Shown here one piece after another: positions 1 through 64,000 of a stretch of 64,000 nt of DNA. The position numbers and the translations under genes were made by a program. Source of the DNA: Taeniopygia guttata (taxonomy: Eukaryota > Chordata > Aves > Passeriformes > Estrildidae); contig NC_133027.1 of assembly GCF_048771995.1 (NCBI RefSeq), positions 10,226,001 through 10,290,000 on the forward strand. The letters are read 5' to 3'. The first letter of the stretch is position 1, and each line of letters begins with the position of its first letter. The notes beneath the pieces are model-generated. The model ran no database searches, had not been told where the DNA came from, and saw only the letters and a list, made by a program, of their open reading frames with translations.

Positions 1-3000
1 GTCTCAAAAGTATTGCCCTTTGGCCTAAATCCACGATATTTTTCTTGTGTTGTAACATAAAGTGAAAAAAAACCTCCATGTTTTTTTTTTCCCCACTGGA
101 ATTGAGCACTAAGAAACAATTTAATTGAAGTACTTCTTAAATCTGGAAATGGTTTTGTGTTCACAGACCCCCTGCTAGAATGGGGTAGTTTTGCTTCCTT
201 TCATTTCCAGTGTCCAACCCACTTAATTTGAGTTTTCTGAAAGTGGTAGCTGAGAACAATTTTCTGAATCTTTATTCATGTTCTTAAATGAATTTCCTGA
301 TTTCCAATGTGTGAAGAATATAATAGCTCCCTTTGGGTTTCATAGGCAGAGCTTATTTTGTCCTAGTATCCCTCTACTGGGCAAACCTTTCCATGCCTTC
401 CTTAGGAAGGCAATTTTAAGCACCTTTCCCAAGAGGGACAAAGGGCAGTTAGTGAACCTGAAGCTGATATTCTCATGATGTTTAATTACTCCTCTAACCA
501 GCTGGTGGCACTGAGATGTGAAAGCAGGCAGCCTGATCTGATAGACACAAAGGTGTTGGGTTTTATAAAAATGATTAGTCTAACAAAACTGAAATGCATA
601 AAGGCAAGTCTCTAGTCATACAGCTTTATGGCTTTGAATACAAGGTTTATATACTAAACCGAGCATTTTTGGGCACTTGGAGATGTATCACTTTGCCTCC
701 TTTCTTTGTGACTTTATGTAGAACTATATTAACAGCATAAAATAAATTAAAAACTAGCTCAAGAGAATCAGAAATTGATAGTTTCATAACAATCATCAGA
801 AATATAACCTTAGGTTACATAAAAAAGGGAAAAAAAGGCAGCGGGTGGGGGGGGAAATCCTGTTCCACTGGGTCATGAACCAAATGGCCATGAACTAAAA
901 ATAATCTTTCTATTGTACCACAGAATGTGAGTAGAAATTAATATGCTAAGTCTGATTCCACTAAAAGTCCTGATTCTGCTTCTCTGCATATATTTGATGT
1001 ATTTGGAATTTCACTTAATATAATCATTTAATGTGGTGGATTTAGATGTGTTTTCCCTGTACAAAACTATATTTTTCATTAAGAAAAAATTTCCCCTGAA
1101 AAATAATAATTTCTCTGTAATGATTCCATTAGGTTAAATAAAATACAATAATGAAAATTCCTTTTCCCTTTTCATAGTGGCCTAATGGCACGATAAAGAG
1201 GCATGACTAATCCCCTACCCTAAGGGCTTCAAAAGGGAAGAATAGGGTAGGGTGGGGTTCCTTAGCCGCACAGCCAGCTTACTGCCTGGAAAAGGGTTGG
1301 ATAAGGGCAGGATTTAATACAAAAGGTCAGGCTAACATAATACGTTTCCACTGAAAGGAAATAAAACTCAGTAAAAATTCTTGGTGATGAAAGAAAGGGA
1401 GCTCTTGGTGTTATTGAAGGATGGCAGAGAAGCAAGAGATATTTCAGGTTCAAAAGAAGAGCATCACCCCAGTGGTGGGACATTTGCTGAGCATCAGTCA
1501 GTGGTCGGGTCTGGTATTTTTTTTCACTCAGCTGCTCTTTAGGAAGGATGCAACAAGGTTCAGGAGTCCCAAGTGGGCACTTAGGGCTGAATAGCCAGTC
1601 AGTCATCATGAAGACCCCTGGGATATACTAAATGACTATTTAACCTCCTAGTCAGTGATGGAGAGAGAGTGGGATGTTTGTCTAGCAGGTGAAATGTCAT
1701 TTCAGTAGCAAACCTTGTGCTTGTCTGGAGAAAGTACGCAGCAGTTGGTCAGGTTGGCAAAGCACTAAAACAAAGTGCTGCAAATTTCCAGCTCCTTGCT
1801 TAATGTCATTTATATGGAGAGAAAGTCCAGGAACGTGATCCTGCCCCAGCTGAGACGAGTCTGTCAGAGCCAATATATTTTGCATCTTCCCTAATCCTTT
1901 ATTGCACTCAGGGTTTTCCTTCTGGAGTTCTTGCCTGTGTGAGGGCCCTGTTCAGCCTCGGGCTGTGCTCGCTTACACCAGCCTCGGGGAGGAAGGCAGT
2001 TTCATGCCCTTAATCCTGACATTTCCCTCTCTGCCTGCAGTCCCTCATGCTTACAGAAGCATCTTGATATAAAGAGAGGCTAACAGGAGGTGGGATGTCT
2101 CTTATCCTCTTATCTGTGTGTTTCTGAAAGATGGCAAAAAAGCATCCTCCTCTTTGCCTCCTAAGCTGGTGTTGCTATTTCTGTACCCATGGTGGCAGTC
2201 TTGCTCAAACTGCCTTCACTTGGGCAAAGCCTTTAGAAAACAGTGAAAATTTCATTATGAAAACTGGGAAATCACCAGGGTTTGATGACATCAGGAAGGA
2301 ATATTCCACTTATATGTTGTTTGGCTTCCCCCAATCATCACTTCTTGCATTCATCCAATAAAATTCCGTTTTCCTGAAGTTCTCTGTCATATAATTTAAA
2401 GTCATTCCCCCAAGATTCTATATTGCATAGGAATTGTTGTCCACTGAGACGAGATCTATCTGTATTCTCACACATTTAAATGGACAGAAACATATACCGA
2501 GAAAGAAAGAATAATATAAACTCAAGATTTTCCATATCTACGTGGTTCAAATTTGCACCAAAATGCCTCTGATTTTGTATTTTATATCCCATATTTTTGT
2601 GAGAAGCTGCTTCCCTCCCTGCTGCAGGTAGAGGGGGATTTTTCCCTTGAGCAGAGCAGGAGATGGAAAACAGTTTGCTTTGTGGTGGGATTTATGGAGT
2701 GCCTCTAGTAAATGAACCTGAGAGGTTTAGAAGAGAGTGCCTGTGGGAAAAAACAAGACAGCCTTTCTAGCTACTAACAAATGTTGCTGGCTTATAACAG
2801 ATAAGTAATTATTTTACTAATGTTCAGAATAACATAATTGTAAACAATTATATTGTTTGCATTTGACAGCCGAGGGGGACAGAAGAGATTTTGGCTTAAG
2901 CTGACAACATGAAGCTGGTGGAATTACTGATATAACAAGCAAGGGTTTTGCCTCCTGCTGCTGTGATGTTTTACTGGAAGACCCCAAATCAGTATTGTCT

Positions 3001-3713
3001 GTGTGCAAAGTCCACAGTTTTGGGGCTTCTTCTCCTAATCATTGTGGAACTTGGGATGAACACCAGCTGCTGGGTCCATGTCCACTATGGGCTTGTAACT
3101 GGTCTGGAATTCCAAGCAAATACCTCCAGGGACGAAACATTTGCCAGCATACAGGTGCCTGTCATGCACTTCAAACCAGACCTTTTTGAGACTTGTGAAA
3201 AATAGCTCTAAAATCCCCAAAATATCAAAGAGATGACCGTTAAGAGTCTGAAGGACTGCAGCCCCACTGGGTCTGCTGGGGAGAGACGTGGGCAGTCTTG
3301 AGAGGGAGCATAAGGTCCACCCCAACTGGTAAACAAGAATTAAAATAAGCCCTCTCATGTCTATGGTTTTTTAAAGACAGGCTTACCCTATTTGAAAAAC
3401 AACTTTGATCCTAGACAAATCTTATCATAAACCACAAATATGTCTGCTTTGGAATAAATCTTTGTGAAGTTTCTGGACTTACATTCATAAAGGCTTAGCA
3501 TACACTAATTAACTTGGAATTAATTACTCCAGTTGGAACAAGGCCACAAATTCTAACCCACATTTGTACAGGGGTTTACTTAGGTGTATCTTTTAGACTA
3601 TTATGTGTATTTTTGGAAGGTATTGAAATAAATATATTTTTATATATATTTACACATACACACACATGCATGTTTATGTACTATAATGCATTTTGTTATT
3701 GTCCACCTCCTAG
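1..3713 (+). other. Intron of the MTDH-like gene (left part)
   Basis: No exon, RNA gene or clear transposon copy could be recognised here. Only short chance reading frames and homopolymer runs occur. The region is read as intron because the first exon in the window (3714) lacks a start codon and MTDH needs an upstream membrane-segment exon. Confidence 0.5.
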
Positions 3714-3773
3714 GTTCCAGTGAATGGCCATCTTATCACATCAGTCAACATCAGAGAGAAAAAGCTCCTCAAG
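3714..3773 (+). CDS. MTDH-like exon A (20 codons)
   Basis: The acceptor is a pyrimidine stretch ending cctcctag and the donor is aag|gtacca. It reads VPVNGHLITSVNIREKKLLK, resembling the KPKPNGRTVEV part of MTDH. It ends in phase 0. The exon that precedes it is outside the window, so the start phase is inferred from the only long open frame. Confidence 0.6.
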
Positions 3774-6700
3774 GTACCAGCAAGACTTTTACAGTTTAAA
3801 TATTCTCTTTCAAGAGACAGTTATTTTAAGAATGTTCATTTTTTTTTAAACATAGTTTGTTCTGCCTTGGTTTGCTGCACTTAAGAGATGCTGCAGGAAT
3901 ATAAAACCATGTAATTTTCTGGCACAGCCACATTGTAGTTTTTGTCACTGCCACCACAAGGGGGATGGTCTCATCATCCACAGCAAGTTCCAAGTTGCCC
4001 AGAGGAGATGTCTGCCCTGTCCCTGAAAGTGTTCTAGGCCAGGCTGGATAGGGCTCTGAGCAGCCTGGTCTAGTGGAAGGTGGCAGGGGGGTTGGAACTG
4101 GATGGTCTTTAAGGTCCTTTCTAAACCATTCTGTGATTTTGTGCTTCTAGGTGAGGAGCAGCCCCTGAGTCTGGGCAGGGAGGTACATTTTCTGGCAGAG
4201 GTTTTCCACCTTGGAAAAGTCAAGAATCACTGTTTAAACTAGAACATTCAAAATTTATGTTTTAGGGTTAGCACTACTGTTTCATCAAGCTGTATGCAAA
4301 TGGCCTCAGCTACTCCTGAGCCCTTCAGATTAGTGCAAACTACAGATACCTGCATCAAGAACAAGCAGCTCCATGGTTGGAAAGGGCAGGGGAGGGCTGG
4401 GGTTTTTTTGTTAAGCATTGGCAGGGTCCTAACTCTTGATTATAACACTCCTGATTTTAAAAAGGGTAAATACTTTAGACTTTCTTCCTTCAGAGGAAGA
4501 ACTTTGGAACAATGAATGCAAATCTTACTATAGAGCAGGTACCTGAATTCAAATGTGAACTTTCTAATCTAGCAGATAGGATTTGTAGGTCCAAAGCAAT
4601 AGCATTTATTGGTTTGGAATTTGCAATAAAATCTGTTCAGGAAGACTTTTGCACACACTTAAAAGACTCCAGCAACCCCCTGCTCTCTCTGAGTATCATG
4701 GGTTGTCTTCATTTCACAACTAATGTCCTGATTCTTTTTTCTTCCGGATGAAACATAACAAATATTTATTTTCACTTTCTTCTGTATATCTCCTCTATAC
4801 TGTAGCCTAAGAAGAAGAGGAAAACCCAGTGCTCAGACAAGGACGTGCCAAAAGATTTGCTTTCTGTGGAAAAAGACAAACTGCAAGAGGAAGAAGGTAA
4901 CAAAAGATCTAATTCTTCTATTATCTGATGCATATTACCAAACAATAACATGGGATGAAATATGTCAAAAGGGAGGCCTTCTCTACAATTCTAGAGTTCT
5001 GTGTCAGTGAGGAAAGCTGTCAGTTTGGGAGTTATTTCTATCACCTGCTCCTTTCCACGCGTAACTACGTGGACAGGTGCTGTTGTGATCTGGTTTAATT
5101 ACAGAGGAGTAAAGAGAACTAACTCCCTGTGAATAAAATGGATCGAACCCTGGAAGATTTGAATATACCCAAAAACACAATTCAAACCAATGAGCTTAGA
5201 TGTTGAAATCAAAATATTGATATATTTTATTTAATAGTAAAAGAGGCAAAGAGAAAGAAAGAGAAAAGAAAGAAAAATAGAAAAAGAGGTGTGTGGGGGA
5301 ACAGGGAGAGTGACAAAGATCAGAAATGTATCACCCCTCCATGGGTTCCAATGATGGCTTTTTGCTTCCCTCCATCTGATCTTGGTGGTGAGGGTCCCCT
5401 GCCTTAAATGGATTAATATACATTTGGGGAAATGAGAATGCCCATGTGCCTCCCCTGATGGGGCAAGTTTGACACTGTCCCTTGCAACACTGTGGATCTC
5501 TTGCATCACGAGCAGTGCTCTGGTGCAGGGTCGGGGGACTCTTTCTGGGAGGGGCCTTTGATGGACCAGGACACCTTTCTGCTGTCCCTTAGGATGTCCC
5601 TGAGATGTGGCTTTCCTGGGGTGAAGAGGCCCCACCGCTGAGCTGGTCTGCACAGCAGAGGGTGGGCACTCAGTGTCTCTGGCCAGAGGCTGTGCTGCAC
5701 CCCCAGAACCTTTCCTCTGCCCCCCTTTGGTGCAGGGTCTGTGTGAGCTTGGCAGCTGATAAACCTGGGGCTGTGCTGGGCTGTGCTGGGCTGTGGGTGC
5801 TCTTCCAGATGCTTTGAACAATAGTGTGACCTTCCTTATCTCAAGTTGCCTTATGGGTTTAACTCAGTCCAGGGTTTCAGTCAGGAGGCCCATCCAGGGT
5901 GGCCTTCGGTGGTGCAGCTTCATTATGCACTTTTTCTGTAATGGGCAAAAATCCTTCATAAAGATGTTTAAGCCATAAAATTTCAGTCTCTGACAGGGGC
6001 CATGTGCTTTCCTCCCATACGCCCCGATTCTCGACTGTGTACACAGGGAGGGAAATCTGCAGGTGAGGAAGGATCCCTGAGGTGGTCAGAGGCCCTGTGG
6101 TCAGCAGAGTACTCCCCCAGTCCTGTGGCCTCTGCCCTGCTGATACACAGATGGAGCAGCACGCTGTTGTGCCCATGACTGAGGCTGGTAGAGGTGCTGG
6201 GGCAATTCACAGCCAACTTGTAGCAGGCTTGTGAGCTGGGCCAAGACCTTTGTTTGCAAGCAGATCTGCAGAGAAATCTGGCAGAGGCCAGCAAGGCTCA
6301 GGCAGCTAGAATTTCACTGGAAAATCCACTGCATCCCGTGAGCTCTGCCTCCCCCCACCAAGGGTTGCACTGAAAACAACAAATTCTAAGCTTTTCTGGG
6401 CTTAAAAGATTACAATGTGATTAGTGTGGTGGTGAGGCAAGAGAAGCCCTTGCTGCTGTTGGACCAGAGTCCTTCCTGGGGCCCGTGAGGCTGCTGGGGG
6501 AGAAGGGGACACAGCAGAGGCTTTCTGCAAACAGATATGTAATTTTTTTGAATGGATGAGCCAGCTGAACTGTTTCATGTGTTTTTCAGGGATGCTTCAT
6601 GTGTTCTTCAGGAATGCTTCAGAGAAAGGAAGTGTCTTGGTCAGCTCCAGGGGCTGTGTTTTCTCCTTCATTTACCATTTTTGCCAGCACCTCCTCTGAC

Positions 6701-9700
6701 TTCTTGGGTCATGGAGAGCATGGATGGAGACAGGATGTGGCCCCACGGGTGTGAATGAATGTGTGTGTAAAGCAGCTGAGTAGGAGAGGGTGTCCACATT
6801 GCAGAACAAGTCTAGGGCTAGAGGAACTCAGTAAATTGAAGCCTTATTTAATGGTTAAGATTTTCAGTAACTTCTCCCCCCTGTCAGATATATAAGGTGG
6901 TTGATGCTTTGCTGTGACATCTCCCCCAAGGGAATGGGTGTCACATCAGGCTGACACACAGGACAGAAGAATATGTGCACAGACAGGTCTGTGATGGGGA
7001 TTTCTTATATAATACATCTCTGCAGAGGAAACAAAGGCTGCACACAGGGGACATGCTGCACAAGGTCTGATGTTCTTTTACAGCCAGCATCAGAAACTTT
7101 CAGATGGTTGTTTACCTTGGTGCTAAGCGGTAAAGGCAATGAAGAAAGTTGTTTGATAGCTTAAAAATGAACTTTGCTCTCTGTTATAGGAGTTTGGCAG
7201 ACCAAGATCAGCAGCCGTGAAAAGAGACACTTAAGGAAGGAAAGGCTGAAACAAAAAGGTAAATGTACAGGCTCAATTTGCACACCTGATCTGGCTGGGC
7301 TTGTTACCCCTCCCCACACCCCAGTGTCTCTTTGCTCTATTCATCATTTGGCAGCAAAATCCGTGCACTCACTGAGGCTATTTACTTAAGAAAAAACAGC
7401 TTTGGGAGCTTTTACTTGGGAGCTTGCCTTTTACTCCATGCTCTCATTAAAACACACAGCAGAGCACACAGCATTACCCACAGGACTTTGAAAGCAGATG
7501 TCTGTTAGAGCATAGATCTGCTAAAGGCTTGGTGTCATGTGGGCTTGTTCCTTTTGCATGGCTTGACAGAGGTTTTTTGATAATGGATGTGTAAAAACAT
7601 GAATAATTTTCTCCATTCCAAACAGGTTCTTTAGTCCAGGATTGTCCAGACTAAAGAACTATAATAGGAATAGGCTCTTTTCCTAATGAGTTAAAATGAA
7701 ATGACACTTTGTGCTCACTCCACATTTTTTTTCTGGGGATTTCAAGGTGTCTGCTGTGCACTTACGCCTGTATACATTTCTACTAATCATACAGCAGAAA
7801 TCATAGCAGTTGTATGTAATAACCACTATATGAAAGCAGATAATGGAATTAAAACATTTGGAAGGATATTCATTATATGTGATAAAGTGATCAAAATAAC
7901 CTTAAGGTTTATAATATTAGAGTAATTTAGAAGCTAAGATAGGGGTTTGGATATTGGAGAGACATGGCTGGATTAGGGGATTTAGCTGGATATGTGTGAG
8001 TTAGTGCACTGTCTGCAGTAAGGCTTTTAAAGTGCTCTCAGGTGCCCTATTGAAGGGTAAGACAACATTTTCAATAGAAAAATATACAGACACCTTGAGA
8101 CCACTTTATCTATCATTTGGATTATATAGAGTTAAATATCAAGAGTTTAGGTTTTTGACTCTTGGTTTATCAAGGGTCTTTAAAGACTAGAGGTGCTGAG
8201 GTCACCAGTTTCTCTCCAGTAAATGGGTCCACATTTCCTTCATCGTGTAAGTTGACCTGTTGTCATCAGTGGTGCCAGCTCCACGTGCAGAACCCCACAG
8301 GGATTAACCCTAAGGTCATGCAGGTGTTAAGGGCTTTGCTAACCCAGGAAAGGGAGCTCCAAGTATCATTTGAAGCACCAGAAGTCTTTGGTGCAGTCCT
8401 GCAGCCTGTGCATGAACCCTGGATCATGCTGGCATGGGCATTTACAGGGTAGTGAGATGTGATCTAGGAAGAAGCCCTAACCCTGCCGAGTGCTGGCTGC
8501 TGTTACCTGGCAGGGGAGAAACAGCAGCATCACCATTAAGGTATATGAAGGTGGAGTTGGTGTCAGCAGTGGTCTCCTCCTCACCAGAGCTTCAGAAAAT
8601 GCTTTGCTATTCTGAAGGCTGGAGTCATGAAACACTCGAGGAGTCCTTTGGAACAAAACCGTTGGAGATAACATTCATTTTTTAAAATATTCATATGCCT
8701 GCACTGATTTCGCTAGCAGTCTTGAATGACCAACATCCAAGAGGTTTGCTTTCTTTTTTCTTGGAGGTCCAGCTCTTCCCTTTCTCTCCCTTCACTGCTG
8801 TGGACCCCAGCAGAACCCTGGAGGCCCTGAGCCTCCTCTCCAGGGAGGGATGCCCAAGGCTGCTGTGGCACCATCCTTCTCACATTGGCCTTCCTGTTTT
8901 CCACTCCAGTGCCCCATCCCAGGAGCTGCGTTTCACTGCCACCATGTCTGCAAATAATTTCAGTTGGAAATAGTCTGATGGGTTTAGATCAGGCTTTGTT
9001 CTGTTTTCTCTCCTGAACAACTCTTCCTTGTAATTAAAAATAATGATGATCCTGTTGTAACGATGATCCTGTGGTAATGTTTATTCCCGAGGAGACCCCG
9101 GCAGAGCATCTCTGGGTAGCTCAGCAGCTGAGCCAGCCTTTGACTGGGACAAGAAGGGAGCGGTGTGGCCACTCGCAGAGGACATTGGTGGTGGTGGAAA
9201 AGGTGCTTTCTTTGCCAAGGCAGAGTGTGGGACTGTGCCGAAGGGCTCAGGAGCCCTACGGGAAGAATTGGCACCCTCCAGGTCAGAAGACGATGTTTTC
9301 TCCAATGTAGGTGAGTGTTGACATTCAAATATTGCCAAGGGGAAGCTTCACAAATTGCTGTGTCCTCATCAAAGTGCAGCCCCACTGATATTCATCCTGC
9401 ACACACAGTGTTGTCCACCCCCCTTGGACCCTGCTAGGTGGCATTTATTTCCCAGCAGTGTGAAAAGAGGAGTCCTTATGGCAGGAATTCCTGGTGTTGT
9501 AGACTACCTGCCGGGTGCAAGCTGTTTTCTACCCACAGGTACTATTTGTGTCTTTTACAACCAAAGCCTTCTGAGGATGCTCACATATGGCCAGAGTTAG
9601 GCTGCAGGGTAAATCTGTGTGTTTCAAAAAAGGAAAAGGCAGGGTATTCCTGAATCGAAAGCATTTGATTTTGACTACATTCTCAGTGATTACTTGAGCA

Positions 9701-12700
9701 TGGTGGCTGAATTTAATAAGGCCACATGATGACTCACCTTCAGTAGCATTAATCCAGTACTCTGATGATTCAGAAAATGCTCTTAGGTTGCCCTCATGTG
9801 AGTTACCTTCTCTGCTAGAGTCCTTTTCTTGCAAACTACAGGGTTGATGGGGGAGGACATTAGTACCATTTTTACTCTAATGCTTTCAAAAGGCCATTTC
9901 CAATACATGATGACAACTTTGCCAGCAGTGCATAAAGGGTATCAGTTCAGATGAGTGAAGAATTTAAGTCCAGAGAAGTGGCATGCTGGTGTGACATGCA
10001 CATTAAAAGTCTGAGAAGGTATACATGGTGATGGGGCTGGACTCTCTCTGTCCATAAAGGTGATTTCTCCTTGCTTGATGCTTGTCCAGCAACAGCAGTG
10101 GATGTAGGCCTGGCATTAAGAGAACACGGAAGGGCTGTAATGAGCTTGGGAGCATGAGGTAAAAATTGTGAACATGACATCAGATTTTGGTTACTATTTG
10201 TTTGCATTTTAAATTCAGGAACATGGGATATTGCAGATGTAAAATCCTGTCCTGTGACCCTTGGGACATTGTCAGATCTCTCCAGGGATTTAGGTGAGTG
10301 GCCTCTCGTTGTACTTCTGTCTGAATTCTTGTGTCACTTTCTTAGCTGCTTGGCTGAAAAGGGCTCTCACTGATCACACACGGGTCTTCTCCCCTGGAGC
10401 CACATCTCATTAGTCACTCTCCCTTGCAGAACTTGCTTGCATCTGTAATCCAGCACATCAGTGTTTTAGGGAGCAACATCAGAACCTTTTATTGAGCGCT
10501 TTCCAAACTCGTGTGCTCATCTTGGAATAAATTAAAAAAAAAAAAAAATACTGCCTCCCCTGCAGGTTCTTTCTGTTAGGTTGACTCACAGAGAAGGTTT
10601 CTGTTGTGCTCTGACAACCAACAAATTCAGAGAATTTCAGGCCGAGGGAGGGAGTGAATGTGCAGCTTGGAAAGGCTGTGTTAGAGGCTGCCTAGCCAGC
10701 AGCTTCTCATCCAGCACAGTGAGGGATTTCCTGCCTGAGCCGCTCCCTGAGTGGCCTTGAGAAGGATGGAGCATCTCCTCGTTTTGCACTGGGTTAAGCC
10801 TCGTTTCTGGCTTTCACTTTGCATCTTTGCACCTGTCAGTCTTCACTGATTGACTGCAAGCACCCCTGGTTCATAAATTCCCTGCCTACCAGAAACTCAC
10901 ATTTGACTGAAAGTTTAGCTGGATGATGAATGCAGAGTCTGGTCCTGAATCTGTTAGAGATGCTAAAGACAAACATAGATATATATAGATATCTGTGCAC
11001 AAAACAGAGTGTGTGATGTTAGTTAGAATGCTGAAATCAGCTTCTAAAGCCAGATAAGGCAATTAATATAACACATGCCATATTTAACCATCTGTTTTCC
11101 AACACTTTGTCAGTGTATTCAAGCAGTTCCTAATGTATAAGTACTCAACAAGGATAAATACTTTTTAATATCTGCATTTATGCAGCAAAAAAACCAAACT
11201 GATACACAACTGTATAAACCTCAGAGTTCATTAGGTGAGAGGAAGAAAGGAAAAGTCAGAGATGTGAAAAAGCTGTGATTTATGAAAGATGTGAAGAATA
11301 CCCTAAGTCTGTTATGTACAGGTCTTAGAAAGAGGCTAAGGGGAGTCATTCAGGGAGGCATGTGAATCCTACTATTGCTTTAGTTACTGAAAGTAATCAT
11401 CAAAGCAACTTTTTCCTCCAGCAGTTCTCTTACCTATGCTCTTTCATGGAGCAATTAATTTGGTAATTATGGATTTCTGTTAGCTTGAGCAGAAGCCTTC
11501 TTACTGAAGGTGGTGGGAGTTGGAGCTGGATACTCTGGATGCAGTTTTTGTTCTGCAGGAACTACAGCTGTCTCCTTAGGTCCCCAACAGAGATGTGCCA
11601 GCAGTTTACTTTTAGGAATGTTGTTAGTTTAGCCATTCCTGAGTGAGTTGCTTTTAATATAACTTATGCATGTAGTGTCCTCGTCCGGCCTTTGTTAATA
11701 AACCCACAGTGATGAGAAGCATAGATTAATGTGTGGCTTAAATTACATAACATCCAGGCATTGTGACATAGTGAGCAGACAGAGGCATGATTAATTGGTT
11801 TTAATAATGTGAATATACCTATGTCATTAGCTTTTAAGTTTGGGATTTGGGATTTTTTTGATTTAATTTTGTAATGAAGATGCTTTCCTGTGTGCAGATA
11901 ATGTGAAGAGTAAATCATCTGAGGACAGTCCTTCCAGATGCTGTTGGCATGGCAGCTCAACTTTCCTCCCAGCAGATGATGCGTGGCAGGGGCAGGGTAC
12001 GTCTCTTTGCCCTTTTTCTGTAGACAGACAAGTGCACCAATTCAGGAACTCTCTTCAGTCCATTCCCTAAGCCTCAGACATCAGGATCCACTTCATATGG
12101 CTCATTTGCTGGTCAGGGAGAAATCTCATGTGGGTCTGGTTTTGAGCAGGTGCCCAGAGCTGCTGTGAGCTCAGTCATCAGGGCAGCAGTTGTCCATGTG
12201 GAACCCTTGAGAAGGGTAAGAAAGTGCATTTTATTTGTTTTCCCTCAGAAGAAAAACAAATAATGCAGTAGGTACAGTCTGATTCGGTGCTTCCATAGTG
12301 GTGCAGAGTGTAACTGGAGCTCTGGGCAGCAGCAGCAGCTGTAGGGGGCTGTCTGCAGGCTCTCCAGCAGTGCACCGCTATCAGCTGCGGGCAGATAAGC
12401 ACAGAACAGGGCAAGCACAGGGCAATCCCTCCCCACAGCCTGCAGAGAGCGGGTCAGGGACTTCCTGAGCCACAGGCAGCAGCATGGGCTCTGCGTTTCA
12501 AAAAGCCCCATGTGTTAGCAGTCAACTCAGATTACTGCATTTATGAAACAAGTTCAAAGCTGTTTGGTTTTCATAACTGAAGTATTGTGTTTGCTTCCCT
12601 CCCTCCCATGGTTGTGTGGGAAGGTGGAGCTGAGTGAGCCTTTTCCAGGCAGCTGCAGCCGGAGATCAGTGGGGTGGCTGGGGGAGAGCCATGGGAGGAC

Positions 12701-15700
12701 AGGGTGCTTTTCAAGCTCCATGTACCTTTGCCAAAACTTTAAATTTCCTTGGAAATGCCCTGAATCCAGATGCAGAATACAACTCCAGTGCATTGTGGCA
12801 GTCAGGATTTCGGTCTTTTTATGACTGGTTATGGGTGTTTTTTAGTTTTAAAAGAAAGACAAGCATGGGTCCTGAGTTGCTGGAATAATTTGGCATGAAC
12901 AGTGTGGGTATTAGATGACCTCTTCTCTTGACCTTTTGGTCAGGATCGAGTGAAGTATTTATATATACCCCTGTTGTTGAGAAGCCTTTCTCTGCTCTTG
13001 CAGGAATGATGGCTGATGAGCTGAGCAAACCTCTCTGTGCTCTAGCTGCTCTGATTGCTTAACTGCAGGAGAACCCGGAGAGGTGGAATGCATTAAGGAG
13101 AAAAGATTGTGGTTGTCTTGCTTCTCTGCCCAGTGGTAACTGAAGCTCTGCAGCAGATGCATTATTTCGGCTGTGATTTTATAAATAACACAGTTTGCTT
13201 TAAAAAGAATAAAAACAAAACCTCCAACCCTGAGCCTTCCCTTCCCTTGGTGCTGTGTTTCTTTACTCCTGCGTTGCTGCAAAGGGTGCCTGGCTCTTTC
13301 CAACTTTGGAGCGCTGTCGTGCCCACGTGGGATGGAGGGAGGCAGTGTGGGCAGCTCTTCAACAGCATTCCCTTGCACTACATTTAGCACATGTCAGACT
13401 TGGCACACTCTGGCCTTGATCTGCACTTGCAAAGCCAAGCTTTTGGAGCTCCATATCTGTCTGAGAGTAGAATGATAGGAGCAAATTCAGCAGCTTGCTT
13501 CTGCAAACATCAGAGCAGAAATGTTTAGAGGATTCAGTCTGTCTTACAGCTTGCTGTTTTGTCCTGGTATTTTTTTTCCTTTGAATCATCAGCCTTGCTA
13601 TTGATGCAGGGGAGGGTTGTGTCAAGAACATGTATTCCCTGAATTTAGATGAGGTAATGGTTGGCATTAAGGTTGGCGCTGCAAGCGAAATGAGCTCTTA
13701 GACAGTTAAACATGGCCTGTTAGCTCTTGCAGGTTTGGGAACTAAAAAAAAAAAAAAAGCCATTCATAGCCTAAACATGACCTGGGGTCATTTTATTGAA
13801 TCCAGAGCAGTACATGTAATGAGTCTCTTTGTTCTGTGCTGGGCTGGTACAGCCGAAGGAGCTGGATGCTGGAGTCCTGCCTCTGGCCTGGCTGGTGGAG
13901 CTGCCTTGGCCTGCTCCCTGCTCCACATTGGGTTATCTTTTTGTGAAGTACCAGCAATAACAACACCCTCACTTACAAAAGGCTTGAGATTTAAGTGTTG
14001 GCACAACTGAAAGTATATATACACAGAGGGAGAGAGGGAGTTAGTGGTAAGGGGAACTGGGTAGTCAGTCACTTTCAATCGGGCTGGTTTCCAAACAAGA
14101 CACTCCTGTTTGTTTGTGATTCCTGTCACATTCATTAATGATACACGCTTGGCCAGTGGTTAATTCTCAATTACTGTCATATCTGGAGTCCTGTGTCTAT
14201 TTCTGGGCTCCCAGTACAAGACAGTCAGTGTAATACTGGAGAAGGTCCAGCCATGCCAGTGTATGAGCACCTGATGGAGTCATGACCTGGAGAGTGGGGA
14301 ACAGGCAAATGGGTAAGAATTGAATTTCCACTTACCCATAACTGAAAGCTTTTTTGTATGGGGAGAGTGGTCAGGCAGCAGAACAGTTTGCCAGAGAGGT
14401 TGCAGACTTTCCACCCTTCAAAATATTCAATACTTTGCTGCATTCCTGTGAAACCTGCTGTAGCTGAGCCCTCTGAGAGACATGAGATAGGACTAGACAA
14501 TCTCCAGAGGCCACTTCCAACCTCATTGATTCTGAAATTCTCATTCTGTCGTCAGTCATTTTCTCTGCATATTCAAACTCTAAGCCTTTGTTAGGCTGGG
14601 GGCATTCAGTGTCTTGGAGTTGAAGCCACATGGTCAGCACTGATGGCTGCAGTCCCAGCAGTCCCACCAGCAGGATGAGGTGGCCAGAACGCTGCCATGA
14701 GGGAAGAGGGTCCCCAAGTGGGAAGCTTTGTTCATCATCTTTTTTCCCTACTCATCATTAGTGTTTGCATAGTTTTAATTCCTTTAACGAAGAGAAAGAA
14801 AGGGAGCTGAACCTCTTCTGTTCCTGACATAATTCATGTTATTTTTGAGCCCAGGAAGTGCTCTGCTTGCATCGGGTGCCTTTCTTGCTTCTTCTACAGG
14901 GTTTTTCCTGATCCTCCTGCCTCTGCCTTGGAAGCTTTACTTGCATGTGCTTCCTAATACTCCCTTTGTGTATCTATGCCACACATCTGCCACTGCCCCT
15001 TTGGTGACATTTATGTACTTGAGCTTTGCTGTCCCACAGAATGCATTGCAAGCTGTGGCTGGTTTTGCTGTTGCAAAACATGTAACCCGCACACAGTGAG
15101 GGCTGGGCTGGTTTAGAACATTTGTGTCTGGTTCCAAGGCAAGGGAATACTAATTTTATCCCATGCATCTGTTTCCAAGTGCAGTGGACCTGTGCTTTGG
15201 CAACAGCGCAGTGCAATCTCAGAAAATCCACATTCTGCTTTGCAAATGCAACAGCTCATGACCACGAGAGTAATTTTTTATCTGTCTTGGCATTCTCCCA
15301 ATGAATCCTTCTTGATTGCCAAAGCAAAATTTCTCCATAACCTTAAGAAAAGTTCTGCGTCTCCTGACTCCCAATCTTCCTTCTGTTCCAGAGGTACAAT
15401 CAATTGTAATTCCTTTGTTTTATGGGAATCAGTAGCTTTTTCCCACTAAAAGAAATTGTCAGTCTGAGCTTTATTTGATATTTTGCATCTGCTGAATTAT
15501 TCTGAAGGAAGGTGCCAAATAAGGGATTCTTCCACCCAGCTATTGACCTGTAACACAGAAATTCAAGCTTTGGACTGGAAATTATCTACCCATTTCAACT
15601 GAATGTATTACATACACTTAGTCTACGAGTGATGTCTTGGCCAGGATTTGGGTTAGGATTGTGTTCATAGCACAGTAAACTGCCCTTTGCAAAGGGATGG

Positions 15701-18700
15701 GTTTTCTACAGCAGCCACAGAAAAGCTCGCTGCCATGGACAATACGCAGCCTACTGAGGGGTTTGCCCTCTCAGATGAGCCTCCCTTAAGTTTCTGCTGC
15801 CCATATTTTGCGACAGCATGCTAAGAGAGATGCTGGTAGATTAGAATCCAAATGTACAACTCCAGATTAGAAAATTTTTAATCCCCTTCTTGGTGATACA
15901 GGCTGAGTTTCGCTGCAGTACTTTCCAGTTTCATTTTCCAGGCCAAATAATTAGGTTCAGCCTGTACAGTACTGTACTCCACCCTATCTATCAGCAGGCA
16001 CAGAGAAGTTTCTGACTGTCCCTTTTGACCAGATCCTGCTGCTGTGGGGCCCTGTTTGCCTGCTCCCAACACCCCCAGGGTGCAGCCATCTGCTTCCTGT
16101 CCCTCCTCCTTACACAGGAGAGAGACTGAGACAAAGACATTCAGGTAGTTGGTTCTGGGATGGACTTTCTGCCTGCAGAGGTGCTGGCATCCTCCCTGAT
16201 TTCTGAAGACACCTTCAATGTTGTGCCTTTCATGATCTAAAAGTGTTTTCATTACATGGGGTACATGGAAACCACCTTGGCCTTGAAATGCACTCTGCAA
16301 ATATTTGCTGCCAACAGAAGAGTACAGCTTTGTCTGGGTGCAGTTTGCTGGAGGACTGGGGTGGGTTGCAAGCAAGAACTTAGCTGGAAAATGACATTTA
16401 ACAGCATTGCTTTTGTAAAAATAAACAGCAGGCATTGCCAAGACGTTGGTCTGTGTTGGTGCTGAGAGAGATATCACCTCTGTCGGGGCTAAACCCACAT
16501 GGGGAGCAGGGGACATGCTGCTGCACAGCACATTCCTTTTAGTATTTATGTTCACAGAAATTACTGATCAGTTTTAGCCTGTGAGATAATTGATGACCCA
16601 AGGAGAATCAGATTTAAAAATATAGAGAGTATTCAAAGTTTAAAGACACTGTAGGAGATGTCACTGAAGGGAAATATGCTACACAAAGGAAGAGATTTTA
16701 AGTCAGAGCTTTGAGATAAGTACATTTAATCAGAGCTTTGGGATAAATACATTTAATCCGATTTCCCCATCAAATCCAGCAAGTTTTAAACAATCTTATA
16801 TTGCCCTTAATTTTAGAGTGAGTTGATTTTGAATACCCCTGGGACACAATACTTTGGGAAGAGTATTTCTGAGATGAGGCAGAGTCACCACTGTCTGGCA
16901 GTTTCATGCCCACGTGTGACAAGGGTGAAGCATTAACGTAGGCCCATTGCAGGCAGTTTGCCATCAAAACTATTTTCATGTTTAGAAGTATATACATGAA
17001 TGCACTTTTTGAGATATCAGAAGTTAAAAAGGTGAAAACAACAGTTGTGGCTTTCCATGTGTTAAGTTATGGTCTGTTTTGCTTGCACACCCATGAGAAT
17101 ATACATCAGCAGAGCTGCTGCCTTGAAGCTCAGGGTGCTGAATTCTGTTTTGGACTGGAATTTTATTGGGGAATGCATTCAAAATTACTTATTCCTTTCC
17201 TTTTTGAAGAATGAAAGACATATTGTCTATATAGAGGGTATGGATTTTAAACTGTGAAGCTTGAAAAATGTTTATAATCATGTTTATAACATTTGGCAGC
17301 AAAGTGGTCGGAGCAACTTTTTGGAAACAGTTTTCTTTTATCATTCCCAGCATGCTTTTGGTTTTGGCCCTGCTTCAAGTAAAAGTTTTTACCATCCGGC
17401 TTGGGATTTTTTTTTTTAAGAAAAGTAATCAACTAAGAGCTATTATTATGTTTCTAAACGTATATTGTGTTTTTAAAGCCATTCTTCCTGTTAGGATAAG
17501 ACTTAAGATTGTTACATTCAAATTGCTAAAAAATAATCAAATAGTCCTTTCAACATCTTACGCTGATTTATCTGCTTTTTTTGCACCTCATTCAGTTTGG
17601 GTGAAGGAATTAAACTGGTCTGTTTTGCCTTCTTGACTGAGGATAGTTTGCCAGTGCTTTGTGGAGAGGCAGCTGAGGGCTTGCAGCCAGATTTTCAAAG
17701 GTACCAGATGCTGAAATATAGAGAAACCTAAAAGATTTTGAAAAGCTTTTTGCTCAGTTCCCATGAAATGATCAGAATTGATGCAGAGTAGGTGTTCCCT
17801 ATTTCATGTCAATTTAGAATTGTATATTAAGGAGGTTTGGAAATCAGTGCTGGGATGGTGCTTTTCTGGCTTACAATCAAGAAAAGAAAACAGAAAAGGA
17901 AGATGAAGTTGAGAATGTACTTGGTTCTCTTTTTTGTAGAGAAAGAAGACACCAATGAGAGCAATAATGAATGCACAAATCCTTTGTTAATATTACTCTT
18001 CCATATGAATAACCACCCAGAGGATGGTGTGTTGCAGTGAATGGAAGAGCCTGCTGTGTCTGCCAGTGTTTCTGGATATGCCTCAATCCTTCTTCATAAA
18101 ATTAAAAGGAAATATTTGACAAGCCACACTATTAGTTTTGTAAAGCTTGTTTTCTTGAAGTGCAGGCTAGGAAGGCTTTTGGTTTTGTATGTGCTTTTCT
18201 GCCCTTCTTACTCTCCTGTCCTGAAGTGTGCTGTCACTAATTGTGAATTGGCAGTTAATATATATGTCTTAATACATTTTTCAAATAAATTTATAAATGT
18301 TTTAACACATTTAAGACATGCATACATGCACATCCAAATATCACATAAGCAAGTAAGAAGATGTCAGGTATTTTTGCAGCATTTGTGCTACTCATGTGAG
18401 GCTGGGAAGTAGTATGGATTGGAACATAACTCATTTGTGTGCTTGCCCTAATAGGTGACCCTTCTGTGATTGACCTGGACTCTGACTGGAAAGCTCCCAC
18501 AGAGGAGTGGGGAAACTGGACTGGAGATGAGGAGCCTCAGACAAGGGATGGGAAGAAGGTGAGGCAGTGCTGTTGATGGCCAAGGGAGACCTGGTCCACT
18601 GGGGTCAGCCTCATCCATGCTGGGATCTTCAGTCCAGCCCTGGAGCCAGGCTCCTTCGGTTGTGGGGGTTTTCTCGTGCTGGGAGGAAGTGCTTGGCACG

Positions 18701-21304
18701 GTCCCTGCCTCACCTGAGATAGCTGGAGCTGGGGAACACACTTGCAGGAGGCATGAGATGGGCTAGGGAGAGCTGGCAGGTTCTGGGAGTTCATCATCCC
18801 CCTGGTATCACTGTCCTAAGCAGCAAACCGTGGGTGTTTGCACCCTACTGCTGCTGACCTTCTCAAATACCCAGGCCTTACAAGAGGTGTGGAGTCCAGA
18901 GCTGGCACAGCCTTCACAGCATCTCAGGCAGGCAGGACATATTTATTTAAGTTTGCTGATAAGAGGGTTTGGTGACAATGATACAGTGGTATCTTGGGTG
19001 GAGATGTAGAAGCAGAAGTCTTGCTGTTTAAATGGTTTCTAGAAGCCCAGGGAAGTGTTCCCTTTGGGCAGCAGTGGGAAGAGCAGGCTGAGCTTTTTGC
19101 AAAGATATGTGTTCAGCTGAGGTGTGTACCCATTCCAGAGAGACAGGCCTGCTTGTACACTGTTAGCACACACTCCTGGAGGTAATCAGTTTTCCTGAAA
19201 AAAAATAAAATTAGCTGTCCCATGACTCCTCTTAAAAAATCTGTGAATCTTTCAGGATTTGCCAAAAGGCAAAGCAGGCATTCGTTTCTGTCTTTCTGGA
19301 CCCGAAAGCAAAACACAACGGAAGAAGAAGAAAATGGAAGTGAAGGAAGCAAAGGGTGGAGCTGGACTGAGGCATGTGAGTATTTTGTATTCCAACAGTA
19401 GTGTTTGGTTTTCCATTAGCAGAGGGGGGAATTCTTCTCTGTTAGGATGACCTAAGGGGGACTTTTCTTCCTCTCTGTCTTCTGTCTTTCTCTTCTCTTT
19501 TCTCCCTGTCTTCTCATAAAAACGAGTTATGAGGACAGTGAACAGTGGAGTTTTGCAACATAGTATTCCCTAACATATTTTCAAAACACTTTGATTTTGC
19601 AGTACAGAATGCTGTGCACTAAACTTGGAATGCATCTGCATAAACATTTTTTCATCCATTATTAAAACCAGATGCACTCCAAATTTAGTGTACAATTGGC
19701 CTGTGTTTCATCTGTAGCTGAAGGTCACCCAGAGATATCAACAGTAATGAAAAGGTGGTTCCCAAAAGTCAGTGGAGATAAAACAAGGCCACTGTTCTAG
19801 CACTAAAAAGCTTATTGAGAGAAAAATGTCTCAGAGTGCAACGGAGAAAGGCTGTGGAGAATGTCAGTTCATTTGGGATGGGAAGTGCACAGGAACAGGG
19901 TGTTGACTGGCTTTTGGACCAGTGCTTACCTGTGATTGGTGCTCAGTGAAATGAGAAATTGTGGGGGGAATGCCCGAAATGTCCAAATTGTTTTTCATTC
20001 ACTGGTCACATTTCTGGACATGTAAAGCTGCTTTTTTTTTGGTTTTTTTTAATAATTTGTCTTCCCCTCACACCCACTGTGATCTTTCATGATCCTTGAG
20101 ACGATTTTGCTCCCAGATCTCCTGATGCTTTCATTTTAAGGGAAGGGTTTTAACTACCTCACTGACCACAATCCACATAATCATTAGGACATGCGATCAG
20201 TTCCCAGAGTGCTGCCATACCGTTTTATGTTCTTTTTGGACATAAAAAATGAAATTACATATGAAGCCATATCCACAAAGTTGCTCATCACACTCCTTGT
20301 GCTACCTCCACAGTTTCTGTGGACTTTAGTCATTTAGCAGTCATTGGGCACATCTTACTCCTCAGTGTCACTACACAATGACAGTACTTCCATCTTAGTA
20401 TATCTTGCTGCTCTTCTGTTCACTGGGGGAAGCAAGGGGAGAAATAACACTGAAAGACAATTTCAACACTTTAATCCCCTCTAAAACAAATAAATAAGAG
20501 GTAGGTAGATAACATGGCAAACTATTCTAATCATGTAAAAATTAATTTGTCTTGCAGTTTCTTTAAATGCCCCACAATAATGACATTTTGTCTCATATTT
20601 TGTACTTGCATATGCTTCGTTTAACTCATGCTTAGTGAAGCATATTGTTTCAATTAAGCCTCAGCAAGGTTTGCAAACAAGAATGGAAGAAGACCCCAGG
20701 GACTTGACATCTACAAAAGATAGCAGTGATGCAGTCAGTGCTTCCTTCGAAAAATCCTTGGACATTAATAATTCACCCAATAATGGTAAGTGATTGTTTT
20801 TGCACATCTGATGAATTTTCAGAATAATGTGTAATCTAAGAAGTGTTCACAAATGCATTTTTAATTGAATATGTGAAATGCTTCTCCTTTAGCTGCATAT
20901 TTTAATTCTTTGAGAGGCTCTGTATTACTTAGAGGCTATTCTGACAAATACCTGTTCCTGTTCCTCTCAGAGTAACTGAGCAAAAAAAAAAGCTACTATT
21001 GCATATAGTGACCGTAATTTTTGCACATCTCTTTTCAACATGAAACAGAAGCGAGTATGAGTGAGTTAGAGCCCATTAAAAACATTGAGTCCTCCCCATG
21101 ATTTTGAATTACCCTTGAAAGTAGGTGGCCCTTGTAAAACACACCTAAGAACCCTTAAATCCTCCTCATCAAGCAAAAAGCCAGCAGTTCTCAGGGATAC
21201 AATTGCATGTGGAAGGTTTGTGCATTGTCCCTGTTTTTTGTATGCCAGGTGTACCTGGAAAAAAGGAGAAGAGGAAGAGGAAGAAAATGAAGAAAGAGAC
21301 TTGA
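3714..21304 (+). CDS. MTDH-like gene (metadherin/LYRIC paralogue), 5' part outside window
   Basis: Nine exons with consistent phases and consensus splice sites encode 304 residues. The first exon, expected to carry the membrane segment, lies left of the window. Metadherin is a lysine-rich scaffold protein of ER/nuclear membranes and nucleus that binds the nuclease SND1 and affects NF-kB signalling. Seen here, in order: PxNG segment, PKKKRK nuclear-localisation type block, GVWQTKISSREKRHLRKER (MTDH has GAWETKISHREKRQQRKR), an acidic exon ending SEDDVFSNVG (MTDH SDRSIFSGIG), DSDWKAPTEEWGNW (MTDH NSDWNAPAEEWGNW), DLPKGKA plus a KKKK block (MTDH ALPTGKSKKKK), and a C-terminus KKMKKET-stop (MTDH KKARRET-stop). 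The protein is shorter than MTDH; about 40-90 residues between the REKR block and the W-rich segment have no counterpart that I could find. Many residues differ from MTDH, so this is a paralogue rather than MTDH itself. Its position beside LAPTM4A (MTDH lies beside LAPTM4B) supports this. Whether it already has an annotated name is unknown to me. Confidence 0.85.
3990..4140 (+). mobile_element. CR1: CR1 LINE, 3' end fragment
   Basis: The stretch follows the CR1 3' end: a gttgcccag segment, then ggccaggctggatagggctc, cctggtctagtggaaggtgg, ggttggaactggatggtctt and an ending like aaccattctgtgatttt. It is 5'-truncated and diverged, with indels against the usual avian consensus. It lies in the intron between exons A and B of the MTDH-like gene. 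Confidence 0.85.
4806..4896 (+). CDS. MTDH-like exon B, NLS-type lysine block
   Basis: Acceptor tactgtag, donor g|gtaaca; phase 0 in, phase 1 out. It begins PKKKRKTQ, whose core PKKKRK matches the classic monopartite nuclear-localisation signal, and ends in an acidic QEEEG that joins the next exon as MTDH VDEG does. This corresponds to the KKNKKKSKSD region of MTDH. Confidence 0.75.
5230..6420. other. GC-rich block, possibly an old LTR-type element
   Basis: It starts with a purine-rich run of AAAGAGAAAG type after a TTTATTTAAT sequence (an AATAAA signal read on the other strand), then about 1.1 kb clearly richer in GC than the intron around it, including a GCTGTGCTGG triplication near 5770. 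The start resembles polyadenylation/R regions of songbird LTRs read in reverse. No retroviral coding similarity and no target duplication was identified, so the identity is open. Confidence 0.25.
6574..6617 (+). repeat. 22-bp tandem duplication
   Basis: Two adjacent 22-base units start ttcatgtgtt and end atgc, with two differences. Intronic. Confidence 0.85.
7190..7258 (+). CDS. MTDH-like exon C, TKIS-REKR block
   Basis: Acceptor ctctgttatag, donor g|gtaaat; phase 1 in and out. It encodes GVWQTKISSREKRHLRKER, the best conserved N-terminal MTDH block (GAWETKISHREKRQQRKR). The exon phase also agrees with the MTDH reading across E-G. Confidence 0.88.
7259..9091 (+). other. MTDH-like intron, no further exon accepted
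   Basis: The segment should hold the counterpart of the MTDH exon reading DSTIPGIEN if that exon survives. A 27-nt candidate with good splice sites at 8220-8246 was rejected because joining it to the 9092 exon makes a stop codon. Nothing else convincing was seen. Confidence 0.4.
9092..9310 (+). CDS. MTDH-like exon D, W-containing acidic segment
   Basis: 72 open codons plus split ends, phase 1 in and out; acceptor ttattcccgag (weak), donor g|gtgagt. It contains FDWDKKGAVW and ends RSEDDVFSNVG, aligning with the end of the MTDH exon that reads WSDRSIFSGIG. The 3' end is strongly supported. The 5' end is less sure because the acceptor has a poor pyrimidine tract and a short duplicated 17-base stretch lies just upstream (about 9041-9077). 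Confidence 0.72.
   Translation, partial: ETPAEHLWVAQQLSQPLTGTRRERCGHSQRTLVVVEKVLSLPRQSVGLCRRAQEPYGKNWHPPGQKTMFSPM
10219..10293 (+). CDS. MTDH-like exon E
   Basis: Acceptor tttaaattcag, donor g|gtgagt; phase 1 in and out, 75 nt. It encodes GTWDIADVKSCP followed by a serine/leucine-rich end. The TWDI core resembles QWDV of MTDH, which lies just before the SND1-binding motif. Similarity is weak outside that core; exon order and phase carry the call. Confidence 0.65.
14170..14535 (+). mobile_element. CR1: CR1 LINE, 3' fragment
   Basis: It shows the CR1 order: ctgtgtctatttctgggctc, ggagaaggtccagc, ggtcaggcagcagaacag, ccagagaggttgcagactt, ttcaaaatattcaatac and an end gactagacaatctccagagg followed by ccacttccaacctc. 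It is diverged and 5'-truncated, with a stretch missing in the middle, in the same direction as the host gene. Confidence 0.85.
16704..16757 (+). repeat. 27-bp tandem duplication
   Basis: Two adjacent 27-base units start cagagctttg and end acatttaat, differing at two positions. Intronic, no known function. Confidence 0.9.
18455..18558 (+). CDS. MTDH-like exon F, SND1-binding motif
   Basis: Acceptor cttgccctaatag, donor aag|gtgagg; phase 1 in, 0 out. It encodes DSDWKAPTEEWGNWTGDEE. In MTDH the two outer tryptophans (W394 and W401) of DWNAPAEEWGNW insert into SND1. Both are kept here with the same spacing, so SND1 binding is the likely conserved function. Confidence 0.92.
19256..19375 (+). CDS. 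MTDH-like exon G, KKKK block
   Basis: Acceptor gaatctttcag, donor cat|gtgagt; 40 codons, phase 0-0. It begins DLPKGKAG and has TQRKKKKMEVKEAK, matching [20 protein letters not shown], a nuclear-localisation region. It also has an inserted IRFCLSGPESK stretch not recalled from MTDH. Confidence 0.82.
19614..19693. repeat. Hairpin: 25-bp inverted repeat with 30-nt loop
   Basis: The arm at 19614-19638 (gtgcactaaacttggaatgc...) is the reverse complement of 19669-19693 with three mismatches. The 80-nt unit lies in the intron between exons G and H of the MTDH-like gene. Its size fits a pre-microRNA-like fold or a very small palindromic transposon (MITE); neither is proven. Confidence 0.8.
20665..20785 (+). 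CDS. MTDH-like exon H, serine/acid-rich
   Basis: Donor g|gtaagt is strong. The acceptor is taken as cctcag at 20664; a second in-frame AG at 20658 would add two codons. Phase 0 in, 1 out. It encodes a low-complexity stretch including RMEEDPRDLTSTKDSSDAVS, like the Ser/Asp-rich C-terminal third of MTDH but much shorter. Confidence 0.68.
21249..21304 (+). CDS. MTDH-like last coding exon (KKET stop)
   Basis: Acceptor ttttttgtatgccag; phase 1 in. It encodes GVPGKKEKRKRKKMKKET and a TGA stop at 21302-21304. MTDH ends KQIKKKKKARRET-stop in its own small last exon, so both the basic tail and the final Glu-Thr agree. This fixes the gene's strand and 3' end. Confidence 0.82.
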
Positions 21305-23448
21305 GGGAGCTGTGTAGCTGCCAGAGTGCCAACCTGATGGGGCAGACATGCCAAGGAGCTGCAAGGATTCTGCTTTCTGCGATGCCGCTGAGCCCCAGGC
21401 AAAGAGAGGCTCCGGAGACCTCCCAGCGAGAGGAAGAGAAGAGGAGCAGCGAGCCAGAGAGCGTGAGTGTGTGAGAGCAGAGAGAGGGAGCAGGCTGTGC
21501 ACAGGAGGTGCTTTTGAAACAGAGTGGCTGTTCATTGCAAGCTCCTGCCCTTGATCAAAAGATGTTGAATGGGGTTTGACTGGTTGCATTAAGTCCTTTC
21601 AGTTTTTTGCTGTCACGTTGTTTGTCAACTTGTAGTGTTCTATGCCATTGTAGAAATAGTCAGGCTGTACCTGACTGTGGTTGTACTTTGGTCCCATGGA
21701 GGATCCACCAGCTAGTCTGGTGTCCTCTGGCATTTTTGCAGAGGCGCTCATCGACAGGCTAGTAATGTACAGAAGGAAGCACTCTTCAGAAAAAAAGGGA
21801 GAATAACATGGATTATTCTCCAACCTCCTAACTCTTTTAAATCCTTGGTGGCTGTTATTGTCAGACCTTTGCCTCTTACCTTGCCATTTTTTTACTTTTT
21901 ACCCCACATCAGACTAGTTTGTTCCTCAGGGAACATCTAAACTAGTTTGCTCCTCAAGGTACATTCTAAAGGAGGTTTTTAACTTGTTTGGAAAGATGGT
22001 CTAAACACATTTTTCCCCTTGGATTTCATGGTGGGCTAAAGTTTAAAGTCTGTATGTCCAAAGCATGTTGCATTTGTACTTATAGTAGATTGAGGTAACT
22101 TTTAAAAATAATTTTTCTTAATCTAATGTTTGGAAGTTTTTTTATCATTTTGTCACTTGAATATTCTAATATAAACTAAATTTGTGAATGAAATTTTTAA
22201 GTCGGTTTAGTATTTATTAAAGGGTGTGTAGTTTTCCTTGTCAGAGGGCTCATAGTATGGGGGAGAATGTGTTACAATAGAATACTGTGGTTTATAAAGA
22301 ATGCTGAACTGACACCACTAAAAGCAGAAGCCCTTTATCCCCAGAAGAGCTGCAGCTTTGGTGGTAGCTGGAGGGTCTTCCACAGCTGGTAGATGGTCCT
22401 GAGACTGTGCCCGACCCATCCCAGAAGTGCTGCCTCGAAGGATGAGATAGTTTTTCTCAAATCTCCATCTGCATTTGACTCTGTGCCTTTGGAGATGGTG
22501 GGGGACATGCATGTTAAATGTGTGTACATTTGTAGGCTTTGGGCTGATGCTGTGAAACTCTTCACTAGGACAGTGAATAACCAGGGATGTCTGTGGCATT
22601 ACACTGCCACAGCTGCACTCCTGTTTGCATCATGAAGCCAGAGGAGAGCTCTGTGCTTCTGCCATTGCATCCCTGATCCCCAGTCCCAGCTTGACTAAGC
22701 TTTACTTGCAGCTCAAGACTTTTCCCTGGTGGCCTTCATCTGTTGCATAGCTGTCACATCAGCTGTACCCTTCAGAGAAGCAATTAACTGCAGCAATGTA
22801 TTTGTGTTTAGAGTTTAGCTACTATATGTTGAAGGGCAGTTCTCTTGTGCTGTGATTTTTGGGGTAGTTAGCTGTACTGTGTGCCCTGAAATTTAGCACA
22901 GTAGGGCTGTTTCAGACAGGCAGAAGAGGGGTAATCTTAACTGGTGCCACTTAGCAGCCCACTGTCTAGGATCTGTACATCTTGGTGTTTGTGTCTCAGT
23001 GTAGGTGAAATATTAGCAGTTCATGAATGGACTGAACAGACCAAAGGGCTTTTATCAGGAAAATAACTGTTTTGAAATAGATGCATAACAAGAAAATACA
23101 TGGCCTTGCTGGAGGAACAGGTACAGCAAGTTCAAGGGTTTAGAAGATGTGGTAATGAGTATGTGGGTAATGAACAAAGTTCTGCTATCTCTGAAGCCAA
23201 TGGAAAACATTCATTGACCTCATTGGGGCCAGGATGTTGCCCATGGCCTTTGCTTAGCATTGAAGATAACCTCTGTCATCCAAAAAAGAAAGAAAAAAAA
23301 GAGGTAAAGAAAAGCTCACAAGATTGGTGGACTACAGATTTCTTCTGCTTTTTTCTCTATATCTGCTTGTAAACGATTTGATGTCTTTATAATTATGCTT
23401 TATTTCAACATTTTTCAGTATTTCAAATGTCACTGTTCTTATAATAAA
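21305..23448 (+). other. Probable 3' UTR of the MTDH-like gene
   Basis: It follows the TGA stop at 21304. The first plausible polyadenylation signal in an A/T-rich setting is AATAAA at 23443-23448, giving a UTR of about 2.1 kb; the true end could be elsewhere. It contains a short tandem duplication at 21913-21969. No coding frame in it is credible. Confidence 0.35.
21913..21969 (+). repeat. Short tandem duplication (about 28-29 bp)
   Basis: Two adjacent units begin actagtttg and end tctaa, with a few substitutions and one indel. Confidence 0.8.
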
Positions 23449-26400
23449 AAATCAAAACTTTTGTCTGAAGCCCAACACTCATGAGCTGTTTTATTTAATT
23501 TGTATATGTGTGAGTAAGAGCATGTGTTTTTTGCTTGAACCATTCTATTTTCAAGCTTTTTCAAGTACTATAAATTTTTTTAAGAGATTCCCTTCATCTG
23601 AACTCTTCAATGTTTAGGAAATCCTCGTGACATTCTTTTGTTGTTGGGATGAGAGACTTACAAGCTGACAAGCTGACTGAGATGCTGATGACAAGCAGCA
23701 GCAAATTATATTACTGTTTTTCTGTCAAATTTTTAGTACCTTTCTTCCTGACTTCAGGGGTGTCTGAGGCCTACATTTTCCTTCTGGCTTCATTGTTTCA
23801 CCCCTGGGAAGTCACCACAGTAATACAGAGATGGGCTCAATAGTTTACAGCAGCACATTATTTAATACCACATTCTAATGTAGACAAAAAAGAATACACC
23901 TCTACAACTAAATAGTCTTGAACATAGGCTTTCCTAAATAATTGAAAAGCACCTTTCAGGGCAAATTAGGTGGCAATGTACAGCATGCTTGTGTGATTCA
24001 TCTCTTTTGTCAGCATTTAGGAATGGGTATGTTGTTACTTGTTTGAAATGGTTGTGGCAGTGCCTGGAGCCTTCCTGTACCACATCCCCCAGCAGTGCTG
24101 CTGCAGAGGCTCCCAGGGATACAGAAGTGTTCTTCAATGAGAGAACTGAGTTTACAAAAACAACCAAATAAGAACACAAAGCTCCAAGCAACTCTGTCAG
24201 CTTCCATTCTTTCACTTCCCAGTTGTCAGAGGCTGAAAAATCATACAGCTTAATAAATGGTCTCTGCAGATACTTTGGAAATCAGACAAAGCTTTGAGTT
24301 CCTTAAGAAACTCCCTTTCATCACCACATGTTCAGATTATTCCCTGGTTTCTGGGCTTTTAGGACAGAAGCTGTGCAGATCATCAGCCTGCTGTGCTGCC
24401 CTGGCCTCGGTAGGGTTACAAGGGTGTGCTGGATGTGCACATTCTCCCAGTCTCTGATCTTTGCTAGCTGGAGACTATTGAAAATCCTCAGACACAAGAT
24501 TCAACATCCCCCCCCCAACATACTGAAGCATTGCTTGAGCTATAACTGAATGTTATCCCTTAGAAGAGTAAATCGAGAGTAGCTCTCTCTGGTCATAATA
24601 ACCCAGTGTGTCTAATTGCCAGTTCATGGGCCAGGTCCAGCTGGCACCCCCTGCCTTTTCCCTAAGCAGTTTATTAGCTGCTTGAGGGGCACTTGCCTTA
24701 GGAGCAGCCAAAAGCTCTCCACATGCCTGAAATGGCCCAGCAGCTGGAAATCAAGCGTCTGGTGCAGCCACAGTGTGGGAGGTGGGATGAAGTGTGGCTG
24801 GCAAACATCTATGATCTGGTTAGGGGCAAGCAATTAATTGTTACAGCAGCAGCTGTAAATTATGAAATACATGGCTTTAAGTTTCCACTTTCTCTTAAAC
24901 TCAGTCTGCTCTATGTTTCTAATGATGCTCTTTCTTGTGGGCAGCTCTTGGAGGTAGAAGATTGGCTGTATCCCTAATAAAAGAGCCATATCCATATGTG
25001 ATTAATCCATAGGCATTAAGATATGGCTGGTTATGTAACTGACAAGCTCCTGACCTACAAAGTTGTGTTTACTTGCAGGCAGACAGCAAGATGTAGATAT
25101 AGAGGCTGAAGCTTCACACTCAAACCATGGTGTAACACTGCCAGGGTAAAGATGGGCAACCACAGAGAGGAATTTGGCCTGCTGTTCCATAATTATCCAT
25201 AACTGATCACTGTAATTGTCTATAATTATCAAGGTCCCACCCAATGTGGAGATCAGTGGCACAGCCAACATGTGCACAAGCTGACTAGCAGGTAGACATG
25301 CTACTTGCCTGGCAGGAAATAATTTCTTTACTATGCTTAGAAGAGGGGCCTACTCTGTAGTGCTGAGTATTTTCTAAGGGTAGCTGGATGTTGTGAGAGA
25401 GGGTTTTTAAGTCATGGGCCACAAAAATCAGATATAGGAAACCTTGTCCTTCTTTGATTGTACTGAACGAGACCCAGGGATGTTTTCAAGGTAAAAGGAA
25501 CTTTCTAGCATGCACCATCCCTGACATTCAGCCCTGCAGGTGTTCCTGCAAAGGAAAGATCCTGCCGTACTGACTGAAGAGACACTGTAATGCATTGATC
25601 TCAGAAACAACTCTGTGTCTTCTGGGGAAAAGGCCACTATAAGAATAACTGACCCCTGTGTCATCCCACCAAGAGAGTATCAGAATTTTGGTAAACACTA
25701 TTTTCTATCCAGCTTTTGATTTCTCTGTGTATGCACAATTTTCGTTTGGTGGTGGTTCTGTGCAGAGCACGTTGCAGGGACCCACAATAAATGGCTTTAT
25801 TGAGCTCTTCTGGCAGCAACAGTCTCCTGCCAGTGTTCCTCCTGGAAACCTGCTGGTATCCTGAATTGCAAACCCCGTCATGGAGCCAGTGTGTAAAGAA
25901 ATGACAGCCATTAGAAGGTGACTCCCTGCTTCCCTGAGGAGGTGCTGTTCAGGTCCTCAGGCTCCTCCTGCTCACCCTGCCAAGATTCACGGAGGGGCAA
26001 GTCTGGGCTGAGGCCTGCAAGGGGGAGGCTGCCAGTGAGTACAGGACATTTTCCATTTCCAGTGCTCACTGTTGTTCATGTAAAAGCCCTGAGATATCTG
26101 AAATTCCAAGTACCATTTTAGATCGTGTTATTTTTAGACATTTTCATAGCTCCTCAACTGTGTGGAGGCTGCTATAAATGAACCACAGATCTTTTAGTTT
26201 AGCAGATTTTGATTCTCTAAATGAAAACAAGAATTTTTGTTCAGTATTTGAGATTTAGAAAATATGAGCATACAGCAACTAAACCAGAAACAGTCATGGG
26301 TTTAGAGAAACTATATAATGCTGTCATATTTTAGCTTATTTTCTAACCCTGACTTTCTGATCCATCTGTTATGAGTTTAAAAGGTTTGGAACTGAGTTAA

Positions 26401-27026
26401 ACTGACTCATACTGGTAAAAGATAATTCATATTGTTAACAGCAACCAACGAGAACAAATAAAGCTTGGAACATTACATTAGGAATCCCAAAATGAAGTTG
26501 ATTAATTCGGCAAACGAGTAAATTCAAATCACAAAACTCATTGTAATACATTCTTATTACATTCTAGTCCTTTTTACAAGAAACCACTGATCCTCCAAAT
26601 TAGGTTGTTTTCCTACAAAATTCATCTTGGAGAAAAAGGATGGTAAAATTTGTTAATGCTGACTTCAGGAGATCTGTGATTTGGCTGTATGAGTCACCAA
26701 CAGGAAAGCTTCCCTCTGACTAATTTATATGAGTTTTTTTTTTTTTCCTCTCATTGATATGTTAATACATTGCTTTTACTCTAGTAAATTCTTACCTTTT
26801 TTTAAGGAAGCAAAAAGTCAATCCATACTTTCAACCTGGGTATTTTTCACACCTTCTGCACCAGTTCTATAGATTTTTCTAAATTCCACTAAGGGGATAC
26901 AGTACTATAGATTGGAGTTTCTACATAAACATATTACTTTGTGATGTTGAAAAACTTCAGGTTTTTTAATCTAAAAATGTTTGTTCAGCATGGAAAATAA
27001 CTGAATCTGAGGTGCTAACAAACTGG

Positions 27027-27058
27027 GTTTTTTTGTTGTTGTTGTTGTTTTTGTTTTT
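27027..27058 (+). repeat. T-rich / (TTG)n microsatellite
   Basis: A run of T followed by five to six TTG units and a TTTTTG tail. Confidence 0.9.
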
Positions 27059-28094
27059 AGTTTTAGAATGCAGAGTAGCAGGCACATGCATAAAGTTATG
27101 GGAAAAAAAAATAGCAGTAGCTTGTTCCTGCCCTCATATTCAAGTGCCTTCCATTTGGGATGGAGGAGCTCCAACATGTCCTGCACTGTACCTTTTATTT
27201 CTAGGCAAAGAAGCCAATGGACAAGATGTTCCTAGAACTTTGACTGACCTGTAGTAGTGCTAGTCAGATCAGTTCATCTCACTGTACCTTTGTTTCTCAA
27301 CCCCCATCAGGACAATATTTTCACTATGAAGTGATATGAACTCTGCCCGAGGTTACATATAATTATCAGTTCAGAGTCTGTAGGTTTCCCTTCACACAAC
27401 ACAGCAAATGCTGAAACAGAACAGCACCTTATTCTTCAAAATACTGCCATCGTGGCAATAGTTCAGTGTGTGGTTACAGCATTAAACCACCATCTTCTAG
27501 CCAAGGATAGACTGAAGAACAGCACAAAAGAGAAAAACTATGGTATTACAAAAACTAGCAGAAAACAGTCTTAGTGCTGCATTGTTTTGACATCTTGCAA
27601 GTGTAGGACTTTAAATTTTTAAAGAAGTTGAAGTCTGGTCTCTCATTTACCTGATTCTAGCTGTTTTGCTGTCACCTTATTAAAATCTTATTATCCAAAA
27701 CTAATTTGTGTTTGGTAAAACATTGTCAGGCTCTCTCAAGACAGAAGTGCAAATCTCCTGTCTAGACATGGGTTTTGAAAGCCCGACTAGTTTGGCTAAT
27801 GAGGAACACCTCGATATCAAACCCTCCCTACCTGCTGAGAGGGAAGGAGTTAAAATGTCATGCTGGTAAAGGAATCCAAATCATTCTTTTGCAGCTGCTT
27901 CTGACTTGCAGATCTGTGTATGGCTTCCTGCTCTTACTGTTGCGGATGCTTTGGTCCTGCATGCCTGGTCTGCTTGTGAGGAAGTTTTATCACGACTACT
28001 TGCTGACTCTGAGATTTTGCTCGGCCTGTCATGACTGTAAGCTGAGCCCAGAGTTTTTAATATATTTAGCCTCACAAATCCTCTTTGAACTAGC

Positions 28095-28190
28095 AAAAAG
28101 GAGAGAATTAAGGCTCAGCGAGAAGGAAGTCCCTTGCCTGAGGTCATCTGGGCTGCTTGCTGCATGGAAGAACCGGAATCTTTCACAGAG
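28095..28190 (+). repeat. Possible MIR SINE core relic
   Basis: The stretch aaggctcagcgagaaggaag then cccttgcctgaggtcatctg and a later gaaccggaatct follows the order of the MIR 3' core (aaactgaggctcagagagg, cttgcccaaggtcac, gccgggattc). Divergence is high, as expected for so old an element. Confidence 0.4.
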
Positions 28191-29922
28191 AGTAGGACTA
28201 AAATCATTAGCCTATTACATCTTCCCTTAACTACAAGAAACAATGCAATCATTCTCAAAATACGCTTTAAATCTTTTCCTGGTTTTTTTTTTGTTTTTTT
28301 TTTTAAGGGACGAGAAAGTGGAGAGGTTTTTTTATGCAAATTCAATAGTTCCACATCAGCCCATCCTGCTGTGGAAAGCTCCTTTGTGATGTTAAATGAG
28401 ATTCACATTATTCTTCCCTGTATCTTTGTTGCCGAGTATAACAAGCAGTGAAGCTCAAGGGAATCGCATCAATTTTTATTCTGAGTCTGGCTGACAAAGA
28501 TATGAACACTTAATTAAGATTTCTTTCATCTCATGAAAATAGCCCTGACAATCTGAGCCTGATGAGAGCTTGATCTTAGCGAAGGCAGTGTCCAACTGCA
28601 AGTTCTTAGCTGGAACACTTGCCCGCACAAATCACTTGAACTGGGAGTGGGATTTAAAGGTTTCCAAGTGGATGTCCAGACTTTGAGGGAGTGGCTCCTG
28701 CTTTAATTTCTGACTCATTCTAATCCTGTGAACTCCTGCTTCACACAGGGACAGACCAACAGGAAGGAGAATCTCTCAGCTCCGCAGAACAATGTAATCA
28801 ATTCAGGCATGCATGCAGCAGGAATTGTTGGCTTAGTTTCCCTAAATGCCATCTGTAAGAAAACAGATTTTTTAAATTACTGATTACAACAAAATGCACA
28901 TTCTTTTTTCTATTTTTTTTTTTTTTTTACGTGGACATGTGTATATTGATTAAAAGTAGTCCCTTCTTGCTACATTAAATCAGAGTGTTGATAATTAGGC
29001 ATCTGTGCACAGGGCTGAGAACATCAGCAGCACTAAGGAAACACAATAGTTTGTAAGAGGATCATTACAGCTATCTTAGCAGCACTTACAACATGTTTAT
29101 TCAAAAATGAAATATGCCCTAAGGAAGAAAAACACCAACTATGGAACTCTGGGAATTTAAAATAAAAAAAAGGTCACTTTTAAAGTCCTTAAGTAAACAA
29201 TTTCAAACAACTCAGTAACAGCTCACATTAAAAACAGACTAAGTGGCTAAAGCAATAAAATGTGTTAATTGTACAATCTGGAATGTATCAAAAGGACAAT
29301 CACTGTCACCCCCATTACCTTATTGTTCAAAGTGAAAAAACTCAATAGTAATACTGATGTACATCTTGGTGTATATAGGCACAGCAAATATTTATGGTTC
29401 AGTGTCTCAGACTGTGCACTGCCAAGAAGGAAATACTTGCAGCTGCAAGTAGAAGGTTAAAATAAACTGTGTGCATTTCTGCATCAACAGCTCAGGTCTC
29501 CAGAAACCATTGGGTCAGGAGGTCCTGCTCCATGTGGGAGAAGGAGACTTTGTGTCTAAGTGGTGGTGAAACTTACCACATACACAAATGAAGGCAGCAC
29601 TTGGATTTACACACGTTTTTTCTAATTAACGTATTGAAAAGTGCAGCACCCGCAGGTTTCAGTGGAACTAATGAAGCATTTTCATTACCCACTCACCAAC
29701 CAAGTAAAGCACTTCTGTGGACTGAATTTCACCTCTTCTGTTTTCCCTATGACGGCATATCCTCTCAGCACGTATCACAGTCTTAATATTATTCTTTAAT
29801 CCAAGGAATTAACTCAAAAGAACAGCAAAACGGTTCATGTGAACTAAACCTTCTGCAGCGAAATTCAGCAAAAGCCGAGGGATGCAATACCTCAAAGCAG
29901 ACCTCTTCAGGCTCTGCCCAGG

Positions 29923-30651
29923 TGTCATGGTTTAGGACTGGTACTTCCCAGTTCAGGACCCCAGTGAGACTTTCCGAAACCACACACTGCTTTCTCTCAC
30001 TCCCCCTTCCCCTCATTTTTTCCTGCTGCATTGAGATTGTTATAGGTAATAAAACGATAGAGCCGAATTAATAATAAAAATAGGTTTTTATTTCGCGACC
30101 GACATTCGGTCTCTGATAGCCGCAATCAAAGGGGCAGCGCCGAGCCGGCACTGGGTGAACGCTGATCCGAACTCTATCGCTTCGGATCTCCTCTGTTCAC
30201 GAATGCTGTCTCCCTCCGGTTAGTTTTATACAGCTTTTTTTCCGCCTGGGGCAGAGGTTCTCCTGTTCTTTTCGTTGCTTCACATTATTCATCGGGTCTC
30301 CTTTTCTCTGTGCTGAGCTGGACAAAGCTGTTTCTGAGAAGCGATATGAATGCTGACCGTCAGCTTGGGATGCATGCTCCTGACGGCTCTATCTTGATCG
30401 CAGATATTTCTCGAGTATTCATCGCTTGGGTGTCTCCTGGATTGTCCCAGGAAAGGGCCCATCTCCGCACGAAGCCACGGTTTTTCGTTTGTAAATTAGG
30501 TTTTCCTCCCTGCTGCCATCTGTGGTTTCGCAATCTTTCCCGGCTGCGGCTTGTGGTTTTTTTTTTTAAACTTTAAGGATTGTTCGTACAAGCACAACTT
30601 ATTTCATGTATATTTTACATAAGCCCGAATTATTCCATAACTTATATTACA
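29923..30651. mobile_element. Possible solo LTR (endogenous retrovirus fossil)
   Basis: A 729-bp block begins TGTCATGGTTTAGG, a start shared by many songbird LTRs, and can be closed at ...TTATATTACA, giving TG...CA ends. It includes AATAAA-type signals near 30050-30080 and is much richer in CpG than its flanks, which suggests it is fairly young. No internal retroviral genes are next to it, so a solo LTR is the best reading. I found no exact target duplication, so the ends and family are uncertain. Confidence 0.45.
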
Positions 30652-30944
30652 GGATGGAGTTGAGAATTAGAAGCACAATATACTGGAAACATCAGAGGTA
30701 AGAAACCTGCCCCCACTCCCAATACACAATACCAGTCGGCTCCCACCTCCACGTTTTCTCCATAGGAAGAAACTTCTTTTCCCCCTGCTCCTGGCAATGC
30801 CAAATGATGTGAGGTGGGACAGAATAACCTCCATATCCGAGCCATGCTCCCTCCTGTCAGCTGCAAAAATTAACACTGCCCCAGCTGGAATCAGGACATC
30901 AGGAAACATTACTCATTACCATTTTGGAATTAAGGGCTGCCCAC

Positions 30945-31400
30945 AATCACAAAATTGATTAGGTTGGAAAAGACCTGTGAGATCACAGAATCGAAACCAT
31001 GACCAAACACCATATCAACCAGACCATGGCACTAAGTGCCAGTCTTTAAACACCTCCGGGAACAGTAACTTCTGTTCCAACCTCTAATCACCCTTTCAAC
31101 GAAGAAATTCCTCCTGATGTCCAAACTAAACCTCTCTGGTGCAGCTTGAGGCCATGTCCCCTAAAGCTCGCACCAGCTGCCTGGGAGAAGAGCCGACCCC
31201 CACCAGGCTACAACCTCCTTTCAAGGAGTTGTAAAGAGTCCTAAACTTCTCTCTGAGCTTTCTTTTCTCCAGCCAAAACACCCTCAGCCGTTCCTCCTCC
31301 TGCTCCAGGCGCTTCACCAGCTCTGTTGCCCTTCTCTGGACGTTCTCCAGAACTTCCATGTCCCTCCTGAACTCAGGGGCTGAGAACTGGCCCCACAATT
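30945..31400 (-). mobile_element. CR1: CR1 LINE, 3' part, reverse orientation
   Basis: Read on the + strand it shows the reversed CR1 3' end (gattaggttggaaaagacct, gatcacagaatcg), then ttcctcctgatgtccaaact, ctcgcaccagctgcctggga, ctccagccaaaacaccctca, cttctctggacgttctccag. On the - strand a 90-residue stretch carries [20 protein letters not shown], the end of the CR1 reverse-transcriptase reading frame. It stops right at the LAPTM4A CpG island. Confidence 0.88.
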
Positions 31401-31714
31401 AGAGCGGCCCCTCACCCGCGCTAAGCACATGAGAATGCCTAGACAGCGCAGCTTTCCCCATAGGTTTTTCGCTGCCTCCCGGGCTGCCGAGTCCCGGCTC
31501 CTCAGACCCGGGCGAGCTGCTCCCGTGCGCCAGGAGAACAAGGCAGAACCTCTCCCCACCGGACCCGCCTGAGGGCCAGCGGCAAACGCGGGCACAGCCC
31601 AACATGGCGGAAAGGCACCACCCCCACCTCAGGTGCGGCCCCCGCCGCCGCAGGTGAATGCGAGGCGTCATCACCAGAGCTGTGGTGATTGGTCCGGAGT
31701 GCTGTCAATCACCT

Positions 31715-31728
31715 GTCACCACGGCAAC
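31715..31728 (+). promoter_or_regulatory. RFX X-box motif GTCACCACGGCAAC
   Basis: It fits the X-box consensus GTNRCC-N2-RGYAAC exactly and lies about 150 bp upstream of the LAPTM4A ATG between two inverted CCAAT boxes. RFX and NF-Y often act together. Site use is inferred only. Confidence 0.6.
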
Positions 31729-31782
31729 ACAGGCCCGCCCCGCGGCACTCTCTCGGCGGTTGATTGGTCAGTGCGGCGGTGA

Positions 31783-44411
<12,629 letters not shown>

Positions 44412-44682
44412 AGCAATTTTTATGTTCATTAACATCTGTACCAGCTTCTTGGGGGTTTTGTCTTTTAATCTTGCAAAACTGCTTAAGTAATAGAAATATT
44501 CAGGGCTTTAGGAGCAAACTGTTCTGTTTAAAATATGTTTGATATAAACTTACTAAGCAAAACACATCTGAGAGTGATTTCATTTGCTTTAATTTTTGTT
44601 CTCCCTAATGCTCTTAAACATTTTATTGCCTTAGGGTCTTACACCTGCAAAAACTTATGCATGTGACTAACTTGTGGCTTTT

Positions 44683-45130
44683 AATAAAACCAGTTGAGCC
44701 ACTCTGATTGAGGTTAGCTGTGATTATAAGTGTCTGCAGGATTATGCCCTTAATTTATATTAATTTTTTGTAAAGTAGTTCATAAAGACAATCTGATCGT
44801 GCAGCAAAATGACAGTTTGCCTTTATCCATTTTTTGGAAGGGGAAGGGTTTGAATGTGGTATATATGTGACTTTTTTACTTTGCACTTTTCTCATATGTT
44901 ATCTTACTTTTATTGTGGTTTTTTGTTTTGGTTTTTTTTTGGTTATCCTATGTCTTGAAACAGTATTTTTGAGGAACAAGTGAGGGTGGCACAGAAGTTC
45001 TATTACAACGAGCTAGGAATGCAAGAAAAATAAATAGAAATGTGGAAGATGGTTGCATGCTTCTAATCTTCTATGTATTTTCCTCTTTGTGATAAATGAT
45101 ACTTAAATAAATCTTTTACAAAATGTTTAC
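44683..45130 (+). other. LAPTM4A polyadenylation region
   Basis: AATAAA signals lie at 44683-44688 and 45106-45111. The second is followed by a GT-rich stretch (tagtgttggttgatc), typical of the main cleavage site, which would give a 3' UTR of about 0.7 kb. Confidence 0.6.
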
Positions 45131-46930
45131 CAGTAGTGTTGGTTGATCTTTTTGGTGGCTTTTTTGTTTAAGTGCTTCAGTGTGCTGCAGACAGTCCAGC
45201 ATACTTAGTTACAGGTTTAGTGGTTGATCCGTGCTTCAAAAGTCCTTACGTGGATGGAAACATGGATTCTATTTAACACACAGCCGTGTGTTAAAGCCTT
45301 TGCAGTTCAAGTGCTTGGGTGACTTCCACTTGTCTGATTGGTACTTACCCATGAGGTGGGAAAAGGGAATTGCACTGGAGGCTTTGAGTCCTTTGGGAAA
45401 TCTGATGTCTGGTCAGCTTGGGCATTAAAAGCAGGACAGACACCCAATAGGACTACAACATTTACATTGGAAAATGTCCAGAGGTGTTGGAGACATGCCA
45501 TAACTTGTGATGTTCTTCTACAATCAACAAAAAAACCCAAACCAAGAAACCAAGCTGCAAAAAACTTTTAACTCTTCCTCTTTTATAGCAAGAGCTGTAA
45601 AGAGGTAAAATTAATTATTTAATGATTTATTATTTATTATTTAATGATTTAAATAATTGAAAAAATCTGACAAACATTTTACTGCTTTGGAAGAGAAGAG
45701 GTACCTGGTGTTAAATTCTGGGAAAAGGGATTCAGATTGTTGCAGCATATAATTTGTGGGGTTATTCCTGTACTTTCAATATGTATCTCTGTACACATTT
45801 AAAAATGCTCTGTTAGGGCTGTGCTACCAGCAGTAGTTTCTCCTTTCTAGTTAACCCAGGTGCCACTTGTGAGAGCACTTTGAACTGCAGTGATCTCAGA
45901 GCCTCTCTGCCCCTGTTCTGGCAGTGCTGTCCCGCTGTTATCATGAGGGGGTACCCAGGTGGGCCCAGTGCTGCTGGCAGCTGCACTCTTATTTCCTGAT
46001 TCTGAGGAGCTGCACTGGATCTGAGCTCCACAGAGACTCCAAACCCAGGGCATCGTTAGATGCTACCACAGATGGCTTCAGTGTGACTCTGGAGGGAGTG
46101 GGGGAGTGGTGAAAGACCACTGTGGTTTTGTGTGGTGTAAGAAACACAGCTGCGACTGGGTGCTGCTCAAACACGGTTTCCAGCACACACTCTGCTCTGG
46201 GTCCCTCTGCAGTGAGGGAGTGTTTGTGTGTCTGACCATGAGTGGGCAAAGAGCTCCTGCCAAGGGCTGTTCATTGAGAGTGTCCAAGTGGGTGGCTGGC
46301 CACGTGTGTGAGTGGTATTTGACAGCAGCAGGCACTGCCTGAGGTTTGTCATTGGTGTGTGTGCATGTGCTCTTCTCAAAAAGCTGCAGTGTCTTCTGAG
46401 GGAGAAAAGCCATTATACTTCCCTGGAGCCCTGGCCTGTGGCTTTCTCCTGCTTGAAGGGTGGTGGTCCCTCTTCCCCGATACTGTTTTGCAGCCTTTGG
46501 GAATGTGATGGTGGCCTCTTCTACTGTGCTTTCGTGGCAGAACTTGCTGAAGTGAGTCAGTGCCTGCCTGATACTGTACAGCTCCGGGGGTTGGTGGTTC
46601 CTCTCCTAAGTAAGGGCTTCCTGTTCTGCTGCTGGAGGTGATGGGAGAGAAGATGATCCTGCAGTGCAACAGGATACAGATTTGGCAAAAGCATCATCTA
46701 AAGCCCTGCGCTGGAGATCAGGGTGCCTTTGTGCCCTAAGTCTTGCTTTCCCAAAGCTCACTGCAGCTTCCTGCAGGAATTGGCCAAAATGCCCTTGGCC
46801 AAATTTGGCAACAGAGCAGGCAGTTCTTGTGCCTCGGTGATCACACTAGGAGCTTTCTGCCGTTCTTTGCAACTACTGTCCTGGAGACGGAAAGGCAACA
46901 TAAGCCTGGACCAAACACGGAGAAGGAAGA
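45131..46930. other. Intergenic DNA between LAPTM4A and MATN3
   Basis: Rises in GC towards MATN3. There is an A/T-rich stretch of ATTTAATGATTT type at 45612-45660. The overlapping frames between 45800 and 46670 on both strands look accidental. Confidence 0.5.
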
Positions 46931-47188
46931 ACGGTGTCTCAGCTCCCCCTGCGCCCAGGTTTGAGCCCTGCCCCGGCCCTGCCGCACTTTCCCAACGAGG
47001 AGCTCCAACCCTCGCCCTTTTCCCTCTCCCCAGGGCTGGGCGCCCGTCGGGGCGGGGGAGCGACGGCCACCGGCCCGCCCTGGGGAGGAGGCGGCGGGGG
47101 CGGCCGATGCCCCCTCGGTGTCCCGTCCCCTTCCCGCTCCCGGCAGCTTTAAATGCGGCGCGGCGGGCGCGGGGCCGGCGGCAGCACC

Positions 47189-47312
47189 ATGGGGCGGGCG
47201 CTCGGCATCCTGGGCTGCTGCCTGGCGCTGGCGCTGCTGCCGCTGCCCGCGGCCCCGCGCGGCGCCGCGCTCCGCCCGCGCCGGCAGCCGCGCCCCGGCG
47301 GCCGCTCCGCAG
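47189..47312 (+). CDS. MATN3: MATN3 exon 1, signal peptide
   Basis: [20 protein letters not shown] is a clear signal peptide, followed by an Arg/Pro-rich linker. Donor g|gtaccg, phase 1. The ATG has context cagcaccATGg. Human exon 1 is longer in the linker. Confidence 0.88.
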
Positions 47313-50300
47313 GTACCGCAGCGCGCCCGCGGCCGCTCCGCACCACTGCCCCGCGGCCCCGCTCCGCACCATTGCCCTGCCCCGCTCCGCACCGCTGCCC
47401 CGCGGCCCCGCTCCGCACCACTGCCCCGCGGCCCCGCTCCGCGCCCCCTCGCTGCTGCCCCTCTCCCTCGCTGCTGCCCCGCTCCGCGCCCCCTCGACTC
47501 TGCACCGCTCCCTCGCTGCTGCCCCGCTCCGCGCTCCCTCGGCTCTGCTCCGCTCCCTCGCTGCTGCCCCGCGACCGCTCCGCGCCTCTAAACCTCACGT
47601 AGCTCTTCCCTACCTGTGCTCATTGCTCGAAACATCTTTATTTCACACTCGTGGAAGGACCAGGTGGCTGAAAAGCATTTTTTTTTCCTTCTCACTCTAA
47701 AAAAGAGAATTTTTCTGCCTACAAACACTGCACTTCATCTTTTTTTTAAATTTCTTTTCTTTATTTTATTTTTTTTGACAAACCGTGCTTGTCTTTTTTT
47801 CTTTTTTTTTTTTTTCTTGTCTTAATATACGCATGCATGCACTAACATGCTTTAATGTTTTTTCAGCTTCCCAAAGGCAAAACTGAATTACAGGATTAAT
47901 ATGGAATTATATAGAATCTACCTGGGTGGGATCCTAGATTTCTCTGGTCTACTACTCCATCCAAAGGCAAAATCAATTATGCTGCTGTGCTTCCTGAGAG
48001 AATTTGTGCAATTTCATTTTTTTCCTCTGTTTTCACTTGAATCAGAGAAAAAAGGTTTCTAATGACTTGTAAAAAACTAAAAAAATGTTGTTTTCACCTC
48101 TACTTTTAAGACACTTGTGAAGATTTTTAAAATTTAAGCTGGAATGGAATAATAAAAGTAAACTTGATAGTAGCCAGGAGAGGTGTGTCAGGTTAGCCCT
48201 CAAGGTGTGAATTCAAACTGGAAACCTCATATTTTGCTATTTAATGCACTGGTGAGCCAGGATGTTTCTTTTATAGAAATACTCTTGTTTTGGGTTGTCC
48301 ATTTTTCAGCTGCAAATTCAACCTTGATGGCATAAATTAAGTACATGGTACAGTCTGTGTCAGGATGTGGTATCAGGACAAGGAGGGGCATTTCAGTTGC
48401 CTGCTGTCACTGTCTTGATTGGTTTTTGTCTTCCTAGAAGTGATGCTTGTCTCTGATCTAAGCTATGGCTTTTCTGCTTCTGTCTAGATTTATATGGAAG
48501 TGAGGAATTTTATAAATGTGTGTGTAAATGTTCATTTTTACATGTAAAATTCATTAATGAGTAATTTCATTTTTCTCTCTGATCTACAAGCCTTAAAATG
48601 ACAACAATTTCCAAAGAAGCCTTTTTACAACATCATGTTTTCTTTTTCCTTGTTTGCCTTTATTTGTTCTTGTTGTGTATTTTGGATTGTGATTTCCAAA
48701 AAAGAAATAATTCCTAATTAGCAGTTTATATTGTTACTATCCTAAAAAATATTACTGTCTGTTCCCTATGTGATCTACTCAGATGTTTGCCATTTTATTT
48801 CTTTATCTTATAAAAGCTGGAATTCAAACTTTATGAAAATAAATAGTAAATACATTTATATATAACTTTTCCATCTCTTTGTTGGCTGGTTACATGAAAA
48901 CCACAACCCTTTGTTTCAAAGACTGTTAGACATTTTGAGGGCTCAAATAAGCACCTATCTATTAATGTTTAGAAAAAATCAGTTATTTGTTACTCGTCAA
49001 AATTAATGTTTATGACTCTAATATGCTGCTCACTATAATTTGAAGCCTCTTCATAAAGAATCAACCAACATTATCTGGCAGGAGTAGCTTGCCATGGCAG
49101 CACTCACTGCCCTTGGGTGAGTGAGAGCTCCTGTACTGTGTAGGAGATGACTGAAGCATTTTCCTTCCTTCTTGGCAGACGCTGCCTGTAAGAACCGGCC
49201 TCTAGACCTCGTCTTCATCGTAGACAGCTCCCGCAGCGTCCGACCTGAAGAGTTTGAGAAAGTGAAAATCTTCCTGTCAGAAATGATCGATACCCTGGAT
49301 GTCGGTGAAAGAACGACGCGTGTGGCGGTCATGAACTACGCCAGCACCGTCAAGGTGGAGTTTCCCCTCCGGACCTACTTTGACAAAGCCTCGATGAAGG
49401 AGGCTGTGTCTCGCATTGAGCCCTTGTCTGCTGGCACCATGACCGGCCTTGCCATCCAAACTGCCATGGAAGAAGTCTTCACCGAGGAAATGGGCACCCG
49501 GCCGGCAGCCTTCAACATCCCCAGGGTGGTCATTGTTGTGACGGATGGACGGCCACAGGACCAGGTTCAAGATGTGGCGGCGAGCGCCCGGACAGCTGGC
49601 ATCGAGATCTACACGGTCGGGGTGGGCCGGGCAGACATGCAGGCCCTGAGGATCATGGCCAGTGAGCCCCTGGATGAACATGTCTTCTATGTGGAGACGT
49701 ATGGTGTGATCGAAAAGCTGACCTCCAGATTCAGGGAGACTTTCTGTGGTAAGGGGATCAGTCCAAGAGAGCAGTGTAACTTGGCTCCTTTTGACTTCTG
49801 CGGTTCCACTCCTTAAGAAAGAAGCTTTTCAGAAGTATTATGTATCACATCTAAATATTTCCTTTACCATCCATTGGGTAGACAAGCCAACCCTCTTTTT
49901 CAGTACAGGCCAAGTAACGGCCTTTCATTTTGAATAGTGACCTTAGTGTAGGTAACAGACCTGACTCGAGTGGACCTCCTTGTGCAGTTGGTCAGATTTA
50001 GAGAGAAAGAGAAATCACAGCAATCTAGACAAGGTTTGACCGATATATTTATTGCATTACTGCACACCAGAGCTGTGCAGGCTGCTCATTTATTTTCCCA
50101 TCTCACTGGGAAGTAAGGAGGGTGGGCGTGTAGAGCTGAAGGGATTCCCTATAGGTTCAGAATAGAATAATCAGCATGGCAGGTAAACCACTGCAGTGTC
50201 TTGAGTAATCTGGTGCAGGATAAAGTGCTCAAATGCAGCAGCAGGTCATCTCAGGACAGGCTTTCACTCCTTAGGCACTGCTGGGCTTTTCCAGCCTGCC

Positions 50301-53300
50301 AGGCTCACATCTCCCTCTGTTTCTCTGTAACTTGATTAAGACAAGAACTGTGGGATGTGATTAATTAGCTTTGTTTTTTCAGGGCTGATATTATAAAAAT
50401 GCTATATGTATTTGGTTTAGGCTAGAACTCCACTAACAATGCTAGGCCAGAGTGGGCTGTTACTGTCATTCACAGGGAAAAAAGGTAATCTGGAGTATTT
50501 AGAACTGCCTATAGATAGCTGTGACACAGCCCTACTCACAAAAATCAAATTACAACTTTCTGACAATTAAAAAACTTGTGCAAAGTAGATTTTTCTAGTA
50601 AATTTCTAAGAAATTTACTTTAAATCTCCAGCAAATAATAGGTAAAATAGGTACAAATGACATTGTAAAAGAATTAAAATAACAGCCCCTTCTTTGGGAA
50701 GTTGGTTGGCAGTGTGTTACTTTGTTTTTTCAGAGCCTTACTAAAAATTACCACCACACCTTTTGAGTATGTTTAGAGTGAATAAACGTCTTTCTTTAGG
50801 TATGAAATAAATGTGTCAGACCATCTGCAGACAGGACACTTTGCCAATAATTAGCATAGGAAATGCCTTGAGGTTTGGCTTGACACCACGTTGTGTTGCT
50901 GGTGTGACCAGATCCTCACAAGTGCCCACCTGGCTGGACAGGTACGTGTGCTGTGAACACAGCATTTATGTCCACCTGTGTTCTCACCAAAGCAGGTCTT
51001 TTCATAGCAGCAAAGAAAAATCTCTTGTTCTTAAGAATAAACTGTTTATTGTGCTGAAGAAATTACGCCCCTGCAAGGCTGTTGGGTAAATCAGAGGGCT
51101 CACACATGCACACTTCCAGTGGAACTCGAGGTGCCTGCGTGCAGTTTGCCAGAATCTGGGATTCATGAAAAAAACAGGGTGAAGGAAACAGTCTTTAAAA
51201 AGACTCCTATAAACCAAATCTAAGAGGGCCTTGTAAGACAGTATGGTAAACTGGGTCCTTTTCCAGCTCCAGAGTGCTTTTTGGTCAGAAATCTGGACTC
51301 ACCAGTGGCAATTAGGATTTTTTTCCGCTTTGACCGAGGCAATTAATTTATTTGCAGGGTGAACTGAAAACAGGAAAACTAATGTTCAGGGGGAAAACAG
51401 TTGGCTAAGATCAAGTTCTTGATGCATTGAAAGCGTTATTCAGCATGAGGCCATCCCAGAGATGGAAAAGTCTTAGCCTCGAATTGCTGTCCAAGTCAGT
51501 GGACGTTTGACTTTCCTACCACAAAAATCTGACCATTTGAGTCTGAGCTTCTCACTTATGCTTGAAAAGACCACCCAGAGATTTTGTGCATGTCAAATAT
51601 AAAGACAAGACAACTCTATCAGCCTTTTTAGCAGACTTTTAAATCTTCCTTGTTTTAGAAAATGGGAAAATTTTGTTGCCACAAAATTGCCTTGTTTTCA
51701 GAAATACATGAGGTTTATGCACTCTTGCTTCTGATTTTTTATCTCACCAGTATTGTTTTGGAGATTGATTTTACCAGTACTCCATACCCACAATAATACT
51801 AATTAGTAACTACTAATATAAGTAAAAATCTCAGGTAAAACCAGACCTGTCTTCCCATCTTCCCATTTCTCTCTCTAATCCATCCTCCCTCCCTCCCTTC
51901 CACACCTTGTCCTTACCATAAAGGGACTGGATACAAAGAGCCAAAAGGTCCTTTTCATGGCTGAGTTCTCCTTTCCAGCATAATGTTACTGAATGCTTAA
52001 AATCCCTCCTTGTTGAATCATCTCATTTTCACTTCATCTTTTCTCCTGCCACCTCAGGTAATGAGTTATTTCCATGCCATTTATGACCTCTCTCTCCTGG
52101 CTATGGAGGGCTGCAAAGGAGGTCTGTAACTTGTGACAGCAACACAGCACTGCCATTTACTACCACTAATGCAGCAAACAGTGCAAGATGTACTTCTGTA
52201 AGCATGAATGAGCAATGCCCGTTCCTTCCCTCTGGGGTGACTGCAGTACCTCTCTGTCGATGCCTTGTAGCTGTGAACGTGTGTGCCCTGGGGACCCACG
52301 GCTGCCAGCAGGTCTGTGTGAGTAACGGGGCATCCCACCTCTGTGACTGCTATGAAGGATACACCCTGAATCCAGACAAGAGAACCTGCTCAGGTATTAT
52401 TCCTTTGGATAATGAGTTCAACTAGAGAGAAAAAAAAAAGAAATAACACTAGTCTTGGTTTTGAGATGCTACTTGTGTGCTTCTGTTGAAAGAACAAACT
52501 TCTGTATCTTTTAAAGTAAGAATTCTAGAAATTAATAATAAATAAAACTCAGGTGCAAGTAATGGTGAGATGTAGTTTGATTATTTCACCGTCCTTTTTA
52601 TTGTGGCTACAGATCCATTCATTAGGGCGACATGCCAAAACAAAGTCTTAAAATACATTACAGATATTTTCTCCTACCACTTGTTCTAACTCCTTCAATT
52701 ACTATTGCCATTTCTGAGCTCATTCCAAATCAAAATATATTTAAAAATGGGAGTGTGCCCTCCATCCCAAACTGCCTGTTACTAACAATGAGTTGTTTCT
52801 CTAACATGCCTGACAAGCTGTGGACGTGTGTGCACCTGGGAGGCACGAGTGTGGCCAGATCTGTGTGAGTAACAACGGATCCTATGTCTGTGACTGCTAT
52901 GAAGGCTACACCTTGAATCCAGACAACAAGACTTGCTCAGGTAAGAATTAAAGGCTCCTTGAATATATGAAACTCATGGGTATATGGATATGTTTTCTGT
53001 GAGTTACCCTAAAATGAGAACTCACCTGTAGTCTTTTCCTTGTTTTCAATAACAGTAACATTGCATTTTTGTTTAAATTTGTTGATTAGAAAATGCAGTT
53101 TGGCACTTATCTACCATTTTATGGTCTTCACAGAATTCCATAAACATTGTTTAGCTGCTTAGTCTGACACAGGGCAAGTTATTGCTCATCTCATGTGGGT
53201 TTTTAGACTCATCCTTACTGGGGATGTGTGGGACTGTTGGAATTGCTGAGGAAAGACAGAACTGCATGAGATGTGGTGTAGTAATGTCTTGCAGTATCTG

Positions 53301-56300
53301 TCTCCTCCATTAAATAATTAATAACTGAATTCAATTGTCTGCAGCATAATATAATAATGTAGTAGGACACTGTTAAATCGTAATTAAATTTTAATTAAAA
53401 GTGTTGAGCATTTAAAACAGTTTCTGGGAGGCATTAACAGATTTCTTTCCTAAACCATGGCTCCCCACAGCCCTGGACATGTGTGCACCCGGGAGGCATG
53501 ACTGTGCCCAAGTCTGTCTGAGTAATGATGGATCCTACAGCTGTGGCTGCTATGAAGGATACACTCTGAATCCAGACAAGAAGACTTGCTCAGGTAAGAT
53601 CTGATTAAGAAAAATTTTTTCTGATAAATTATCTAGAGTTGCTGTACAACTCCTGAAAACTCAGAACAACTTTGTTTTTCCATATGTACAGTAGTAATTT
53701 GAGATCTTTGGCTCTTCTGCTGTTGTGTGAAGCTTGTATTTAATTAAGATTAAAATGCCATTTGGCATTTCCTTGAGGACTTCACAGTATTTTCACACCC
53801 ATGGAGCATGAATTGCCATATGCAATATGTGATGTGGGTCACGTCTGTCAGAAAACTCTTCAGTAAAGCAGCACAAGGGAATGAGATGAGGGAGAGCATG
53901 GGCTTTGCTGGAAGAGAGATTGCAGTCTGTATCATCATGAGTGTGATTGCTCTTTCTGGTGGATATGTTTGGACCTTAAAAAATATTCCAGCCTGAGAGC
54001 TCTAGAGGATGGAGGGAAATGTTCCTTCTCAGTGCTGGTCTCTTGTGGAGAACAAGAGCATAGATGTAGCTGATACTCAGGGATGTACACATAAGTATAT
54101 ATTATCTATAAATTATTATCTATTCTATATTATCTTCATTTCATTAGGGTTTGACCTTCACTCTGAATTTCTTTGGATGTCTCATTGGTGATTTATTTAG
54201 GGAAAATAGGGTTTTTTTTTCCCCCCACTTCCACTATAAATCCCTTTCCTTACTATATTTTGTGTGACAAACTTCCAGTTCCAGGAAGATCCTGGGCAAA
54301 TCTCTCAAGGTAAGTCACAGGTCTCACATCTCAAAGAGGTGAAGCCAGAGGGCCTCAATATTTCTTCCTGCCTAGGTTAGGAGCCGATTTTGTAAATATG
54401 GTGCTTAGCATTAGCTCTTAGCTGGCATTACAGAGAGGCAATAAACATGTGAGGGAATGTAAACTCTGCTAGGCCTCCCCTTTGGGAGTTTAATCTCAAG
54501 CATCATTTCATAGCAACAATTCTCCTTCTGCTTACTCAAAGTTTAAATTATTTTCTTCACATTGCTTGCCTTTTTTTCCCTTTTGAATCTCATTTTGCAG
54601 CATCCTGCTAATGATTTCCCAATCATCCAGGTCTTTGTCACAGTTATATCACAAAGATATGCAAAAAATGTTGCAAAAATCGTCTAGGTCTGGGAGAGTG
54701 TCTTTTTTTCCCTTTTCTTTTACCTTTTCCTTTTTTCTTCTTTTCTTTTGCTTCCTTTCCTTTCTCCTTTCTTTCTCTCTTCCTCGCTCCCTTTCTTTCT
54801 CCACCCTTTATTTTTTCTTGTGCCTTACTGGGCCTTCTTACTGTAAAGATATCCAAATATAGGAACTCGTTTTCAGCTTGCCCTTTCAGAATTGATGTGT
54901 TAAATTTGGCAGAAAACAGCAGCCTCACACATAAAGCGCCCACTTTGTAACTGGCAGTGGGTGTCACATCTTTTTTAACAGCCACATATACTTTTCTGTT
55001 TATGGTCTTTTCACTCCATAAAACAGTGTCTTCTCCAACTCAATTAGAGCTGAAATAATGCCAAATAGTCTCTTAAAATCAAGATATTTGTTCTCTGAAA
55101 CTGTTGGATAATTGTTTTGTAACTTCTTCACTTCCAGTTCCATTCCTTTTGCCATCTGTTACAGCTGCAAAAAGTGTTGCCAGTATTCCAAAATTTCCTA
55201 CTAATTCTGTGACGTTGATAGCCAGATAAAAACACACTCTGTGCGCCCTGCTCTGGTTAACAGCACATTGACACGCAGTAAAAACATCCTGTTTTGAATC
55301 CAAATGAGGATGCATTTGCGAATGGGAATCACTGTGACCAGCTCTAAGGTTTGGATATGGATTGATATTCTCCTCTGCAATGCCTCCCTCAGCTGCTGAC
55401 GTGTGTGTGCCTGGCAGGCACCACTGCCAGCAGGTCTGTGTGCGGCAGCCACTGCCACTCCTGTGACTGCCACCCAGGCTACTCCCTCAGCCCTGGCAGG
55501 GAAACCTGCTCAGGTGAGAGCAGGCTGCTGATCCCTTTCCAGCCTTGCCCTCCCCAGCTAAGTGCACGTATTGCAGTAGCTCTTGTTAGCATGTGAATAT
55601 ATTTATATCTGCCTGAGGAGCTTTCACACGCACTCGGGTGTTAAAATTAACACTTCTATGTCACTCTGCCTAGCTCACTTGAGCAAGTGTCAGAGACACA
55701 AAGAAATATGTAACAATGTTAGTAAATACTCACCATGCAGTCTTTGTCAACTTATAAATAAGGCCTTCCCTAATTCATGTAATATTCAGCAAACCCAGAA
55801 CTGACAAATTGTTGAGGAGAGAAGATCTGGGGTTAGTCACACACTTTACAGTACTATGGAATGTGTGTACCACCATGCAAGAGAGTTTGAGGTGATGTCC
55901 TCCCCTCCAGGCTGAATTTCATCTTGCTGTTCCTTTCCTTAGCTTCTCGGTGACTTCGTGTTACAGTAAAAATGTAACAATTTCAGAAGTGTTTCTTTTA
56001 TTCCCAGTCTCCTTACTGTAAAGTTATTGTGTACTGGAAACCTTTCCTAGTGTGCCTTTGGAGCTGATGTGGCATCTCACATCTGGTGGGGTTTTGCAGC
56101 TGGGTCAGAGGGAGCAAGGTCTGAGGTATCCCTCGCATTAGTTAATGTATTAATCACCAGTAAGACAATTGCTGCTCCCAGGTGAGATCAGTTACACATC
56201 TCAGCAGTTCCTGATAAGATTCATAGAGGACAGGATCCTGGCATGGAAAAGCATTGCCACTGGGGAGCATTAAAAAATGTTATCTTGGCTTTGGATAACT

Positions 56301-59300
56301 GCTTCTCCAAAGCACATCCTGTGTGAACTGGTGTGTATGCACCAGGAACCTATGACTGGCAGCAGGTCTGTGTGAGTGGATCATAGACCTGTGACTGCTA
56401 TGAAGGCTTTATCTTAAATTCAGATGACAAAACATGCTCAAGTAATAACTTAATGTTCGGGTATTTTACTGAATATGTGTATTTATTGAAGCACTTCTTT
56501 TTAATGTGTTAAACATTTTTAATCTGTTTGAGAAATGGTCTATCAGCTCACAAGCTCTCAGAAAGTAGAATCCCTTTTCATTCTTTTATGCATTTTTTCC
56601 AAAATATTTTGAGCTAGTTTCGTCCTTCTTCTTTAGTTCTAGCAGTTACTGTATTTAAAACTAGTTGAAGTTTAATGTTGCTGCTTCCCTATCATCACAC
56701 CTTGAAGGACTGACTGCATTTGAAAACACAGTCTGTCATGATCTTCATTCCTGAAATGGGAATAATTGAAGGTCTTGGCAAGGCAGGGTTCTGGAGCACC
56801 TGCCTCTGGGATGTGAGTCTCCATTGCCTACCAGCATTTGGAGAATGGCTGGGGGATCCCCAGGGGAACAATACTCAGGTTAGAATTACTGTGGTGCTAA
56901 ACCTTGTACTCTTGGCATCTCCTCTAAGCTGAGTGAGGCAAGAATGAATTCACCCATTTTCAGATGGGCAATACTGGGATCAAATGTTGGCAGAACCTCT
57001 CCACTGTTTGATGTAAAATCCAAAGTTAAGTTGGGTAGGAAGGGACCCAAGAGCTACCAAGCTGTACCCCTGGTTCAGATTGGGAAAAACCTGCCATCAC
57101 ATCAAGCGGCTAAAAATGCTGTTTAAGAGCACAGTTATAACATAGGTGGATACAGACAAACACCATCTGCAAAAATAGATGTTGGTCTGGACTTGACCAC
57201 ATAGGCAGTGTAAAAACACAGCTTTAGCATGTTTTGTGTGACTTGTTTGGTATCCCAGTGGCAGCAGGAATGCCCCAAATTTTGAATATCAAATACTGGA
57301 AGAATCTCAATTTCACAGTAGGACTGTAGAAGAATTCAAAACACACTTGGACAATTGCCAGAGCTGGCTGGAAAAATAATTTTGTTAAAACAGACAAAAT
57401 CCAAGGAGGATCTGTATCTGTCATTGGAGGATTTAAATGCAGACATAAAAAGTTAACTGGCTGTTGGTTGGAAACCAACGGTGTTGGTGTGATGTTCCAA
57501 ACTGGCCTTCCTCCAGCTGATTCTTGAACAGCTCTTCTTTGTACATTGACCAAAAAGCCAGTGGAATGTTTCAAAGAGGGGAGCTGAACAAATACAGGCT
57601 CAGAGGAATCAAGGAGACACCAATTCAACATTGGCTTTAAGACAAATGAGTTTCTGTGCTGCCAAATCTGCAACCTCACAGATTTTGCAGTTTTGTTGCA
57701 AAATGGGAGTAATAATGGCATGACTGCTAAACTCACACACATTGACATTGATCAGCTATTTATACATCTAGAGAAAACAAAATTTATTAATATGCTATTG
57801 TTGCCTTTGCAAGTAATGTAAAAAACCCATTTATTAAGAGATGGCTATTATACACAGGTAATACCTCTTGATAACGTATTGAAAAGGTATTTATAGGCTC
57901 TCTTTATTATTCCAGTCTCAGATGTGGATGGTGAACTCACTACAGTACCTGTGCTACAGTAGCTGTTGATACATTTGTTCTCAGCCTTCATCAAAGTGGT
58001 GCAGCCTTAACTTATTTACCTTATGGAGTAGGTGAGGTTAAATTGCCTTTCATGCAGCTAAGAACTCACAGCCATCTACTGATGCTTGACATTATTATAC
58101 TGCAGTGAAATTGTCATCATTGTTGGGTTTTTTCTGTGAATTATGGAGAAGGAATTCTTGAGGACAGCTGAGGCTGGTCCCCTGTAATTTTGGAAGACTG
58201 AGTTCAAGACTTAGGAACCTATTAAATGGAAGCACTGTGGAGTGTAGCAATGATCACTTTCTCTTTCTGAAAAGTCTGGTAGCTCTTCTGTCATACTAAC
58301 TGGCTCCTTCAGTTAGATTGCTGTGACTTTCTGCTAGATTTTAAATTCACTTGGGTCTATTTGAATGACATAATTTCCTCCATCTATATTCATGTGGCAT
58401 TTGAATGCATTTGTGTCCCTCCTCTTGAATCAAGAAAGACACTCCCTATGCATGCATATTGCAAGTGTTAGAAACCAAGAGTACTTGTGGGATGACACAA
58501 TTAAAGTTGAAGGGGAGGAGGCTGGTTGGTCTCTGCAGTCAGGCCCGGTTTTGTTTGTTTGTTTGTTTGTTTGTTTGTTTGGGTTTTTGTTTTGTTTTGT
58601 TTTTTTTTTCCTCCTCAGTAATGGTCTAATTTAAAGAGTGTAGAGGATGTAGGCAGGCAGGTGAGGAACATCCTGCTCTGCTTCCTTCTTGGTTCGAATT
58701 GAACTCTCTTTTGTCTGTCCTGGACTATCACACTCAGGTCTCTGCCTACGCACCAGCCTCTGTTCATCGCTGCTGCCCCTCCTTCCCAACTGCCCTGGCT
58801 TGCAGTGCTTGCTGTAGTCTCACATCATGGGTTTGACTCCTTTCACAGGATCAAGCATTTTGTTGGGATTTAAATGTTCAATAATTGTAGTAAATATACT
58901 AAATGTTGTTTTCTCTCTCAGGAGCCATAACGAGCAGTCTTGTAACATCTGAAGAGTCCTGTAAGTGTGAAGCCATAGCTGCCCTCCAGGACTCAGTGAC
59001 CTCACACCTTGAAGCTCTGTCCACAAAATATATCCTTTTTCTTACATGATCACCTGCATTCAGCACTTTCCTGGTATTTTAGAGGTAGCTGTTTTGTTAT
59101 AAACCAGGGAAGAAATATCCCTCAAAATAGAAAGTATTTCCAGGTTAATTTTAGAAATACTATGGGAAAAATAGGTTGTTGCAAACACCGCTATGTTTTC
59201 ACATTCCATTGAAGATCAACACAATAAAGATAAAATAAATGCATATGCCCACATCCCCTAGATTGTATCTGCCATTTTGAACATCAAGCACTGTTCATCA

Positions 59301-60852
59301 AACTCATAATTCTTCTAGCTGGCTTTTACTGTTACATCAGACACTCCGTTTTGAGCCCTCCTATTATGTCCCAAAACTTTAGGGACAACTTCACTGGCAG
59401 TGTGACAACAGGCCCATCAGCTGTGGTATTCCTCTGCATCCGACCTCCATAGGCAGGCACTGTCCCAAGTGATTTTCAAGCACCTTCTTGTCTCTGAAAA
59501 TGTGTGAGCCTATCCGTGCATGCAGGAGCGTGAGGGGGCTGGCAGGCAGGGTGCTGGGGCTGGAGGCTCTGGGCAAGCCTTGTGCCCGCAGGAGCCCCGA
59601 GGTGCCGGCTGGCGGGGGAATTTGGGAAGGGAAACACGGTCAGCCCGCGGATCATTCCACTAACATGTGGGAGAGGAAAAAACCCAACCAATAAACAAAG
59701 AGAAACTGGTGATCTCTGTTGTACCACAGCAAGCCTGAATGCTGAAATAAACACCCTCAGATGACATGGCAGGAACTAATAACTGGAGGTTGAAGGTGGA
59801 CAAGCTGTGGTGCATCATAAGCCATAATTTTTAGAAGTGAGAGTGGTTGATCACGGCCAAAATTTACCAAGGAAGGTCACAGATTTTATTTGCTGAAAAT
59901 TTTTGAAACTGAATGCTTTTTTCTGTCAAAGGTGCTCTTATTCAAACAGAAATTGATTTAAAGGAGCATTATGTCTGTGGTTATCATCCCAATCTCTTAG
60001 GCTTCAAAATCAAGGAAGAGTGGACTATTTAAGACTAAAAAAAGGAGAGCAAAGTAGTGAGTTTTTATACATCATTTAGATAGATACAAGAATTTTTCAG
60101 TTTGCCAAAGTTACTCAAAGTCAAGTAAAGACTTCTGCCAAGGACACAAAACTTTCCCAGTTTTTGAATAAATTCAAAGTTATTTTCATGAGATCTAATT
60201 GCACATACCTCTTCATGCAGTGCACTTCGTGTTCAGTTTATCTGCCTGGGAAAAGCAAGGGGGAAAACTCATATTTTCCTGGATTATAATGTATAATTCT
60301 AGGGAATCTATTTAGTTAAAACTGAACACCAAGATATTTAAACCTGTAATGTCATCTCAGTATTAGCATATCCTTCAGAGTTCAATCTTTCTGCCCCAAG
60401 TGCTCATGTTAAGCAACAAAATGTTGTAGGTTTAAATTAGGGATAGACTTTATTACGAAGAACTGAGGCTTTCTTTCAAAGTCATTCTTTGATGTGCCAT
60501 TTCTATCCCTAGCATCCTTCCAGGACAACCTGGAAAACAGCAGAGACCATCACCTTCTGCTCCTCATCCCTGGGTATCACCTGATCCAACTCTTTCTAAG
60601 AGATTAGGGTTGTTGAGATTATTTGGGAAGATGCCAGATTTTGACAGAAGTCTAATACGTTTAGAAATCTCTGTTTCAAGCATGTATCGACTTTATCTAG
60701 AAACCAGACTGTTTTTTGAAAATGCAGCAATGAGAAAGAGTGTAAATAAAACAAACCTTATAGCCATCTATTTTATTGCCCTTAACAACTGACCACTAGA
60801 CGAAGTGTCTGAGAAGCTGCAGAGATATCAAGACAGACAGCAGATTGTCTGA
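47189..60852 (+). CDS. MATN3: MATN3, matrilin-3
   Basis: Secreted cartilage matrix adaptor. The model that skips the damaged EGF exon has seven exons and 408 residues: signal peptide and basic linker (1-41), von Willebrand A domain with MIDAS DSSRS at 57-61 and the later DGRPQD loop (exon 42-231), EGF-like domains at 232-272, 273-313 and 314-354, then a CKC cysteine pair that would link chains and a coiled coil (355-408). Human and chicken matrilin-3 have four EGF domains and about 450-490 residues. Here the fourth EGF exon (55393-55513) is two bases short, and a fifth EGF exon is a relic. The single A domain, the order beside LAPTM4A and the coiled-coil end [18 protein letters not shown] (human LDDILEKLKINEYGQIHR) identify matrilin-3 rather than matrilin-1, -2 or -4. 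The last intron is AT-AC. Confidence 0.95.
47313..49178 (+). other. MATN3 intron 1
   Basis: Begins with a GC-rich minisatellite (47325-47590), then T-rich tracts at 47680-47820, then unremarkable A/T-rich DNA. No exon seen. Confidence 0.6.
47325..47590 (+). repeat. GC-rich minisatellite in MATN3 intron 1
   Basis: About 27-30-bp units built from ccccgcggccccgctccgc plus accactgc, drifting into a second unit type ctccctcgctgctgccccgc. Roughly nine units in all. It starts within 15 bp of the exon 1 donor and opens false frames on both strands. Confidence 0.88.
49179..49748 (+). CDS. MATN3: MATN3 exon 2, von Willebrand A domain
   Basis: 190 residues, acceptor cttcttggcag, donor g|gtaagg, phase 1-1. 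It begins [20 protein letters not shown] and ends [14 protein letters not shown]. The metal-binding residues of the MIDAS (DxSxS, Thr, Asp-Gly) are all present. It is much richer in GC than the introns on either side. Confidence 0.98.
49749..52270 (+). other. MATN3 intron 2
   Basis: No exon, repeat family or RNA gene recognised. Ordinary intronic DNA. Confidence 0.5.
52271..52393 (+). CDS. MATN3: MATN3 exon 3, EGF-like domain 1
   Basis: 123 nt, phase 1-1, acceptor ccttgtag, donor g|gtatta. Six cysteines in EGF spacing, starting [17 protein letters not shown] and ending [17 protein letters not shown]. Confidence 0.95.
52818..52940 (+). CDS. MATN3: MATN3 exon 4, EGF-like domain 2
   Basis: 123 nt, phase 1-1; acceptor gcctgacaag (weak, AAG), donor g|gtaaga. 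Six cysteines: [18 protein letters not shown] then [17 protein letters not shown]. Confidence 0.93.
53471..53593 (+). CDS. MATN3: MATN3 exon 5, EGF-like domain 3
   Basis: 123 nt, phase 1-1; acceptor ctccccacag, donor g|gtaaga. Six cysteines: [18 protein letters not shown] then [17 protein letters not shown]. Very close to EGF 2 at DNA level. Confidence 0.95.
53594..55392 (+). other. MATN3 intron between EGF 3 and the damaged EGF 4 exon
   Basis: Contains a pyrimidine-rich tract (54700-54812). Nothing else recognised. Confidence 0.55.
54700..54812 (+). repeat. Polypyrimidine (T/C) tract, about 110 bp
   Basis: Almost pure T and C with CTTT, CCTTT and CTCTCTT units. The purine-rich complement gives a false lysine-rich frame on the - strand. 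Confidence 0.92.
55393..55513 (+). pseudogene. MATN3 EGF-like exon 4 with a frameshift
   Basis: Good acceptor (gcctccctcag) and donor (g|gtgaga), and clear EGF sequence in two frames: [15 protein letters not shown], then, after a shift, [18 protein letters not shown] and ETCS. The exon is 121 nt where its sisters are 123, so two bases are missing near 55443. If included, a TGA at 55464-55466 would end the protein before the coiled coil. Because the exon is phase 1-1, skipping it keeps the frame. An assembly error is the main alternative. Confidence 0.82.
56319..56441 (+). pseudogene. Relic of a further matrilin EGF exon
   Basis: The DNA still follows the EGF exons: ggcagcaggtctgtgtgagt, ctgtgactgctatgaaggct, then an AATTCAGATGACAAAACATGCTCA stretch (described at 56417-56440) matching NPDKKTCS. 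An in-frame TAG interrupts it, part of the middle is missing, and no good acceptor is left. It points to an ancestor with five EGF exons. Confidence 0.8.
58549..58611 (+). repeat. (GTTT)n microsatellite
   Basis: Seven or more TTTG units followed by GTTTT and a T-run. Confidence 0.93.
58922..59029 (+). CDS. MATN3: MATN3 coiled-coil exon, first half
   Basis: Acceptor ttttctctctcag; phase 1 in and out, 36 residues. It contains [15 protein letters not shown], matching human EDACGCEATLAFQDK; the two cysteines form interchain bonds in matrilins. The exon ends at an ATATCC U12-type donor. Confidence 0.93.
59030..60796 (+). other. AT-AC (U12-type) intron of MATN3
   Basis: The donor is ATATCCTTTTT (59030-59040), the strict minor-spliceosome consensus. 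The branch site CCCTTAAC (60779-60786) lies 10-11 nt before the terminal AC at 60795-60796. Matrilin genes are known for an AT-AC intron at this place inside the coiled coil. The intron is 1767 bp and otherwise without recognisable features. Confidence 0.93.
60797..60852 (+). CDS. MATN3: MATN3 last coding exon
   Basis: Completes a split Leu codon and encodes [18 protein letters not shown] with TGA at 60850-60852. Human has LDDILEKLKINEYGQIHR, the same length, and the same intron position. It is found only if the AT-AC intron is recognised. Confidence 0.92.
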
Positions 60853-61346
60853 GCTATCATTTTGCTTTATTTTAAAATAATTTTTCAGAATCAAGCCTTT
60901 TTATTGTTTTCAGGAAGCTTTATTTCATTGCACAGCTTACAAAACAGCAGTGGTTTATTATTATCAACAAATGTCAAGAAGACTTCAGGAAGACAAGATC
61001 CTTGAAAATACAGTGACCCTAAAGACCTTCATGTACAGTCACTTTATAGCCATGAAGTTACTCATACCTGCTGTGCTTCAGTTTCTACAGCAGATACTGC
61101 TTTTCTGTAGTAACTGCATTTTTTATTCTCTTACTTCAAAGTAAATACAGAAAAACTTGAATGGATACAGTATATCATATTATATAAAACTTTCAAATGG
61201 CAAGGCAGAATGAAAAAATGTCTTCTTTCAATTAAGTGGGAAAGTTGGGATCTTGTAACTTATTTTAATAAAATACAATATGATATGCACATTGATGTTG
61301 GAAGTTATTTTGTATTCAACCTAAAGGACATGTGTTATGAAATAAA
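60853..61346 (+). other. Probable MATN3 3' UTR and polyadenylation signals
   Basis: AATAAA occurs at 61267-61272 (followed by a TGTTGGAAG GT-rich stretch) and at 61341-61346. Either would give a 3' UTR of about 0.4-0.5 kb. Confidence 0.5.
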
Positions 61347-62880
61347 GGGTTTAAAAAACCCAAGGAAAAAACTTCAAGGATAAAAGAGGCATAAATGGAA
61401 GAAATAAACAGAAAACTGCTCCAAGTCACATTTGGAAAAATAAGTATTTGACTTTAAAAACTAGATGTCACTGTAAATATAGATAAAAGATTGAACAGTA
61501 ATTTCAAGTATTAATAATGTTAAAAATGTAGAAGAATGAAAGACATCCACCAATTTAATATTTCTATCCTGCAAGATTTACTTATGTTTTTAGTCATTCC
61601 TATTGTCATTACAGACTTTACTGACACTTGTGTCAATCAGGCTTTTAAGATAAAACACACAAGCTAAAAATTAAAAAAAAATAGTCATTAAAGGAATCCA
61701 ATCATTTTATACACTTGGAATTTATAATCATCCAAATACTTTAGAAGTGATTTTTAAATTAGGAGTCAAAATGATGGGGTTTTTAAATGAAAAAATCCCA
61801 TATATTTTGTAGACCCTTGCAATATCATTACACAAAATATTATTTCTGGTAACTGGTTTGCCAAGGATGTATTAAACAACATCTGTTCTTGTTTCACACC
61901 CTGCACACACCACATTCAAGCACGTTCAGTTATGTTCACTTCACTGCACATGGGAGTGTGACTTCAGGTATGCCTGCACAGCATTGTTAAACTGGAATGT
62001 AACACAAAACAGCACAAATGAACATAGCACACAGCTTCAGCTGTAAGGGCTAAAAATGAGACTATAAACCCTCCAAGAATGCTGGATTTGGCTGTGCTTG
62101 GTATTTTGTGGCGTGTCCCTGTACTGATACTAATTTGCTGCAGTACAATTAAAGTTAGCATGGGATGTCCTGGCTCTGCTACATTTGCTTCCTCAAAGTG
62201 CTGTGCATGCATAATTTTTTTATTTCTCCAAGTCATGGAGTTTTATATCCAGCACTTTACTTTGCTTACTTTCATGTCCTCTGCTTAAGCATGAGTATTA
62301 TACAGTCATTTATAGGGCCAGAAGTATGCCTTGGCCTCTGTAATTGGTAAGAATAAACAAATTGTAAATCTAATGCAAGACTTTACAAGTTCTTGGCAAT
62401 TGGGAGGGGATGACATCAGTCCTATTTACGCTAAGGCCAGCTGTCAGATGAGATGTAAAATTTTATAGGATAGTAGAATATTGTCCTGGAGGCCAGATGT
62501 ATCTTGCAAGCTATCAGCTAGGCAGGCTTTGATTCATGCACTAGTATTCATAACTTCATTTTGTATTACAAATGATAATATTTATATTCGATTCCTCTGA
62601 GCAATTACCTGCCTCACTTTGTGAGTACCATGTAAAACTCCAAGATTATATAAACGATTTGTTTAAAATAGGACATATTGTTGTTCAGAAAAATTGGATT
62701 TATTATCCAGTGTGCTACAAGCCAATAATTACACACTCAGAAGAGACTTGATTGTTTATTTCAGACTTGTGCACCCAGGCCTGGGTGCTCAGTGGTGTTC
62801 CAAAAATCAAGTGCATTGCCTATAAAAACTTTTTAAATTTAGTAAAACACAAAAATATAGTAAAATTTTTCCCTGAACAC
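61347..62880. other. Intergenic DNA downstream of MATN3
   Basis: A/T-rich, no gene recognised. In human the next gene is WDR35, which is not reached in this window. The short overlapping frames near 61964-62350 on both strands look accidental. Confidence 0.5.
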
Positions 62881-62889
62881 AATAAAAAT

Positions 62890-64000
62890 GCAGTACAGAT
62901 TCTATTTTCGTCCATGTGCAGTTCTTGAGTCCAGAGTCAATTTCAGCTGTGGGGTCTTTCTGTTAAGACCACCACAAAGTTGGAGGAATATCTTTGGTCT
63001 GTGTATAATGAATTCGTGAGTCCAGTCATTTCAGTTCCATGGCTCTGGGTGTGGCTAGCAGTACCTGATAAGGTCCTTTCCACTTCTTAGCTAATGAAGT
63101 ATCTTTCCAGCTTTTCAGGTAGACTTTATCTCCATGCTTGAAAGAATATATTGGTGACTTGATTGGGACTGGTGTTCTAAAGAGCAAGTACCTGTGTAAT
63201 AATCTCAGGGTTTTCTTTAAAGGCAAGAGAGAATCTGTTAAAGCTTTCTCTCTTACCACATCATCTGGCCAGTTTTTCCTGTCAGATTCACATTATCTTG
63301 TGTACCATACAGAATTTCAAATTTTTCTGGATTTCTTAGTACAGCCTGGCAGACTCCTTCCAATGTATAAAATCAGTGGTTGAAAAGGGCACTTTTTGAA
63401 AAGGGTTTTGGTGCGTCCAGATTCAACCCCAATTGGACTAAATGCATCACTTCCTCCAGTCTTACCACCAGTACTTTCTGGTCCCAATTATCACTATCCT
63501 CTGATTTTTTCTCAGGGAAACCAACAATTGTACACCTTCTTCCTCACTACCCACTTTCAGATACCTTTTTCCTGTACTACAAGCCAAACAGCAACAAGAT
63601 AATTTCTTTTCCTCTTCCATCATCATTAACACATTTGAATCAGTTGCCAATAACCTGCATTTCTTTCTTGTTTTATGACCATTCCTCAATGAGAAAAATA
63701 AATCCACACACAGGATTTCATCCTGCTTATCCAATCTTCTGCAAAATAACAGTTGTAGCATGTTATTATAATTTAATGTTCCCATTTCTGGCCACTTTTC
63801 ATCACCATCCAGTTTATATTTTGGCCACCACTGAGTACAGTATTCCTTTAACTTCCACTTTGTAAGAAGCTCTCCACTAAACTTGTCCCAATGATTCAAA
63901 ATACATCCTAAAGGAGAACAAGGAGAAGGTTTAACTGATTGCCCCATTCCACATTACTACCTAAAAGAGAATGTTTTTTAACCATGACTTCATGCACACT
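62890..64000 (-). mobile_element. Gammaretrovirus-like endogenous retrovirus fossil (ERV1), partial
   Basis: On the - strand, a gag matrix-like segment (within about 63460-63950, opening MGQSVKPSPCSPLG and containing EYCTQWWPKYKLD and EKWPEMGTLNYN) lies upstream of the integrase C-terminus (within about 63030-63260, with KHGDKVYLKSW and KWKGPYQVLLATPRAMELK). Both are typical of avian gammaretrovirus-like elements. The element is broken, with several breaks and most of the pol region absent. Its 5' LTR would lie beyond the right edge; the left limit near 62.9 kb is approximate and no 3' LTR was identified. It is an old, inactive copy. Confidence 0.85.

Follow-up and report, generated by a model that had tools for sequence, protein, structure and literature searches.

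A second metadherin-type gene in the finch genome

The 64,000-nucleotide stretch of DNA analyzed here (the window) carries at positions 3714-21304 an intact gene, predicted from its sequence and named MTDHL in the following, which is very probably an ohnolog of metadherin (MTDH, also called AEG-1 or LYRIC) that arose in the early vertebrate (2R) genome duplications and belongs to the SDC1-LAPTM4A-MATN3 copy of the syndecan-matrilin paralogon. MTDH has been studied intensively as a cancer gene and as a target for drugs, and a recent review states that metadherin "does not have any homolog" (2025, PMC12025727). The second metadherin gene has apparently been overlooked.

Exon structure of MTDHL

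Ten coding exons were found in the window, all on the + strand, in one frame, phase-consistent and bordered by AG acceptors and GT donors, with a total of 339 codons plus stop. Nine phase-consistent exons had been proposed in the first-pass annotation, which was correct in their phase consistency and exact in start (3714) and end (21304) but not in their number. The first exon, suspected to the left of the window, was located on the + strand at C4:10219683-10219985 (6318 to 6016 bases left of window base 1), where it sits in a CpG island approximately 6.3 kb left of the window, ends in GCGCAG/gtaagg and continues in phase 0 into exon 2. Its inclusion completes the protein at 440 residues, and the 440 codons of all 11 exons are free of stops and frameshifts. 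Exon 1 also encodes a predicted membrane anchor at about residues 21-39; the best 19-residue hydropathy is 2.47 at residue 21, compared with a predicted 2.54 at residue 51 for the MTDH of this genome.

Exon 2 (3714..3773, phase 0 to 0) has the splice sites tag/GTTCCA..CTCAAG/gtacc and is followed by exon 3 (4806..4896, phase 0 to 1), which is rich in lysine, as is MTDH exon 3. Exon 4 (7190..7258, phase 1 to 1) encodes TKISSREKRHLRK, which agrees with MTDH at 10 of 13 residues, while exons 5 (9092..9310) and 6 (10219..10293), both phase 1 to 1, are poorly conserved. Exon 7 (11898..11996, phase 1 to 1) contains a W..S....P.DD.W.G block and has the 99 nt of MTDH exon 7. The sequence DSDWKAPTEEWGNW in exon 8 (18455..18558, phase 1 to 0) corresponds, judged by sequence, to the SND1-binding motif including both tryptophans. 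Exon 9 (19256..19375, phase 0 to 0) harbors an RKKKK basic cluster and is 120 nt long, as in MTDH. Exon 10 (20659..20785, phase 0 to 1) replaces MTDH exons 10-11, leaving one phase-0 exon fewer; a counterpart of MTDH exon 10 was sought in 19376-20658, where four short open phase-0 stretches were present, none of them similar by eye. The last coding exon, exon 11 (21249..21304), ends in VPGKKEKRKRKKMKKET followed by the stop, resembling the ...KKKKKARRET-stop of MTDH. Apart from exons 1, 4, 7 and 8, most exons are supported mainly by frame, phase and splice sites. Scans for repeats, RNA families and bacterial-type promoters gave no useful result.

Membership of the metadherin family

That the encoded protein is of the MTDH type, as initially proposed, was borne out. 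Full-length MTDHL matched the Pfam LYRIC family (PF15686) with 52.7 bits (E 6.5e-14), compared with 552.5 bits for MTDH, and the curated cut-off of 30 bits was passed with as well as without exon 1 (43.5 bits in the latter case). Exon 8 matched the metadherin peptide crystallized with SND1 (PDB 4qmg_F, E 6e-4), with W394 and W401 of the SND1-binding segment both aligned; these two tryptophans are SND1 contacts in MTDH (PMC12025727). A DNA pattern for this motif occurs at exactly two sites in the 1.14 Gb genome, one each in MTDH and MTDHL. In a scan of 8257 ORFs from 244 kb with a profile built from the MTDH of this genome and human MTDH, the exon 8 frame ranked first (E 6.1e-6) and the exon 4 frame second (E 0.016), while the best reversed ORF reached E 1.1; the list of hits, which ran to E 20 and comprised 17 frames, contained none of the other nine exons. 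Local alignment of MTDHL with the MTDH of the same genome scored 226 (225 with the final MTDH exon 11), while none of 300 shuffles exceeded 96.

Comparison with MTDH of the same genome

A separate, normal MTDH was identified on another chromosome (C3:129661926-129692276) beside a LAPTM4B-type exon, confirming the expectation that the true gene exists elsewhere in this genome. The two genes share the predicted N-terminal anchor, the TKIS-REKR block, the DW-AP-EEWGNW SND1 motif, basic clusters near NLS2 and NLS3, the -ET C-terminus, the intron phases and the neighboring gene families, and the protein features were likewise found in human MTDH. The intron phases are 0,0,1,1,1,1,1,0,0,0,1 in MTDH and 0,0,1,1,1,1,1,0,0,1 in MTDHL, such that all ten MTDHL introns match those of MTDH in order and MTDH has one extra phase-0 intron. 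At 440 residues, compared with 594 for MTDH, MTDHL has a shorter middle region; its protein consists of a short N-terminus, a glutamate run after the anchor that distinguishes it from MTDH, and basic clusters, with little else conserved.

Identity between MTDHL and MTDH was 34.5% over 426 aligned residues and low outside two blocks. The MTDH of this genome and human MTDH were 64.5% identical, while the two identities with MTDHL were 32.0 and 34.5%; a placement of MTDHL inside bird MTDH is thus contradicted by pairwise distances rather than by a rooted tree. Among 138 identical degenerate codons, 83 differed synonymously between MTDH and MTDHL, and the amino acids were therefore held while silent sites changed.

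Additional copies were sought by several routes. The SND1 motif pattern would reveal a third or fourth MTDH gene only if the motif were retained, and gave the two places described above. The TKIS-REKR pattern occurred at three sites (C3, C4 and one on C7 reading TKIWGREKR) but its backward control at five, and the pattern alone is therefore not specific. A genome search with the MTDHL protein returned its own 11 exons and 14 weak matches (E of at least 0.079; 13 of the 14 to residues 4-111) but did not recover MTDH, and is therefore uninformative on further copies. Similarly, a genome search with the LYRIC family model, in which 98 of 140 candidates were scored, detected MTDH exons only and was too insensitive to find MTDHL.

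Synteny and origin

MTDHL is followed on the same strand by LAPTM4A and MATN3, in agreement with the first-pass annotation. The LAPTM4A coding exons (31870..43840, + strand) were located by tblastn with human LAPTM4A; pieces joined by eye matched Pfam Mtp (PF03821, E 7.7e-14), while the exon 1 frame alone matched no family. The vWA domain exon at 49187..49747 (+ strand; Pfam VWA, E 1e-53; genome search) belongs to a gene that we take to be MATN3, and the SDC, LAPTM and MATN members in general were named by neighborhood rather than by trees. On C4 the order is SDC1 (10.125 Mb), MTDHL (10.220-10.247), LAPTM4A and MATN3 (10.275), mirrored in order and strand by SDC2 (129.364 Mb), MTDH (129.662), LAPTM4B (129.711) and MATN2 (129.808) on C3, all genes being on the + strand. 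The position between SDC2 and LAPTM4B that characterizes an MTDH orthologue is occupied by the C3 gene, while MTDHL lies between SDC1 and LAPTM4A. Two more syndecan-matrilin pairs on C22 and C25 make the paralogon fourfold. In human, the order is SDC2, MTDH, LAPTM4B and MATN2 on 8q22 and SDC1, LAPTM4A and MATN3 on 2p24, where no MTDH-type gene is known.

The suggestion that MTDHL is the missing 2R partner of MTDH, kept in birds and lost in the human line, held in part. Gene order, strand and intron phases within the fourfold syndecan-matrilin paralogon argue for a block duplicate, which fills a vacant slot in a classic 2R paralogon. Retention in birds is suggested by one genome, and a loss in the human line would follow from the known human map together with papers that mention no such gene. 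Chakravarti and Adams (2006, PMC1464127) assigned the four syndecans to paralogous regions of 2R origin that also contain matrilin and LAPTM genes, with SDC, LAPTM and MATN members sharing paralogous chromosomes as they do here. No mention of an MTDH-type gene beside SDC1 was found in that account, and the words "lyric" and "metadherin" occur 0 times in its text. The paper also found no matrilin near chicken syndecan-2, whereas in this genome syndecan-2 and a matrilin-type gene are 0.44 Mb apart.

One alternative is a more recent segmental duplicate of MTDH, specific to this lineage, that inserted between SDC1 and LAPTM4A and subsequently diverged rapidly, which would agree with MTDHL being known from one genome, shorter than MTDH and much diverged from it. 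Such a copy, landing at random, would have had to choose the sole interval and orientation that mirror MTDH between SDC2 and LAPTM4B, and the divergence of MTDHL exceeds that between the MTDH of this genome and human MTDH; we consider this origin improbable. Marginally less credible still is that MTDHL is an old ohnolog which has fallen silent and stayed open by accident. This would fit a gene predicted from DNA sequence with many stretches unlike MTDH, but its 11 exons keep all 440 codons free of stops and frameshifts, its splice sites are canonical, its first exon lies in a CpG island and two of its blocks are conserved against synonymous change, all of which speaks against decay.

First-stage exons were chosen by eye and lysine-rich sequence is easy to align, which could favor a reading in which open frames with no relation to each other were strung together by chance. 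This explanation was rejected by the profile scan, in which two exons took the top two ranks, and by the shuffles, and with the SND1 motif limited to MTDHL and MTDH in the genome we regard its probability as negligible. A processed MTDH copy was rejected because MTDHL has introns, and a tandem copy because the two genes are on different chromosomes.

Proposed function

MTDHL most likely acts like MTDH and would be held by its anchor in the ER or nuclear envelope, the long tail facing the cytoplasm. There it would recruit SND1 via DW-AP-EEWGNW, a binding that we consider probable from the retained motif, while its basic, presumably disordered part probably recruits RNA. Transcription of the gene, this localization and the binding of SND1 and RNA are predictions. 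Relative to the MTDH of this genome, MTDHL has neither NLS1 nor the palmitoylated cysteine and its middle region is shorter; we therefore expect that it serves the SND1 arm of metadherin function and is controlled differently. A paralogue that retained the SND1 motif and little else reveals what evolution held fixed and offers a route to separating the SND1 function from other functions of metadherin, and in a bird with MTDHL this second gene may make up for a loss of MTDH. It is conceivable, though we lean slightly against it, that metadherin is a two-gene vertebrate family and that the human line has lost the second gene, MTDHL being a natural separation-of-function form that still recruits SND1 at the ER membrane but has neither the first nuclear signal nor the switch provided by palmitoylation. 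If so, the role of mammalian metadherin would descend from a workload once split between two genes.

Equivalents of Cys75, NLS1 and K491 are present in the MTDH of this genome (NLS1 only as a basic stretch) and missing from MTDHL, as read off an alignment that runs through poorly conserved stretches. At the palmitoylated Cys75, a valine is aligned in MTDHL where MTDH has the cysteine. Neither MTDHL nor the MTDH of this genome has Ser298 or K486 of the human protein; at the IKK-beta site Ser298 both have a glycine, and this residue is therefore no mark of difference between MTDHL and MTDH.

Structure of the MTDHL gene

MTDHL, as we call the metadherin-type gene at window positions 3714-21304 together with an exon 1 to the left of the window, comprises ten exons within the window on the + strand, read in a single frame from 3714 to a stop at 21304, with an AG acceptor in all and a GT donor in all but the last. 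The phase-consistent exon chain of the first-pass annotation was retained, while its count of nine had to be raised to ten. Because the first exon in the window starts at phase 0, a further exon was sought to the left. A CpG-rich stretch at C4:10219001-10220500 (C4 being the contig that bears the window), whose central 500 bases have 84% GC and 83 CpG, contains exon 1: from an ATG at C4:10219683 the frame stays open through a hydrophobic stretch up to a phase 0 donor (GCGCAG/gtaagg) after C4:10219985. The predicted full-length protein has 440 residues. Two intronic segments (window 4040-4145 and 14440-14560) presumably resemble 3' ends of avian CR1 retroposons. Also left of the window, C4:10199501-10201500 is GC-rich (66-74%) and its conceptual translation gives a repetitive LWAGCWAVGRVLG-type array in several frames, probably a minisatellite.

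MTDHL as a metadherin-type protein

The Pfam family LYRIC (PF15686) matched MTDHL with 52.7 bits (E 6.5e-14) including exon 1 and 43.5 bits without it, the best stretch of the complete protein (residues 26-184) beginning at the predicted membrane anchor. Among three matches to solved structures with E of at most 1, a single one fell below 0.001, the MTDH peptide of 4qmg (chain labelled 'Protein LYRIC', E 6e-4), which we take to be in complex with SND1. A profile of Taeniopygia guttata MTDH and human MTDH was run against the 244 kb around the window, cut into 8257 stop-to-stop frames (20 residues or longer). Its top two frames were MTDHL exons 8 (E 6.1e-6) and 4 (E 0.016), both on the expected strand, and reversed frames reached E 1.1 at best. 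The remaining exons did not enter the list of 17 frames (E up to 20), and their support comes from spliced-protein alignment, frame, phase and splice sites. Local alignment of MTDHL and MTDH scored 226, while 300 shuffles of this version reached at most 96; the corrected MTDH scored 225.

MTDH in the same genome

All seven matches of a whole-genome LYRIC family search (1.14 Gb, 41 contigs) fell on contig C3, where MTDH was assembled at C3:129661926-129692276 (12 exons, 594 residues, LYRIC 552.5 bits). The separate MTDH that the first-pass annotation proposed to look for next to LAPTM4B was found, with a LAPTM4-type first exon at C3:129711070-129711147 that matches human LAPTM4A in 21/26 residues and that we read, from its sequence and place, as LAPTM4B. 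Intron phases are 0,0,1,1,1,1,1,0,0,0,1 in MTDH and 0,0,1,1,1,1,1,0,0,1 in MTDHL, and exons 7 (99 nt) and 9 (120 nt) are equal in length. A DNA pattern for DW-AP-EEWG hit exactly two genome sites, one in MTDH and one in MTDHL; reversed as a control, it hit none.

Synteny and origin

The + strand order on C4 is SDC1 (10125164), MTDHL (10219683-10247304), LAPTM4A and MATN3 (10275187), and that on C3 is SDC2 (129364555), MTDH, LAPTM4B and MATN2 (129808193), with all SDC, LAPTM4 and MATN matches of both blocks on the + strand; SDC and MATN members are presumed from neighbours and known gene names, not trees. C22 (6.460 and 6.494 Mb) and C25 (5.898 and 6.040 Mb) each carry a further syndecan and matrilin-type pair, and a fifth, weak syndecan-family match falls at C4:94.2 Mb (E 1.5e-4). 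A cluster of eight vWA-domain matches among those listed, on one strand of C9:2129398-2150732, is perhaps a collagen VI-type gene.

The MTDH slot looks empty in the two other syndecan-matrilin intervals, C22:6459753-6494088 and C25:5897850-6039713, because the SND1 motif DNA pattern is absent there, unless a copy lacks this motif. MTDH and MTDHL share 34.5% identity over 426 aligned residues vs 64.5% over 569 residues for Taeniopygia guttata MTDH and human MTDH; the split of MTDH and MTDHL therefore most simply predates that of birds and mammals, although rate differences could mislead in such a pairwise comparison. We know of no MTDHL-type gene in human.

The four blocks are the fourfold paralogon of the early vertebrate genome duplications (2R) outlined in the available text of Chakravarti and Adams (PMC1464127), which places LAPTM4A and MATN3 next to SDC1 in the human, mouse and chicken genomes. 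This paper, the sole match joining metadherin with LAPTM4A, MATN3 and SDC1 synteny or ohnologs, contains neither 'lyric' nor 'metadherin'. The accessible parts of the literature on MTDH-like genes describe no vertebrate paralogue, those listed for metadherin and paralogs indicate no such gene, and the available text of a 2026 review never uses 'paralog' and names no relative beyond species counterparts. A 2025 review (PMC12025727) credits metadherin with no homolog. 'Overlooked' applies to the papers searched, since Ensembl or RefSeq may already carry an automatic 'LYRIC-like' model.

Protein features

According to the available text of a 2025 review (PMC12025727), human MTDH has its anchor at residues 50-77 with the remainder cytoplasmic, SND1 contacts at W394 and W401, RNA binding within 138-350, three NLS, palmitoylation at C75 and phosphorylation of S298 by IKK-beta. 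In a three-way alignment with Taeniopygia guttata and human MTDH, the anchor and the TKIS-REKR block are preserved in MTDHL, as are both tryptophans and, close to NLS2 and NLS3, basic clusters. MTDHL has valine at the C75 position (cysteine in Taeniopygia guttata MTDH), a glutamate run in place of the basic NLS1 and no lysine at position 491. Silent differences at 7/10 identical degenerate codons of the TKIS block and 4/8 of the SND1 block fit long purifying selection on both peptides. MTDHL would probably serve as an ER-anchored scaffold for SND1 and RNA whose control would differ from that of MTDH.

S298 and K486 are missing from both genes and so do not distinguish them. Taeniopygia guttata MTDH has glycine at the human IKK-beta site Ser298 and arginine at monoubiquitinated K486; two human MTDH regulatory sites are therefore not conserved here.
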